A stretch of 64,000 nucleotides of DNA from Blattabacterium cuenoti (GTDB taxonomy: Bacteria > Bacteroidota > Bacteroidia > Flavobacteriales > Blattabacteriaceae): NCBI RefSeq assembly GCF_014251575.1, contig NZ_CP059191.1, forward strand, positions 434,001-498,000. Reading direction: 5' to 3'. Of this stretch, positions 1 through 64,000 are shown one piece after another (positions within the stretch are counted from its first letter, which is position 1; each line of letters opens with the position of its first letter). The position numbers and the translations under genes are program-made. Below the pieces are notes generated by a model. The model was not told the origin of the DNA. It worked only from the letters and a program-made list of their open reading frames with translations, and searched no databases.

Positions 1-749
1 ATTTCTACAAGAACTATTCCATTATTAGAAGTAATTTTATTTATAGAAGAAGATGTATAGCTTTTAATTCCCATTTTTTCAAAAGAATATTTCAAATGAT
101 CAGATATTTCATCATCTCCATTTGGAAAAAGTTTTGTACAAATTTCTATGATGGTAACATGTGTTCCCATAGAATGATAAAAATAAGCAAATTCTAATCC
201 TATAGAACCAGATCCTATAATGATCATTTTTTTTGGTAAAGAAGATAAAGAAAGAGCTTCTTTATATGTTATGATTTTTTTTCCATCATATTGAAATTTA
301 TTTTCAATTTTAGGAATTGCACCAGTAGAAATAATAATATGCGAAGCAGAATATTCTCCTATATTTTTTTCATTTTGAAAAATTTCAATTTTTTTTTCTT
401 TTTTCAATATTGCATTTCCATGAATGACATAGATTTCATTCTTCTTCATTAAAAATGAAATTCCTTTTTTCATTTTTTCTACTACATTTCTACTTTTAGT
501 AATAATTTGGGAATAATCTATTTTGATTTGATCTTTTTTTATTCCAAAAAGTTCCCCATTTTTTTTTATGGATTGCAAAATTTTTGCACTGTTCAAAAGA
601 GATTTAGTAGGAATACATCCCCAATTTAAACAAACACCTCCAAGAGATTCTTTTTCAATCAGAGCTGTTTTCATTCCAAGTTGCGCTGATCGTATGGAAG
701 CTACATAACCCGCTGGTCCACTTCCCAAAATAATAACATCAAAATGCAT
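1..749 (-). CDS. lpdA: Dihydrolipoamide dehydrogenase (E3), 5' part only
   Basis: Flavoprotein E3 of the pyruvate and 2-oxoglutarate dehydrogenase complexes, reoxidising dihydrolipoamide with NAD+. The gene starts at ATG 749 on the reverse strand and runs off the left edge, so about 249 residues of a family length near 465 are visible. The N-terminus has the FAD-binding motif ILGSGPAGY (residues 7-15). The redox-active disulfide is GGVCLNWGCIPTK (Cys40 and Cys45, the CX4C of this family). The NAD-binding Rossmann motif IIIGSGSIGLEF lies near residue 175. The C-terminal interface domain with the catalytic His-Glu is outside the window. It is divergent from talC across a 143-bp gap. Mercuric or glutathione reductases share the fold, but the CX4C context fits E3 best. 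Confidence 0.95.
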   Translation of the reverse strand, partial: MHFDVIILGSGPAGYVASIRSAQLGMKTALIEKESLGGVCLNWGCIPTKSLLNSAKILQSIKKNGELFGIKKDQIKIDYSQIITKSRNVVEKMKKGISFLMKKNEIYVIHGNAILKKEKKIEIFQNEKNIGEYSASHIIISTGAIPKIENKFQYDGKKIITYKEALSLSSLPKKMIIIGSGSIGLEFAYFYHSMGTHVTIIEICTKLFPNGDDEISDHLKYSFEKMGIKSYTSSSINKITSNNGIVLVE

Positions 750-862
750 AGACTAATATGTATGTTGTATGTGTGAAACGTTATTTTATAAATTTACAGA
801 TTTTTCTACTCAAAAATTTTTTACAATAGAAAAACAATAAAATTCGTTTTCAAAAAATATTT

Positions 863-870
863 TAAATTTG
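863..870 (+). promoter_or_regulatory. Putative -7 promoter element of talC
   Basis: TAAATTTG matches the Bacteroidetes -7 consensus TAnnTTTG and lies 22 bp before the talC ATG. No clear -33 TTTG is seen at the expected distance, so this is half a promoter by sequence. Confidence 0.45.
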
Positions 871-892
871 CATTTAAAATGATATATGGATT

Positions 893-1555
893 ATGAAATT
901 TTTTGTAGATACAGCAAGTTTAAAAGAAATTAATGAAGCAAGATCACTTGGAATATTAGATGGAGTTACGACAAATCCATCCTTAATTTCCAAGGAATCT
1001 GTTTCTAGTCAAAAAGAAATTCATGATCATTATATGTCTATATGCAGTCTTCTGAGAAATGAAGAAGATGTTAGTGCAGAAGTTATTAGTACTGATTATA
1101 TAGAGATGATTCAAGAAGGAGAAAAACTTTCTCTTATACATCCAAGAATTGTTGTAAAAATTCCAATGACTCATGATGGGATCAAAGCAATTAAATATTT
1201 TTCTAATAAAAAAATTAGAACTAATTGTACTCTTGTTTTTTCTACAGGACAAGCCATTTTAGCTGCTAAAGTTGGAGCAACTTATGTTTCTCCGTTCATA
1301 GGAAGAGTAGATGATGTATCTTATGATGGATTGTATTTGATACGAGAAATTAAAAATATATATAACAATTACCATTTTGGTACCAAAATTTTGGCAGCAT
1401 CTATACGTCATCCTTTGCATATCATAGAGTGTTCAAAGATTGGAATATACGCAGTCACCTCTCCTATGAAAGTTATTTATTCTCTACTGAATCATCCATT
1501 GACAAATATAGGATTGGAAAAATTTTTAACAGATTATAAAAAGAAAATCAATTAA
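893..1555 (+). CDS. talC: Transaldolase (TalC/FSA subfamily)
   Basis: Short transaldolase of the TalC/fructose-6-phosphate aldolase type (220 aa, usual length about 215-220). It transfers a dihydroxyacetone unit in the non-oxidative pentose phosphate pathway. Seen: start MKFFVDTA, the loop VTTNPSLI (residues 25-32), and the strand VVKIPMT, whose Lys89 is the expected Schiff-base lysine. Within the subfamily transaldolase and F6P aldolase activities are hard to separate by sequence; transaldolase is the likelier role. Monocistronic by position. Its stop overlaps by 4 bp the stop of the convergent rpoZ gene, leaving no room for a terminator. Confidence 0.93.
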   Translation: MKFFVDTASLKEINEARSLGILDGVTTNPSLISKESVSSQKEIHDHYMSICSLLRNEEDVSAEVISTDYIEMIQEGEKLSLIHPRIVVKIPMTHDGIKAIKYFSNKKIRTNCTLVFSTGQAILAAKVGATYVSPFIGRVDDVSYDGLYLIREIKNIYNNYHFGTKILAASIRHPLHIIECSKIGIYAVTSPMKVIYSLLNHPLTNIGLEKFLTDYKKKIN

Positions 1556-1866
1556 GTTTTTATTTTTTCATCCAATAAATATTGAATAGAGATAGATGTA
1601 GCTTTTGGAAGATTTTCATAAAATCTTGATAGTTCTATTTGTTCTTTATTCTCGAAAATTTCTTCCAAATTATTTTTGTTCATCATATTAAATTCTTCCA
1701 ATTTTTTATCCATATCTACCTTAATATCGTTGCTGATTTTATGACTTATTTTTTCCAAAATGCATATAGTTTCATATATGTTTTTTCCTGATTTTTTTTC
1801 TAATTTTACACGATCTATTGTTTCAGTATTTATTGGAACATGATTTATATCTCTCAAAAAATTCAT
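1552..1866 (-). CDS. rpoZ: RNA polymerase omega subunit, Bacteroidetes type
   Basis: A 104-aa protein resembling the divergent omega subunit of Flavobacteria. Seen: a central helix-rich part with NIYETICILEKI (about residues 29-40), the charged stretch EEIFENKEQIELSRFYENLPK (roughly residues 69-89), and a short tail. In Flavobacteria the EVFENREQIE and YE-LPKP words are typical of proteins annotated as omega. Omega binds the beta-prime C-terminus and helps assemble RNA polymerase. The ATG overlaps the end of bamD by 4 bp, so the two are translationally coupled. It is the last gene of a dapA-ftn-bamD-rpoZ transcript. The assignment rests on remembered family sequence and synteny, as the protein is weakly conserved. 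Confidence 0.75.
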   Translation of the reverse strand: MNFLRDINHVPINTETIDRVKLEKKSGKNIYETICILEKISHKISNDIKVDMDKKLEEFNMMNKNNLEEIFENKEQIELSRFYENLPKATSISIQYLLDEKIKT

Positions 1867-2414
1867 AAATTTGTAAGTCTTTTATACAAAACTTTTAATT
1901 TTTTTGCATTAGAATGGTGTGGAAAACATTTCATATATTCATAATATGACTTAAAAAAATCTTTTTTTCTAGAAAGTTGATATTGAGATACACAAATTTT
2001 ATACAAAACTTTTTCCTTTAAATGACTTTCTGGAAAATCTCTTATAAAATCTTGAAAATAAATTAAAGAAGCTTGATACCTACGCATCAAGAAATAAGAA
2101 TCAGCTATGCAATAATTTTTTTTTTCTATTTTCATTAACAAATTGTTAATCAACCTATAAGCTTCTTTTATTTTTGAACTATCAGGATATTCTCTGACAA
2201 ATTGATTCAATTTGTTAATTGCAATGTTAGTTTTTGTTTGATCTAAATCAAAATTTAAAGAAGAAAAATAATGATGTTTTCCACTTTCAAATAAACCTTT
2301 TTCTCCTGATTCATCTTCTTTCCATGAAAGAACAGGTTTTTTTTCTGAAAAAATAAAACAACTTTCAAAAAAAGTTATGAATACTACCATCAAAAAAATA
2401 GTTTTGATATTCAC
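1863..2414 (-). CDS. bamD: Outer-membrane assembly lipoprotein BamD
   Basis: TPR-rich lipoprotein of the BAM complex that folds beta-barrels into the outer membrane. The 183-aa protein starts with a hydrophobic signal ending in the lipobox-like FFESC, giving a lipidated Cys19. TPR-like helices follow, including the words LNQFVREYPDS and FIRDFPES, where repeated (F/Y)P turns are typical of BamD. It is shorter than free-living homologues (about 240-270 aa), so one or more C-terminal repeats appear lost. It lies between ftn (5-bp gap) and rpoZ (4-bp overlap), an order also known in Flavobacteria. A generic TPR lipoprotein is the alternative. Confidence 0.83.
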   Translation of the reverse strand: MNIKTIFLMVVFITFFESCFIFSEKKPVLSWKEDESGEKGLFESGKHHYFSSLNFDLDQTKTNIAINKLNQFVREYPDSSKIKEAYRLINNLLMKIEKKNYCIADSYFLMRRYQASLIYFQDFIRDFPESHLKEKVLYKICVSQYQLSRKKDFFKSYYEYMKCFPHHSNAKKLKVLYKRLTNL

Positions 2415-2419
2415 TATTT

Positions 2420-2914
2420 TTATTGTTTATGAAAATTTCTTATGTCTTTATCAAATAAATATAATCCTCCTTTATCTTCTCCTACTAGTTCAATCTTATC
2501 TAAAATCATTTTACTTAAAGTTTCTTCTTCTATCTGTTCTTCAACATACCATTGCAAAAAATTATATGTAAAATAATCTTTTTCTTGTAAAGATAATTCT
2601 ACTAAAAGATTAATCTCATTAGAAATTTTCTTTTCATGTTCAAATAATATTTGAAATAATTCTTTCAAAGATCCATATGTTACTTTTCTGATGAAAATGT
2701 TATCTAAAATAGCATGACCTCCTCTCTTATTAATATACCTTATCAACTTTAACATATGCATTCTTTCTTCATGTGAATGATCATATAAAAATTCGCATAT
2801 TCCTTCAAAACCTTTCTTTTCTACCCATGAAGCCATAGACAAATACAATTGAGAGGATTCAGATTCTCTATTTAATTGTTTTGTTAATCCTATTTGTATT
2901 TTTTCGCTAAGCAT
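2420..2914 (-). CDS. ftn: Non-heme ferritin
   Basis: Iron-storage ferritin of the bacterial FtnA type (164 aa, usual length about 165-175), forming 24-subunit cages that oxidise Fe(II) and store it. Ferroxidase ligands are recognisable: Glu17 in NRESESSQLY, then Glu49/Glu50 and His53 in SHEERMH, with later glutamates in VEEQIEEE. No heme-binding Met of bacterioferritin is evident. It lies 8 bp after dapA and 5 bp before bamD, so it is probably co-transcribed. No Fur-like box was recognised. Confidence 0.93.
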   Translation of the reverse strand: MLSEKIQIGLTKQLNRESESSQLYLSMASWVEKKGFEGICEFLYDHSHEERMHMLKLIRYINKRGGHAILDNIFIRKVTYGSLKELFQILFEHEKKISNEINLLVELSLQEKDYFTYNFLQWYVEEQIEEETLSKMILDKIELVGEDKGGLYLFDKDIRNFHKQ

Positions 2915-2922
2915 ATAAATTT

Positions 2923-3807
2923 CTATGAGTTGATTTGTTTTAATAAATTTATCATTTTCTTTTTTAAAGAAGGACTACCAATTATCAGAGGTAATCTAAC
3001 ATATGGATTACATATTCCTATTATATTTAAAAAAGTCTTAATCCCTGTCGGATTTCCTTCTTCATAAATGAGATCTATCATTTTAATAATTTTATAAAAG
3101 ATAGAAAAAGCTTTTTCAACCTGATTTTTCCTAGCTAAAGAAACCATTTCAGAAACCTTATCAGGAAAACCTTGAGCAATTACAGAAATAACACTTTCTC
3201 CACCTCCCAATATAACAGGTAAAGTGATAAAATCATCTCCTGATATCACACTAAAATTTTTTGGTTTTTTTTCAATAACTTTATAAGTTTGTAAAACATT
3301 TCCAGAAGCTTCTTTTATTCCTATTATGTTATTAAAATTATTAGCTAAACGTAATACAGTATCTGGCATGACATTAGAACCTGTTCTTTTAGGAACATTA
3401 TAAACAATTATATTAGCTTCAGTACAATTCACAATAGATTTAAAATGTTCATATATTCCTTCTTGAGAAGGTCTATTATAATAAGGAGATACTGAAAGAA
3501 TAGCATAAAAAATTGACAAATTTTTTATGCTATTGATTTGATCAACAACATCTTTTGTATTGTTTCCTCCCACTCCTAGTATTAAAGGAAGTTTTTTATA
3601 ATTTGTACTTTGAATGCATTCAACAATATCTTGTTTTTCTTCTTTATTTAAAGTAGCTGTTTCAGCTGTAGTCCCCAATGCTACCAAATAATCAACTTCA
3701 TTATCTAAAACATATTTTACGAGTCTTTCAAGTCCATTGAAGTCGATTTTTCCATCCTTTTTAAAAGGAGTAACTAACGCTACACCTGTTCCATATAATT
3801 TTTTCAT
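2923..3807 (-). CDS. dapA: 4-hydroxy-tetrahydrodipicolinate synthase
   Basis: Condenses pyruvate with aspartate semialdehyde, the first committed step to lysine and meso-diaminopimelate. The 294-aa length is typical. Seen: GTTAETATL (residues 45-53, pyruvate pocket), VYNVPKRTG with the catalytic Tyr136, and IIGIKEASGN with Schiff-base Lys165. The ATG at 3807 gives the canonical N-terminus MKKLYGTGVALVTPF. First gene of the reverse operon dapA-ftn-bamD-rpoZ. A 13-bp palindrome lies just upstream (3816-3828). Provision of lysine and peptidoglycan precursor fits a nutritional symbiont. Confidence 0.96.
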   Translation of the reverse strand: MKKLYGTGVALVTPFKKDGKIDFNGLERLVKYVLDNEVDYLVALGTTAETATLNKEEKQDIVECIQSTNYKKLPLILGVGGNNTKDVVDQINSIKNLSIFYAILSVSPYYNRPSQEGIYEHFKSIVNCTEANIIVYNVPKRTGSNVMPDTVLRLANNFNNIIGIKEASGNVLQTYKVIEKKPKNFSVISGDDFITLPVILGGGESVISVIAQGFPDKVSEMVSLARKNQVEKAFSIFYKIIKMIDLIYEEGNPTGIKTFLNIIGICNPYVRLPLIIGSPSLKKKMINLLKQINS

Positions 3808-3815
3808 AAATATGT

Positions 3816-3828
3816 GATATTAAATATC
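3816..3828. repeat. 13-bp palindrome upstream of dapA
   Basis: GATATT-A-AATATC is a perfect 6-bp inverted repeat with one central base, 8 bp before the dapA start codon. It could be an operator or a weak 5' hairpin. It is nearly all A/T, so chance is a real alternative. Confidence 0.3.
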
Positions 3829-3870
3829 GTTGTTATTTCATATTGAGATATCATTAATCGTTATTTTTTT

Positions 3871-3903
3871 AAAAAAAACAAAAAAACAGATGTAAGCGTA
3901 CAT
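3871..3903 (-). terminator. Possible weak terminator of the RRM gene
   Basis: On the reverse strand a 5-bp stem (ATGTA, loop CGCT, TACAT) is followed by two T-tracts of 7 and 8 residues. It lies directly after the stop of the RRM gene. The stem is short, so terminator strength is uncertain. Confidence 0.35.
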
Positions 3904-3920
3904 GCATAGAAAAGTAATGA

Positions 3921-4193
3921 CTAATAATCTTTTCTTGTTCTTGGTCTAGCTGCAGATACAATAATATTTCTTCCCATAAATTCTGTTCCATTTAATTTTT
4001 CTATAGCTTGTTTTGCATTTTCTTCATTAGACATTTCTATAAATCCGAATCCTTTACTTCTTTTGTTAGATGTAGATTCGTCAAAAATTATCTTAGCATG
4101 AGTTACTTCCCCTATAGATTCAAAATATTCCTTCAATTCTTGTTCTGTCATATCATAAGATAAGTTACCTACGTATAATTTCGTATTGTCCAT
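3921..4193 (-). CDS. Single-RRM RNA-binding protein
   Basis: About 90-residue protein made of one RNA recognition motif: RNP2 is LYVGNL near the start and RNP1 is KGFGFIEM in the middle, followed by a short Arg-rich tail ending RTRKDY. Such glycine-poor single-RRM proteins are common in Bacteroidetes and cyanobacteria and are thought to be RNA chaperones; the target here is unknown. The ATG at 4193 is preferred over an in-frame start at 4268. It begins exactly at the RRM (MDNTKLYVG), and a -7 box (4218-4225) would lie inside the longer version. It appears to be transcribed alone. Confidence 0.88.
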   Translation of the reverse strand: MDNTKLYVGNLSYDMTEQELKEYFESIGEVTHAKIIFDESTSNKRSKGFGFIEMSNEENAKQAIEKLNGTEFMGRNIIVSAARPRTRKDY

Positions 4194-4217
4194 ATTAAAA
4201 ATAAATTGTTTTAAAAG

Positions 4218-4225
4218 CAAATTTA
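4218..4225 (-). promoter_or_regulatory. Putative -7 promoter element of the RRM gene
   Basis: TAAATTTG on the reverse strand matches TAnnTTTG, 24 bp before the preferred ATG at 4193. It supports the shorter start. No -33 element is clear. Confidence 0.45.
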
Positions 4226-4350
4226 GAGAAATATTTTTTCTAAAAAAGAAAAATATACTACTTAACAAATTATGATTTATTTATCAAAATAAAAATTTTC
4301 CATTTTTTTATCTTAAATTGAAAATTTTTTTATGATCTGAATTATCAAGA

Positions 4351-5541
4351 ATGCTTTTAATAAACAAATTGAATAATTTTTCTATTATATCATCATTATT
4401 GGACAATGATTTTTATAAGTTTACTATGCAAAATGCTGTTATTAAATTATTTCCATCTGCAAAAGCTAAGTATGAATTTATTAATAGAGGAAAACATTCT
4501 TTTCCAAAAGATTTTGATGAAATATTAAAAGAAAACCTAAAAAAAATGGCTTATTTGAAACTTTCAAATGAAGAAAAAAACTATTTGAAAAAATATTGCC
4601 CTTATTTAGATTCTTCTTATTTAGATTATTTAAATAAATATCAATATAATCCAAAAGAAGTAAATATATGTCAAAAGGGAAAAAATATAAGAATGAATAT
4701 AGAAGGATTATGGAGTAGAACTATATTATGGGAAGTTCCTTTAATGGCTATTATATCTGAATTATATTATAAACTAACAGGTGCTAAACGGATATCTGAT
4801 AAAAAAATTATAATTCTCACTAAAGAAAAATTGAAAAAATATAAAAAACTAAAGGTTAAAATTGGAGAATATGGAACAAGAAGAAGATATTCTTATCAAG
4901 TTCATAAATTGGTTTTGAAAATACTCATAGAAGAAGGTTATCCATTTTTTATGGGGAGTAGTAACGTTCATTTATCTCATATTTTCTCAATTAAACCGAT
5001 AGGAACCCAAGGACATGAATGGATTATGTTTCATGCCGCAAAATATGGATTCAACAAAGCAGATCGTATTGCTATGGAAAATTGGTTAAATATTTATAGA
5101 GGAAATTTAGGAATTGCTTTATCTGATACATACACATCTTCAGTTTTTTTCAAAAACTTTAATAAAAAACTTTCTGACACTTTTAAAGGAGTTAGACATG
5201 ATAGTGGAGATCCGATTTCTTTTGCTCAAGAAACTATAAAACATTACAAAAATTTTCAAATAAATCCTATCAAAAAAAAAATTATATTTTCGGATAATCT
5301 TGATCCATGCAAAGTGGCTTCTATTTCTTCTTTTTGCAAAAAAAAAATTAATCCTTTTTTTGGGATAGGAACCAATTTTACTAATGATGTTGGGCTCCCT
5401 TCTATGAACATTGTAATAAAAATGGTTAAAGCTATTCCAGAAAATAAGTGGATTTCAGTAGTAAAACTCTCTAATGTAGAGGAAAAATCAACTGGAAAAA
5501 AAAAAATGATTTTTTTTGCTAAAAAAATTCTTCATTTATGA
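4351..5541 (+). CDS. pncB: Nicotinate phosphoribosyltransferase
   Basis: Salvages nicotinate to nicotinate mononucleotide for NAD synthesis. At 396 aa it is the usual length of the short bacterial family. Seen: the N-terminal SLLDNDFYKFTMQNAV typical of PncB, the phosphoribosyl-binding part with GVRHDSGDP, and GIGTNFTNDVG toward the C-terminus. The C-terminal coding region contains a run of 11 A (5496-5506), coding for lysines, 35 bp before the stop; it is a likely slippage site. The stop codon overlaps the palindrome at 5538-5552, which lies before miaB. Confidence 0.95.
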   Translation: MLLINKLNNFSIISSLLDNDFYKFTMQNAVIKLFPSAKAKYEFINRGKHSFPKDFDEILKENLKKMAYLKLSNEEKNYLKKYCPYLDSSYLDYLNKYQYNPKEVNICQKGKNIRMNIEGLWSRTILWEVPLMAIISELYYKLTGAKRISDKKIIILTKEKLKKYKKLKVKIGEYGTRRRYSYQVHKLVLKILIEEGYPFFMGSSNVHLSHIFSIKPIGTQGHEWIMFHAAKYGFNKADRIAMENWLNIYRGNLGIALSDTYTSSVFFKNFNKKLSDTFKGVRHDSGDPISFAQETIKHYKNFQINPIKKKIIFSDNLDPCKVASISSFCKKKINPFFGIGTNFTNDVGLPSMNIVIKMVKAIPENKWISVVKLSNVEEKSTGKKKMIFFAKKILHL

Positions 5542-5552
5542 CATAATGTCAT
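5538..5552. promoter_or_regulatory. 15-bp palindrome before miaB / sigma-54 activator operon
   Basis: ATGACAT-A-ATGTCAT is a perfect 7-bp inverted repeat around one base. It differs at only two symmetric positions from the palindrome at 8905-8919 upstream of groES. It lies 38 bp before the preferred miaB ATG, and the regulator gene follows miaB. It may be an autoregulatory operator of the activator. No biochemical support is available. Confidence 0.5.
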
Positions 5553-5589
5553 TTTGTTTTTACCTTTATTTACTAATAAATTATATGTG

Positions 5590-6957
5590 ATGGAAAAAAA
5601 TCAAAGAAAATTGAATAAAAGTTTTTATATAGAAACCTATGGTTGTCAAATGAATATCGCTGATAGCGAAATAGTGACTTCTATTTTGTGCAACGATGGT
5701 TATTCTTTGTCCGAATATTTAGAGGAAGCGAACATTATATTATTCAATTCTTGTTCTGTTCGAGAAAAAGCAGAATTAACCCTAAAAAAAAGATTGGATC
5801 AATTACAATTTATCAAAAAAAAGAAAAAAACCTTATTTGGCGTTATAGGATGTTTGTCAAAACAAGTAAGAGATATTCTTTTAAAGGAAAAAAAAATAGA
5901 TTTTTTTGTAAATCCAAATTCTTATAAAGAAATGTCTAATTTTATTCGTTATGCTATGATTGGTCAAAAAAACTTAAGTATTAATCATCAAAAAAACGAA
6001 ACATATGCAGACATAAGTCCATTTCTAAAAAGAGACAAAATAACAACTTTTTTAAGTATAACCAGAGGATGTGATAATATGTGTACATTTTGTATAGTCC
6101 CTTTTACCAGAGGAAGAGAAATAAGTAGTAATCCATATTATATCATTGATGAATGTAAACGTTTGTATCAAAATGGATATAAGGAAATTACTCTTTTAGG
6201 ACAAAATGTTGATTCTTATAGATGGACTCAAGGGTTAATTACTATAGATTTTTCAGAATTATTGAATTTTTTAGCTATAGAAATTCCCTCAATAAGAATA
6301 AGATTTTCTACATCTAACCCTCATGATATGTCGGATAAAGTTCTGAAAATAATTTCTAAACATTCAAATATCTGTAAGCATATTCATTTACCCGTTCAAT
6401 CTGGAAGCAACAAAATACTGAAATTAATGAACAGAAAATACACTCGTGAAAAGTATCTTTCTTTAGTTAATAGAATCAGAGCTATAATTCCTGAATGTTC
6501 TATTTCACATGATATCATGACTGGTTTCTGTAATGAAGAAGAAAAAGATCATCAAGATACTCTTGATTTAATGAATAAAATTCAATATAATTACGGTTAT
6601 ATGTTTTCTTATTCTCCTAGACCTGGTACTTATGCATATAAAAAATTAAAAGATAATGTTCCTCAAAATGTTAAAATAGAACGATTGAAAGAGATTATTG
6701 ATTTACAAAAAAAACACTCATCATTTCGAATGAAAGAATACTTAGGAAAAGTCCAAGAAGTTTTGATAGAAGGTGAATCAAAAAAAAATAATCAATATTG
6801 GTATGGAAGAAATACACAAAATTTAATTGTGGTCTTTCCGAAAGAATCCTATAAAATTGGAAATATCGTATCTGTGAAAATCAATGATTGTACCCCTGCA
6901 ACTTTAATTGGAAAAATTTATAAAGATGTAAAAAAATGGAATCCATCCAAAATATAA
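5590..6957 (+). CDS. miaB: tRNA-2-methylthio-N6-dimethylallyladenosine synthase
   Basis: Radical-SAM methylthiotransferase converting i6A37 to ms2i6A37 in tRNAs that read UNN codons. Seen: the N-terminal UPF0004 domain with Cys19, Cys55 and Cys88 (second 4Fe-4S cluster), the radical-SAM motif CDNMCTFC (Cys161, 165, 168), and a C-terminal TRAM-like region. The ATG at 5590 (MEKNQRKL, 455 aa) is preferred over a TTG at 5554, because the family N-terminus YIETYGCQMN follows closely. Its partner miaA is also in the window. The 3' end overlaps the sigma-54 activator by 22 bp, so the two are co-transcribed. Confidence 0.95.
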   Translation: MEKNQRKLNKSFYIETYGCQMNIADSEIVTSILCNDGYSLSEYLEEANIILFNSCSVREKAELTLKKRLDQLQFIKKKKKTLFGVIGCLSKQVRDILLKEKKIDFFVNPNSYKEMSNFIRYAMIGQKNLSINHQKNETYADISPFLKRDKITTFLSITRGCDNMCTFCIVPFTRGREISSNPYYIIDECKRLYQNGYKEITLLGQNVDSYRWTQGLITIDFSELLNFLAIEIPSIRIRFSTSNPHDMSDKVLKIISKHSNICKHIHLPVQSGSNKILKLMNRKYTREKYLSLVNRIRAIIPECSISHDIMTGFCNEEEKDHQDTLDLMNKIQYNYGYMFSYSPRPGTYAYKKLKDNVPQNVKIERLKEIIDLQKKHSSFRMKEYLGKVQEVLIEGESKKNNQYWYGRNTQNLIVVFPKESYKIGNIVSVKINDCTPATLIGKIYKDVKKWNPSKI

Positions 6958-8177
6958 AACAAAAATTTGGAATCATTGGATATGATTATGCTTTACATCG
7001 AGCTTTAGAAAAAACAGTACAAGTCGCTCCTACCGATATTTCGGTATTGGTTCTTGGAGAAAGTGGAGTAGGAAAAGAATTTATCCCAAAAATTATTCAT
7101 CAATTCTCTTCCAGAAAACATAATTCTTATATTGCGGTAAATTGTGGAGCCATTCCAGAAGGAACTATTGATAGTGAACTTTTTGGACATGAAAAAGGAT
7201 CTTTTACAGGTGCTACAAGTATGAGAAAGGGTTATTTTGAAGGAGCTAATGGAGGAACTATATTTTTAGATGAAGTAGGAGAACTTCCTTTAACGACACA
7301 AGTACGTCTTCTTAGAATATTAGAATCAGGAGAATTTATTAAAGTAGGTTCTTCTAAGATTCAAAAAACTAATATACGAATTGTTGCTGCTACTAATTTA
7401 AATATGATAGAATCTATACAAAGAGGGAAATTTAGAGAGGATTTGTATTATCGTCTTAATACAGTACAAATTAATGTTCCTCCTTTACGATTTCGTAAAA
7501 ATGATATCAAATTTTTGTTCAAGAAATTCTCCAATGATTTTTCTGAAAAATATCATATGCCTCCGGTTATTCTTACTGAAGAGTCTTTGAAATATTTAGA
7601 AAATTATTCTTGGCCAGGAAATATCAGACAATTAAAAAATCTTACAGAACAAATTTCTGTGGTGGAAACAAAACGTGAAATTTCTATAGAAAAATTAAAA
7701 GAATACATTCCAGAGAATATTCCTTCAATATCATTTTCTCACAATGAAACTTTCTTTCAAGGCTTTTCTAGGGAAAGAGATTTGCTGTATAAAATTTTGT
7801 TTGATATAAAAAAAAATTTTAATGATTTGAAAAATATTACTTTTCAATTGATTAAAAATCATCCAAACCCCAGATTTATTAAAGATAATCAACAAATTAT
7901 GGAAAAAGTTTTTGGAAAAATGATTCATAACAGTGATAATTCAATTTTTCAATTGGAAGATTCATCTAAACCTTCTTCGGAGGAGGATTTTGATTATGAA
8001 GAAGTAGAAGAAGACTCATCAAAAAATGAATTATCTTCTTTTTCTTTACAAAAAAAGGAAATAGAGTTTATTCAAAAAACTCTAAAAAAAAATAATGGTA
8101 AAAGAAGAAAAACAGCTAAAGAATTAGGAATTTCAGAAAGAACACTATATAGAAAAATTAAACAATATGGCTTATAA
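6936..8177 (+). CDS. Sigma-54-dependent activator without receiver domain
   Basis: A 413-aa bacterial enhancer-binding protein that would remodel sigma-54 RNA polymerase using ATP. Seen: AAA+ domain from about residue 12, Walker A GESGVGKE (41-48), the sigma-54 contact loop GSFTGA (88-93, one change from GAFTGA), Walker B GGTIFLDE (106-113), an acidic low-complexity linker (about 345-370), and a C-terminal Fis-type helix-turn-helix (KRRKTAKELGISERTLYRK). There is no N-terminal receiver, GAF or PAS domain, so activity is either constitutive or set by binding partners. It overlaps miaB by 22 bp and lptE by 11 bp. groESL, with a sigma-54-like promoter, lies two genes downstream. Confidence 0.92.
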   Translation: MESIQNIKQKFGIIGYDYALHRALEKTVQVAPTDISVLVLGESGVGKEFIPKIIHQFSSRKHNSYIAVNCGAIPEGTIDSELFGHEKGSFTGATSMRKGYFEGANGGTIFLDEVGELPLTTQVRLLRILESGEFIKVGSSKIQKTNIRIVAATNLNMIESIQRGKFREDLYYRLNTVQINVPPLRFRKNDIKFLFKKFSNDFSEKYHMPPVILTEESLKYLENYSWPGNIRQLKNLTEQISVVETKREISIEKLKEYIPENIPSISFSHNETFFQGFSRERDLLYKILFDIKKNFNDLKNITFQLIKNHPNPRFIKDNQQIMEKVFGKMIHNSDNSIFQLEDSSKPSSEEDFDYEEVEEDSSKNELSSFSLQKKEIEFIQKTLKKNNGKRRKTAKELGISERTLYRKIKQYGL

Positions 8178-8649
8178 TAAAATTGTTTTTATTCTTATGT
8201 TTTTTGTTTTTACTAGTTGTTATCATCCTTCTATTTATTCATTTTTTAATCCAAAAAAAACAATAGAAATAGGAGAATTTTCAGAAAAAATAAATATACC
8301 TAGAAGATCTATTGCTTTTGATTTCAAGAAATATCTTGAAGATTATATTATGATACATAATCCTTCTAATTTAGTATTAAAAGACGGAGATGCTATTTTA
8401 GAAGGAAAATTTTTAGATTATATAATTCTTTCAAGGAAAAATTATCCATTAAGAAAAATTCAAGTAACAGTAAAGATATATTATAAGGATAATTTTGAAC
8501 CAGAAAAAAACTGGGAGAAATGTTTTGTGATATCAGAAGATTTTTATCACAAAAAAGAACTCTTTTTAGAAAAACCCATTGATAAAATCATAGAAAAACT
8601 TACTATTCAAGTGTATAAAAAAATATTTAATGAAAATAATAATTGGTAA
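8167..8649 (+). CDS. lptE: LPS-assembly lipoprotein LptE-like
   Basis: A 160-aa lipoprotein with a signal peptide ending in FVFTSC (lipidated Cys18), followed by a small alpha/beta domain. The fold pattern (an early FDFKKYLEDYI helix, DGDAILEGKFLDY, VTVKIYYKDN, a long C-terminal helix) and its place between a sigma-54 activator and secG match LptE in Flavobacteria. LptE plugs the LptD barrel and helps deliver LPS to the outer leaflet. Sequence conservation in this family is low, so the call leans on position and on the lipobox. It overlaps the activator gene by 11 bp and abuts secG with no gap. Confidence 0.72.
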   Translation: MAYNKIVFILMFFVFTSCYHPSIYSFFNPKKTIEIGEFSEKINIPRRSIAFDFKKYLEDYIMIHNPSNLVLKDGDAILEGKFLDYIILSRKNYPLRKIQVTVKIYYKDNFEPEKNWEKCFVISEDFYHKKELFLEKPIDKIIEKLTIQVYKKIFNENNNW

Positions 8650-8898
8650 ATGGAAATAACACCTACTATAACTATAGTTGGATTTTTTATTATCACAATG
8701 TGTCTTCTACTTATCTTGTTTATTCTAATACAAAATCCTAAAAAAGAAAGTATTAATCAAACTTTTATGGAAAAAAACTTTAGATTTTTTGGGGTTAAAA
8801 GAACAAATACATTTTTAGAAAATGTTACTTGGTTTTTATCCATTATTATATTCTTATTAACTCTGTTTTTCAATTTTTTTCTAAAATCAAAACATTAA
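8650..8898 (+). CDS. secG: Preprotein translocase subunit SecG
   Basis: An 82-aa inner-membrane protein with two hydrophobic segments (about residues 5-28 and 58-76) around a short polar loop containing ILIQNPK, the conserved SecG word. SecG assists SecYE in protein export. The Gly-rich cytoplasmic loop seen in free-living homologues is replaced by a Phe/Lys-rich one. The ATG directly follows the lptE stop. secE and yajC are also in the window. Confidence 0.85.
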   Translation: MEITPTITIVGFFIITMCLLLILFILIQNPKKESINQTFMEKNFRFFGVKRTNTFLENVTWFLSIIIFLLTLFFNFFLKSKH

Positions 8899-8904
8899 AT
8901 ATGT

Positions 8905-8919
8905 ATGTCATAATGACAT
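8905..8919. promoter_or_regulatory. 15-bp palindrome upstream of groES (candidate activator site)
   Basis: ATGTCAT-A-ATGACAT is a perfect 7-bp inverted repeat around one base. It is 13/15 identical to the palindrome at 5538-5552 and shares the core CATAATG. Its centre (8912) is 63 bp before the -12 GC of the sigma-54-like promoter, upstream as expected for an enhancer-binding-protein site. Confidence 0.55.
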
Positions 8920-8959
8920 TTAATATTGCTTAAATGAAAAAAATTCAATAATTTTTCAT

Positions 8960-8976
8960 TTGGCATGTTTTTGGCT
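8960..8976 (+). promoter_or_regulatory. Sigma-54-type (-24/-12) promoter of groESL
   Basis: TTGGCATGTTTTTGGCT matches the sigma-54 consensus YTGGCAYRNNNNTTGCW at all specified positions but one. It has GG (8962-8963) and GC (8974-8975) separated by exactly 10 bases. A start site near 8987 would leave a leader of about 30 nt before groES. No TAnnTTTG with a correctly spaced -33 element was found in this gap. Confidence 0.65.
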
Positions 8977-8980
8977 TTGG

Positions 8981-8994
8981 ACGATTAGTATCGT
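8981..8994. repeat. Short inverted repeat in the groES leader
   Basis: ACGAT-TAGT-ATCGT is a perfect 5-bp stem with a 4-base loop, placed where the groES transcript would begin. It could stabilise the mRNA 5' end or be an operator overlapping the start site. Confidence 0.35.
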
Positions 8995-9017
8995 AAACTC
9001 TAAAAATTATTTAAAAT

Positions 9018-9296
9018 ATGGTGGAAGTAAAGATTAAACCTTTAGCAGATCGTGTTCTCGTACAACCTGACCCTGCTGAAACAAAAACAGCTTCAGGTAT
9101 AATTATTCCTGATACTGCAAAAGAAAAACCACAAAAAGGGACCATAATAGCAGTAGGGAAAGGAAAAAAGGATGAACCTATGATTCTAAAAAAAGGAGAT
9201 AGAATTTTGTACGGAAAATATTCTGGAACAGAATTAAAATGGGAAGGAGAAGAATATCTCATTATGCGAGAATCCGATGTAATAGCTATCATATGA
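9018..9296 (+). CDS. groES: Co-chaperonin GroES
   Basis: The 10-kDa lid of the GroEL folding chamber. The 92-aa length is normal. Seen: [15 protein letters not shown] at the N-terminus, the mobile loop [13 protein letters not shown] that docks on GroEL, and a C-terminal ending SDVIAII. The ATG at 9018 gives the standard start MVEVKIKPL. It is followed after 27 bp by groEL. It is probably under the sigma-54-type promoter at 8960-8976 rather than a heat-shock sigma-32 system, which Bacteroidetes lack. Confidence 0.98.
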
Positions 9297-9317
9297 TCAT
9301 ATAACTTAAAAAATTAA

Positions 9318-10967
<1,650 letters not shown>

Positions 10968-10987
10968 ATCTGATCTATAATATCTAT

Positions 10988-11023
10988 AAAAAAATAGTGT
11001 CTTTTTCAGGACACTATTTTTTT
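10988..11023. terminator. Bidirectional intrinsic terminator between groEL and kdsC
   Basis: AATAGTGTC (10993-11001) pairs with GACACTATT (11010-11018), flanked by an A-run on the left and a T-run on the right, so it can end transcription from both sides. It is one of only two strong terminators in the window. Confidence 0.85.
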
Positions 11024-11028
11024 AATTT

Positions 11029-11529
11029 TTAAAACCAATTTTTTTGAACTTTCAAAGTTTGTTCAATTACATCTCTCACGCAGCCTCTTCCTCCTCTTTT
11101 CGGAGAAATATATTTAGATATATCTTTAACTTCTTGAACTGCATCTATTGGAGAACAAGGCAATGCTACAGATTTCATAATTTCAATATCCGGAATATCA
11201 TCTCCCATATAAAGAATTTTATTCTTTGTAATATTTTGAATATTACAATATTCATCCAAATATTTTTTCTTGTTATCAACTCCTTGATAAATATAACGGA
11301 TATTCAAACCTCTTAAACGTCTAAAAACCATTAAATCTGATCCCCTTGTAATAACACACAAATTATACCCTTTCTTTTTTGCTAACTGCATTGCATATCC
11401 ATCTTTAGCAAACATTTGGCGAACCATGTTCCCATCTGGGAATAAATTCAAAGCACAATTCGTTAATACTCCATCTACGTCAAATACAAAAGTATTAATA
11501 TCATTCATTATATTCATATAGTTCTCCAT
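11029..11529 (-). CDS. kdsC: HAD phosphatase, KDO-8-phosphate phosphatase type
   Basis: Small HAD-family phosphatase that releases KDO from KDO-8-phosphate for LPS inner core synthesis. Seen: the nucleophile motif FVFDVDGVLT, the ITRGSD motif (motif II, with R replacing the usual G in TGR-like words), and the metal-binding YMGDDIPD (motif III). ATG 11529 is preferred because AAGGAG lies 9 bases upstream, a rare good Shine-Dalgarno here. It gives 167 aa. An in-frame ATG at 11577 would add 16 residues (MEGGISL...) across a C7/G7 tract. It follows the PUR gene on the same strand. A nearby general sugar-phosphate phosphatase role cannot be excluded. Confidence 0.85.
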   Translation of the reverse strand: MENYMNIMNDINTFVFDVDGVLTNCALNLFPDGNMVRQMFAKDGYAMQLAKKKGYNLCVITRGSDLMVFRRLRGLNIRYIYQGVDNKKKYLDEYCNIQNITKNKILYMGDDIPDIEIMKSVALPCSPIDAVQEVKDISKYISPKRGGRGCVRDVIEQTLKVQKNWF

Positions 11530-11585
11530 CTCTTTCATCTCCTTAAAAAACAACCTTAAACTTATCCCCCCCTCCATCCAACTTA

Positions 11586-11984
11586 TTAAATATCCTCAAA
11601 ATTAATATTTGTGAAATCCTTTATTTCTGATGTTTTTTTTTGAACCTCTTTTACCTCTTGACTTTGATTATATGTTGTATGATTTTTAAAATCTTTCTGA
11701 TGACGTTCAGAAATTACTTCTCTCCCTTTTTCATTAATAATAAACCGAATCATATCATCAAGTATGCTTTGGAATTTTGAAAAATCCTCCTTATACAAAT
11801 AGATTTTGTGTTTTTTATAAGTTACTTCTCCTGTTTCAGAAAAACTTTTCTTACTTTCAGTGATGGTCAAATAATAATCGCCAGCTCTTGTTTCTCTCGC
11901 ATCAAAAAAATATGTTCGGCTACCAGTTTTTAGAGTCCGTGAACAAATTTCATTTCTTTCTTTGATATTTTCTTTTTCGTCCAT
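11586..11984 (-). CDS. PUR-family DNA/RNA-binding protein (DUF3276)
   Basis: A 132-aa protein of the Bacteroidetes PUR-alpha-like family. The core, about residues 15-95, has RTLKTGSRTYFFDARETRAG and the strand KKHKIYLYKEDFSKF, followed by a helix (FQSILDDMIRFI) in the PUR repeat layout. The C-terminal 40 residues are polar and probably disordered. Members bind single-stranded nucleic acid; the spirochaete relative BpuR regulates transcription and translation. The role in this organism is not known. A -7 box lies 29 bp upstream, so it probably begins the transcript with kdsC. Confidence 0.85.
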   Translation of the reverse strand: MDEKENIKERNEICSRTLKTGSRTYFFDARETRAGDYYLTITESKKSFSETGEVTYKKHKIYLYKEDFSKFQSILDDMIRFIINEKGREVISERHQKDFKNHTTYNQSQEVKEVQKKTSEIKDFTNINFEDI

Positions 11985-12012
11985 TTCAAAAAATATTATA
12001 ATCCTAATAAAG

Positions 12013-12020
12013 CAAATCTA
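12013..12020 (-). promoter_or_regulatory. Putative -7 promoter element of the PUR gene
   Basis: TAGATTTG on the reverse strand matches TAnnTTTG, with a likely start about 20 bases before the ATG at 11984. A TTTTG lies upstream at 26 bp, rather far for a -33 element. Confidence 0.45.
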
Positions 12021-12070
12021 AATAAAAAAAATATAGGATGATTATTCAAAATCAATTTTTTTTAAAAATT

Positions 12071-13798
12071 CTACAACAAAATATTATTACTTTTTATTCT
12101 TGATATTTTCCCATTTTTTAAATTAATAAATAAGTCAAAATCAGAAACATAAGAAGTATCATGAGTGATAATAATAATGGTACTATTTTTCATTCCTTTT
12201 TTTATATAATTAATGATTAACTTTCTAGTTTTCTGATCTATAGCAGAAAAACTATCATCAAATATAAGAATTTTCGGATTTCTTATAAGAGCTCTTGCTA
12301 TACATATTCTTTGTTTTTGTCCACCAGATAAAGTAATTCCTCTCTCTCCTATAACTGTTTCATATCCATTTTTAAAATTTAAAATCTCATCTTCTATCAT
12401 AGCTTTTCTTGCCGCTTCATACACTTTACATCGAGTAACTTTTTTTATACTTCCTAAAGCAATATTATTGTAAATCGAATCTGAAAAAAGAAAAGATTCT
12501 TGAGGAACATAACCTATATGATTTCTGAAATCATATAAATTATGATTTTTTAAAGATAAATTATCTATTAATATTTCTCCTTGATGAGGATCATATAAAC
12601 GTGATATTAATCTTCCTATAGTTGTCTTTCCTGATCCTGTTTCTCCCGTTAGAATCAAAGTTTCTCCTTTCATAAGACTAAAAGATATTTTACTAATTGT
12701 ATGATTTTTATTTTTTATATCATTTTTATTTTTATAAATGAAGCTAACGTCTTTGAACTGAACTTCTCCAAAAATTTTCGTTTTTATCAAGTTATTATTG
12801 AAAATTTCTGGTTTCTCTTTCAAAAATTCACTTATTCGAATTTGCGATACTTTAGCCCTTTCTACAATAGAAACAACCCATCCCAACATAATGAAAGGAA
12901 AAATCAATACATTAATGTATGTAAAAAATTCAGCAATGGTTCCTATTTCTTTTATCTCTCCTTCAAAATATTTTTTTCCTCCAAAAAAAAGAATTAATAA
13001 ATGACTAGTTCCTATAAAAAATATTATAACAGAAGATAAAATAGTATTTATTTTTGCTAATTCTATATTTTTTTTTTTGTAATCAGATATGATTCTCTTA
13101 TGTTTCTTTTGAAAAAAAGGTTCTGATACAAATGATTTAATAACATGAATTCCAGAAAAAGTATCTTGAATAAAAGAACATATAAGTGATTGATAACTTT
13201 GAACTTTTTCACTTTTTTTAGTAATATAAATACTTATATAATAAATGGAAATAAAAAGAACAGGAATAGGCAAAATCACATAAAAAGTTAGAATTTCGTT
13301 AATTCGTAACATTTGGACAAAAACCATGAAAAAAAGAACAACAAGGTTCACAAAATACATTATTCCAGGACCTATGTATTGTCTGATAAAAGAAACATCT
13401 TCTGTTAGTCTATTCATCAAATCTCCTGTTGAATTTTTCTTATAAAAAGACAAACTCAATTTTTGATAATGTGAAAAAATTTCATTTTTTATATCAAATT
13501 CTATCATTCTAGATGTTGTTATAATACATTGTCTCATGTGATATTTAACAAATCCTCCAATGATTGGAACTATCAGTATGATGCTAGTATAAATACAGAT
13601 TTCTTTTTTTAAATAGGAAGAATTTGATGCAGTTGAAAAACTGGTAAATAAATTTTTAATTGTGTTAATAGATTTTCCTATATAAGGAATAGGAAGTAGA
13701 GTTAAAATATTTGATATTAGAATCAATAAAAAACCTATACACAAACGTAATTTGTATCTTTGACAATATTTTTTGCTAAAAGCAAATAAACCACTCAT
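12071..13798 (-). CDS. ABC exporter half-transporter (MsbA/MdlA-like)
   Basis: A 575-aa fused membrane-ATPase half-transporter. Six membrane helices occupy about residues 15-310. The nucleotide-binding domain has Walker A GETGSGKTT, the signature LSGGQKQR and the H-loop ITHD. The Walker B end reads LIFDDSFSAID: the usual catalytic Glu after the Asp is replaced by Asp, as in the MdlA/YheI half of heterodimeric exporters. This suggests either a partner elsewhere in the genome or slow hydrolysis. Substrate is unknown; lipid A flipping (MsbA) is one possibility given kdsC and lptE nearby. Divergent from nusB. Confidence 0.88.
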   Translation of the reverse strand: MSGLFAFSKKYCQRYKLRLCIGFLLILISNILTLLPIPYIGKSINTIKNLFTSFSTASNSSYLKKEICIYTSIILIVPIIGGFVKYHMRQCIITTSRMIEFDIKNEIFSHYQKLSLSFYKKNSTGDLMNRLTEDVSFIRQYIGPGIMYFVNLVVLFFMVFVQMLRINEILTFYVILPIPVLFISIYYISIYITKKSEKVQSYQSLICSFIQDTFSGIHVIKSFVSEPFFQKKHKRIISDYKKKNIELAKINTILSSVIIFFIGTSHLLILFFGGKKYFEGEIKEIGTIAEFFTYINVLIFPFIMLGWVVSIVERAKVSQIRISEFLKEKPEIFNNNLIKTKIFGEVQFKDVSFIYKNKNDIKNKNHTISKISFSLMKGETLILTGETGSGKTTIGRLISRLYDPHQGEILIDNLSLKNHNLYDFRNHIGYVPQESFLFSDSIYNNIALGSIKKVTRCKVYEAARKAMIEDEILNFKNGYETVIGERGITLSGGQKQRICIARALIRNPKILIFDDSFSAIDQKTRKLIINYIKKGMKNSTIIIITHDTSYVSDFDLFINLKNGKISRIKSNNILL

Positions 13799-13806
13799 AT
13801 AACATG

Positions 13807-13814
13807 CAAAAATA
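13807..13814 (-). promoter_or_regulatory. Putative -7 element of the ABC exporter gene
   Basis: TATTTTTG on the reverse strand matches TAnnTTTG. It ends 9 bases before the ATG at 13798, so the transcript would be leaderless or nearly so. Confidence 0.4.
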
Positions 13815-13831
13815 CAAACTTTTTAAGTTTG
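13815..13831. repeat. 17-bp inverted repeat in the nusB / ABC exporter divergent promoter
   Basis: CAAACTT-TTT-AAGTTTG is a perfect 7-bp inverted repeat. Its right half is part of a forward -7 box (TAAGTTTG, 13824-13831) for nusB. Its left edge touches the reverse -7 box of the exporter gene, so a protein bound here would cover both promoters. Confidence 0.45.
13824..13831 (+). promoter_or_regulatory. Putative -7 promoter element of the nusB operon
   Basis: TAAGTTTG matches TAnnTTTG. Transcription would start near 13838, giving a leader of about 55 nt before nusB. No -33 element is clear. Confidence 0.4.
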
Positions 13832-13892
13832 ATTTTTATTTATATAATTGCAAAAAAGATCTTGTTGTGTAAAACAATCAACATCATAAAAA

Positions 13893-14822
13893 ATGTCAAT
13901 AAGACGACGCTTCAGAATAAAAAGTTTGCAATTCTTATATGCTCAACATTTATCTAAAATGGATTCAAATCAAGTTGAAAAAAACATGCTTCAAAGCATT
14001 GAAGAATTGCATAATTTATATATTTCTCTTCTTTTTTTAATCTTAAAAATTAGAGAAAATGCTCTAAAAATAAATCTACACAATATAAAAAACACAGATC
14101 CAATAAAAAAATTTGCATACAACTCCGTAATCAAAATACTGTCTAATAATAAGTACTTAATTGAAGAATATAGTTCTACAGAAAATTCTGGAAAAATATT
14201 ATGGAAAAAACAAGAAAAACACATCTTTCTTTTATTGCAAGAAATGCAAAAATCAATTTTTTGCAATAAATATTTTAATAAACCTAGCTCTTCTTTTGAA
14301 GAAGAGAAAAAATTTCTCATAAAATATTATAAAGAAATCGTGATTCCAAATAAAAAACTGATAGGATATATAGAAGATTTATATATTAACGGACAAGAAA
14401 ATTTGTGTATAGCTCATACCATGGTTTGCAAAACTTTACGATTTATAAAACATTCTACACCTCCAAATTTTAAATTATATAACATTTACAAAAATAATGA
14501 AAATAAAAAATTCATTATTGATTTGTATAGGAATACAATTTTTCACAAAGATGAATTTAATAATTTAATCAACAATATATCAAAAAACTGGGATATAAAA
14601 AGAATAGCTATTATAGATTTAATTATATTGCAAATGGCTATTTGTGAATTTTTATATTTTCCGAACATACCTCCGAAAGCAACTATGAATGAATATATAG
14701 AAATTGCAAAAATATTTTGTATGGAAAAAAGTAAAATTTTTATTAATGGAATATTAGATCAAATCTTTAGACTTTTGCGTAAAAAGAATAAAATATTTAA
14801 AATAGGAAAAGGCCTTCTATAA
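13893..14822 (+). CDS. nusB: Transcription antitermination protein NusB
   Basis: Bacteroidetes-type long NusB (309 aa against about 140 in E. coli). The N-terminal part has RRRFRIKSLQFLYAQ. The conserved NusB core is at the C-terminus: NWDIKRIAIIDLIILQMAICEF, then a KATMNEYIEIAK word (about residues 232-275) and the FINGILDQI ending. NusB binds boxA RNA with S10 for rRNA antitermination. The middle 120 residues are Lys/Asn-rich and poorly conserved. First gene of nusB-yajC-coaE-rpsTHX, with gaps or overlaps of a few bases. Confidence 0.92.
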   Translation: MSIRRRFRIKSLQFLYAQHLSKMDSNQVEKNMLQSIEELHNLYISLLFLILKIRENALKINLHNIKNTDPIKKFAYNSVIKILSNNKYLIEEYSSTENSGKILWKKQEKHIFLLLQEMQKSIFCNKYFNKPSSSFEEEKKFLIKYYKEIVIPNKKLIGYIEDLYINGQENLCIAHTMVCKTLRFIKHSTPPNFKLYNIYKNNENKKFIIDLYRNTIFHKDEFNNLINNISKNWDIKRIAIIDLIILQMAICEFLYFPNIPPKATMNEYIEIAKIFCMEKSKIFINGILDQIFRLLRKKNKIFKIGKGLL

Positions 14823-14827
14823 ATCTG

Positions 14828-15190
14828 ATGATCTATTCTCTAAACTTTAAATGTTATTTTATGTTTTTTTTATTGCAACAAAATTCTATTGCAAATACTA
14901 TTTGGATGTTTGCATTGATTTTTATTATATTCTATTTTTTTATGATACGTCCTCAAATACGAAAACAAAAAATTGAAAAAAAATTTCAGGATAATCTAAA
15001 AAAAGGAAATTATATAGTAACCAATTCAGGAATGCACGGAAAAATCATAGATATTACAGATAATGTTTGTGTACTAGAAACTATTACAGGAAAAATAAAA
15101 CTTGAAAAAAATACAGTTTCAAAGGAACTAACTCAATTACGTTATAGTGAAACTTTGAATCAACAAAATGAAAAACAGGAAAAAAAATGA
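14828..15190 (+). CDS. yajC: Preprotein translocase accessory subunit YajC
   Basis: Small single-pass membrane protein of the SecDF-YajC complex. Seen: a hydrophobic helix WMFALIFIIFYFFMIRP followed by the signature FMIRPQIRKQK and a cytoplasmic beta domain (GNYIVTNSGMHGKIIDI). The ATG at 14828 follows the nusB stop by 5 bp, but an in-frame ATG at 14861 (MFFLLQQNS) gives an N-terminus closer to the family; either may be used. It overlaps coaE by 4 bp (ATGA). Confidence 0.92.
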   Translation: MIYSLNFKCYFMFFLLQQNSIANTIWMFALIFIIFYFFMIRPQIRKQKIEKKFQDNLKKGNYIVTNSGMHGKIIDITDNVCVLETITGKIKLEKNTVSKELTQLRYSETLNQQNEKQEKK

Positions 15191-15810
15191 AATTTTTTTT
15201 GATAGGAATAACGGGAAAAATGGGATCTGGAAAAAGTTTATTTTCTTCTTTTTTCAAAAAAAAAGGAATCCCTGTTTACCATTCAGATGAAAGGGGAAAA
15301 ATATTAATGAATCAAACAGAAATTATAAAAAAAAATGTTATTAAACATTTTGGAAAAGATTCTTATAAAAAAGAAAAAATTAATAGAACCTATTTATCTG
15401 AAATTGTTTTCAAAAATTCTTCTGCATTAAAATTACTATGTTCTATTGTACATCCATGGATTTCAATTGATTTTAAAAATTGGATTTATTCTGTACAAAA
15501 AAAAACTCTATATTTTATAAAAGAATCTGCTATTTTATTTGAAAGTGGAAGTTATAAAGAATGTGATATCATAATCACTATAACTTCACCTATGGAAAAA
15601 ATGATTGAAAGAATTATAAAAAGAGATCATCTAAGTGAAAATCAAATTATAAATCGTCTAAAAAATCAAATATCTAATAAAAAAAGAGAAAAAAAATCTC
15701 ATTTTATTATTAATAACTATTCATCTGCAACTTTTTTACAAAAAAAAGCGGATATAATACACGAATTACTCGAAAAATTATACACAAATCAATATGGGAA
15801 AAGGAGATAA
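15187..15810 (+). CDS. coaE: Dephospho-CoA kinase
   Basis: Last enzyme of coenzyme A synthesis, phosphorylating the 3'-hydroxyl of dephospho-CoA. The 207-aa length is normal. Seen: P-loop GKMGSGKSLFS (about residues 10-20), VYHSDERG (the Asp that activates the substrate), the lid region HPWISIDF, and LFESG. The start overlaps yajC (ATGA). The last 17 bp overlap, in another frame, the small rpsTHX gene. Many lysine-rich insertions reflect the AT-bias. Confidence 0.93.
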   Translation: MKFFLIGITGKMGSGKSLFSSFFKKKGIPVYHSDERGKILMNQTEIIKKNVIKHFGKDSYKKEKINRTYLSEIVFKNSSALKLLCSIVHPWISIDFKNWIYSVQKKTLYFIKESAILFESGSYKECDIIITITSPMEKMIERIIKRDHLSENQIINRLKNQISNKKREKKSHFIINNYSSATFLQKKADIIHELLEKLYTNQYGKRR

Positions 15811-15901
15811 AAAAACTAGAAGAGGAAAAATAAAAAAAAAAACTTATGGAAATCTTCGTCCAAATCCAAGAAACGCTAGAAAAAAGAAAAAAAATAATTA
15901 A
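15794..15901 (+). CDS. rpsTHX: 30S ribosomal protein THX (bTHX / S31-like)
   Basis: A 35-codon gene coding for a very basic peptide that starts MGKGDKKTRRGKI and continues with KTYGNLRPNPRNARKKKK. This is the Bacteroidetes/Thermus THX pattern (MGKGDKKT(R/K)RGKI, then a GNxRP word), a small subunit protein lodged in the 30S head between 16S rRNA helices. It overlaps the last 17 bp of coaE in a different frame, so it is probably translated from the nusB-yajC-coaE mRNA. It contains an 11-A run (15832-15842). Its stop overlaps by 4 bp the stop of the convergent protease gene. At this size it is easily missed. Confidence 0.9.
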   Translation: MGKGDKKTRRGKIKKKTYGNLRPNPRNARKKKKNN

Positions 15902-16602
15902 AGTTGTTCATCTTTTTTACTTGCACTTGTGAAAAAAGATAAGAAATATATCAGTTGAGATAAACTGCCTAAAGCAGAAACCACATAAGTCATAGCAGCC
16001 CAATTTAAAGATTCTTTCGCTTTATTGTATTCTTGATAATTAACTACATTTTTTTTTCTCATCCAAGTTAAGGCCCTGTTACTTGCATCAAATTCTATTG
16101 GCAAAGTTATAAAAGAAAAAAGAAAAACAAAAAAAAATAATCCTATTCCTAGTTTAAGAAGAAAAGAATCTTTTCCTCCTGAACTGTAAAAAATTGTTAA
16201 TCCAGACACTATAGCTAGATTAGTAAATTTGGAACTAAAATTCAAAATAGACACTAAATGATTCCGTATTTTCAACAAATTATAACCCAACTTATGTTGT
16301 AATGCATGACCACATTCATGAGCAGCTACCGCAACAGAAGCTGCAGATCTACCATTGTAAACTTTTTCGCTTAAATTTATTGTTTTGTTTAGAGGATTAT
16401 AATGATCTGTCATCTCTCCTTCAACTGAAAGAACATAAACATCCGTAATTCCATTATCTTTTAACATTTTTTCCGCTACTTCTTTTCCACTCATATAAGA
16501 ATGCAAATGAAATTTAGAATATTCTCTAAATTTATTTTTTAAGATTGTATTAACAATAACACTTACTAAAAAAGTAGTGCCAATAATGAAATAGTAAGTC
16601 AT
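15898..16602 (-). CDS. Membrane zinc metallopeptidase, YugP family
   Basis: A 234-aa membrane protein with an N-terminal helix, the metalloprotease motif HECGH (His95, Glu96, His99) and two or three more hydrophobic segments (about 125-165 and 205-225). The pattern SAASVAVAAHECGHALQ and the later EFDASNRAL word, carrying the third metal ligand, identify the PF04298/YugP family, not HtpX. The substrate is not known; membrane protein quality control is a reasonable guess. Its own promoter is suggested by TATTTTTG at 16620-16627 on the reverse strand. Confidence 0.9.
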   Translation of the reverse strand: MTYYFIIGTTFLVSVIVNTILKNKFREYSKFHLHSYMSGKEVAEKMLKDNGITDVYVLSVEGEMTDHYNPLNKTINLSEKVYNGRSAASVAVAAHECGHALQHKLGYNLLKIRNHLVSILNFSSKFTNLAIVSGLTIFYSSGGKDSFLLKLGIGLFFFVFLFSFITLPIEFDASNRALTWMRKKNVVNYQEYNKAKESLNWAAMTYVVSALGSLSQLIYFLSFFTSASKKDEQL

Positions 16603-16619
16603 TAGAATCTATTTTTAAA

Positions 16620-16627
16620 CAAAAATA
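16620..16627 (-). promoter_or_regulatory. Putative -7 element of the metallopeptidase gene
   Basis: TATTTTTG on the reverse strand matches TAnnTTTG, 18 bp before the ATG at 16602. No -33 element is evident. Confidence 0.4.
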
Positions 16628-16674
16628 TTAATTTATCAATATAAAATGAAAATATATATAAATTTAGCTTATGT

Positions 16675-16688
16675 GTCAAATTTTTGAC
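16675..16688. repeat. 14-bp palindrome immediately before ndh
   Basis: GTCAAA-TT-TTTGAC is a perfect 6-bp inverted repeat ending one base before the ndh ATG (16690). It could be an operator, or an mRNA element overlapping the ribosome-binding region. Confidence 0.4.
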
Positions 16689-16689
16689 T

Positions 16690-17967
16690 ATGAATATTCC
16701 AAAAATAAATAATCTAAAAAGAGTCGTGATTATTGGTGCAGGATTTGCGGGGTTGCAAGTCGCAAAAAAACTAAGAAGAGATAAATTTCAGGTTATTCTT
16801 ATAGATAAGAATAATTATCATACATTTCAACCATTGTTATATCAAGTAGCTACAGCTGGTTTAGAACCGGATTCTATAGCGCATTCCATTAGAAACATTA
16901 TCAAAAAAACAAAAAACTTTTTTTTCAGATTAGCTTATGTTCATTATATCAATACAGAAAAACAGAAAATTTATACAAATGTAGGTGATTTATCTTATGA
17001 CTATTTAATTATATCTACAGGATCTGTTACTAATTATTTTGGAAATAAAAATATTGAGTCTTTTTCCTTACCAATGAAATCAATTCCAGAAGCTTTAAAT
17101 CTTAGAAGTCTTATTTTGCAAGATTTTGAATTTGCTTTGCTAACAAAAGATGCTAAAGAAAGAGAAAGACTTATGACTTTTGTTATTGTAGGAGGAGGCC
17201 CTACCGGAGTAGAACTTGCTGGAGCTTTAGCTGAAATGAAAAAATATGTCCTTCCACATGATTATCCTGATTTAAATATTCAATCTATGAATATTCACTT
17301 GTTACAAGCTTCTCATAGACTGTTAGATGGAATGTCTGAAAAATCAGCAAAACAAGCTTATAAAAATTTGAAAGAATTAGGGGTTATCATTTGGTTAAAT
17401 TGTTTAGTTAAAGATTACGATGGAAAAGTAGTTTTTGTAGAAAAAAATAAAAGGATAGAATCTGCTAACGTTATATGGGCCGCTGGAGTAAAAGGATCTA
17501 TAATAAAAGGATTTCTAAATGAAGACATAAAAGGACATAGGATTTTGGTAGATAATTATCTCAAAACTATAAAATATAAAAATATTTTTGCTATTGGAGA
17601 CGTTGCTTATATGAAGTCTTATCCTAATGGTCATCCTATGACCGCTCAACCTGCTATTCAACAAGGTAATTATTTAGCTGAATATTTTAATCTTTTTTCA
17701 GAAAAAAGAAAAATTAACCCTTTCATTTACAAGAATTTAGGATCTATGGCTACTATTGGAAGAAACAAAGCTGTATGTGATTTTCCCTATTTTAAGTTAA
17801 AAGGTTTTTTAGCATGGATTGTATGGATGTTTGTTCATCTAGTCAGTTTAGTTGGATTTAGAAATAGAGCAATAGCCTTAACAAATTGGATTATTCAATA
17901 TTTCCATTATAATAAAAGCGTACGTTTGATTATAAGACCATTTCATAGAAAAAAAAAAATCATTTAA
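16690..17967 (+). CDS. ndh: Type II NADH:quinone oxidoreductase (NDH-2)
   Basis: Single-subunit, non-proton-pumping NADH dehydrogenase feeding electrons to menaquinone at the inner membrane. Seen: FAD-binding IIGAGFAGLQ (about residues 13-22), NYHTFQPLLYQVATAG, NADH-binding VIVGGGPTGVELAGALAE, FAD contact IFAIGDVA, and a C-terminal amphipathic/hydrophobic region (FLAWIVWMFVHLVSLVGF) for membrane attachment. The ATG at 16690 gives MNIPKINNLKRVV, preferred to a TTG two codons earlier. The coding end has an 11-A run (17949-17959). The stop overlaps the convergent menF by 8 bp. Confidence 0.94.
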   Translation: MNIPKINNLKRVVIIGAGFAGLQVAKKLRRDKFQVILIDKNNYHTFQPLLYQVATAGLEPDSIAHSIRNIIKKTKNFFFRLAYVHYINTEKQKIYTNVGDLSYDYLIISTGSVTNYFGNKNIESFSLPMKSIPEALNLRSLILQDFEFALLTKDAKERERLMTFVIVGGGPTGVELAGALAEMKKYVLPHDYPDLNIQSMNIHLLQASHRLLDGMSEKSAKQAYKNLKELGVIIWLNCLVKDYDGKVVFVEKNKRIESANVIWAAGVKGSIIKGFLNEDIKGHRILVDNYLKTIKYKNIFAIGDVAYMKSYPNGHPMTAQPAIQQGNYLAEYFNLFSEKRKINPFIYKNLGSMATIGRNKAVCDFPYFKLKGFLAWIVWMFVHLVSLVGFRNRAIALTNWIIQYFHYNKSVRLIIRPFHRKKKII

Positions 17968-18997
17968 AAACAAGTTTAGAAAGAATATTTTTGACTTTTT
18001 TTTCTGTTTCTATATATTCTTGATCTATATTACTATCCATAGTGATTCCACTGCCAGCATACAAAGTTATTTCTTTTTTATTTTCTTTGATTCTTGCACA
18101 TCTCAAATGAAGATATAATTCCATGTCTTTTCTGTTTACTGTACCAATGTATCCTGTATAAAAATTTCTTTTATATCCTTCATATTTTTGAATAAAATCT
18201 AAAGATTCCTTTTTAGGAAAACCACATATAGAAGGAGTAGGATGCAGTTGATCTAATACTTTAGAATAATCAGGTTCTTCCAAAAAAGAAAAATAAATTG
18301 GAGTTTTCAAATGTTTTAAATGACCCATTTTTACCGTTTTAGTTTTTTTTAAGAAAATGGATCCTTTATAAGATTTCAATAAATGAATAATGTATTTTAT
18401 TACAATTTTATGCTCTTCTATTTCTTTTTTCGTCCATTTCTTTTGATTCCAAACAGTTCCTGCTAAAGCTACGGTTTGAAATTTATTTTTATGAGATTTA
18501 ATGAGCAACTCTGGAGAACATCCTATCCAAAATCCATGATGGATATCATACCAAAGACTGATTAAAGCATTTGGATAAGAAAAAATTAATTTTTGAAAAG
18601 TTTTTTTCAAATAAAAACTGTGAAAAGAAATTTTTATAGATCTGGATAAAACTACTTTTTTAAAGTGTCCTTTTCGTATTTTTTCTACTGCTTTTTGAAT
18701 CAAATTTTTATATTCTGAAGAGTAAGTTAAAAGAAAAGAATTCTCTTCAGCTTCAGATGTTTCTTTTAAAAAAGATTTCCGTATATCTACATAATAGACT
18801 TTTTTTGGAACGATTTTGATCGTGTAATTATGATCAAAATCTTGAATTAGAAAAAATACATCTCCTTTAGAACCATAATGAGAATAAAAAAAAACTTTAT
18901 TTCCGTAAGGTTTCCTGAAAATAACAAATTGATTTTGGTTCCAATAATTTTTTATAACTTTTTTATAAAAAGAAAAAATACTGATTTTTTTAAACAT
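17960..18997 (-). CDS. menF: Isochorismate synthase (menaquinone pathway)
   Basis: Chorismate-binding enzyme that isomerises chorismate to isochorismate, the entry to menaquinone. The 345-aa protein has the family core in its C-terminal two thirds: KVVLSRSIKI, FWIGCSPELL, VALAGT, then the helix region HPTPSICGFPK and GYIGTV, plus LYAGSGIT near the end with its metal and substrate residues. The N-terminal domain is reduced. It overlaps the thioesterase gene by 8 bp, which fits a menaquinone context, and chorismate itself comes from aroC in this window. Salicylate or anthranilate synthase are less likely alternatives. Confidence 0.87.
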   Translation of the reverse strand: MFKKISIFSFYKKVIKNYWNQNQFVIFRKPYGNKVFFYSHYGSKGDVFFLIQDFDHNYTIKIVPKKVYYVDIRKSFLKETSEAEENSFLLTYSSEYKNLIQKAVEKIRKGHFKKVVLSRSIKISFHSFYLKKTFQKLIFSYPNALISLWYDIHHGFWIGCSPELLIKSHKNKFQTVALAGTVWNQKKWTKKEIEEHKIVIKYIIHLLKSYKGSIFLKKTKTVKMGHLKHLKTPIYFSFLEEPDYSKVLDQLHPTPSICGFPKKESLDFIQKYEGYKRNFYTGYIGTVNRKDMELYLHLRCARIKENKKEITLYAGSGITMDSNIDQEYIETEKKVKNILSKLVFK

Positions 18998-19448
18998 ATT
19001 TTTTAATTATAATATTAGTCATTTTACAAAAACTAATGATAGTTTCTTTTTCATTATAAACATCAATTTGAATAACATGTAAAGTTTTTCCTTTATGAAA
19101 AATTTTAGCTTTAGCAAATAAAAATCCTTTTTTTATACATAGAATATGATTGGCAGAAATTTCAATGTTAAAAACATTGAAATTATTTTTTTCTGCACTT
19201 TTTGCACTTTTATCTTCTTCAAGATTAATAAAAGATAAAGAACATCCTACAGTTTCAGCCAAAGTGATTGTAGCTCCTCCATGAAGATAACCAAAAGGTT
19301 GTAAAATCTTATTACTTATTGGCATTTTTGCTATCAAAAAATCTAATTCTGTGGATAAAAAAATAAACTGAATGTGCATTTCACTTATCAATGTATTTTT
19401 TTTTAGATTATTTAATTCATTTAATAATTCTTTAATTCTTTTTTTCAT
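18990..19448 (-). CDS. Hotdog-fold thioesterase (PaaI family), probable DHNA-CoA hydrolase
   Basis: A 152-aa PaaI-type hotdog thioesterase. Seen: FGYLHGGATITLAETVG, with the HGG turn and the catalytic Glu of the family, and the central strand FNIEISANHI. It overlaps menF by 8 bp, so the natural guess is hydrolysis of 1,4-dihydroxy-2-naphthoyl-CoA in menaquinone synthesis (MenI role). That is inference from context: the family also includes phenylacetyl-CoA thioesterases. It has an insertion of Ser/Ala/Lys residues (about 75-90) not expected in the core fold. Confidence 0.78.
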   Translation of the reverse strand: MKKRIKELLNELNNLKKNTLISEMHIQFIFLSTELDFLIAKMPISNKILQPFGYLHGGATITLAETVGCSLSFINLEEDKSAKSAEKNNFNVFNIEISANHILCIKKGFLFAKAKIFHKGKTLHVIQIDVYNEKETIISFCKMTNIIIKKYV

Positions 19449-19532
19449 ACAAAAAATAAATTAAAGATAACCTTTTGGTCTAATTTTCTAGATTACATTA
19501 TTTTGTTTGCTTAAGATTTAAAATTAACGAAT

Positions 19533-20066
19533 ATGAATAAAATAGTAGATGAAGACTTTATTCCTTTGATAGGAAAAGGAAATCAAATTATTGGATTTGA
19601 AAAAAAAGAAAAAATTCATTCAGAAGGACTTTTTCATAGCGCTGTTTCTGTATTTATTTTTAATCCAAAAAATGATTTAATGTTACAAAAAAGATCTTCA
19701 AGAAAATATCATTCTTCTTTACTTTGGACTAATACATGTTGCAGCCATCCTAGAAAAAATGAATCTGTTTTAACAGCAGCTCATCGTTGTTTAATAGAGG
19801 AAATGGGATTTGATTGTTTCTTAGAAAAAAGATTTTGTTTTACTTATTATGAATATTTAAACAATGGACTGATAGAAAATGAATTAGATCATGTTTTTGT
19901 TGGATATTATGAAAAATCTCCAATTATCAATTATAAAGAAGTTGATAATTGGAAATGGACTTCGTTAAATGAATTAATTAAAAATGTTCATCTTTATCCA
20001 GATTCTTACACAATCTGGTTAAAAATTATCCTGAAGAATTATATAAATCAGTTAAACATTCATTAA
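19533..20066 (+). CDS. idi: Isopentenyl-diphosphate delta-isomerase, type I
   Basis: Nudix-fold isomerase interconverting IPP and DMAPP for isoprenoids, menaquinone side chain and the i6A of tRNA. The 177-aa length is normal. Seen: LMLQKRSSRKYH, the Mn-binding/active-site LWTNTCCSHPR (catalytic Cys), the Nudix-like AAHRCLIEEMGF and ENELDHVFVG with catalytic Glu. Begins the forward run idi-PTPS-gcvT. Only 3 bp separate it from the next gene. DMAPP made here is the substrate of MiaA. Confidence 0.95.
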   Translation: MNKIVDEDFIPLIGKGNQIIGFEKKEKIHSEGLFHSAVSVFIFNPKNDLMLQKRSSRKYHSSLLWTNTCCSHPRKNESVLTAAHRCLIEEMGFDCFLEKRFCFTYYEYLNNGLIENELDHVFVGYYEKSPIINYKEVDNWKWTSLNELIKNVHLYPDSYTIWLKIILKNYINQLNIH

Positions 20067-20069
20067 ATC

Positions 20070-20480
20070 ATGAAAGCAACCATAAGTAGAAAAGGGTATT
20101 TCAGTGCAGCACACAGACTTTATAATAGACATTGGAATTATCAAAAAAATATAGAAATATTTGGAAAATGTGCATATTTAAATTATCATGGACATAATTA
20201 TGAATATATAGCCAGTGTCACAGGTGAAGTTGATAAAGAAACAGGATTTGTTCTTAGTCTACATAAATTAAGAGATCTTCTTCGTGAAGAAATAGAAAAA
20301 CTTTTTGATCATAAAAACATTAATTTAGATTTGAAAGAGTTTTCTTCTGTAAATCCTACTGCGGAAAATATTGTTATTTTCATGTGGAATAAAATAAATA
20401 AAAGAATATCTTCTAATTTTGATTTGAAAATAACTTTATACGAAACGGGAAATAATTTTGTTGAATATGATGGAAAATAA
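20070..20480 (+). CDS. 6-pyruvoyl/6-carboxy-tetrahydropterin synthase family
   Basis: A 136-aa pterin synthase of the PTPS/QueD family. Seen: FSAAHRL (first zinc ligand), GKCAYLNYHGHNYEY with the catalytic Cys and HGH zinc ligands, VLSLHKLRD, FDHKNINLD and the PTAEN word. The Cys is five residues before HGH, as in eukaryotic-type PTPS, whereas QueD has three. The product could be a queuosine precursor or a pterin. No queC, queE or folE is in the window to decide. The 3' end overlaps gcvT by 14 bp. Confidence 0.87.
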   Translation: MKATISRKGYFSAAHRLYNRHWNYQKNIEIFGKCAYLNYHGHNYEYIASVTGEVDKETGFVLSLHKLRDLLREEIEKLFDHKNINLDLKEFSSVNPTAENIVIFMWNKINKRISSNFDLKITLYETGNNFVEYDGK

Positions 20481-21579
20481 TTTGAAAAAAACAATTTTAT
20501 ATGAAAATCATATACGTTTAGGCGCTAAAATGATTGATTATTCTGGATTTTGTATGCCTCTTCAATACACTTCTTCTTTAATAGAACATATGTCTGTAAG
20601 AAATAAAGCTGGTATTTTTGATGTTAGTCATATGGGGAAGTTCATTTTGAATGGAAAACATTCCATGGATTTAGTACAGTATTTAACCACAAATGATTTG
20701 TCGAAAATAAAAATAGGACAAGCTCAATATAGCTGTTTCATTAATAATCATGGAGGAATTATAGATGATTTAGTGATTTATAAGATTTCTGAAAAAAAGT
20801 TATTACTTATAGTTAATGCAGTTAATATTGAAAAAAATAAAAAATGGATAAATTATCATATAAAAAAAAATTCTTATAATATAGAATTTATAGATTTTTC
20901 TCAAAAATATTCTCTATTGGCTATTCAAGGACCATTATCATTGTTTTATATTCAAAAATTAACTAATATACCATTGCAAAAAATTCCTTTTTATAATTTT
21001 GAAATAGGAGAATTTTCAGGAATTAAAAACGTATTGATTTCTTGTACTGGATATACGGGATCTAAAGGAGTGGAAATTTATATTCCTAATGAATATGCTG
21101 AAAAAATATGGAATGATATTTTAGAAGTAGAAAAAAATAAAATAATTCCTTGCGGAATAGCCAGTAGAAACTCATTAAGATTAGAAATGGGATATCGTTT
21201 ATATGGACAAGATCTTTGTGAAGAAATAACTCCCATAGAAGCAGGATTATCTTGGATCATAAAATTTGAAAAAAAATTTATTGCAAGAGAAATACTACAA
21301 AAACAAAAAAAGAAAGGAGAATACAAAAAATTTATATCTTTTCTTGTAGAAGAAAAAGGAAAAATTCCAAGACAGGGATACTTTTTAATAGATAAAGATG
21401 ATAATCTTATTGGAAATGTAACTTCTGGTATTTTTTCTCCAGTTTTAAAAAAAGGAATTGGATTAGGATATTTTTTGAATCAAAAACAAAAAAAAGATTC
21501 TGTTTTTCTTTCAATAAGAAAAAAAAAGATTCCTATTAAAGTGGTAAATTTACCCTTTATAAATATTAAAAATGATTAA
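20467..21579 (+). CDS. gcvT: Aminomethyltransferase, glycine cleavage T protein
   Basis: T protein of the glycine cleavage system: moves the methylene group from the H-protein-bound intermediate to tetrahydrofolate, releasing ammonia. About 370 aa, usual length. Seen: LGAKMIDYSGFCMPLQY, GIFDVSHMGKF, the folate region GGIIDDLVIY with its catalytic Asp, and GYRLYGQDL...TPIEAGLSW. ATG 20467 (or 20470) is preferred to a TTG at 20458. The start lies inside the preceding gene. Supports one-carbon supply; gcvP and gcvH are not in the window. Confidence 0.95.
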   Translation: MMENNLKKTILYENHIRLGAKMIDYSGFCMPLQYTSSLIEHMSVRNKAGIFDVSHMGKFILNGKHSMDLVQYLTTNDLSKIKIGQAQYSCFINNHGGIIDDLVIYKISEKKLLLIVNAVNIEKNKKWINYHIKKNSYNIEFIDFSQKYSLLAIQGPLSLFYIQKLTNIPLQKIPFYNFEIGEFSGIKNVLISCTGYTGSKGVEIYIPNEYAEKIWNDILEVEKNKIIPCGIASRNSLRLEMGYRLYGQDLCEEITPIEAGLSWIIKFEKKFIAREILQKQKKKGEYKKFISFLVEEKGKIPRQGYFLIDKDDNLIGNVTSGIFSPVLKKGIGLGYFLNQKQKKDSVFLSIRKKKIPIKVVNLPFINIKND

Positions 21580-21619
21580 TTTTTATTCAATTCATAATAG
21601 ACTAAGAATTCAAAAATGA

Positions 21620-22999
21620 ATCATTTCAAATATTAATTTTATCAAAAAAAACGAAACATATTCGAAACATATTAAAAAAAATTTCTTGTTAGCTATTCCT
21701 GTATTTTTTACTCAATTAGGAGTTATATGTATAGGTTTATCTGATAATATTATGGTTGGTTTTTTGGGTAAAAAAGCTTTATCTTCAGTTTCATTAGCCA
21801 ATGCTGTTTTTTTTATTACAGTCATTTTTGGATTGGGAATATCTACATCTATTTCTTCTCTAATAGCATCTATAGATGCAAAACAAGAATACAAAAAAGG
21901 TGCTATTATTTTTTATCATGGATTGATTATTAATTTTTTTTTATCCATATTTATGTATGGGTTAATACATGTTTTTTCTTATATCCTACCTTATTTAGGA
22001 CAACCTAAAGAAATATTGAGTGAAACTATATCATTTCTAAAGATAATAGCTATTTCTTTTATTCCATGGATGATATTTGAAGTTTTTAGAAAATTTTCGG
22101 AAGGATTATCCTTAGTTTTTCCAGGTCTTATTATTACTTGGGTTTCAGCTTTCATTAACATCATATTAAATTATGTATTTCTTAACGGAATCTGTGGATT
22201 TCCTAAATTAGGAACTGTGGGAGTAGCTTATTCTACCTTAGTATCTCGTATAACTATGCTAATAGGAATTTTAATTTTATTGTACCAACATAGAAAAGTC
22301 CATAATTATTATAATCATTTTAAATATTTTTTTCTAAAAAAAAAATATTTAAAAAAAATACTCCAAATAGGGATTCCTTCTGGATTACATATGTTATTTG
22401 AAATGAGTGCTTTTGCTGTTTCTTCTTTTATATCAGGAAAATTTGGGATTAAAGTATTGGCTGCCCATCAAATTGTTATCAGTTTGGTCTCTTCTACCTT
22501 TCTTCTAAATACAGGTCTTTCTGTAGCTGCCACAATAAGAATAGGAAATCAGTTTGCTTTAAAAAATTATTCTGAGTTAAGAAAAATAGGAAAATCTATT
22601 TTTTTAATGGGAGTTGTTTTTATGTTAATTTGTAGTTTATTCTTTTTTTTCTTTAGAAGATATATTCCTCACATTTATATAAAAAATGATTATGAGGTAG
22701 TTCAAATTGCAGAAAAAATGATTATTATTGCTAGTTTTTTTCAGTTATCTGATGGGTTACAAGGAATTATTCTTGGAGCTTTAAGAGGATTGCAAGATGT
22801 TCATATTCCTATGTGGATCAGTTTTTTTTCCTATTGGATTATTGCTTTACCTACAGCTTGGTTTTTATCTATTAGAATAGGAGGACATGGAGTCTGGATT
22901 GGATTAGGATTAGGACTTACTGTATCAGCTATACTTCTTTTTATAAGATATGAAACTATAACTAAAAGACTTACGAAAGGAAATATAATAAATAACTAA
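21620..22999 (+). CDS. MATE-family multidrug/Na+ efflux protein
   Basis: Twelve-helix exporter of the NorM/MATE type, with two homologous halves (first helix LLAIPVFFTQLGVICIG, second half opening with GIPSGLHMLFEMSAFAV). The usual length is about 440-460 aa. The first ATG/GTG/TTG in frame is TTG 21686, which falls inside the first helix. The frame is open back to 21620, with a plausible leader IKKNETYSKHIKKNF, but it has only ATC/ATT codons to start from. An ATG at 21616 is out of frame by one base. Either a non-AUG start, the TTG start, or a small indel is possible. Substrate unknown. Confidence 0.85.
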   Translation: MISNINFIKKNETYSKHIKKNFLLAIPVFFTQLGVICIGLSDNIMVGFLGKKALSSVSLANAVFFITVIFGLGISTSISSLIASIDAKQEYKKGAIIFYHGLIINFFLSIFMYGLIHVFSYILPYLGQPKEILSETISFLKIIAISFIPWMIFEVFRKFSEGLSLVFPGLIITWVSAFINIILNYVFLNGICGFPKLGTVGVAYSTLVSRITMLIGILILLYQHRKVHNYYNHFKYFFLKKKYLKKILQIGIPSGLHMLFEMSAFAVSSFISGKFGIKVLAAHQIVISLVSSTFLLNTGLSVAATIRIGNQFALKNYSELRKIGKSIFLMGVVFMLICSLFFFFFRRYIPHIYIKNDYEVVQIAEKMIIIASFFQLSDGLQGIILGALRGLQDVHIPMWISFFSYWIIALPTAWFLSIRIGGHGVWIGLGLGLTVSAILLFIRYETITKRLTKGNIINN

Positions 23000-23035
23000 T
23001 ATTCAATTAAATAATCATAGTTAATAATAATTATC

Positions 23036-23043
23036 TATATTTG
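23036..23043 (+). promoter_or_regulatory. Putative -7 promoter element of the DEAD-box helicase gene
   Basis: TATATTTG matches TAnnTTTG, in a 95-bp gap. The leader would be about 45 nt and AT-rich, with an imperfect hairpin. Confidence 0.4.
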
Positions 23044-23094
23044 TTAATATAATAAGTGAAAAATTAAAAAATTTAATTTTTTAACCATTCTTTT

Positions 23095-24732
23095 ATGAAA
23101 AAAACATTTAAAGAATACAATTTTTTTAACAATAATATTCTTAAAGCTTTAGAAGATATTGGTTTTAAATATCCTACTCCTATACAAGAAAAAGTTATTC
23201 CATTCTTGCTTTCTTCAGAAAGAGATATTATAGCATTAGCTCAAACAGGAACTGGAAAAACAGCCGCTTTTGGATTACCAATCATTCAAAATATAAATTT
23301 TGATCTGAGTATCCCTCAAGCTTTTATTTTATGTCCTACGAGAGAACTTTGTATACAAATTACTCGTGATCTCTGTCGTTTTTCTAAATTCTTATCGTCA
23401 ATTAAAATTATTTCTTTGTATGGAGGAGTAAATATAGATTCTCAAATTAAATCATTGCAAAATAAGACTCACATTATAATAGGAACTCCAGGTCGAATTA
23501 TTGATTTAATAAAAAGAAAGAAATTGCATCTTGCAAATATTAAATATTTGATTCTTGATGAAGCGGATGAAATGCTAAATATGGGATTTAAAGAAGAGTT
23601 GGATTACATAATAGATATGTTACCAAAAAAAAGACAAAGTCTTCTTTTTTCAGCAACAATGTCCAAATATATGAATATCATTGCTCATACTTATTTAACG
23701 GATCCAGTGGAAATAATTACAGGTCAAAAAAATATTGGATCTGATGATATCAAGCACATTTATTATATAGTAGGTCATTTAAACAAAAAATATTTAGCTC
23801 TAAAAAGAATTGTAGACATTAATCCTGATATTTATGGAATTATATTTTGTAGCACAAAAAAAGAAACTAAAGAAATAGCTGAACATCTCATAAAAGATGG
23901 TTATAATGCTGATGCTTTATATGGAGATCTTTCACAAACACAACGTGAATCTGTGATGAATCGATTTAGAAACAAAAATTTGCAATTTCTCGTTGCTACG
24001 GATGTAGCGGCTCGTGGATTAGATATCAATAATATAACTCATGTCATAAATTATAATCTTCCAAAAGAAAGTGAGATCTATCTACATAGAAGTGGTCGTA
24101 CTGGAAGAGCTGGAAATTCTGGAATTTCTGTTTGTATTATACACACCAAAGAAACCAGAAATTTAAAAGAGTTTGAAAGGAAAATTGGAAAAAATTTTGA
24201 ACGATTCATGGTTCCTAGTGGAAAAGAAATATGCGAAAAGCAACTGCTTTATTTTATAGGAAAAGTCAAAAAAGTAGTTGTAGATGAACAATTAATGAAA
24301 AAATTTCTTCCTGAAATACAAAAAAATTTAGAGTTTTTTGACAAAGAAGAATTGATAAAACGTTTTTCTTGGATTGAATTTAATCGTTTTATAAATTATT
24401 ATAAAAATTCTAAGGATATAAATCCCAATAATAATATTATTGTCAATAATAAATTCAAAAAGAAACTTTTGTCAAGGTCAAAAAAATCAAGAAAAGAATC
24501 TTTTTCCAAACTTTTTTTGAATAGAGGATCTAAAGACAATTTAACAAAATTAGGGTTAATCAATTTAATTAATCAAGCAGTTAAAAATTCACGTATTCAT
24601 ATTGGACATATAGAAATTTTATCAAATTCTTCATTATTCGAAGTAGAAAAACGTTATAGAAATAAAATATTAATAGGAATGAGTAGAATCAACCATTTAG
24701 GAAGACCTATTTCTGTAGAGATTAAAAATTAA
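23095..24732 (+). CDS. deaD: DEAD-box RNA helicase (DeaD/CsdA type)
   Basis: ATP-dependent RNA helicase, 545 aa, for ribosome assembly and mRNA structure removal. Seen: Q motif FKYPTPIQ, motif [12 protein letters not shown] (about residues 50-60), PTREL, motif [10 protein letters not shown], motif [17 protein letters not shown] and [10 protein letters not shown]. The C-terminal 75 residues form a DbpA-like RNA-binding domain ([20 protein letters not shown]...GRPISVEI), typical of DeaD/CsdA relatives. It is followed 7 bp later by aroC. Confidence 0.93.
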
Positions 24733-24739
24733 AATTGAT

Positions 24740-25825
24740 ATGGCAGGGAATACTTTTGGTAAATTATTTAGAATTAGTACTTTTGGAGAAAGTCATGGAA
24801 CAGCTTTAGGAGGTGTAATAGATGGATGTCCAGCAGGTTTGGAATTAAATTTTGATGAAATTCAATATGAATTAAATCGTAGAAAACCAGGTCAATCATC
24901 TATAGTCACTCAAAGAAATGAACCTGATCAAGTGAATTTTTTATCTGGAATTTTTGATAATAAAACAACAGGAACTCCTATTGGTTTTATTATTTATAAC
25001 AAAGATCATAATTCAGATGATTATAAACATATTAAGGATGTTTATCGTCCATCTCATTCAGATTTTACATATGAAAATAAATATGGAGTTAGAGATTACA
25101 GAGGTGGAGGGCGCTCTTCTGCCAGAGAAACAATATGTAGAGTGGTAGCTGGAGCTATAGCCAAACAATTAATAAAAGATATAAAAATTACATCTTATGT
25201 TTCTTCTGTAGGAGATATTTCTATTAATAAATCTTATCAAGAATTGGATTTATCCAGAAGATCTATAGAAAGGAATCCTATAAGATGTCCTGATCCATCT
25301 GTCGCAAAAAAAATGATATGTAAAATTAAAAAGATAAAAAATAAAGGAGATACAATAGGAGGAACTATTACTTGTGTTATTCAAAATGTTCCAATAGGAA
25401 TGGGAGAACCAGTTTTTGATAAATTACATGCTGAACTTGGAAAAGCGATGCTTTCAATTAATGCTGTGAAAGGGTTCGAATATGGAAGTGGATTTTATGG
25501 AACTAAACTAACCGGTTCTCAACATAATGATCTATTTCATAAAAATGGAAAAACTAAAACAAACTTATCTGGAGGAATACAAGGTGGGATATCAAATGGA
25601 ATGGACATTTATTTTAGAATAGCTTTCAAACCTGTAGCTACAATAATGCAAAAACAAAAAACTATAGATAGAAATGGTAATTTTGTTTTGATAGAAGGGA
25701 AGGGAAGACATGATCCTTGTGTTTTACCACGTGCAATACCCATTGTTGAATCGATGATTGCTTTAGTTTTAGCAGATTATTGGATGTATACTAAATTATC
25801 TAAATTAAATACACTTCAATATTGA
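24740..25825 (+). CDS. aroC: Chorismate synthase
   Basis: Final step of the shikimate pathway: converts EPSP to chorismate with reduced FMN. The 361 aa are normal. Seen: N-terminal [15 protein letters not shown], the RPSHSD word, the FMN/substrate region [26 protein letters not shown], and [16 protein letters not shown]. Feeds menaquinone (menF here), aromatic amino acids and folate. The stop overlaps the TTG start of miaA (TTGA), so the two are coupled. Confidence 0.97.
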
Positions 25826-26766
25826 ATCAAAAATTTATTATTTTTATTTTGGGACCAACATGTGTTGGAAAAACTTTCGTATCCTTATTTTTAGCTGAAA
25901 AATTAAAAACTGAAATCTTATCTTGTGATTCTAGACAATTTTATAAAGAACTCAGAATAGGCACTTCTATGCCTACAGAAAAAGAACTTTCTAGAATTCC
26001 TCATCATTTCATAGGACATTTAAATATTCACCAAATTTACAATGCTAAACTATTTGAAATAGACTGTTTAGAAAAAATTTATAAATTATTTGAAAAATAT
26101 TCTATTCTAATTATGGTAGGAGGATCTGGATTGTATGAAAAAGCTATAACAGAAGGGTTGTCTAATTTACCTGAAATAGACTTAAATATTAGAAATGATT
26201 TAATTTTTCATTTTAAAAAAAAGGGAATATCTTTTTTGCAAAAGGAATTTAAAAAATTCAAAAAAAAAGATAAATTAATAATAGATATTAATAATCCAAG
26301 ACGTCTGATGAGGTATTTGGAAATCGTAAAATCTACAGGACATTCTCCTTCCTTTTTTTTGAAAAAAAGACTAAAAAAAAGAAATTTTGTGATTTTTAAA
26401 ATAGGATTGATCATGTCTAAATATGAAATCTATTCTAGAATAAATGATAGGGTAGAAAATATGATCAAAAAAGGTCTGTTAGATGAAGCAAAAAACTATT
26501 ATCATTATAGAAATTTAAATAGTTTGAAAACTATAGGTTATAAAGAAATTTTTGAATTTCTTCATAATAAAGAAAGAAATTGTTTGAATGAAACTATAGA
26601 AAAAATAAAAACAAATACTAGAAAATATGCAAAAAGACAATTAACTTGGTATAGAAAAGATTCTTCTATAAAATGGTTTAATCCAAAAGAAAAAGAAAAA
26701 ATTTTTAATTTCATTTTAAAAATAGTGGGCAATACTGGATTTGAACCAGTGACCCCCTGCTTGTAA
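25822..26766 (+). CDS. miaA: tRNA dimethylallyltransferase
   Basis: Adds the dimethylallyl group to A37 of tRNAs reading UNN codons, preparing the substrate of MiaB. Seen: P-loop [11 protein letters not shown] (about residues 8-18), [17 protein letters not shown], the HHFIGH word, [12 protein letters not shown], and the C-terminal zone RQLTWYRKD. Translation starts at TTG 25822 within the aroC stop; no ATG is near. The frame has no stop before it enters the antisense tRNA-Val gene, where it ends. The last 13 or so residues ([12 protein letters not shown]) are an accidental translation of that tRNA. Confidence 0.94.
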
Positions 26767-26801
26767 AACAGATGCTCTAAACCAAACTGAGCTAATTGCC
26801 C
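26726..26801 (-). tRNA. tRNA-Val (UAC)
   Basis: A complete cloverleaf on the reverse strand: acceptor GGGCAAT/ATTGCCC, D arm GCTCAGTTTGGTTTAGAGC, anticodon loop TTTACAA (anticodon TAC), and T arm with GGTTCAAATCC. CCA is not encoded. Its 3' 41 bases lie antisense to the end of miaA. Confidence 0.95.
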
Positions 26802-26811
26802 TTCTATCCAC

Positions 26812-28083
26812 TTACTCAAATGTAAGAAAAAAATTTTTATAATATAATAAAACTTCAGATACAATAAAGGTACTTCCACTTATTAGGATTAAATCATTTT
26901 TATCAGCTTTTCTTTTAGCAGATAAAAAAGCTTTTTCTACAGAATGATAAAAATTTATTTTTCTGCGATCTTGGAATATTTGATCAACCAATATTTTTAG
27001 ATCATAAATAGGAAATTTTCTATCAATTTTAGGTTGACAAAAGTAATAGAACGATTCAATAGGAAAATGCTTTAATAATTTTTCTACTTTTTTCTCTCTT
27101 ACAAAACCTAAAACCAAATGCAATTTATCATAAGATTCTTTTTTTAATTGATGATTAATCATATATATCCCTTCTTCATTATGAGCTATGTCACAAACAA
27201 TCTTTGGATGATTTTTTTGTAAAATATGCCAACGACCTTTAAAATTTGTGTTTTTTATTACATTTTTTAATCCTTTTTTTATAGATTGATTAGATACAAA
27301 TATATTTTTTCTACGATGTAGAATATTCACAATTTTTAATACAACACTTCTATTTAAATATTGATAATCTGCTTCAAAAGGAATTTTATATTTAAAATCC
27401 TCCTTTTTTTTTACAGAAAAATAAATGGGGGAATTCTTTTTTAAAGCTTCTTTAATAAAAAGGAATTGTATATCCTTCGACATTTTACTTCCTACTATTA
27501 CTGATACGTTTTTTTTAATGATTCCTGCTTTTTCTAAAGCAATTTTTAATTGGCTATTTCCAAGAGTTTCTGTATGGTCTATGCTAATATTGGTTATGAT
27601 AGATATTTCTGGAATTATAAGGTTAGTGGAATCTAATCGACCACCCATCCCTACCTCAATAATTGCTATATTTACTTCTCTTTCTTTAAAATATTGAAAA
27701 GCCAAAGCTGTATTCATTTCAAAAAATGAAATTTTTTCTTTTTCTATAAATTTCTTATTTTCTCTAATGAAGTCAATAATAAAGTTTTTTTCTATTAAAA
27801 CTCCATTACAGGTGATCCTCTCTCTAAAGTCCATTAAATGAGGAGAAGTAAATAATCCGATTTTATATTTTTCTTCTTGAAGAATAGAAGATAACATATG
27901 AACTGTAGATCCTTTTCCATTTGTTCCTCCTACATGTATGCTTTTAAAAAAATTTTGAGGATTTCCTAAATGGGAACAAAAGTTTTGTATTCTTTTTAAA
28001 CCTGGTTTGTATGATTTCAATCCTGACGTTTGATAAATTGGAAGACGTTTAAAAATCCATTGAACAGTTTCTAAATAATTCAA
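26812..28083 (-). CDS. folC: Folylpolyglutamate synthase / dihydrofolate synthase
   Basis: Mur-ligase-like enzyme adding glutamate to dihydropteroate and to folates (about 423 aa, usual length). Seen: SGLKSYKPGLKRIQNF, the ATP-binding VGGTNGKGSTVH, TSPHLMDFRERI, IIEVGMGGRLDSTN, and SIDHTETLG. The TTG at 28083 gives NYLETVQWIFKRLPIYQ, which is where the family begins, and is preferred to a TTG 15 codons upstream. Only 10 bp separate its stop from the 5' end of tRNA-Val, with which it may be co-transcribed. Supplies folate for GcvT. Confidence 0.93.
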   Translation of the reverse strand: MNYLETVQWIFKRLPIYQTSGLKSYKPGLKRIQNFCSHLGNPQNFFKSIHVGGTNGKGSTVHMLSSILQEEKYKIGLFTSPHLMDFRERITCNGVLIEKNFIIDFIRENKKFIEKEKISFFEMNTALAFQYFKEREVNIAIIEVGMGGRLDSTNLIIPEISIITNISIDHTETLGNSQLKIALEKAGIIKKNVSVIVGSKMSKDIQFLFIKEALKKNSPIYFSVKKKEDFKYKIPFEADYQYLNRSVVLKIVNILHRRKNIFVSNQSIKKGLKNVIKNTNFKGRWHILQKNHPKIVCDIAHNEEGIYMINHQLKKESYDKLHLVLGFVREKKVEKLLKHFPIESFYYFCQPKIDRKFPIYDLKILVDQIFQDRRKINFYHSVEKAFLSAKRKADKNDLILISGSTFIVSEVLLYYKNFFLTFE

Positions 28084-28170
28084 GTTCCAACTATTAAAAA
28101 TAACATGACAAAAATATATTTTTTTCAAAAAATTAATTATATTCGCATTAGAATTGATTTCTAATTATTT

Positions 28171-29826
28171 ATTGGGATAGAATCACATCTACATTTTATT
28201 GAGAGAATTATAGAGGAAGATATAAAAAATGGATTTCCTGTTGAAAAAATAAGATTTCGTTTTCCTCCTGAACCAAATGGATATCTCCATATTGGACATG
28301 TAAAAGCTATATGCCTCAATTTTGAGTTGGGAAAAAAATACAAATCACCAGTCAATTTAAGATTTGATGATACTAATCCTATAGTAGAAAATAGGAATTT
28401 TATAGAATCCATAAAAAAAGACATTCTTTTTTTAGGGTTCAAATGGGAGATAGAAAGTTATGCTTCAGATCATTTCTATCAACTTTATAAATGGGCTGTG
28501 AGATTAATTAAGAAAAATAAAGCTTATGTAGATGATCAATCTCAAAAAATCATCCAATCTCAAAGAAAAAATACTTTTGAAACTGGAATCAATAGTGATT
28601 ATAGAAACAGGTCTATAGATGAAAATTTGTATTTGTTCGAAAGAATGAAAAATGGATTCTTTGAGGAAGGATCTTGCGTTTTAAGAGCTAAAATTAATAT
28701 GAGTTCTCCAAATATGAACATGCGAGATCCGATTATGTATAGAATTTTGCAAAAAAAACATCATAGAACTGGATCCCAATGGTGTATTTATCCTACTTAC
28801 GATTGGACTCATGGTCAATGTGATTACATTGAACAAATATCACATTCTTTATGTTCATTAGAATTTGAAAATAGACGACCATTATATAATTGGTATTTAG
28901 ATCAAATTTGTGATCATGAAAAAATAAGACCTAAACAAATAGAGTTTTCAAGATTAAATTTAAGTCATACTATAACTAGCAAAAGAAAAATTCAATATTT
29001 AATTGAAAAAAAAATTATCCAATCTTGGGATGATCCACGTATATTAACAATATCTGGATTACGTCGTAAAGGATACACTTCAACCGCTTTAAAAAATTTT
29101 GTTCATAAAATAGGAATTACAAAAAGAAATAATATCATTGATATATCTCTTTTAGAATTTTGGATTAGAGAACATTTAAATAAAATAGCCCCTAGAGTAA
29201 TGGTAGTATTTCATCCAATTAAATTAATTATTGACAATTATTCCATGAATACTACTGAATGGATAGAATCCGAAAATAATCCGGAAAATCCTAATTTTGG
29301 GAATAGAAAAGTACCCTTTTCTAAATTTTTATATATTGAAAAAGACGATTTTTTAGAAAAAAAAAGAAAAAATTTCTTTCGTCTTAGTATTGGAAAAGAA
29401 GTAAGACTTAAAAATGCTTACATTATAAAGGCTAATTCCATAATCAAAAATTATAAAGGAGAAATCAAAGAAATACACTGCACTTACGACCCAAAAAGCA
29501 AGTCTGGAAACAAAGAAAAAATAGAAGAAAAAGGAAGAACAAAAAGCACTTTACACTGGGTATCCATAAAACATTCTTTTCCCATAGAAATTAATTTGTA
29601 TAATCCTCTTTTTTTGAAAAGAAATCCGGACATAGATTTTCATACATGCATCAACCCAAAATCAAAAGATAAAATCATAGGTTATGCAGAACCTTCTTTA
29701 AAAAAAGCGAAAAAAGGAGACCATTTTCAGTTCCAAAGAATTGGTTATTTTTATGTAGAAGATTCTACCATTAATAAAATTATTTTCAATAAAACAGCAT
29801 ACATAAAAAATCAATGGAAAAAATAA
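28171..29826 (+). CDS. glnS: Glutaminyl-tRNA synthetase with non-AUG (ATT) start
   Basis: Class I synthetase charging tRNA-Gln. From ATT 28171 the protein is 551 aa, matching the usual 550-555. Essential N-terminal sequence lies before any in-frame ATG/GTG/TTG: LHFIERIIEEDIKNG, RFRFPPEPNGYLHIGHVKA with the HIGH motif, and CLNFELG. The first TTG (28327) would remove all of it. An in-frame TAA at 28162 excludes a longer form. Further on: RFDDTNP, the tRNA-Gln acceptor-binding part, and the C-terminal beta-barrel domains. The KMSKS-like loop reads LSHTITSKRK. A non-AUG start like that of infC is the simplest explanation; the start itself is inference. Confidence 0.9.
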   Translation: MGIESHLHFIERIIEEDIKNGFPVEKIRFRFPPEPNGYLHIGHVKAICLNFELGKKYKSPVNLRFDDTNPIVENRNFIESIKKDILFLGFKWEIESYASDHFYQLYKWAVRLIKKNKAYVDDQSQKIIQSQRKNTFETGINSDYRNRSIDENLYLFERMKNGFFEEGSCVLRAKINMSSPNMNMRDPIMYRILQKKHHRTGSQWCIYPTYDWTHGQCDYIEQISHSLCSLEFENRRPLYNWYLDQICDHEKIRPKQIEFSRLNLSHTITSKRKIQYLIEKKIIQSWDDPRILTISGLRRKGYTSTALKNFVHKIGITKRNNIIDISLLEFWIREHLNKIAPRVMVVFHPIKLIIDNYSMNTTEWIESENNPENPNFGNRKVPFSKFLYIEKDDFLEKKRKNFFRLSIGKEVRLKNAYIIKANSIIKNYKGEIKEIHCTYDPKSKSGNKEKIEEKGRTKSTLHWVSIKHSFPIEINLYNPLFLKRNPDIDFHTCINPKSKDKIIGYAEPSLKKAKKGDHFQFQRIGYFYVEDSTINKIIFNKTAYIKNQWKK

Positions 29827-29838
29827 AAAAATATTTTC

Positions 29839-32800
29839 TTACTGAAAAAATCCTGTAGAAATATTTTCATACTCTCTTAATCCAGTTCCTGCTGGAATTT
29901 TATGTCCTACTATAACATTCTCCTTAAGTCCATATAAATAATCAGTCTTACTACTTATTGCTGCTTCACTTAGAACTTTTGTTGTCTCCTGAAACGAAGC
30001 TGCAGATATGAAAGATTTGGTCTGTAAAGCAGCTCGTGTGATTCCTTGTAATATAGGTCTAGCCGTAGCAGGAATCGCATTTCTAGTTTTTATCAACTTT
30101 TTATTTTTGTATTTTAAAACGGAATTTTCATTTCTTAAATCTCTATAATTAATAATATCTCCATTTTTAAAAATTTTGGAATCTCCAGAATCTTCAACTA
30201 CTATCATCCGATAGATTCTATCATTTTCTTCTATAAAATCATCTTTATACTCAATATTCCCTTCTAAAAATTTAGTATCTCCAACATCTATAACTTCTAC
30301 TTTTCTCATCATTTGTAGAACAATAACTTCAAAATGTTTGTCATTAATTTTCACACCTTGCAAACGATATACTTCTTGTATTTCTTTAACTAAATATTCT
30401 TGAACAGCTCTAGGCCCTCTTATATTTAAGATATCATTAGGAGTTACAGCTCCATCAGACAATGGCATTCCTGCTTTTACATAATCATTTTCTTGAACAA
30501 GTATTTGATTAGATAATTTGACAAGATATTTCCTGATTTCTCCTGTTTTAGATTCTACAATAATTTCTCTATTACCTCTTTTAATTTTTCCATGGCTTAC
30601 TATTCCATCCATTTCTGAAACTACAGCAGGATTAGAAGGATTACGTGCTTCAAATAATTCAGATAAACGAGGCAATCCCCCTGTAATATCACCTGATTTT
30701 GCAGATTTTCTAGGTACTTTAACTAAAATTTTACCTACATCTATTTTTTCTTCATCTTCTACCATTAAATGGGCTCCTACCGGTAGATTATATACTTTCA
30801 ATTCTTCGTTTTTATCATTCAATATTTTTAATGTTGGAACTAAATTTTTATTTCTTACCTCTGTGATTACTTTTTCTTGAAATCCAGTTTGTTCATCTAT
30901 CTCTACTTGAAAAGTAACACCTTGTTCTAAATGCTGATAAGATATAATTCCGGAAAATTCTGCAACAATAACTGCATTATATAAATCCCATTTGCAAATC
31001 ATATCTCCTGACTTTAATTGATCTCCATGCTTTACATATAAAGCTGCTCCATAAGGAATATTATTAACCATTAAAATGGATGATTTTTTTTGATTAAAAA
31101 GTTTCATTTCTGTAGATCTAGAAACTACTATTCTTATTTCTTCAGAATCTTTTTTTGTTTTTACAAATTTTAAGTCTTCAAATTCTATGATTCCATCATA
31201 TTTAGCTCTTATTTGTGAAGACTCCGTAATATTTCCGGCTGTACCTCCAACATGAAAAGTCCGTAATGTTAACTGAGTTCCTGGTTCTCCAATAGATTGT
31301 GCGGCTATAACACCTACAGCTTCTCCCTTTTGAACGATTTCTCCTGTTGATAAATTACGACCATAACATTTAGAACAAATACCCATTTTTGCTTCACAAG
31401 TCAAAGGAGATCGTACTTCCACCATTTCAATTCCAGATTGATCAATTATTTTTGCTATTTTCTCATCAATCATATCACCAGAAGATACTATCAATTGATC
31501 ATATTTTGGATGATAAACATCATTCAAAGATATACGACCTAAAATTCTATCAAACAAAGTCTCTACTATTTCTTCATTTTTTTTCAATGCCGATATTTCC
31601 AAACCACGTAAAGTATTGCAATCTTCCATTTTAATAATTACATCTTGCGCTGCATCAACTAAACGTCTTGTAAGATATCCAGCATCTGCTGTTTTTAATG
31701 CTGTATCAGCTAATCCTTTACGAGCACCATGAGTGGATATAAAATACTCCAAAATAGAAAGACCTTCTCTAAAATTGGATAAGATAGGATTTTCAATAAT
31801 TTCTCCTCCAGAAGATCCCGCTTTTTGAGGTTTTGCCATTAATCCACGCATTCCAGAAAGTTGACGTATTTGTTCTTTAGAACCTCTTGCTCCAGAATCC
31901 AACATCATATATACAGGATTAAATCCTTGTCTATCTTCCCGCATATATTTCATTACTTTTTCTGTAAGTATAGCGTTTGTATTTGTCCATATATCAATAA
32001 CTTGATTATAACGCTCATTATTTGTTATCAATCCCATATTGTAATTTATTTTGACATTGTCAACCTGTTGAATAGCATGATCAACCATATCTTTTTTATT
32101 ATCAGGAATAATAATATCTCCTAATCCAAAAGAAAGACCTCCTTTGAATGCATTATAAAAACCTAATTCTTTAATATCATCTAAAAAATTGGCAGTGGTA
32201 GGAACGTCTGTAAGATGCAATATTTTTCCTATAATTTCTCTTAATGATTTTTTTGTAAGAGATTCATTAATAAATCCTACTTGACTGGGAACTACTTGGT
32301 TAAACAAAATTCTACCTACAGTAGTTTCTATCAATTTATTATAAAATTTATCTTCTTCACGAACATTGACTTTCACTTTAACTAAAGCATGTAAATCAAC
32401 TACTCCTTGATTATATGCTATTTCAACTTCTTCTGGTGAATAAAAAACAAGTCCTTCTCCTTTAACTTTATTTTTAGAATCTGATAATAAAGGTTTCGTC
32501 ATATAATATAATCCTAATACCATATCCTGAGAAGGGACTGTAATCGGAGATCCATTAGCAGGATTTAATATATTTTGAGAAGCTAACATTAAAAGTTGGG
32601 CTTCCAAAATAGCTCCATATGACAATGGTAAATGAACAGCCATTTGATCTCCATCAAAATCTGCATTAAAAGCAGCACAAACTAAAGGATGCAATTGAAT
32701 AGCTTTTCCTTCTATTAATTTTGGTTGAAAAGCTTGAATTCCCAATCTATGTAAAGTAGGAGCTCTGTTTAATAATATAGGATGTCCTCTTAAAACATTT

Positions 32801-34074
32801 TCTAAAATATCCCATATCATTGGATCTCTTTTATCAATAATTTTTTTAGAAGATTTTACTGTTTTCACTATTCCTCTTTCAATTAACTTACGTATAATAA
32901 AAGGCTTATAAAGTTCTGCAGCCATATCTTTAGGAAGACCACATTCATGCAACTTCAAATGTGGACCAACGACGATAACAGATCTAGCAGAATAATCTAC
33001 CCTTTTTCCAAGAAGATTTTGTCTAAAACGACCTTGTTTCCCTTTTAAAGCGTCTGATAAAGATTTTAAAGGACGATTAGCTTCCGATTTTACAGCAGAA
33101 ACTTTTCTTGAATTATCAAAAAGAGAATCAACAGCTTCCTGAAGCATTCTTTTTTCATTTCTCAAAATAACTTCTGGAGCTTTAATTTCTATAAGTCTTT
33201 TCAAACGATTATTTCTTATAAGTACACGACGATACAAATCTGTCATATCAGAAGCAGCATAACGTCCTCCATCTAAAGGGACCAGAGGTCTTAATTCAGG
33301 TGGAATTACAGATAATACATGAATAATCATCCAAGATGGATTTCCTCCATTTTTTTTCCCTTCTCGAAAAGATTCCACTACTTGTAAACGTTTTAATGCT
33401 TCAATTCGTCTTTGTTTAGAAGTTTCATGATTTGCTTGATTTCTTAATTCAAGTGATAAAACATCTAAATCAATACGATTTAAAAGCTCTTCTATACACT
33501 CTGCTCCCATTTTAGCAATAAACTTATTTGGATCATGATCTTCTAATTGTTGATTTCCTTTTGGAAGTTTGTTTAAAACATGTAAATATTCTTCTTCAGT
33601 TAAAAAATCACCTTTTTGAAAAGAAGATCCATCCGAACGAAAAGCTAATCCTCCTTGAATAACAACATACCGTTCATAATAAATAATCATTTCAAGTTTT
33701 TTAGAAGGTAATCCCAATAAGTATCCAATTTTATTGGGAGAAGAACGAAAACACCAAATATGAACAACAGGAACTACAAGACTAATGTGCCCCATCCGTC
33801 CTCTTCTAACCTTTTTTTCAGTTACTTCAACTCCACATCTATCACAAACAATTCCTTTATAACGAATTCTTTTATATTTTCCACATGCACATTCATAATC
33901 TTTAACAGGACCAAAAATACGTTCACAAAAAAGACCATCTCTTTCTGGCTTGTGAGTACGATAATTTATTGTCTCCGGTTTCAATACTTCACCATGAGAT
34001 TCTTTTAATATTGTTTCTGGAGAAGCCAACCTAATAGTTACTTTATTAAATTTGTTATTTTTCTTTCTATTCAT
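29839..34074 (-). CDS. rpoC: RNA polymerase beta-prime subunit
   Basis: Catalytic large subunit, about 1411 aa. Seen: the N-terminal zinc site [20 protein letters not shown], the absolutely conserved [12 protein letters not shown] that chelates the catalytic Mg, the bridge-helix/trigger-loop region ([30 protein letters not shown]), and the second zinc site around [16 protein letters not shown] 34074 (MNRKKNNKF) is a likelier start than an in-frame ATG at 34092. It follows rpoB by 31 bp. Last gene of the long tuf-rpoBC cluster; glnS ends 12 bp away on the other strand. Confidence 0.98.
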
Positions 34075-34105
34075 TGTTTTTAAATAAAACATATAATGAC
34101 AAAAA

Positions 34106-37100
34106 TTATTCTTCTAAACGAACATCCAATCCTAATCCTTTTAATTCATAACAAAGAACATTAAAAGATTCTGGATTATTAGGTTCAGGCATTGGTTCAC
34201 CCTTTACTATGGCTTCATAAGTTTTAGCTCTTCCAACCACATCATCCGATTTAACGGTTAGTATTTCACGTAAAATATTAGATGCACCAAAAGCTTCCAA
34301 AGCCCATACTTCCATTTCTCCAAAACGTTGACCTCCAAATTGAGCTTTACCACCTAAAGGTTGTTGAGTGATTAAAGAATAAGGTCCTATTGAACGAGCA
34401 TGCATTTTATCATCTACCATATGGCCTAATTTTAACATATATATAACTCCAACAGTAGCAGGTTGATCAAATCTTTCTCCTGTTCCTCCATCAAACAAAT
34501 AGGTAGTACCAAAACGAGGAATTTCAGCTTTATCTGTATACTCACATATTTGCTCTATTGTGGCTCCATCAAATATAGGTGTTGAAAATTTCATATTTAA
34601 TTTTTGTCCAGCCCATCCTAGTACTGTTTCATAAATTTGTCCTATATTCATTCTAGAAGGAACTCCTAATGGATTTAAAACAATATCAACAGGACTCCCA
34701 TCCTCTAAAAATGGCATATCCTCTTCTCTAAGTATACGTGCAACCACTCCTTTATTTCCATGTCTTCCTGCCATTTTATCTCCTACTTTTAATTTTCTTT
34801 TTTTCGCAATATATACTTTTGCCATTTTAATGATCCCAGAAGGGAGCTCATCTCCAACTGTAATAGAAAATTTTTTATGTTTTAAAGTGCTGTTTAAATC
34901 TCCAACTGCTATTTTATAATTATGTAATATTTCAGAAACTAAACTGTTGATTTCAGGATCATCAGTCCAACTATTAGAATGAATTCCTATATAATCAGGT
35001 ATCTTATCAAGTATTTTCATATTGAATTTACTTCCTTCATCTATTATTTTCTTCTCTTTTTCATTAAAAACAGGATTATAACATAATTTACCATTCAAAA
35101 TAAACAACAATTTTTCTAACAAAAGGTTTCTAAGATCTAGAAATTTTTTTTCATATTCTTTTTCCAAAGACTCTATTTTAATTTTATCCTGAATTCTAAT
35201 TTTCTTATCTTTTATACTTCTAGTAAAAAGTTTTGTATCTATAACGACTCCAAATAAAGATGGTTCTGCTCTTAAAGAAGCGTCTTTTACATTTCCTGCT
35301 TTATCTCCAAAAATAGCTCTTAATAATTTTTCCTCTGGAGTTGGATCAGATTCTCCTTTCGGTGTTATTTTTCCAATAAGAATATCTCCAGGTTTCACTT
35401 CAGCTCCAACTCTTATAATCCCATTTTCATCTAAATCTTTGGTAGCTTCTTCACTAACATTAGGAATATCATTAGTTAATTCTTCCATTCCTAATTTTGT
35501 ATCACGTACATCTAAAGAGTACTCATCTATATGTATAGAGGTAAACCAGTCTTCACTAACTACTTTTTCAGAAATTAAAACAGCATCTTCAAAATTATAC
35601 CCATTACACGGAATAAAAGCTGCTTTCAAATTTCTTCCTAAAGCTAACTCACCATTTTCTGTTGCATAACCTTCACATAAAATTTGTCCTTTCATAACTT
35701 TCATCCCTTTTTTGACAATTGGTTTTAAATTAATGCATGTATTTTGATTAGTTTTTCTAAATTTAATTAAATCATAAACTTTAAGGGGAGAATCAAAACT
35801 GACTAAATCTTCTTTATCCGTTTGATCATAACGAATAATTATTTTTCTTGCATCAAGATATTCTACTACTCCATTTTTTTTTGCATTAATCAAAATACGA
35901 GAATCTATTGATACCTGTTGTTCTAATCCAGTTCCTACAATAGGAGATTCAGGTTTTAATAATGGAACAGCTTGACGCATCATATTAGAACCCATAAGAG
36001 CTCTATTCGCATCATCATGTTCCAAAAATGGAATTAAGGAAGCAGAAATAGAAGCTATTTGATTTGGGGCTACATCTATATAATCCACTTGATCCGATTT
36101 TACTATCGGAAAATCTCCATCTTCACGAACTATAATTCTGTCAGACAAAAAATTACCACTTTGATCAATAGCATTAGCTTGTGCAATAATTCTGCCTTCT
36201 TCTTCTTCTGCACTTAAATATTTTACTTTAGATTTCAAATCTACTTTTTGATGAAGAACTGTTCTATAAGGAGTCTCTACAAATCCCATATTGTTTATTT
36301 TTGCAAATACAGAAAGAGAGGATATTAATCCTATGTTAGGCCCCTCTGGAGTTTCAATTGGGCACAATCTACCATAATGAGAGTAATTAACATCTCTAAC
36401 TTCAAAACCAGCTCTCTCTCTAGATAAACCACCAGGTCCTAAAGCTGAAAGTCTTCGTTTATGAGTAATTTCAGATAAAGGATTTGTCTGATCCATAAAT
36501 TGAGATAACTGATTGGTTCCAAAAAAAGTATTGATCACTGACGATAAAGTCTTAGCATTAATAAGATCTACAGGCATGAAAACTTCATTATCACGAACAT
36601 TCATTCTTTCTCTTATAGTTCTAGCCATTCTCGCTAAACCAATACTAAATTGAGTGTAAAGTTGTTCTCCTACAGTTCTAACACGTCTGTTAGATAAATG
36701 ATCGATGTCATCAACTTCTCTTTTCGAATTAAACAAAGCATTTAAATGTTCTACAATCGCAATAATATCTTCTTTTGTTAAAACTAAATAATTTGGATCT
36801 ATATTTAATCCAAGACGTTTATTTAACCGATATCTTCCTACAGGACCTAAACTATATCTAGTGTCAGAAAAAAAAAGTTTATCGATGATCCCTCTGGCTG
36901 TTTCCTCATCCGGAGGCTCAGTGTTTCTGAGTTGCTTGTAAATATATTCTACTGCTTCTTTCTCAGAATTAGTTGGATCTTTGTGTAAGGTATTATAAAT
37001 AATTGAATAATCTTTTTTTCTTTCTCCCTCTTTATGTAACAAAACAGTTCTTATTTCATGATGAATTATAAGATCAATATGTTCTTCTTTTAAAGAAACA

Positions 37101-37921
37101 TCTCTATCTATAAGAATTTCATTTTTTTCTATAGAAACAACTTCTCCTGTATCTTCATCCACAAAATCTTCATGCCAAATTTTTAAAATTCTAGCAGCTA
37201 AAGTTCTATTTAAAATGTTTTTTCCATTATCTGTAATTTTTATTTCTTCAGCTAAATCAAAAATTTCCAATATATCTTTATCTCTTTCGTATCCTATAGC
37301 ACGTAATAAAGTTGTCATTGGCAATTTTTTCTTTCTATCTATATATGCATACATAACATTATTAATGTCCGTAGCAAACTCTATCCATGATCCCTTAAAT
37401 GGAATAATTCTAGCAGAATAAAGTTTAGTTCCATTAGCATGATAAGATTGACTGAAAAAAACGCCTGGGGAACGATGTAATTGAGAGACGATAACCCTTT
37501 CCGATCCATTAAAAATGAAAGATCCAGAAGGAGTCATATAAGGACATGTTCCTAAATAAACATTTTGATACACTGTTTCAAAATCTTCATGTTCAGGATC
37601 TGTACAATACAATTTTAATTTAGCTTTCAAAGGAACACTATAAGTTAACCCCCTTTCAATACATTCTTCTATAGAATATCTAGGAGAATCTATAGAATAG
37701 CCTTTAAATTCTAAAACAAAAGAATTCCTTGCATCAGAAATTGGAAAATTTTCTGTAAAAGCTTTGAATAAACCTTCGTTCTTTCTATTTTCTGGTTTTG
37801 TATCTAATTGAAAAAATTCTTTAAATGATTTTATTTGAATATCCAAAAAATCAGGATACTCGACTTGTTTTGCTACTGAAGCAAAAGTAATTCTTTCTGA
37901 TATTTTTTCTGTATTCACCAA
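34106..37921 (-). CDS. rpoB: RNA polymerase beta subunit
   Basis: Second large subunit, 1271 aa (Bacteroidetes usually about 1270). Seen: the rifampicin-pocket region [23 protein letters not shown], with the following [19 protein letters not shown], the [12 protein letters not shown] block, and the C-terminal [19 protein letters not shown]. In the pocket the canonical Gln, Asp, His, Arg and Ser residues appear unchanged. The gene begins 50 bp after rplL and lies in the same reading direction as rpoC. Confidence 0.98.
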
Positions 37922-37971
37922 TTTTAATTTAATGGATATTTATAAAATTTTAAAACAAACTATATATAATA

Positions 37972-38343
37972 TTATTTCAATTCTACTTCAGCACCTATTT
38001 CTTCAAATTTATTTTTTAAATCTTCCGCTTCTTTTTTGTTTACAGATTCTTTAAGAAGATTAGGAACATTATCTACTAAATCCTTAGACTCTTTAAGTCC
38101 TTTTCCAGTTATTTCTTTCACCAATTTTACCACAGATAATTTAGAATTACCGGATGATTTCAAAATTATATTAAAAATACTCTTTTCCTCTTTTTTCGAT
38201 ATCCTCTCTTCTTGAGGAGAAATATTTTCCGTTTTTTCCAAACTAGATGGCTCTATTCCATATTCTTTTTTTAAAATTGAGGCTAATTCATTAACTTGTT
38301 TAACAGTTAAATTCACTAATTGTTCTGCCAGCTTTTCTATCAT
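37972..38343 (-). CDS. rplL: 50S ribosomal protein L7/L12
   Basis: Stalk protein, 123 aa, that recruits translation GTPases. Seen: the N-terminal dimerisation helices (LAEQLVNLTVKQVNELASILK), a shortened acidic hinge with SPQEERISKKEEKS instead of an Ala-rich one, and the C-terminal domain KLSVVKLVKEITGKGLKESKDLVDNVP. The hinge is clearly richer in Lys/Ser/Glu than usual, following AT-bias. Follows rplJ by 52 bp. Confidence 0.95.
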   Translation of the reverse strand: MIEKLAEQLVNLTVKQVNELASILKKEYGIEPSSLEKTENISPQEERISKKEEKSIFNIILKSSGNSKLSVVKLVKEITGKGLKESKDLVDNVPNLLKESVNKKEAEDLKNKFEEIGAEVELK

Positions 38344-38395
38344 ATTATTATTTTTTAATAGTTATTTAAAAAGGAACCCCCAGATTTTTATTCTT

Positions 38396-38938
38396 TTATG
38401 ATGAATAATTAGAAGATAAAGCTTCTAATATTCCATATATTTTCTGTTTTGTCGAATTTAAAAAAGATAAAAGAATATCTTTCATTGGAAATTGTAGCAT
38501 ATGTAATATCTCAACAATAAGATCCTCTTTAGATTTAATGTTAATCATAAAATCTAAATCTTTATTCCCAAAATAAAAAGATTCCTGGACATAAGCTCCT
38601 TTTAAATATGGTTTTTCTATTTTTTCTTGAATATGAAAATGTTTTATAATTTTCGAAGCCATATTTCCCTTTCCAAAATTTTCAAATAAAATAGTAGTAT
38701 TTCCATTCAATAAAGAAAAAAATGAATCAAACTTTTTGTTTTTTATCTTTTCTAAAGCTTTTTTCAACAAAGTATTTTTTGCTACTTTCATTCTAATATT
38801 GAATTCATGAAAATTTTTCCTAAGAACAGATATTTGATTAGAATTTAAATTGGATATATCGATAAAATATATAGTTTCATTATCGGATAATATAGAAACT
38901 AATTCCAACAGTTCTTTTTCTTTTCTTTTTTTATTCAT
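38396..38938 (-). CDS. rplJ: 50S ribosomal protein L10
   Basis: Base of the L7/L12 stalk on 23S rRNA, 180 aa. Seen: N-terminal KEKELLELVSILSDNETIYFIDISNL, IRMKVAKNTLLKKALE, and a C-terminal helical tail that binds L12 dimers. Its ATG overlaps the rplA stop by 4 bp (ATGA). L10-L12 usually represses translation through its own leader; with this overlap the control would have to act on the rplA-rplJ junction. Confidence 0.94.
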   Translation of the reverse strand: MNKKRKEKELLELVSILSDNETIYFIDISNLNSNQISVLRKNFHEFNIRMKVAKNTLLKKALEKIKNKKFDSFFSLLNGNTTILFENFGKGNMASKIIKHFHIQEKIEKPYLKGAYVQESFYFGNKDLDFMINIKSKEDLIVEILHMLQFPMKDILLSFLNSTKQKIYGILEALSSNYSS

Positions 38939-39630
38939 GCGTTCAAGAAACTTTTTGAATCCAATGAAATACTATTACTCATTGTGGTAGATAAATGAAT
39001 ACTCTTTATGTAACTTCCTTTGGAAGTGGAAGGTTTATTCCGAATCATTGTTATCATAAATTCTTTTATGTTATCCAGTAAATATTGATTTGAAAAAGAA
39101 ACTCTTCCTATTGAAGCATGAACAATTCCATAACGATCAGCTCTAAAAGAGATCCTTCCAGACTTCATCTCTTTAATAGATTTTCCAGGATTTGTAGAAA
39201 CAGTATCCATTTTAGGATTCGGCATCAATCCTTTGGACCCTAATATTTTACTTATAGATCCTAACTGATTCATAACAGAAGGAGTAGCGATAATAATATC
39301 AATATCTTTCCATCCAGATTTAATTTTTTCAATAAAATCTAATCCTACATAATCTGCTCCAGCTTCTTTAGCTTCTAATTCTTTTTCTTTAGTTACTAAA
39401 GCTAAAATACAAATATTTTTACCTGTTCCATGAGGTAATTTCACCGTTCCTCTAACCATTTGATTTGATAATCGAACATCTATACCAAGATGAACAGAAA
39501 TATCAACAGATTCATCAAATTTTACAAAACTTATCTCCTTGATGAGAAGGACTGCTTCTTCCAAAGAATATTTTTTTTTAGAAATTTTTTCTAGAATTTC
39601 CTTTCTATTTTTAGTTAATTTTCTTGACAT
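38935..39630 (-). CDS. rplA: 50S ribosomal protein L1
   Basis: L1 stalk protein, 231 aa, guiding deacylated tRNA out of the E site. Seen: KYSLEEAVLLIKEISFVKFDESVDISVHLGID, RGTVKLPHGTGK, KILGSKGLMPNPKMDTVS and FRADRYGIVHASIGRVSF. In many bacteria L1 autoregulates the rplK-rplA mRNA. It follows rplK by 22 bp and overlaps rplJ. Confidence 0.96.
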   Translation of the reverse strand: MSRKLTKNRKEILEKISKKKYSLEEAVLLIKEISFVKFDESVDISVHLGIDVRLSNQMVRGTVKLPHGTGKNICILALVTKEKELEAKEAGADYVGLDFIEKIKSGWKDIDIIIATPSVMNQLGSISKILGSKGLMPNPKMDTVSTNPGKSIKEMKSGRISFRADRYGIVHASIGRVSFSNQYLLDNIKEFMITMIRNKPSTSKGSYIKSIHLSTTMSNSISLDSKSFLNA

Positions 39631-39652
39631 ACGAAAAAAATGGAATATTTTT

Positions 39653-40090
39653 TTAGGTATCTATTTCTATTCCCATGGATCTGGCAGTTCCAGAAACCAT
39701 AGATATGGCGGATTTAATTGAAAAACAATTCAAATCTTCCATTTTATTTTTTGCAATCATCTTAATTTTATCCAAACTTATTTTTCCAATTTTGGATCGA
39801 TTGGATTCTTTAGATCCTTTTTCTTTTTTCATCATGTTCAGCAATTGAACAGAAACCGGGGGGCTTTTGATTATAAAAGAAAATGATTTATCTTCATACA
39901 CAGTTATCACAACAGGACATATTTCTCCTTTTCTATCTTGAGTACGTAAATTGTATTGTTTACAAAATTCCATTATATTAACTCCTGAACTTCCAAGAAT
40001 AGGACCAATTGGTGGAGCTGGACTAGCTTTTCCTCCATTAATATTTTGAATTTTAATTCTTTTTATAACTCTTTTGTTTTCTTTAACCAT
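39653..40090 (-). CDS. rplK: 50S ribosomal protein L11
   Basis: L11 of the GTPase-associated centre, 145 aa. Seen: INGGKASPAPPIGPILGSSGVNIMEFCKQYN, with the Pro-rich N-terminal switch, then the C-terminal RNA-binding domain with GTARSMGIEI. Needed for RelA/Rsh sensing of uncharged tRNA in bacteria that have it. Ten bp after nusG. Confidence 0.96.
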   Translation of the reverse strand: MVKENKRVIKRIKIQNINGGKASPAPPIGPILGSSGVNIMEFCKQYNLRTQDRKGEICPVVITVYEDKSFSFIIKSPPVSVQLLNMMKKEKGSKESNRSKIGKISLDKIKMIAKNKMEDLNCFSIKSAISMVSGTARSMGIEIDT

Positions 40091-40100
40091 AGACTCAATT

Positions 40101-40655
40101 TTAAATTTTTTCTATTTGTGTAAAATTTAATTCCAACGGTGTTTTTCTTCCAAAAATCAAAACAGCTAATTCTAATTTTCTTTTTTCTTCATTAATTTTT
40201 TCAATTGTTCCATTAAAACCAGTAAAAGGTCCATCTATAACTTTAATTGTTTCTCCAACTATAAAGGGAATATGAAAATTTTCATAATTTTCAGATAGTT
40301 GATCTATTTTTCCCAACATTTTATTAACTTCCTCTTTTCTCATAGGGATAGGAACAGCGGTTCCTCCCTTTCCTTCACTTAAAAAATTAATAACTCCAGG
40401 AACATTTTTAATTGCATGAACGGCTTCTCCTTCTAAATTTGCTTCCACCATGACATATCCTGGATAATGAACTTTTTCTCTGTGAATTTTTTTTCCTTTT
40501 CTCATTTGTATAACTTTTTCAATAGGAACCAAGACTTTCCCTATATATTCTTGAAATCCGTTATCCCTAACTTCATTTTCGATATATGATTTAACTTTGT
40601 TTTCTTGTCCACTAATAGTTTTAATTACATACCACTTTCTTTCCAAATCACTCAT
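40101..40655 (-). CDS. nusG: Transcription elongation factor NusG
   Basis: A 184-aa factor that binds the RNA polymerase clamp and Rho or S10. Seen: the NGN domain KWYVIKTISGQENKVKSYIE, the YPGYVMVEANL strand, and the C-terminal KOW domain VGETIKVIDGPFTGFNGTIEKINEEKRKLELAV. Normal length. Located 9 bp after secE, as in most bacteria. Confidence 0.96.
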   Translation of the reverse strand: MSDLERKWYVIKTISGQENKVKSYIENEVRDNGFQEYIGKVLVPIEKVIQMRKGKKIHREKVHYPGYVMVEANLEGEAVHAIKNVPGVINFLSEGKGGTAVPIPMRKEEVNKMLGKIDQLSENYENFHIPFIVGETIKVIDGPFTGFNGTIEKINEEKRKLELAVLIFGRKTPLELNFTQIEKI

Positions 40656-40664
40656 ATCATTTAT

Positions 40665-40850
40665 TTATAAAGAAAACAATCTCTTAATTAAAAAAATGAA
40701 AAAAACATCCACTCCATATAAAAATATGGATAGAAATATAGAAAATATAGAGACTATCATTGTTGTTTCTTGTAAATCGTTCCACTTAGTCCATGTAATA
40801 CGATGAAAAAATTCATTATAAATTTCCAAAAAAAAATTATTTTCTTTCAT
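40665..40850 (-). CDS. secE: Preprotein translocase subunit SecE
   Basis: Small essential clamp protein of SecYEG. From ATG 40850 it has 61 aa: an amphipathic helix with NEFFHRITWTKWNDLQETT (the conserved W-P/K-region of SecE) and one membrane helix (IVSIFSIFLSIFLYGVDVFFIFLI). An in-frame ATG at 40886 would add 12 residues. That codon begins 2 bp beyond the mature 3' end of tRNA-Trp, so the shorter start is preferred. Conserved position before nusG. Confidence 0.9.
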   Translation of the reverse strand: MKENNFFLEIYNEFFHRITWTKWNDLQETTMIVSIFSIFLSIFLYGVDVFFIFLIKRLFSL

Positions 40851-40887
40851 ATCGTTTATATACGATTTTTTCTTTTCAAAAATCATG

Positions 40888-40960
40888 CACGGACGGTAAG
40901 AATCGAACTTACGACCTTCGGTTTTGGAGACCGACGCTCTACCAACTGAGCTACATCCGT
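40888..40960 (-). tRNA. tRNA-Trp (CCA)
   Basis: Cloverleaf on the reverse strand: acceptor ACGGATG/CGTCCGT, D arm GCTCAGTTGGTAGAGC, anticodon loop CTCCAAA (anticodon CCA), T arm GTTCGATTC, discriminator G. The 3' CCA is not encoded. It lies between tuf and secE, the typical Bacteroidetes order. Confidence 0.96.
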
Positions 40961-40976
40961 ATCAAAAATAAGAATA

Positions 40977-42164
40977 TTAATCCATTATACGAATTACTTG
41001 TCCTGCCCCCACTGTTTTTCCTCCCTCACGAATGGCAAAACGTAAATTTTCACTCAATGCAACAGGTTGATGTAATTCCACTTCCATAGAAACATTATCT
41101 CCAGGCATTACCATTTCTACTCCTTCTGGAAGATGAATTTCTCCTGTCACATCTGTAGTTCTCAAATAAAATTGAGGACGATATTTATTATGAAAAGGAG
41201 TATGTCTTCCCCCCTCTTCTTTTGTAAGAACATATACTTCAGATTTAAATCTTTTGTGAGGTTTTACGGACCCTGGCTTACCAATAACCATCCCTCTTCG
41301 AATATCTTTTTTTTCTATTCCACGTAATAATAGACCAACATTATCTCCAGCTTGACCTTTATCCAATATTTTCCTAAACATTTCAACCCCAGTTACAGTA
41401 GAAGATAATTTTTTATCTCCCATTCCTATAATATCCACTAAATCTCCTGTGTTAATAATCCCACTTTCTATACGACCTGTTGCCACTGTTCCCCTTCCAG
41501 TTATGGTGAAAACATCTTCTACAGGCATCAAAAATGGTTTATCCATTTCACGAACAGGTTCAGGAATATAATCATCTAATATATTCATAAGATCTTTCAC
41601 CTTATCAACCCACTTTTTTTCTCCATTTAAAGCTCCCAAAGCTGATCCTTGAATAATAGGAATATTTTCTCCATCATACTCATATTTTGAAAGTAATTCT
41701 CTAATTTCCATTTCCACTAATTCCAATAATTCAGGATCATCTACCTGATCTACTTTATTCATAAACACTACAATTTTAGGAACTCCTACTTGACGAGCTA
41801 ATAATATATGTTCTCTAGTTTGAGGCATAGGACCATCTGTAGCTGCTACAACTAAAATAGCTCCATCCATTTGAGCTGCTCCTGTTATCATATTTTTGAT
41901 ATAATCTGCATGTCCAGGACAATCTACATGAGCATAATGTCGTTTCATTGTCTCATATTCAACATGAGATGTATTAATAGTAATTCCTCTAGCTTTTTCT
42001 TCAGGAGCATTATCTATGGCATCAAAACTTTTTTCTTCCGCTAATCCTATTTCCGATAATACTTTTGTAATAGAAGCAGTTAAAGTAGTTTTTCCATGAT
42101 CAACATGACCTGTTGTTCCTATATTTAAATGTGGTTTGTCTCGTTTAAATTTTTCTTTTGCCAT
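40977..42164 (-). CDS. tuf: Elongation factor Tu
   Basis: 395 aa, full length. GTPase that delivers aminoacyl-tRNA to the ribosome. Seen: P-loop GHVDHGKTT (about residues 18-26), switch with [31 protein letters not shown] (guanine specificity), then domains 2 and 3 ending in [11 protein letters not shown]. Codon use and G+C look typical of a highly expressed gene. Lies after four tRNA genes and before tRNA-Trp-secE-nusG, the classic arrangement. Confidence 0.99.
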
Positions 42165-42192
42165 GATAAAATTATTAAAAAATTCAAAAAAA

Positions 42193-42264
<72 letters not shown>

Positions 42265-42282
42265 CATATAGATTATCTTTAG

Positions 42283-42355
42283 AGCGGAAGACGGGATTCG
42301 AACCCGCGACATTCAACTTGGAAGGCTGATGCTCTACCAACTGAGCTACTTCCGC
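42283..42355 (-). tRNA. tRNA-Gly (UCC)
   Basis: Acceptor GCGGAAG/CTTCCGC, anticodon loop CTTCCAA (anticodon TCC), T arm GGTTCGAATCC. No encoded CCA. Third in the tRNA series before tuf. Confidence 0.96.
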
Positions 42356-42364
42356 TTGATAATA

Positions 42365-42448
42365 TGGGGAGAGCAGGATTCGAACCTGCGAAGGCAAAGC
42401 CAACAGATTTACAGTCTGTCCTCGTTAACCAAACTTGAGTATCTCCCC
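42365..42448 (-). tRNA. tRNA-Tyr (GUA)
   Basis: Class II tRNA with a long variable arm. Acceptor GGGGAGA/TCTCCCC, anticodon stem ACAGA/TCTGT with loop CTGTAAA (anticodon GTA). No encoded CCA. Reads a UNN codon, so A37 is a likely MiaA/MiaB target. Confidence 0.96.
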
Positions 42449-42454
42449 TAAAAA

Positions 42455-42528
42455 AGCCGGTAGAGGGATTCGAACCCACGACCCCGAGATTACAAATCAC
42501 GTGCTCTGACCAACTGAGCTACACCGGC
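42455..42528 (-). tRNA. tRNA-Thr (UGU)
   Basis: Acceptor GCCGGTG/TACCGGC, anticodon loop TTTGTAA (anticodon TGT), T arm GGTTCGAATCC. The anticodon stem CGTGA/TCTCG has a T-T mismatch at 29-41. First tRNA of the cluster, just downstream of the strong promoter at 42569-42599. Confidence 0.94.
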
Positions 42529-42568
42529 AAATTAAATTTTATTCCTCACAATGGAAATCAGGGTAGTA

Positions 42569-42599
42569 CAAATCTATAGAGATTTTTATAATTCTCAAA
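42569..42599 (-). promoter_or_regulatory. Promoter of the tRNA-tuf-secE-rpoBC cluster
   Basis: On the reverse strand TTTG (42596-42599) is followed after exactly 19 bases by TAGATTTG (42569-42576), a full match to the Bacteroidetes -33/-7 pattern (TTTG and TAnnTTTG). It lies 41 bp before the first tRNA and is the best promoter in the window. Confidence 0.75.
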
Positions 42600-42612
42600 A
42601 AAATAATAAATG

Positions 42613-43251
42613 TCACAAAATTTTTGTATTTTTTATTCTGTTCTTAAATATAAAAAATGAAATAACACCAATAAATATAGACATATCAGACACATTAAAA
42701 ACCGGTTTAAAAAATTGAAAGTGAATCCCTCCAAAAAAAGGAATCCAGTCAGGAAAATGAGTATCTATTATAGGAAAATAAAACATATCTACTACACATC
42801 CTTTCATAAAGGATGCATATCCACCACCATTAAATTTCATTTTAGATATTCCTAAATAAGGAATCCACTTATGATGTTCTTTACTATAAACTGTCCCTGT
42901 GTTAAATAATAATCCATATAAAGCACTATCTAAAAAATTTCCTATAGCTCCCGATAAAATCAAACCAGTAGGAATAGTTAAATAACTAGAAGATCCTTTT
43001 TTTACATTTTTATAAAGAAAAAGGGATATTAAACAAACTAAAAAAAAACGAAAAAAACTTAATAATATTTTTCCATAATATCCAGTCCCAAGATAAAAAC
43101 CATAAGCCATTCCAGGATTTTCCACAAAAAAAATCCAAAAAAAAGGAAATATGAATACTCCACTACCCAATTCAAAATGGGTCTTGATATAAATTTTTAA
43201 AATTTGATCTATTAATAAAATAGAAAAAACAACAAAAAAAATTTTTTTCAA
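42613..43251 (-). CDS. lspA: Lipoprotein signal peptidase (signal peptidase II)
   Basis: Inner-membrane aspartyl protease that cleaves prolipoproteins at the lipobox Cys. 212 aa, four hydrophobic segments. Seen: FFVENPGMAYGF, GAIGNFLDSALYG with the first catalytic Asp, VVDMFYFP, and FNVSDMSIFIG with the second catalytic Asp. It is longer than E. coli LspA (164 aa), with an insertion around residues 120-150, as in other Bacteroidetes. Its substrates here include BamD, LptE and the orphan lipoprotein at 51615. Follows the DksA-like gene by 1 bp. Confidence 0.94.
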   Translation of the reverse strand: MKKIFFVVFSILLIDQILKIYIKTHFELGSGVFIFPFFWIFFVENPGMAYGFYLGTGYYGKILLSFFRFFLVCLISLFLYKNVKKGSSSYLTIPTGLILSGAIGNFLDSALYGLLFNTGTVYSKEHHKWIPYLGISKMKFNGGGYASFMKGCVVDMFYFPIIDTHFPDWIPFFGGIHFQFFKPVFNVSDMSIFIGVISFFIFKNRIKNTKIL

Positions 43252-43252
43252 A

Positions 43253-43648
43253 TTATTTATTTCTTTTTTCTACAAGTCTTTTTCCTTCTATACTTAAGGT
43301 AGTATGAGGAACAGCCATAAGACGTCCTTTAGGAATTAATTCTTTTGTTATCCTACAAATTCCATAATCTTGACTTTCCACTCTAATCAAAGCAGAATTT
43401 AAACTTTTTATAAATTTTTGTAAGTGTTCCATAATTTGTGCCTTCTGTTCCTTACTCAAAGTTTCCGATCCTTCCTCAAAAGCTTTAAAAATAGGAGAAG
43501 TGTCATCTGTTCCATTATCCTGACTATTAGAAAAAGAATCTTTAAGAATCAATAAATCTTTCTTGGCTTTTTCTAATTTTTCAAGTATAAGTTTACGAAA
43601 CTCTTTTCTCTCTTCCATAGAATACCTTTTTTTTCCCTTTTTTTCCAT
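43253..43648 (-). CDS. DksA/TraR-like protein without zinc-finger cysteines
   Basis: A 131-aa protein with a long N-terminal coiled-coil (about residues 8-95) and the C-terminal word YGICRITKELIPKGRLMAVPH, resembling the DksA/TraR zinc finger. Only one of the four zinc cysteines remains, as in Bacteroidetes relatives. DksA family members bind the secondary channel of RNA polymerase and act with ppGpp. The acidic residues at the coiled-coil tip look compatible but cannot be checked. It sits 3 bp after ileS and 1 bp before lspA, a conserved Flavobacteria neighbourhood. Confidence 0.85.
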   Translation of the reverse strand: MEKKGKKRYSMEERKEFRKLILEKLEKAKKDLLILKDSFSNSQDNGTDDTSPIFKAFEEGSETLSKEQKAQIMEHLQKFIKSLNSALIRVESQDYGICRITKELIPKGRLMAVPHTTLSIEGKRLVEKRNK

Positions 43649-43651
43649 TTC

Positions 43652-46600
43652 TTATATATTTTCGACTTTTCGAATTTGTATATATAACATTAATCTTTCT
43701 CCAAAATTTTCTACGAAAAAAAATTCCATTTCCTTTTTTTTCATATTTTTTTCTTGTAAAAAAATATCAACAGCAAGAGTTTCTTGACAAAGAAAATTTT
43801 TGTTTTTTTGTATAATCAATTGTATTTTTTGAACAGTTCTTATGTATACAAATATTTTTTTGACCACATCATAGTTACGTTTTTTTCTCAATCTTTGTAT
43901 ATACCTAATTAATTCTCTTATGAAACCTTCCTCACGAAGAGAATCTGTAATGCGTAAATCTAATGCTATTGTTAATTCATGATCAAATAGAATCGACCAA
44001 TTTTTAATATATTCAGTAGTAATTTTTACATCTTCTAAAAGAAGAAGAATTTTTTTTCCTCGCAAAAAAATCACACATTTTTTATTCTCTTCTACTTCTT
44101 TAATTTTTTCTTGAGTAAATTTTTCTATTATTTTGGAGATAATTCGAGTTCTATTTCCAAATTTAGGTCCCAAAGATTGATAATTTGGTTTAATGTGTTT
44201 GACCAATTCCAAGTTCTTATAAGAATCAGAAAATTCTATTTTTTTTACATTAGCTTCTTTCAAAAGAATTTCGGATGATTTTTCTAATTGAAAACGTATT
44301 TTTTCATCAGAAATAAGAATGAGAATCTTTTGCAAAGGCTGACGAATTTTAATTCTATTTTTTTTACGAATAGAAAAAACCATGGTAATTATTCTTTGAA
44401 TCAAAAACATTCTATTTTCCAATTCTTTATCAATTAAATTTGAGTTATGGTTAGGAAAACTAGTTAAATGAATACTTTTACAATTTTCTTTATTAGTAAT
44501 AGAATTTAAATCCAAATACAATTTCTCGGAAAAAAATGGAATAATAGGAGAAGTCAACTTGGCTACAATAACTAAGCATTTATAAAGTATTTGATATGCC
44601 GATATTTTATTTACTGTATATTCTTCTTTCCAAAATCTTCTTCTACATAACCTGATGTACCAATTACTTAATTTATCTAATACAAAAGATGAAATCAAAC
44701 GTGCAACTTTATTTGGATTATAATTAGCATAATAATCATCTGATTTTTTTATCACAGTGTTCAATTCGGAAAGAATCCAAAGATCTAATTCCGTGTAATT
44801 GGAGCACTCTTCTTCTTTGTAAGAAAACCCATCAATATTAGCATACAAAACAAAAAAAGAATAGATATTATATAATGTTCCAAAAAATTTATTGATAACG
44901 GTATTAATTCCCTCTACATTAAATTTCAGATTTTCCCAAGGTTCAGAATTAAATATAATATACCAACGTATTGCATCAGGACCATAATTACTGATTAAAT
45001 CAAAAGGATTTATAGTATTTCCTTTACTTTTAGACATTTTATGTCCATCTTTATCCAGAATTAATCCTGTAGATATTACATTTTTATATGCTATAGAATT
45101 AAACAACATACTACTAATAACATGCAAAGTAAAAAACCATCCTCTTGTTTGATCTATTCCTTCAGAAATAAAATCAGCAGGAAATAACAAATTTTTATCG
45201 ATATATTCTTTATTTTCGAAAGGATAATGAAATTGAGCATAAGGCATAGCCCCAGAATCAAACCATACATCTACTAAATCTGACTCTCTCTTCATAGGTT
45301 CCCCTTTTGAAGAAACTAATATAACTTCATCTAAAATATCTTTATGCAAATCTATCTTATCATAATTCTCATTGCTCATGTCATCCAATATAAAATCTTT
45401 AAATATCTTATTAGAAGACATTAATCCATATTTAATAGATTTTTGAATTTCCATAAATAATTCTTTAATTGATCCAATAACTATTTCCTCGTCTCCTTTC
45501 TCTGTTCTCCAAATAGGAAGAGGCGTTCCCCAATATCTATCACGAGATAAGTTCCAATCTTTTGTATTCTTTAACCAAGAATCAAAACGTTTTTTACCTG
45601 TAAATTCAGGATACCATTTTATTTTTTGATTTAAAAGAATCATTTTATTTTTTATCTCTTTAGTTTTGAAAAACCATGAATTTAAAGGATAATAGAGTAT
45701 TGGCTTTTCTGTTCTCCAACAATGTGGATAAAAATGAATATACTTTTCTGTTCTAAATATTTTTTTTTCTTTCTCCAAAAAAAGGACTATTTCTTGGTCT
45801 ACTGAAAAAAAATTTGAATTCTTTGGATTGAAATCTTTTTTCACATATTTACCTCCAAATCCATGAGGAAAAATTTTTAGAAATCTACCTTGAAAATCGA
45901 CTAAAGGAACAGCTAGGTTTTCTTCATTTAAAACTAACATTGGAGGAACTTTATATTTTTTAGCTACCATAAAATCTTCTATTCCAAATGTAGGAGATAT
46001 ATGAACAATCCCTGTTCCTTCATCTACGTTTACAAAATCTCCTTCTATAACTTGAAATGCATTTTTTTCGTTATAATAAGGTTTAAACCAAGGTAATAAT
46101 TGTTCATATTTACTAAAGATTAATTCTTTACCTTTAAATTCTTCCACTATTAGATAAGGAATTTTATTATATTTTTTATCATTTGATAGAATATCTAATT
46201 CAAGATTATTTGAAACAGAATAAAACTTATTGGATAGGAGTATTCTATGAATTAATTTTTTAGAAAAAATAATATTTTCTTTACAATAAGTATAAGCATT
46301 ATAAGTACTGATTAAAACATAATCTATATCATATCCAACGGCTAATGCTGTATTTGAAGGAAGAGTCCATGGGGAAGTGGTCCATGATAGAAAATATATA
46401 TCCCCTAAAACATTTTTTAATTTTTTTGGAAAAGTATTTTTTATAGCTTTAAATTTTAAAAATGGAGATATTTGTTCCACTTTTTTGTAGGTCCCCGGCA
46501 TATTTAATTCATGATGGCTCAATCCTGTTCCTGCAGCAGGAGAATAAGGTTGAATAGTGAAACCTTTGTAAATGAATTTTTTGCAATAAAAATTTTTAAT

Positions 46601-47098
46601 CAACCACCATACACTCTCTATATATTTTGCATTACAAGTTAAAAATGAATCATCTAAATCTATCCAATAACCTATTTTTTCTGTAAATAAAAACCATTCT
46701 TTTAATGATTTATCGACAAAATTTTTGCAAAATTGATTATATTCCTTTACACTAATTTTTTTTCCTACATCATTTTTGGTAATCCCCATTTTTTTTTCAA
46801 CATTTAGCTCAATAGGAAGTCCATGAGCATCCCAACCAGCTTTTTTAAATACTTTTTTCCCTTTTAAAGTATGATATCTGCAAAAAATATCCTTTATAGT
46901 TCTAGATAATACGTGATGTATTCCCGGTTTTCCATTTAAAGAAGGAGGCCCTTCATACAAAACATAGAAAAATGATTCTTTTTTATTAGAAAAATTAAAA
47001 TTATTTTGATAAATCTTATGTTTTTTCCAATATTGAGATATCTCTATGGTTATTTGATTAAGATCCAGTTTTTTATATTCTCTAAATCTTTTTGACAT
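43652..47098 (-). CDS. ileS: Isoleucyl-tRNA synthetase
   Basis: Class I synthetase with editing domain, 1148 aa. Seen: GPPSLNGKPGIHHVLSRTIKD (Bacteroidetes form of the HIGH region), AWDAHGLP-like GWDAHGLPIELNVEK, the CP1 editing domain with SWTTTSPWTLP-like SWTTSPWTLPSNTA, the KMSKS loop GHKMSKSKGN, and the anticodon-binding helical part. Long IleRS of this type is standard in Bacteroidetes. First gene of ileS-dksA-lspA; the upstream gap to mutS holds a perfect palindrome at 47104-47121. Confidence 0.97.
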   Translation of the reverse strand: MSKRFREYKKLDLNQITIEISQYWKKHKIYQNNFNFSNKKESFFYVLYEGPPSLNGKPGIHHVLSRTIKDIFCRYHTLKGKKVFKKAGWDAHGLPIELNVEKKMGITKNDVGKKISVKEYNQFCKNFVDKSLKEWFLFTEKIGYWIDLDDSFLTCNAKYIESVWWLIKNFYCKKFIYKGFTIQPYSPAAGTGLSHHELNMPGTYKKVEQISPFLKFKAIKNTFPKKLKNVLGDIYFLSWTTSPWTLPSNTALAVGYDIDYVLISTYNAYTYCKENIIFSKKLIHRILLSNKFYSVSNNLELDILSNDKKYNKIPYLIVEEFKGKELIFSKYEQLLPWFKPYYNEKNAFQVIEGDFVNVDEGTGIVHISPTFGIEDFMVAKKYKVPPMLVLNEENLAVPLVDFQGRFLKIFPHGFGGKYVKKDFNPKNSNFFSVDQEIVLFLEKEKKIFRTEKYIHFYPHCWRTEKPILYYPLNSWFFKTKEIKNKMILLNQKIKWYPEFTGKKRFDSWLKNTKDWNLSRDRYWGTPLPIWRTEKGDEEIVIGSIKELFMEIQKSIKYGLMSSNKIFKDFILDDMSNENYDKIDLHKDILDEVILVSSKGEPMKRESDLVDVWFDSGAMPYAQFHYPFENKEYIDKNLLFPADFISEGIDQTRGWFFTLHVISSMLFNSIAYKNVISTGLILDKDGHKMSKSKGNTINPFDLISNYGPDAIRWYIIFNSEPWENLKFNVEGINTVINKFFGTLYNIYSFFVLYANIDGFSYKEEECSNYTELDLWILSELNTVIKKSDDYYANYNPNKVARLISSFVLDKLSNWYIRLCRRRFWKEEYTVNKISAYQILYKCLVIVAKLTSPIIPFFSEKLYLDLNSITNKENCKSIHLTSFPNHNSNLIDKELENRMFLIQRIITMVFSIRKKNRIKIRQPLQKILILISDEKIRFQLEKSSEILLKEANVKKIEFSDSYKNLELVKHIKPNYQSLGPKFGNRTRIISKIIEKFTQEKIKEVEENKKCVIFLRGKKILLLLEDVKITTEYIKNWSILFDHELTIALDLRITDSLREEGFIRELIRYIQRLRKKRNYDVVKKIFVYIRTVQKIQLIIQKNKNFLCQETLAVDIFLQEKNMKKKEMEFFFVENFGERLMLYIQIRKVENI

Positions 47099-47103
47099 AA
47101 GGG

Positions 47104-47121
47104 TTATTATTGTAATAATAA
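47104..47121. repeat. 18-bp palindrome in the ileS / mutS divergent gap
   Basis: TTATTATT-GT-AATAATAA is a perfect 8-bp inverted repeat around two bases, 6 bp before the ileS start. It is nearly pure A/T, so chance cannot be excluded; it could be an operator for both genes. Confidence 0.35.
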
Positions 47122-47162
47122 ATTAAAAATCTTCTATTTTACTCTAAATAATTACATTTTTT

Positions 47163-49730
47163 ATGAATAAAAACGATAACTTTTATTGTGAAAAAAAAGA
47201 AGAAACTCCATTAATTAAGCAATATAATGATATAAAAAATAAATATCCAGATACAATTTTATTATTTCAAGTTGGAGATTTTTATGAAATCTTTGGAGAA
47301 GATGCTGTTAAATGTTCTAAAATATTAAATATTATTTTAACTAAGCGATCGAATCTTCATCTAGCAGGGTTTCCTTATCATTCGTTAAATGCCTATTTAC
47401 CAAAATTAATACGTTCAGGATTACGAGTAGCAATTTGTGATCAATTAGAAGAACCAAAAAAAGGAAAAAATATAGTAAAAAGAGGAGTTACTGAACTTGT
47501 AACTCCGGGAATAGCTATAAATGAAAATATTCTAAAAACTAAATCAAACAATTTCTTAGCTTCTATTCATGTTGGAATAAATAATTTAGGATTAAGTTTT
47601 TTAGATGTCTCTACAGGAGAATTTTTTATAACGGAAGATAAAAAAAATAATGTATTACAATATTTAAAACTTTTTAATCCCAGCGAAATTCTTTTTCAAA
47701 GAAAGGAAAAAAAATTTTTTGATCAATTATTAAAAAATAAGTATTATACTTTTTTAATGGAAGATTGGATATTCGATTATAGATTCGCATATGAAAAATT
47801 GATATCACATTTTAAAACAAATTCTCTAAAAGGATTTGGAATTGATGATTTAAAATTAGGCATTGTTTCTTCTGGAGTGATATTGTCTTATTTACATAAT
47901 ACACAACATTTCAACATCAAACACATTTCCAACATACGAAGGATAAAAAAAGAAGAACATATGTGGATTGATGACTTTACTTTTCAAAATTTAGAAATAT
48001 TTCATTCTTTGAATAAAGAAGGAATTCCTTTAATTCATGTTATTGACCAGACAATCACCTCAATGGGAGGAAGATTATTGAAAAATTGGATCCTTTTTCC
48101 TTTAATAAATATATTTCATATAAAAAAACGTCATAAAATAGTCCAAGAATTATATTACAATAATTCTATCCGAAATTTCATAAAAAATAAACTTAAAGAT
48201 ATTCATGATATAGAAAGAATGATTTCTAAAATGGTTATCGGAAAAGTATCTCCTCGTGAGATATATACACTTCATAAATCTTTGATTTCTATTACTAAAA
48301 TAAAAAAATTTTTTTTATCTCAAGAATCCAAAATACTTGTAGATCTTGCAAATTCTTTTCAAGATTGCAATATTATATCTGATAAAATCGTTAATACAAT
48401 ACAGGAAGATCCTCCACATCAAATTGAAAAAGGTAAAGGAAATGTAATTATCAAAGGATTTTCTAAAGAATTAGATGAAATTCGTCTGTTATATTTTTCG
48501 CAAAAAGAATATTTGGAAAAACTTTGCAAAATAGAACAATTAAATACAGGAATCAATAATTTAAAAATTGGATACAATAATATTTTTGGGTATTTCTTTG
48601 AAATAAAAAATTCAAAAAAACATAAGGTTCCATCTCACTGGATTCAAAAACAGACATTATCTAATTCCGTTAGATATATAACCGAAGAATTAAAAAATTA
48701 TGAATCTAAAATTTTGAATGCTGAACAAAAAATATTCTCTTTAGAAAAAGAAATATTTAATAATTTAATTGATCAAATTCTAGAAAAAATAAAACATCTG
48801 CAAAAAAATGCAAAAATAATTGCAAAATTAGATGTTTTATGCTCCTTTTCTAATCTAGCATTAGAAAACAATTATGTCAAACCAAAAATTAATCACTCTT
48901 TAAAAATATGCATTAAAAAAGGAAGACATCCAGTTATTGAAAGACAGTTTATCTCAAAAATATCTTACATTCCAAATGATATTATCTTAAATAAGTCAGA
49001 TAAACAAATTATGATCATAACAGGACCAAATATGTCCGGTAAATCTGCTATTTTACGTCAAACAGCTATTATCATACTAATGGCTCATATTGGAAGTTTT
49101 ATTCCAGCTGAATATGCAGAAATAGGATTAATAGATAAAATATTTAGCAGAGTAGGAGCTTCAGATAATATTTCTTTGGGAGAATCCACTTTTATGGTAG
49201 AAATGAACGAAACAGCAAGTATACTCAACAATATTTCCAAAAGAAGTTTTCTTATTTTAGATGAAATAGGAAGAGGAACAAGTACTTATGACGGAATTTC
49301 AATAGCAAAATCTATTGTTGAATTTTTACATGAAAATAGTTTACGCCCTCTAACTTTATTTGCTACTCATTATCATGAATTAAATGAAATGAGTTCTCTT
49401 TTTAAAAGAATAAAGAATTATCATGTTTCCGTAAAAAAAATTGATGACAATATTATTTTTATGCGAAAATTGATGGTTGGAGGAAGTGAGCATAGTTTTG
49501 GAATTCACGTGGCAAAGATATCTGGAATGCCCATAAAAATCGTTGATAGAGCAAAAAAAATATTAAAAAAATTAAAAAATGAAAATAATAAAAAAATAAA
49601 CAAAAAAAAAGCTTTCCATTTATTAAAAAAAATAATTTCTTCCTTAAAAAAAATAGATCACATTAATTCTCTATCTCTTGAAGATGCATATGTAAAAATG
49701 AATGAAATTAAAAATTTATTAGATCATTAA
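47163..49730 (+). CDS. mutS: DNA mismatch repair protein MutS
   Basis: Mismatch-recognition ATPase, 855 aa. Seen: the mismatch-binding loop LLFQVGDFYEIFGEDA (Phe-x-Glu), core and clamp domains, then the ATPase with Walker A TGPNMSGKSA (about residue 620), SFMVEM-like STFMVEMNETASIL, Walker B FLILDEIGRGT, and ATHYHEL. The C-terminal dimerisation tail is Lys-rich but present. The gene is intact, so mismatch repair is retained at least at this step; mutL is not in the window. Followed by two tRNA genes. Confidence 0.97.
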   Translation: MNKNDNFYCEKKEETPLIKQYNDIKNKYPDTILLFQVGDFYEIFGEDAVKCSKILNIILTKRSNLHLAGFPYHSLNAYLPKLIRSGLRVAICDQLEEPKKGKNIVKRGVTELVTPGIAINENILKTKSNNFLASIHVGINNLGLSFLDVSTGEFFITEDKKNNVLQYLKLFNPSEILFQRKEKKFFDQLLKNKYYTFLMEDWIFDYRFAYEKLISHFKTNSLKGFGIDDLKLGIVSSGVILSYLHNTQHFNIKHISNIRRIKKEEHMWIDDFTFQNLEIFHSLNKEGIPLIHVIDQTITSMGGRLLKNWILFPLINIFHIKKRHKIVQELYYNNSIRNFIKNKLKDIHDIERMISKMVIGKVSPREIYTLHKSLISITKIKKFFLSQESKILVDLANSFQDCNIISDKIVNTIQEDPPHQIEKGKGNVIIKGFSKELDEIRLLYFSQKEYLEKLCKIEQLNTGINNLKIGYNNIFGYFFEIKNSKKHKVPSHWIQKQTLSNSVRYITEELKNYESKILNAEQKIFSLEKEIFNNLIDQILEKIKHLQKNAKIIAKLDVLCSFSNLALENNYVKPKINHSLKICIKKGRHPVIERQFISKISYIPNDIILNKSDKQIMIITGPNMSGKSAILRQTAIIILMAHIGSFIPAEYAEIGLIDKIFSRVGASDNISLGESTFMVEMNETASILNNISKRSFLILDEIGRGTSTYDGISIAKSIVEFLHENSLRPLTLFATHYHELNEMSSLFKRIKNYHVSVKKIDDNIIFMRKLMVGGSEHSFGIHVAKISGMPIKIVDRAKKILKKLKNENNKKINKKKAFHLLKKIISSLKKIDHINSLSLEDAYVKMNEIKNLLDH

Positions 49731-49780
49731 AATAATTTGCTCCATATACAAAAGTGTTTTTAAATTAGTTTATTATTATG

Positions 49781-49853
<73 letters not shown>

Positions 49854-49863
49854 TTTAAAAAAA

Positions 49864-49948
49864 ACCTGGGTGGTGGAATTGGTAGACACACAGGACTTAA
49901 AATCCTGTGATCATTGCGATCGTACGGGTTCAAATCCCGTCCCGGGTA
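49864..49948 (+). tRNA. tRNA-Leu (UAA)
   Basis: Class II tRNA with a long variable arm (GATCATTGCGATC). Acceptor ACCTGGG/CCCGGGT, anticodon stem CAGGA/TCCTG with loop CTTAAAA (anticodon TAA), T arm GGTTCAAATCC. No encoded CCA. Its last 19 bases are antisense to the end of guaB. Reads UUR, a MiaA/MiaB target type. Confidence 0.96.
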
Positions 49949-51405
49949 TTTAGATAGTAATTTGGAGTTTCTTTTGTAATTCTGACACTGTGTGGATGAT
50001 TTTCTTTTAATCCTGAATTAGTTATTCTTACAAATTTTCCTTTTTCCATTAACTCTGTAATGGATGAAACTCCACAATAACCCATACCAGAACGCAATCC
50101 TCCACAAATTTGATAAATTGTATCTTTCATTTTCCCTTTGTAAGGGACTATAGCTTCTATTCCTTCTGGAACAGATTTTTCACTAAATTGAAAATAACGA
50201 TCTTTACTTCCTCTTTTCATAGCAATTAAAGACCCCATTCCAACATAAGTTTTAAATTTTCTTCCTTGAAAAATCACTTCCTCGCCAGGAGCTTCATCTG
50301 TTCCTGCAAATAAACTACCAATCATAACAGAACTAGCTCCTGCAGCAATAGCTTTTACCACGTCTCCTGAATATCTAATCCCCCCATCAGAAATCACATG
50401 AACATTTCTTTTCTTGGCGTATTCATACACATCATTAATAGCTGTTATTTGAGGCATTCCCACTCCAGATACTACTCTTGTCGTACAAATAGAACCAGAT
50501 CCTATTCCTACTTTTAAAACAGTAGAACCAGCATCTATCAAATCTTTAGCTCCTTCCTTTGTGACTACATTCCCTGCTAGTAATGAAATTCCTGGAAAAA
50601 AAGAACGGATTAATTTAATAACCTGTAATATTCTAGAAGAATGACCATGAGCTGAATCTATAGCTATGAGATCTGCTCCCACTTTGACTAAAGATTCCAC
50701 TCTATCTAAAGTGTGTTTATCTATCCCTACAGCAGCTCCTACACGAAGACGTCCTCTAGAATCTTTGCATGCATTAGGGTGCTTAATTAAATTATCAATA
50801 TCCCTAATTGTGATTAATCCTACCAATTTATTATTTTCATCTACAATAGGTAATTTTTCTATTCTCTCTTTTAATAAAATATTCTTTGCTTTTTCCAGAG
50901 TAATATTTTTTTTAGAAGTAATCAAGTTTTCTCTTGTCATTACTTCCTCTACTAAAGAATCCAAATTTGTACGATATTTGATATCTCTTCTCGTAATAAT
51001 TCCTACTAATGAATAATCTTTTTCTATAACAGGAAGTCCAGATATTTTATATCTTTTCATAAGATATTGAGCATGTTTTAGTGTAGAATCTCTGGAAAGA
51101 GTTATAGGATCATCTATCATTCCACTTTCACTTCTTTTTACCCTGTAAACTTCTTCTGATTGATTCTTTATACTCATGTTTTTATGAATAATACCTATTC
51201 CTCCTTCCCTAGCTATAGATATAGCTAAAGAAGATTCAGTCACTGTATCCATGGCAGCACTCAATATGGGGATGTTTAGAGAAATGTCAGGTGTCAAATA
51301 AGTTTTAAGAGAGACTTCTGATGGAAGAATTGAAGAAAAGGAGGGAACAAGCAAAACATCATCAAAAGTTAGAGCCTCTTTTAAAATCTTTTTATTTAAA
51401 GACAT
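49930..51405 (-). CDS. guaB: Inosine-5'-monophosphate dehydrogenase
   Basis: Rate-limiting step of GMP synthesis: IMP to XMP with NAD+. 491 aa, full length. Seen: N-terminal [12 protein letters not shown], the paired CBS domains (about residues 95-205), the catalytic loop [13 protein letters not shown] with active-site Cys, [17 protein letters not shown], and the flap with [10 protein letters not shown]. Its stop codon lies inside the antisense tRNA-Leu gene. The upstream gap of 209 bp to the lipoprotein gene carries a -7 candidate TAAGTTTG (51484-51491, reverse). Confidence 0.97.
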
Positions 51406-51483
51406 AATTTTTTATTTGTTTATAAAAATATATAATTTTGTTTAGTTCAATGAAAAAACGTAATTTTGTAATGTTCTTATTTT

Positions 51484-51491
51484 CAAACTTA
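51484..51491 (-). promoter_or_regulatory. Putative -7 promoter element of guaB
   Basis: TAAGTTTG on the reverse strand matches TAnnTTTG, giving a guaB leader of about 70 nt. An imperfect inverted repeat related to the one at 13815-13831 overlaps it. Confidence 0.35.
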
Positions 51492-51512
51492 AAAAAGTTG
51501 GTTATATTTCCT

Positions 51513-51539
51513 TTTGTATTTATTAGGAAAAAATACAAA
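51513..51539. repeat. Inverted repeat in the guaB / lipoprotein divergent gap
   Basis: TTTGTATTT (51513-51521) and AAATACAAA (51531-51539) form a perfect 9-bp stem with a 9-base loop. It may be an operator between the two divergent promoters. There is no T-tract, so it is not an obvious terminator. Confidence 0.4.
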
Positions 51540-51572
51540 TAATGATATATTTTTTCATTCCAAATTTTTATA

Positions 51573-51580
51573 TAAATTTG
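51573..51580 (+). promoter_or_regulatory. Putative -7 promoter element of the orphan lipoprotein gene
   Basis: TAAATTTG matches TAnnTTTG, with a likely leader of about 28 nt before ATG 51615. The -33 element is not clear. Confidence 0.45.
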
Positions 51581-51614
51581 CCCAGAATATGTAATAATTG
51601 AAATACTATTGATT

Positions 51615-51884
51615 ATGATGAAAAAATTAAGAATTACTGTTACTACGATCCTATTGGCGATATTTTTGTTTACTATCAGTTGTAATAACAAAAATAAAAA
51701 TGAAAATCCCTCTACTACAACAGAAGAGGAAAAAACAGCTAATAATAATCAAACAGATTCCACTAATACAACAAACACTCCTCCTGCAACTTCTAGTGAG
51801 GAATCCTCAAAAAATAATAATGAGGAAAACGGAACAACAAAAGAAAAAATAACTACTGAAGAAAACGAAAAAAATAATAAATAA
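51615..51884 (+). CDS. Orphan low-complexity lipoprotein
   Basis: About 89 aa. A clear lipoprotein signal (MKKLRITVTTILLAIFLFTISC, written here only as a signal ending in TISC) is followed by a tail made almost wholly of Asn, Thr, Ser, Glu and Lys, with one PPAT word and no predicted fold. I do not recognise a family. It has its own promoter box and a strong terminator, so it is expressed as a single gene. It stands alone on the forward strand between long reverse operons. ATG 51615 or 51618 may start it. A role as a periplasmic spacer or membrane-anchored tail is only a guess. Confidence 0.7.
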   Translation: MMKKLRITVTTILLAIFLFTISCNNKNKNENPSTTTEEEKTANNNQTDSTNTTNTPPATSSEESSKNNNEENGTTKEKITTEENEKNNK

Positions 51885-51885
51885 T

Positions 51886-51921
51886 TAGGATTGATTTTAA
51901 AAATAGGATTGATTTTAAAAA
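51886..51921 (+). repeat. Two perfect tandem copies of an 18-bp unit
   Basis: TAGGATTGATTTTAAAAA occurs at 51886-51903 and again, identical, at 51904-51921, directly after the lipoprotein stop. The second copy runs into the A-tract of the terminator. Recent slipped-strand duplication is the likely origin. Confidence 0.9.
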
Positions 51922-51967
51922 AAAGCAAAAAAGAGAAACCCATCGTTCGCTCTTTTTTGCTTTTCCA
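51917..51967. terminator. Strong bidirectional intrinsic terminator
   Basis: AAAAGCAAAAAAGAG (51921-51935) pairs perfectly over 15 bp with CTCTTTTTTGCTTTT (51950-51964), loop of 14 bases, with A and T runs on the two sides. It ends the lipoprotein transcript on one side and rplS on the other. Confidence 0.88.
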
Positions 51968-51969
51968 CT

Positions 51970-52314
51970 TCAACTTTTAACTCTTGCTTTTTTTCCCTTA
52001 AGAAATCTAAAATAATAAATTTTAGATCTACGAACTTTCCCTTTTTTATTAACTTCTATTTTTTGTATGTTTGGTTGATTGAAAATAAATATACGTTCTA
52101 TTCCTACTCCAATACTTATTTTTCGAATAGTGAATGTTTTGGTTAATCCTTTTCCTTGTTTTTTTATAACTACACCTTTAAAAGATTGGATTCTTTTTTT
52201 TTCTCCTTCTTTAATTTCAAAAAAAACAGTAATAGTATCTCCGGAATTAAATAATGGAAAATTATTTATAGGAATAAATTTATTTTCTGTGTATCTAATA
52301 AAATTTTGTAACAT
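51970..52314 (-). CDS. rplS: 50S ribosomal protein L19
   Basis: 114 aa. Protein at the 30S-50S interface. Seen: FNSGDTITVFFEIKEGEKKRIQSFKGVVIKKQG, TFTIRKISIGVGIERIF and GKVRRSKIYYFRFLKGKKAR, all canonical. It is the last gene of the long reverse run beginning with nifS or sdhC, and 6 bp after glmM, an unusual neighbour for L19. Confidence 0.96.
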   Translation of the reverse strand: MLQNFIRYTENKFIPINNFPLFNSGDTITVFFEIKEGEKKRIQSFKGVVIKKQGKGLTKTFTIRKISIGVGIERIFIFNQPNIQKIEVNKKGKVRRSKIYYFRFLKGKKARVKS

Positions 52315-52320
52315 AATTTT

Positions 52321-53709
52321 TTATAATTTTTTCACTTCGCACACAACTTCTTTTGCTAATAAATCAGCTCTTGTTTTTGAAAAACTTTCTGTATGTATTC
52401 TAATAATATTTTCAGTATTAGATTTTCTTATATGTATCCATTCATTATTTAATAAATCAATTTTAATTCCATCACTCAAATTCATTTTTTTCCCTTTATA
52501 CTTTTCTTTTATTCTTTTTAGTAGAATTTTAATTTTTTCATGAGAATAAAGTCTGATTTTCTTTTTAGACATAAAAAAATTAGAATATTTTTTTTTTAAT
52601 TTGGATAATGAAATGTTATAAAGTTTAGCTATTTGAGTTAAAAATAAAGCAATTCCTACTAACGCATCCCTTCCATAACGAAATTCAGGATAAACAATTC
52701 CTCCATTCCCTTCTCCTCCAATCACAGCATGAACCTCTTTCATTTTTTTGATAACATGAACTTCTCCTACAGAAGTAGAATGATAAGGAACTCCTTTTCT
52801 GATAGCAAGATCTTTTAATACATGAGAAGAAGATAATGTAGAAACAACAGGTCCCAATTTATTTTCTAATACATAATCAGCTATGGAGACTAAAGTATAT
52901 TCTTCTCCAAAAAAATCTCCATTTTCACAAATAAATACCACACGATCAACATCTGGATCCACAGAAATCCCCAAATCTGCCTTGATTTCCGGAACTTTAT
53001 TGCATATTTCTTTTAAATTTTTTTTGATAGGTTCAGGATTGTGAACAAAATCACCGTGAGGATCGCAATGCATCTCAATAACATGAACCCCCAAATGTTT
53101 TAAAAGAATAGGAACTGCTATTCCTCCTGTTGAGTTAATTCCATCGATTACAATTTTTAATCTTGCTTTTTGAATGATATTCCTATCTATAATAGGTAAT
53201 GAAAGAATTTTTTCTATATGTTTTTGAATATAATCCTTTCTATGAAAAAGATTCCCTAATTTTTTATAAGAGGAAAACCGAAAATTTTCTTTTTCTGTTA
53301 TATAAAATAATTTTTGAAAATCTTCTTCAGATAAAAACTCTCCACAAGAATTAAACATTTTTAATCCATTCCAATTTTTAGGATTATGACTAGCCGTTAA
53401 CATAACTCCTCCATCAGCTTTTTCATTCATAACAGCTATTCCAACAGTAGGAGTTGTAGATAACCCAATATTTATCACATCTACTCCAAGACTTCTAAAA
53501 GTGATTATTAAAAACTGTTGAAATAAAACAGAAGTAACTCTCCCATCTCTACCTAAGATGATAACATACTTTTTTTTTCTTTTATATTTCCTTTTCATCC
53601 AGGAAACATATCCTGCAGAAAATTTAATTATATCTATAGGAGAAAAACCTTCTCCTACTTTTCCTCCCAAAGTACCCCTTATCCCAGATGAAGATTTTAC
53701 AAGTGTCAA
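52321..53709 (-). CDS. glmM: Phosphoglucosamine/phosphohexose mutase
   Basis: Alpha-D-phosphohexomutase of 462 aa. Seen: SSGIRGT at the N-terminus, the phosphoserine loop GVMLTASHNPKNWNG with Ser107, the metal site DPDVDR, the sugar-specificity loop GGEGNGGIVYPE, and a C-terminal phosphate-binding region RIHTES. Most likely the GlmM that makes glucosamine-1-phosphate for peptidoglycan and LPS; a phosphomannomutase role is possible, since Bacteroidetes GlmM is annotated both ways. Confidence 0.88.
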   Translation of the reverse strand: MTLVKSSSGIRGTLGGKVGEGFSPIDIIKFSAGYVSWMKRKYKRKKKYVIILGRDGRVTSVLFQQFLIITFRSLGVDVINIGLSTTPTVGIAVMNEKADGGVMLTASHNPKNWNGLKMFNSCGEFLSEEDFQKLFYITEKENFRFSSYKKLGNLFHRKDYIQKHIEKILSLPIIDRNIIQKARLKIVIDGINSTGGIAVPILLKHLGVHVIEMHCDPHGDFVHNPEPIKKNLKEICNKVPEIKADLGISVDPDVDRVVFICENGDFFGEEYTLVSIADYVLENKLGPVVSTLSSSHVLKDLAIRKGVPYHSTSVGEVHVIKKMKEVHAVIGGEGNGGIVYPEFRYGRDALVGIALFLTQIAKLYNISLSKLKKKYSNFFMSKKKIRLYSHEKIKILLKRIKEKYKGKKMNLSDGIKIDLLNNEWIHIRKSNTENIIRIHTESFSKTRADLLAKEVVCEVKKL

Positions 53710-53763
53710 AAATTAGTTGAATTTTTTTATCATGAACAAAAATACAAAATTAAATTTTGAGAT

Positions 53764-54996
53764 TTATTCAAATTCTAATACTTTGATGATAGGAATTTTA
53801 TTAATAATAAATAAAATAGGGAAAAATATAGTCACAAAACAAATCAAAATAATAGATAAATTGATAATGAATAGATGGCTTATATTAATACAAATTGGAA
53901 CAAAATCTACAAAGTATTGTATTTTATTTAGTAATACTAAATGAAATTTTTTTTGCAGTATCAATAAGGTAATTCCTATAGTATTTCCTATGATTAATGA
54001 TGGAATAAATATTTGCAGAACATAAAACAGAAATATTTTGTGTATAACTTTATTTTGAGCTCCTAAAGTTTTTAAAATACCTATAGTTCTGATTCTTTCC
54101 AAAAGAAGTATTAGAATAAATACAATCATATTTATAACTAATGATATAAAAACAATAAAACTAATAACAAGTATATTCGTATCAAATATGTTTATCCATT
54201 CTATAATATCACGATTATTTTGATCATAAATAGTTTTAACTAAAAAATTGTTAGGTATTTTTTTTAAAATTTTTTCCTTTATATTTTCTTTGTTATAAGG
54301 AAAATAAGACAGAAAAATTTCAAATTTTTCTGATAAATCTTTTTTACATCCATAAATCTGTTGAATCGATTTTATATTTCCAATAATGTATAGATCATCA
54401 AATTCTGTAATTCCTGTTTCGTATAAACCAGAAACTCTAAATTTTTTAGATATAATAGTAGGATCGCCATTTTTTTTAAAAAAAAGGAAATCTATTTTCA
54501 CATTTGATCCAATATTTAATCCTAATGATAAGGATATTTTTTTGGATAAAATAATGTTTTTATTACAATCATTATTTTTTTTTTTGTTACAAAAATTTCC
54601 ATCAATTAAAAAATATTTAAAAAAAATGGGATTATAATCTTCATATAATCCTTTATATATATATCTTCCTGTTTTATTATCCGTTCCAATAATTATATCT
54701 TTTTCAACAATTTTATAAATTTTTTTTACATAATTGTAATTGATATATTTTTTTTGAAAAAAAAGTTTTTCAGGAAAAATTGAATTTATATTTTCTATAA
54801 CAATTTGTCCTCTAACATTTAACAATTTATCTTTTATAATTTCTTTGAATCCATATCCTATAGAAAAAGTCAAAATAGCAATAATTAAACCGAAAGTTAT
54901 TGTTATTTGTGTTATTATAACTATTGTTCTAAGAGTTCTATTTTTTCTACAATCTTTCCAAACTGTTTTTTTAGAGAAAAACCATTCAAAATTCAA
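53764..54996 (-). CDS. FtsX/LolCE-type ABC transporter permease
   Basis: A 410-aa membrane protein. One helix near the N-terminus (IITQITITFGLIIAILTF) precedes a periplasmic domain of about 200 residues. Three C-terminal helices follow (around 275-300, 325-350, 375-400), with the LERIRTIGILKTLGAQ word typical of the MacB/FtsX fold. The most likely role is lipoprotein release (LolC/LolE type), which fits the lipoproteins in the window, though cell-division FtsX relatives cannot be ruled out. No ATPase partner is nearby. Eight bp after dnaB. Confidence 0.82.
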   Translation of the reverse strand: MNFEWFFSKKTVWKDCRKNRTLRTIVIITQITITFGLIIAILTFSIGYGFKEIIKDKLLNVRGQIVIENINSIFPEKLFFQKKYINYNYVKKIYKIVEKDIIIGTDNKTGRYIYKGLYEDYNPIFFKYFLIDGNFCNKKKNNDCNKNIILSKKISLSLGLNIGSNVKIDFLFFKKNGDPTIISKKFRVSGLYETGITEFDDLYIIGNIKSIQQIYGCKKDLSEKFEIFLSYFPYNKENIKEKILKKIPNNFLVKTIYDQNNRDIIEWINIFDTNILVISFIVFISLVINMIVFILILLLERIRTIGILKTLGAQNKVIHKIFLFYVLQIFIPSLIIGNTIGITLLILQKKFHLVLLNKIQYFVDFVPICINISHLFIINLSIILICFVTIFFPILFIINKIPIIKVLEFE

Positions 54997-55003
54997 TATA
55001 CTT

Positions 55004-56566
55004 TTATTTTAGATCCTCATAATTTTCATTATCAAAATCGATTTTATTATTGTATTGAGATTCTGAAGAAATATTATCAAAATCACTATAAGGAGATAAA
55101 AATAAATTTTCTTGATCAAGAATATTTTTTTTATAATCCTCTTCCCAAATTAATGATGGACGTTTTTTTTCTTCCAAGTTGATAAATTTGGCTTGATCAC
55201 TTATAAATTTTAAACGAAATTTATCTAATCCTCCATTTCTATGTTTAGCTATTATAATTTCTGCTTCACCAATACAAGAATCATTTTCTTCATCAGAATC
55301 CCAAGTTTTAAATCCATAATACTCTGGTCTATAAATAAATAAAACTATATCTGCATCTTGTTCAATCGCACCTGACTCACGTAAATCGGATAACAAAGGA
55401 CGTTTACTTCCTCCTCTTGTTTCAACAGCTCTAGAAAGCTGTGATAAAGCTATAATAGGAATATCAAGTTCCTTAGCTATAGACTTTAAATTTCTAGAAA
55501 TAATTGATATCTCTTGCTCTCGATTTTGCAATTTAGAACCATGATCATTAATCACCATTAATTGCATATAATCTATCAATATTAATTTTATTCCATGCTG
55601 AGATATCAAACGACGGCATTTTGCACGAAAACTAAATATGGATAAAGAAGGAGTATCATCTATAAATAGAGGTGCATCCTTTAAATTTTTTGTTTTATTA
55701 ATCAAGCATTCCCAATCTGAACTAGACAAACTAGCTCTTTTGATTTTTTCTGAAGAAATCCCGGTTTCTGATGAAATGAGTCTTGTGATTAATTGAATAG
55801 AAGACATTTCTAATGAAAAAACTATAACCGGAATTTTTTGTTCTACTACAATATTTTTAACCATGGACAACATAAAAGTTGTTTTTCCCATACCAGGTCT
55901 AGAAGCTAATATAATTAAATCAGAATTTTGCCATCCGGAAGTAATCTGATCCATTTTGTGAAATCCAGAAGAAATTCCACTCAACCCTTCTTTTTCTGCT
56001 TTTTTTATTTTATCAATAGCTTTTTTTATAAGACATTGAGTTGTTTCATATTTTTTTGTGATCAAATATTTCTGGTTAATCTCAAAAAGTTTTGATTCTG
56101 CATAATCTAAAAGATCAAAAACGTCTGTACTATCCTCATGACATTTTTGAATAATATCAGAAGATATACTAATTAATTTTCTTAAAAAAAACTTTTGTAA
56201 TACGATTCTACTATGATACTCTATATGTGCAGAAGAAATAACTTTTTGTGTTAATTCTATCAAATAAAATTCTCCCCCTACTAATTCCAATTTTCCAATC
56301 TTGCGAAGATCGTTCGAAACAGTATATAAATCAATCGGTTTAGAATTATGATATAATCTTTGTACTGCCCCAAAAATTTCTTGATGTGCTTTTTTATAAA
56401 AAACTTCAGGAAAAAGTATATCAATAATTTCATCTAACCCATTTTTATCTATCATGATTGCTCCTATTACAGCTTCTTCCAAATCCAATGCTTGAGGAGG
56501 TATTTTTCCTTTTTTAGAATGAAAATTATTTTCTTCTCCTTGTCTGATACAATTCATTTGAATCAT
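55004..56566 (-). CDS. dnaB: Replicative DNA helicase DnaB
   Basis: Ring helicase of the replication fork, 520 aa. Seen: N-terminal domain with PPQALDLEEAVIGAIMID, linker helix, RecA-like domain with Walker A ILASRPGMGKTTF, FSLEMS, DYMQLM (Walker B), QLSRAVE and RPLLSDLRESGAIEQDAD. A 50-residue acidic Asn/Asp/Ser tail follows the conserved core. No intein. Lies 53 bp after accA. The conserved core is complete. Confidence 0.97.
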   Translation of the reverse strand: MIQMNCIRQGEENNFHSKKGKIPPQALDLEEAVIGAIMIDKNGLDEIIDILFPEVFYKKAHQEIFGAVQRLYHNSKPIDLYTVSNDLRKIGKLELVGGEFYLIELTQKVISSAHIEYHSRIVLQKFFLRKLISISSDIIQKCHEDSTDVFDLLDYAESKLFEINQKYLITKKYETTQCLIKKAIDKIKKAEKEGLSGISSGFHKMDQITSGWQNSDLIILASRPGMGKTTFMLSMVKNIVVEQKIPVIVFSLEMSSIQLITRLISSETGISSEKIKRASLSSSDWECLINKTKNLKDAPLFIDDTPSLSIFSFRAKCRRLISQHGIKLILIDYMQLMVINDHGSKLQNREQEISIISRNLKSIAKELDIPIIALSQLSRAVETRGGSKRPLLSDLRESGAIEQDADIVLFIYRPEYYGFKTWDSDEENDSCIGEAEIIIAKHRNGGLDKFRLKFISDQAKFINLEEKKRPSLIWEEDYKKNILDQENLFLSPYSDFDNISSESQYNNKIDFDNENYEDLK

Positions 56567-56618
56567 TAAATCATTTTAAATAAAGCATCACTATACGTGA
56601 ATAGAAAAAATTTGAAGT

Positions 56619-57575
56619 CTATTCATCAAAATAACCCATGGAAATATACTTATTTTTTCTCTTTCTAATAAGAGATTCTATGTCAATAATAGATAATTCT
56701 TTATCATATTTTATGATCTGTTTTTTAACTATCTTATACGCTTTTTTTGGACAAAAATGAGCTCCACCTAAAGGTTCTTTAATGATATCATCTATAAGAT
56801 TTGACTTATACATATCTTCTGCCGTTAATTTTAATGCTTCTGCTGATTCCTCTTTTTTGTCCCATTTTCCCCAAAGAATTGTAGAACAACTTTCAGGAGA
56901 AATAACAGAAAACCAAGAATTTTCCATCATAGAAACTTTATCACCTATTCCAATTCCTAAAGCACCTCCACTAGCTCCTTCACCTATAATTAAAACAATA
57001 ATCGGAACTTTCAAACACATCATTTCATAAATATTTTTTCCAATAGCTTCCCCTTGACCTCTCTTTTCCGCTTCAATTCCAGGAAAAGCTCCTGGTGTAT
57101 CAATAAGAGTAACAACTGGTTTACGAAATTTTTCCGACAGTTTCATCAGACGCAAGGCTTTTCGATATCCTTCAGGATTAGGCATTCCAAATCTTCTGTA
57201 TTGTCTATCCTTAGTATTTTTTCCTTTCTGTGTTCCTATCAACATAAAAGTCTTATCTTCTATTTTTCCAAAACCTCCCACTATAGCTTTGTCATCTCCA
57301 AAATAACGATCTCCATGTAACTCTACAAAAGAATCTTTTTTTGTTATAGACTGTATATAATCTAAAGTATAAGGTCTATTTGGATGTCTAGATAATTGAA
57401 CTCTTTGCCAAGGAGTTAAATTGCTGTGCAATTTTTTAATTGTTTTTTCCAATTTAGATTGCAATTGGGAACAAACTTTTTTCATGTCTATTCCACTTTT
57501 TTTTTCTATAAGAATACACTTAATATACTGATCCTTAATTTCTTGTATAGGTTTTTCGAAGTCTAAGTATTCCAT
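56619..57575 (-). CDS. accA: Acetyl-CoA carboxylase carboxyltransferase alpha
   Basis: Alpha chain of the carboxyltransferase, 318 aa; forms malonyl-CoA for fatty acids with AccB, AccC and AccD. Seen: [78 protein letters not shown] and [14 protein letters not shown] 57575 gives [10 protein letters not shown], preferred to a TTG two codons earlier. It follows sdhB by 11 bp. Confidence 0.97.
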
Positions 57576-57586
57576 AATCAAGAAAA

Positions 57587-58348
57587 TTATATAATAAATG
57601 AACGAATATATTCTTTATTCATCAAAGAAATATACTCTGTAGATATTCCTTTTGGACATTCTGCTTCACACGCTCTGGTATTAGTACAAGATCCAAACCC
57701 TTCTTCATCCATTTTATTCACCATATTTAATACTCTCTTTTTTCTTTCTATTTTTCCTTGAGGGAGAAAGGAAAATTGTGAAACTTTTGCTGAAACAAAT
57801 AACATGGCAGATCTATTTTTACATGCAGAAACACACGCTCCACAACCAATACATGTAGCCGCATCAAAAGCTTGATCGGCTTTATCTTTTGGAATAGGAA
57901 TCATATTTCCATCTATTGTTTTTCCTAATGTATTTACAGAAATAAAACCACCTGATATAATAATCCTATCAAAAGATGATCTATCTACAATAAGATCTTT
58001 AATTATAGGAAAAGGTTTGGCTCTCCAAGGCTCAATATATATAGTTTCACCATCACGAAAATGACGCATGTGTAATTGACAAGTAGTGATTAAATTATCA
58101 GGACCATGAGCTCTCCCATTAATATACAAAGAACACATTCCACAAATTCCTTCACGACAATCATGATCAAATGCTATAGTAGAAGATTCTTTCTTATCAC
58201 ATATGATTTGATTGTTCAAAAGATCTAGCATTTCTAAAAAAGAACTATTAGGAGATATATCATGAACTTGATAAGTTTTGAAATAACCTTTTTCTTTATT
58301 ATTTTTTTGTCTCCATATTTTTAATTTGAAATTCAGAAGTTGTTTCAT
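57587..58348 (-). CDS. sdhB: Succinate dehydrogenase iron-sulfur subunit
   Basis: Three-cluster electron-transfer subunit, 253 aa. Seen: the 2Fe-2S site [20 protein letters not shown] with a later Cys in TTCQLHM, the 4Fe-4S site [11 protein letters not shown], and the last cluster around [15 protein letters not shown]. The cluster pattern is that of the SQR/QFR superfamily B type with a di-heme anchor. It follows sdhA by 3 bp. Confidence 0.96.
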
Positions 58349-58351
58349 ATT

Positions 58352-60388
58352 CTATTTATAAGAGCGTGATTGCACTTTTACAAAAGTATAATTTAAATTT
58401 TCTTTATGCATAATTTCATCACTAATAGACTTATTTTCTCTATATTCCCATACAGAAACATGTTGATAATGAAGATCATCGCGAAGAGCTTCTCCTTCTT
58501 TTGTTTGATATTCTTCTCTAAAATGACTTCCACAAGATTCTTTTCTACTCAAAGCATCCATAGCCATCAATTCACCCAATTCTAAAAAATCTGCTACACG
58601 TCCAGCTTTTTCTAATTCAGAATTTAATCCATCCTCAATTTTTCCAGGAACAAAAACATTTTTCCAAAATTCATCACGAAGTTCTTGTATCCTTTTTATG
58701 GCTTCAGATAATCCAACATGATTTCGACTCATTCCTACATTTTCCCACATAATATTTCCAAGTTTTTTATGAAAGAAATCAACAGGCAAGCTTCCATTGT
58801 TTTGAACAAGTTTTTTAATTCTATCTTTTACATTCTTTTCTGATTTATCAAATTCTTTATGTTGTGTAGATATTTTTTTTGATACTCTTATGTATCTAGA
58901 CAGATAATCTGCTATAGTGTATGGCAAAATGAAATATCCATCAGCTAATCCTTGCATTAATGCAGATGCTCCAAGTCTATTGGATCCATGATCAGAAAAA
59001 TTAGCTTCCCCTATTACATAACATCCAGGAATGGTTGACATTAAATTGTAATCGACCCACAATCCACCCATTGTATAATGAACTGCAGGATAAATCTTCA
59101 TAGGAGTTTTGTAAGGATTTTGATTAGTAATTTTTTCATACATATGAAATAAATTTCCATATTTAGATTCTATGATTTCTTCTCCAAAATTCATCTTTTC
59201 TAACTCACTAGGATTTATAATTCCAAGTTCATTCGCTTTTTCTTTTCCATATTTCTTTATGGAAGAATGAAAATCCAAAAATACACCTTCTTTGGTTTCA
59301 TTATCCTCTATTCCAAATCCTCTGTCACAACGTTCTTTAGCCGCTCTAGAAGCAACATCTCTTGGAACAAGATTTCCAAATGAAGGATAACGTCTTTCTA
59401 GATAATAATCTCTTTCTTCTTCACTTATATTTTCAGGATTTTTAGTTCCATTTCGAATATCAATGGCATCTTCCAATTTTTTTGGAACCCATATTCTTCC
59501 ATCATTTCTCAATGATTCAGACATCAATGTTAATTTAGATTGATAATTTCCATGTACTGGAATACAAGTAGGATGTATTTGTGTATAACAAGGATTAGCA
59601 AAGAATCCTCCTTTTTTATGAACTTTCCATATAGCACTAGCATTGGATCCCATTGCATTAGTGGATAAAAAAAATACATTTCCATAACCTCCTGATGCTA
59701 TTATTACAGCGTGCGCTGCATGCCTTTCTATTTTTCCAGAAATCAAATTTCTAGCAATAATCCCTCTAGCTACTCCTTCTATAATTACTAGATCAAGCAT
59801 TTCATGACGATTATACATCTTAATTCGACCTTTTCCTATTTGTCTAGACATAGCAGAATAACAAGATAATAACAGTTGTTGACCTGTTTGTCCTTTAGCA
59901 TAAAAGGTTCTGGAAACTTTTGTACCACCAAAAGATCTAGTTTCCAAATAACCAGCATAATCACGAGCAAATGGAACACCTTGAGCTACACATTGATCAA
60001 TAATATTAGAAGAAATTTCCGCTAAACGATAAACATTAGCCTCTCTAGATCTGTAATCACCTCCTTTGATTGTATCATAAAAAAGTTGATAAATAGAATC
60101 ATTATCTCCTTTATAATTTTTAGAAGCATTGATTCCTCCTTGAGCTGCTACAGAATGTGCTCTTCTAGGAGAATCTTGGTAACAAAAAGCTTTAACCTGA
60201 TAACCCAACTCAGATAAAGATGCACAAGCAGAACCCCCAGACAATCCAGTCCCAACAACAATAATTTCTATATTAGATCTGTTATTAGGAGATACTAATT
60301 TTAAAGTAGATTTTTGATTTTCCCATTTATGATTGATAGTACCACCTCCTGTAACTTTTGAATTTAACTTAAAAGAATTTTTAATCAT
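58352..60388 (-). CDS. sdhA: Succinate dehydrogenase / fumarate reductase flavoprotein
   Basis: FAD-linked catalytic subunit, about 678 aa, the long Bacteroidetes type. Seen: [19 protein letters not shown] (FAD), [14 protein letters not shown], with the covalent-FAD His in the HSVAAQGG word, [14 protein letters not shown], the active-site loop [17 protein letters not shown] and [19 protein letters not shown] 60388 is preferred to a TTG two codons earlier. With a menaquinone-type chain it can work in either direction; in a TCA-cycle symbiont succinate oxidation is the simplest assumption. Confidence 0.97.
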
Positions 60389-60402
60389 TAACAAGAAAAA
60401 TA

Positions 60403-61074
60403 TTAGTTACTATTGATAAAAAACCAAATAGCGATAATAGAAAATCCAGAACAAATGAACCAAAAATAAAAAAAACCAAATCTTTGGATCCAAATCAACC
60501 TATTTTTATTGGACAATCCTAAAGATTGAAAAGAAGACTGAAATCCATGATTCAAATGAATTCCTAAAATAAAAAAGGAAAATACATATATGAATGTGTA
60601 CAAAGGGTTTTTAAATAAAGAAATAACTATATTATAATCAGAAGTTAAATGATTATTTGAATATTTCATGGGAATCATGAAATTTATGATATGTAAAATT
60701 AAAAAACATAAAATCAAAACTCCTGTATATATCATTGTACGACTGCTAAATGAAGTTGTTAAACAAGAATTCATAGCATAATCTACTTCTCCTTTTATTT
60801 TTTTATTTTTTAAATGCAATTTCACTCCAAATAAAATATGAATCAAAAAACCAGAGGCAAGTACATATTCCATGATTCTAACAAGTAAATTTTTTCTCAT
60901 AAAATAAACAGCTTCATTAAAAGATTGTTCTCCTGAAAAAAGAAAAAGATTAACAATCAAATGCAATAGTAAGAAAATCATTAAAAAAATACCTGTAGTT
61001 GCCATAACCACTTTTTTTCCAATAGAAGATCTAAAGAAATTACACTGATTCACTGACTGAACTAACTTGATCAT
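60403..61074 (-). CDS. sdhC: Succinate dehydrogenase cytochrome b subunit
   Basis: Single membrane anchor of 223 aa with five hydrophobic segments (about residues 22-45, 63-82, 110-132, 155-175, 195-215). His residues in [20 protein letters not shown] and ILHIINF are candidate ligands of two hemes b. This is the di-heme, one-protein anchor of class B enzymes (W. succinogenes and Bacteroidetes type), so no sdhD is expected. First gene of sdhC-sdhA-sdhB. A 28-bp gap separates it from nifS. Confidence 0.92.
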
Positions 61075-61102
61075 CTAAGTAAATATAATAAGATATTTGA
61101 AA

Positions 61103-62275
61103 TTATGATAAATTTTTTTGTTTTCTGATTTTTTGTAAAGCTTCTATTAACAAATCTATGTCTTTTTTTTCATTAAAAATTCCAAAAGAAATTCTAATAG
61201 GCATCATTTTATTTAGTAAATTTTCATTTGTGATAGATTGAATTACATGAGACATTTTTTTCACGTTATTATTACAAGAACTTCCGTTAGAAACTGCTAC
61301 ACCCATTAAGTCCAAATGGAAATACAATAAATAATCTTTTTTTTTTGTCGGATATAAAAAATTTAATATAGAGGGAAGACTTTGATTAGGACAAGATGAT
61401 AGTCCGTTGAAAATAATATTTGGAATAATTTTTTTTAATTCTGAAATACAATAAAATTTTAAATCTTGTATTTTTTCCATGTGATGTGAAAAATTACAAC
61501 AAGATAACTGTAAAGCTTCTGAAAGTCCTGCTATTCCATGTGTATTTTCTGTTCCAGAACGAATTCCATATTCCTGAAACCCTCCAGTAATAAAATGTTT
61601 TATTTTTTTGATAATATGATTTCTAATAAAAACAAAACCTACTCCTTTTGGACCATAGAACTTATGGGCACTTGCAGTGGCAAAATCGAAAGATAATTTT
61701 TCCATATCAATAGGAAAATTACCGATCATCTGAATCGTATCTGAATGAAAATAAGCATTGTATTTTTGACATAAAAATATAACTTTATCTACCTCCAAAA
61801 GATTTCCAATTTCATTGTTTGCATACATTAGACTTACAAGTGTTTTTTTAGAAGAATTTCTTTTTAAAAGATCTTCCATATGATTTAAATTAATAACTCC
61901 TTTTTTTTGAATTTGAATGAAATTTACACATACTTTATATTTATAGGATAAATCTAAAACAGTTTGTAAAACAGAAGAATGTTCTAATTGAGAAGTCAAA
62001 ATATGTTTTACTCCTAAGTCTAATATAGAAGATCTTAATACAAGATTATTTGCCTCAGTCCCTCCAGAAGTAAAAATAATTTCAGAAGGAGATGCCATTA
62101 TGTTCTTTGCTATACGAATTCTAGATTCTTCTATTATAGAAAGAGCTTCTCTTCCATAACTGTGTTGTACGGAAGAAGGATTCCCAAATGAATATTTTAA
62201 TGTATTTACCATGACTTTGATGACTTCATTCCTCACAGGAGTTGTAGCTGCATTGTCTAAATATGCTCTTTTCAT
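61103..62275 (-). CDS. nifS: Cysteine desulfurase (IscS/NifS family)
   Basis: PLP enzyme releasing sulfur from cysteine for Fe-S clusters and tRNA thiolation, 390 aa. Seen: YLDNAATTPV, FTSGGTEANNLVL, the NNEIGNLLEVD word, PLP-lysine in ASAHKFYGPKGVGF, GTENTHGIAGL, and the mobile loop VSNGSSCNNN with catalytic Cys. The short active-site loop and length point to the IscS/NifS class I group. The Fe-S clusters of MiaB and SdhB in this window need such sulfur. Confidence 0.95.
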   Translation of the reverse strand: MKRAYLDNAATTPVRNEVIKVMVNTLKYSFGNPSSVQHSYGREALSIIEESRIRIAKNIMASPSEIIFTSGGTEANNLVLRSSILDLGVKHILTSQLEHSSVLQTVLDLSYKYKVCVNFIQIQKKGVINLNHMEDLLKRNSSKKTLVSLMYANNEIGNLLEVDKVIFLCQKYNAYFHSDTIQMIGNFPIDMEKLSFDFATASAHKFYGPKGVGFVFIRNHIIKKIKHFITGGFQEYGIRSGTENTHGIAGLSEALQLSCCNFSHHMEKIQDLKFYCISELKKIIPNIIFNGLSSCPNQSLPSILNFLYPTKKKDYLLYFHLDLMGVAVSNGSSCNNNVKKMSHVIQSITNENLLNKMMPIRISFGIFNEKKDIDLLIEALQKIRKQKNLS

Positions 62276-62297
62276 TAAAAAATTTCAGTTTTATATG

Positions 62298-62305
62298 CAA
62301 ATATA
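62298..62305 (-). promoter_or_regulatory. Putative -7 promoter element of nifS
   Basis: TATATTTG on the reverse strand matches TAnnTTTG, 22 bp before the ATG at 62275. A TTTG lies only 9 bp further up, too close for a normal -33. Confidence 0.45.
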
Positions 62306-62498
62306 TAATGTATTCAAATTCCGTATGTTAAAAATGTTTTTAAAAAAAACTCATCTTTAATTTTGTATATTTATCATAGTAACCCTTGATTCAGTTGAAG
62401 TCTTTTTGAAAAAGAAATTTTATAATTTCTGTTAAGTATTTTTTGTTTTAAAAATGTTATTAAAATGTCTATTTTATTTTTATTTAAATTGAGTAAAT

Positions 62499-64000
62499 AT
62501 GAAAATAAATGTTGGATTTTCGGTCCTCATGGGGTTTGTGATTGGAATTATTATATCTTATTTTTTTGGAAAAAAAACCATATTAAGAAAATATATTCAA
62601 TTATTAGAAAAAGCTAATTTTCAAGCTAAAAAAATCATAAAAAATGCGGAAAAAGAAGGTGAATCCATAAAAAAAAAGAAAATGCTTCAAGCAAAAGAAA
62701 AATTTATAGAACTTAAATCAAAACATGAAAAAGATGTTCATCTTAGAGAGAGAAAAATAATCGACATAGAAAGCAAAACAAAAGAAAAAGAAAATAGATT
62801 GTCTAGAGAAATAGAAATTTACTTTAAAAGAAACAATCGTTTAGAAGCACAAATACATGATTATGAAAAAAAATCAAAATTACTGAAAAATAATCAAGAA
62901 GAATTTAAAAATATGCAAATTAAGCAAATAGAATTGCTTGAAAAAATATCTAACTATTCTTCTGAAGAAGCTAAAAATGAGTTAATTGAAATTCTTAAAA
63001 GTGAAGCAAAAATCAAAGCACAATCTCACATTCAAAATATTATAGAAGAATCACAGTTAACTGCAAAAATAGAAGCCACAAAAATTGTGATTCAAGCTAT
63101 TCAAAGAATTGGAACGGAACAAGCCGTAGAGAACGCTGTCTCTGTTTTTAATATAGGATCAGATGATGTAAAAGGTCGCATCATTGGTCGAGAAGGAAGA
63201 AATATAAGGGCTTTAGAAAAAGCAACAGGAGTAGAAATTATTGTAGATGATACTCCAGAAGCTATTCTTTTATCTTGTTTCAATCCTATTCGTAGAGAAG
63301 TAGCTAGATTAGCTCTTCACAAATTAGTGATTGATGGACGTATACATCCTGCAAGAATTGAAGAGATAGTAGAAAAAACGGAAAAACAAATCGAAGAAGA
63401 AATAGTAGAAATAGGAAAAAAAAATATAATAGATTTAGGAATTCATGGCATTCATCCAGAATTAATTAGAATGATAGGAAGAATGAAATATCGCTCTTCT
63501 TATGGTCAGAACTTGTTACAACATTCTCGAGAAGTAGCACATTTGTCAGGAATATTGGCTTCTGAATTGGGATTGAATGCAAAATTAGCAAAACGTGCAG
63601 GTCTATTGCATGACATAGGTAAAGTTCCTGAAAGTGAATCAGAACTTCCTCATGCTATTTTAGGGATGCAATGGGCAGAGAAATATGGAGAAAATATGGA
63701 AGTTTGCAATGCTATAGGATCACATCATGATGAAATAGAGATGAAAGTCCTAATATCTCCTATAGTACAAGTTTCAGATTCCATTAGTGGAGCTCGTCCT
63801 GGAGTAAGAAGGAATACTTTTGAGTCCTATTCAAAAAGACTAAAAAACTTGGAAAATATAGCCTTTAGTTTTGATGGAGTTAATAAAGCTTTTGCTATAC
63901 AAGCAGGAAGAGAATTACGTGTTTTGGTAGAGAGCAATAAAATTGATGATAAAAAAGCTTTTCAGTTATCTTGTGATATAACAGAAAGAATAAAGAATGA
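62499..64000 (+). CDS. rny: Ribonuclease Y, 5' part
   Basis: Membrane-bound endoribonuclease starting mRNA decay. It starts at ATG 62499 ([16 protein letters not shown]) and runs off the right edge after 500 codons; about 20 C-terminal residues are missing. Seen: an N-terminal membrane helix (residues 6-24), a long Lys/Glu-rich coiled coil (about 30-195), a KH domain with [16 protein letters not shown] (about residue 226), and the HD domain with GLLHDIGK (His-Asp near 370) and GSHHDE. The upstream 223-bp gap to nifS is AT-rich; a possible -7 TAATTTTG lies at 62358-62365, but no other structure was recognised. Confidence 0.95.

Follow-up and report, generated by a model that had tools for sequence, protein, structure and literature searches.

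In the Braun lipoprotein (Lpp), the mature part is a helical coiled coil that is linked to peptidoglycan by YkuD enzymes. LptM is likewise a small lipoprotein. HP0135 belongs to Helicobacter pylori, a member of another phylum than Blattabacterium; the Bacteroidetes surface lipoproteins come from a phylum that we take to be the one of Blattabacterium itself. According to the available part of PMC11768039, HP0135 has a role in envelope stability and is not linked to the murein sacculus. The accessible part of PMC5080379 gives the surface-export signal of Bacteroidetes lipoproteins (LES) as C-X-K-(D/E)2-X, or as a polar residue followed by D or E near the +1 Cys. Here we describe a small lipoprotein gene in a stretch of 64,000 nucleotides of Blattabacterium DNA (C1:434001-498000, called the window below) from a genome of 633,713 bases.

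The gene, its neighbours and its distribution

The gene lies between two genes that we take, from their sequences, to be guaB and rplS.

51615-51884, plus strand: orphan lipoprotein gene, 89 aa; frame intact in 49 of 49 genomes, pN/pS 0.38 (20 sequences)
49930-51405, minus strand: IMP dehydrogenase gene guaB, the divergent neighbour; placed upstream by the pattern search in all 49 genomes
51970-52314, minus strand: rplS (ribosomal protein bL19), convergent neighbour; in the stretches of 18 of 18 relatives, and by pattern in 47 of 49 genomes

The precursor consists of a signal peptide (residues 1-22), a presumed lipid-bearing Cys23 and a predicted disordered acidic tail (residues 24-89). Its N-terminus reads MMKKLRI, followed by a hydrophobic stretch and then (F)TISC. 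The general marks of a lipoprotein, a basic n-region, a hydrophobic stretch and a lipobox ending in Cys, are thus all found, and the Cys is present in 49/49 genomes. This confirmed the lipoprotein signal claimed in the preliminary description (signal ending in TISC), and the claim of an orphan, stand-alone gene was supported. The pattern search missed rplS next to the lipoprotein gene in two genomes, G032 and G036. The start region reads ATGATC in these two and ATGATG in the other 47; because the second codon is ATC there, translation must begin at the first ATG, at least in G032 and G036. The products range from 87 to 110 aa over the 49 genomes.

A profile search found one copy per genome in all 49 genomes of the genus, the window's own included, and a protein search found the gene in all 18 of the Blattabacterium relatives examined first. 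The preliminary description had named a frame broken in sister strains as grounds for giving up its reading; such breaks were looked for, and the frame was intact in 49/49. The frames were located by gene-specific patterns inside places taken from homology searches, and the two are not independent. In the table of the profile search, 48 of the 49 matches had no internal stop and that of G012 was listed with one TAA. Since the pattern-based reading gave an intact 93-aa frame in G012, we take this match to extend beyond the stop codon of the gene. The two remaining forward frames were open in none of the 49 genomes, and one reverse frame was open in 11. Pooled over 20 sequences, pN/pS was 0.13 in the signal and rose to 0.47 in the tail, and dN/dS of the whole gene was 0.09 to 0.26 in eight chosen pairs. 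Selection on the gene is purifying, and the pooled pN/pS of the tail indicates that it too is under constraint.

Outside the genus, the profile search gave no match at E 1e-4 in 166 other genomes of the order, which include a 0.3-Mb genome from the same family, and the protein search gave weak matches (E 0.0026 or worse). One locus in a metagenome-assembled genome (L032, E 2e-5) encodes a 105-aa protein with the lipobox region in common and the tail not; we judged it unrelated. Synteny was read at 23 rplS loci outside the genus, with about 1.5 kb on each side (two shorter) and with 40 other rplS matches outside the count. By pattern, 22 of these loci had no small lipoprotein frame, and the remaining one has an unlike frame. 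That no family had been recognised in the preliminary description was borne out: among the 25 matches listed per library (of 26 and 36), no Pfam or NCBIfam family scored above its curated cut-off with the window protein. Against the PDB, a profile search yielded a single weak match (E 0.052). The accessible parts of the Blattabacterium literature on the proteome, RNA-seq, gene loss and lipid A, LPS and the outer membrane, and comparative genomics held no pointer to the gene. For literature naming Blattabacterium together with lipoprotein, the available part of PMC6039017 likewise bore no sign of it.

Promoter, leader and downstream sequence

The flanks of the gene hold four features.

51540-51614, plus strand: conserved promoter and 5' leader, mean identity 0.93 to 18 relatives
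51573-51580, plus strand: -7 box TAAATTTG, consensus TAnnTTTG, present in 49 of 49 genomes
51886-51921, plus strand: 18-bp unit in two perfect tandem copies, 3' of the stop codon, private to this genome
51921-51964, either strand: perfect 15-bp hairpin with a 14-nt loop, between the convergent genes

In the alignment with the 18 relatives, the 75 bases of promoter and leader ranked first among 30 gene-upstream regions of the window; window averages in the same alignment were 0.67 for noncoding and 0.80 for coding bases. The ranking covers the window and uses a gene list hand-picked from open frames, and of the regions ranked next, the one before 28327 turned out to be coding and the gap 40656-40886 may hold secE. 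An AT-rich upstream part, ATATATTTTTTCATT, lies at 51545-51559. Behind it, a 16-nt core, TTTTTATATAAATTTG (51565-51580), is identical in 49/49 genomes by alignment and by recount. The core ends in the -7 box, which confirmed the claim that the gene has a promoter box of its own. The distance from box to ATG is 34 nt in 31 genomes and 28 to 49 nt across all 49.

The -7 element of the Bacteroidetes primary sigma factor was thus found upstream of the gene in every genome. The -33 TTTG element was absent from the 49-genome alignment, in which a T-rich block takes its place. In the part of PMC6847099 available, AT-rich motifs near -18 and -28 of F. johnsoniae promoters are described as standing out far more clearly than the -33 element, and leader length there is given as 33 nt on average. 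A generic sigma-70 scan found promoter-like sites no more often than chance (6 versus 7.2, sd 3.1). The promoter call is based on conservation and on agreement with the Bacteroidetes consensus.

The leader carries A at -3 in 48/49 genomes, at -13 in 49/49 and at -12 in 39/49, and T in 45/49 at -6, a fourth favourable position. According to an accessible portion of PMC6847099, A at -3, -12 and -13 is reported to favour translation in F. johnsoniae. The leader had no Rfam match at gathering score, and its folding was nothing unusual (z +1.05). The genome contains the string TTTATATAAATTTG a single time, so there is no exact sister promoter. Strong, steady expression of the gene is probable, as judged from the conserved promoter and leader. 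The high expression proposed in the preliminary description thereby gains support of an indirect kind, the promoter and leader being the best conserved of the 30 upstream regions.

Among 25 window genes examined, the TAnnTTTG box was kept in 18/18 relatives upstream of only four, the lipoprotein gene and three others:

11586-11984, minus strand: DUF3276 protein gene, box kept 18/18
15898-16602, minus strand: putative zinc metallopeptidase gene, box kept 18/18
42455-42528, minus strand: tRNA-Thr, box kept 18/18

Elsewhere in the window, a glnS-like gene (28177-29826, plus strand), which Pfam assigns to the class I Glu/Gln tRNA synthetases, lacks an ATG, GTG or TTG ahead of its conserved N-terminal region. 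An in-frame ATA at 28177 is common to 15 of 18 aligned relatives (AAA in G002, AAT in G008 and ATC in G014), and the bases 5' of it diverge among relatives, as judged by eye. Possibly, this gene uses a conserved AUA start codon.

Downstream of the lipoprotein gene, we confirmed the perfect 2 × 18-bp tandem repeat, with copies at 51886-51903 and 51904-51921. Exact copies of the 18-mer number two in the window and one in G035, and the remaining 47 genomes have none. The interpretation as a fresh duplication therefore stands for this genome only, and the repeat is not part of a conserved unit. The duplication changes no protein, because it lies behind the stop codon.

Four perfect stems of at least 13 bp with loops of at most 20 nt occur in the 64-kb window and none in each of three mononucleotide shuffles. 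The hairpin at 51921-51964 folds on either strand, and on the minus strand, that of rplS, a longer T run follows the stem. Since rplS runs toward the lipoprotein gene and stops at 51970, the hairpin is common to both convergent genes and is probably a terminator for both. The notion of a self-contained unit with its own terminator had to be given up for this reason. A terminator scan, which allowed loops of 3-8 nt only, listed none at this site. In the 49 genomes, the longest perfect stem in the gap between the gene and rplS ranges from 6 to 27 pairs, with no wobble pairs counted and 150 nt taken where rplS was not found. A hairpin in this gap is usual across the genus and uneven in strength.

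The tail and the envelope context

As had been claimed, the tail is made almost entirely of N, T, S, E and K (57 of 66 residues in the window protein). An AF2 model has a helix at residues 4-23 and no structure thereafter (mean pLDDT 57.3); the flexible tail suggested earlier fits this prediction. Over the 49 genomes, the tails average 8.4 basic and 15.1 acidic residues; 26 of them have a net charge of -7 and 16 one of -6, with values from -4 to -13 in the seven that remain. No tail contains F, W or Y, and V, L, I, M, F, W, Y and C together make up 1.9% of the tail on average. The tail begins with a near-invariant basic patch, CNNKxKN. Its last residue is K in 46/49, for which a guaB tree requires at least 3 changes.

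In the window protein, acidic clusters followed by lysine recur (TEEEK, SEESSK and TEENEK). The sites kept in at least 80% of the 49 genomes are T36, E37, E38, E39 and K40; E62 and S65; E70; K76 and K78; and E82, E83, N84 and K86. The pattern [STN][ED][ED]x1-3K occurs 2.47 times per protein versus 0.51 in shuffles, a comparison in which the pattern was picked after seeing the sequence and the counts pool related proteins. We also tested six proteins singly. The window protein has 3 occurrences versus 0.40 in shuffles (p 0.005); p was 0.0105 in G057 and borderline in G031 (0.036) and G041 (0.051). The pattern was not unusual in G036 (1 versus 0.74 in shuffles) and was absent from the divergent tail of G016. 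With third codon positions 38-45% A in four tails, the N/T/K/E make-up may partly stem from compositional drift, although the first two positions are more A/C-biased and conserved sites are numerous. The tails form a natural series across the genus, one whose sequence seems freer to vary than its disorder, length and net charge.

Two window genes bear on the processing and release of lipoproteins.

42613-43251, minus strand: lspA, encoding signal peptidase II, which is required for cleavage of the signal
53764-54996, minus strand: LolC/E-like permease (lipoprotein release), TIGR02212 E 1.8e-31

Lgt is encoded in 21/21 genus genomes searched, and LspA was matched in the same number, interrupted in G002. 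There, lspA appears as two overlapping pieces with a TAA inside (G002:C1:459117-459700), and the lipoprotein gene is intact. A DksA/TraR-type zinc-finger gene lies beside lspA in the window (43253-43648, minus strand); it had no tblastn match in the stretches of 8 of 18 relatives.

Other envelope functions are kept less evenly. LpxC was matched in 37/49 genomes and had no match in 12, which probably reflects repeated loss of lipid A synthesis across the genus. The LolC/E-like permease, which scores 109.5 bits against TIGR02212, below the cut-off of 362.45, had no match in 13/49 genomes and is broken in 3, and it has the lowest mean identity among the window genes (0.59). Seven genomes lack both LpxC and the LolC-like permease in intact form. 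An OmpA domain was matched in 17 of 21 genomes and in 4 it was not. LolA had no match over the cut-off in 49 genomes, with one weak match below it (G047), and the Bacteroides control was matched; LolA may be truly missing or too divergent. The available portion of PMC6039017 reports a lolD pseudogene in two Blattabacterium strains, which fits this picture. No YkuD L,D-transpeptidase was matched in 21 genus genomes; the control matched 6 of 14 named genomes and not its one Bacteroides, which leaves the reach of the profile in this phylum unproven.

We placed the absences of LpxC and of the LolC-like permease on a tree of guaB (up to 600 bases; 24 of 46 inner branches well supported). On the best tree, LpxC requires at least 8 changes, LolC at least 7 and the lipoprotein none. 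With unlabelled rows removed, each loss group requires 5 changes, of which 4 are forced by well-supported branches. The lipoprotein thus outlasts LpxC, the LolC-like permease and the OmpA domain, and is never lost in 49 genomes.

Proposed role, alternatives and known systems

We infer a small, highly expressed and probably abundant lipoprotein, lipidated and disordered in the cell, that would serve without catalysis as a polyampholyte brush or spacer anchored on the periplasmic face of the envelope. We give this reading about an even chance. The precursor would leave the cytoplasm through Sec, receive its lipid at Cys23 from Lgt and be cleaved by LspA, as the signal and the presence of both enzymes suggest. 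The mature product would then be a lipid-anchored chain of 64-87 residues predicted not to fold, which could hold distance and charge between membrane and wall; the acidic clusters might act as repeated docking points for an envelope partner. A structural envelope role is suggested by the retention of the chain where lipid A synthesis, the release permease and the OmpA domain are not retained. A much reduced symbiont genome is not expected to keep a lineage-only gene without need. The presence of this gene in 49/49 genomes, while LpxC and the LolC-like permease seem to have been lost repeatedly, points to an envelope need peculiar to this symbiosis. The gene thus offers a small, concrete target for finding what the envelope of an intracellular bacterium cannot do without.

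The periplasmic side is held with moderate confidence, because the surface-export signal of the phylum was found in none of the 49 proteins: D or E occurs at +2 to +6 in 0/49 and at +7 in 4/49, and lysine is at +4 in 46/49. The surface location offered in the preliminary description is therefore not supported. Should the lipoprotein nevertheless be flipped to the outside of the outer membrane, its acidic chain could coat the symbiont in the host vacuole as a shield, for example against cationic host peptides. Such a role would suit a hydrophilic, acidic tail nearly without hydrophobic residues and the retention of the protein in each of the 12 genomes that lack an LpxC match and presumably make no lipid A. 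Surface-exposed lipoproteins are, moreover, widespread in Bacteroidetes, as stated in the accessible part of PMC5080379. However, the tail hardly differs in genomes without LpxC (73.8 versus 71.6 residues; charge -6.58 versus -6.81), and with the export signal missing we consider the shield unlikely. In lineages where Lol transport is lost, if it is lost, the lipoprotein may stay in the inner membrane.

The clustering of conserved sites goes beyond the need of a pure spacer and would be explained if the acidic clusters bound a folded envelope partner, such as a barrel-assembly or secretion part, with the protein acting as an LptM-like adaptor or assembly factor. However, the neighbours guaB and rplS offer no adjacent partner, the motif is missing from the divergent G016 tail, and a role in LPS assembly only is improbable for a protein that stays in the 12 genomes without an LpxC match. 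We regard this as an unlikely explanation.

In a bolder form of the spacer reading, the Blattabacterium envelope would have this protein as its main structural lipoprotein, a genus-born disordered brush that replaced LPS, OmpA-type tethers and Lpp in spacing and charge. The gene would then never be lost because it took over the role of these repeatedly lost parts; we think this quite doubtful.

A Braun-type tether, with the C-terminal lysine bound to peptidoglycan in the manner of Lpp, would account for the final K in 46/49 products of a small lipoprotein gene. The 21 genomes gave no YkuD match (with the control silent in Bacteroides) and the modelled tail lacks a helix, which makes a tether highly improbable. 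That an A-rich, low-complexity stretch is open by chance and encodes no functional protein has next to no probability and is already contradicted: although A-rich DNA favours codons for N, T, K, E and S and one reverse frame is likewise open in 11/49, this frame is open in 49/49 despite its varying length and the other forward frames in 0/49, its pN/pS is 0.38 and its promoter core is identical in all 49 genomes.

The periplasmic spacer that we favour can be set beside the systems named at the outset. It is small and lipid-anchored like Lpp and has the C-terminal lysine of Lpp in 46/49 genomes, whereas no helix is predicted after the signal and no YkuD was matched in 21 genomes. With HP0135 the likeness, set up by description and not by sequence, is that of a small lipoprotein; according to the available part of PMC11768039, the mature part of HP0135 has 28 residues. 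The surface lipoproteins of Bacteroidetes, as described in the accessible part of PMC5080379, are also lipid-anchored but carry an export signal that was found here in 0/49. LptM is a possible analogue as a small helper lipoprotein; however, it acts on the LPS translocon, as given in the part of PMC10567701 available, and the present gene is kept where LpxC is unmatched. A small disordered lipoprotein is thus of a familiar kind, whereas a family confined to one genus, and its persistence there, seem to be new.
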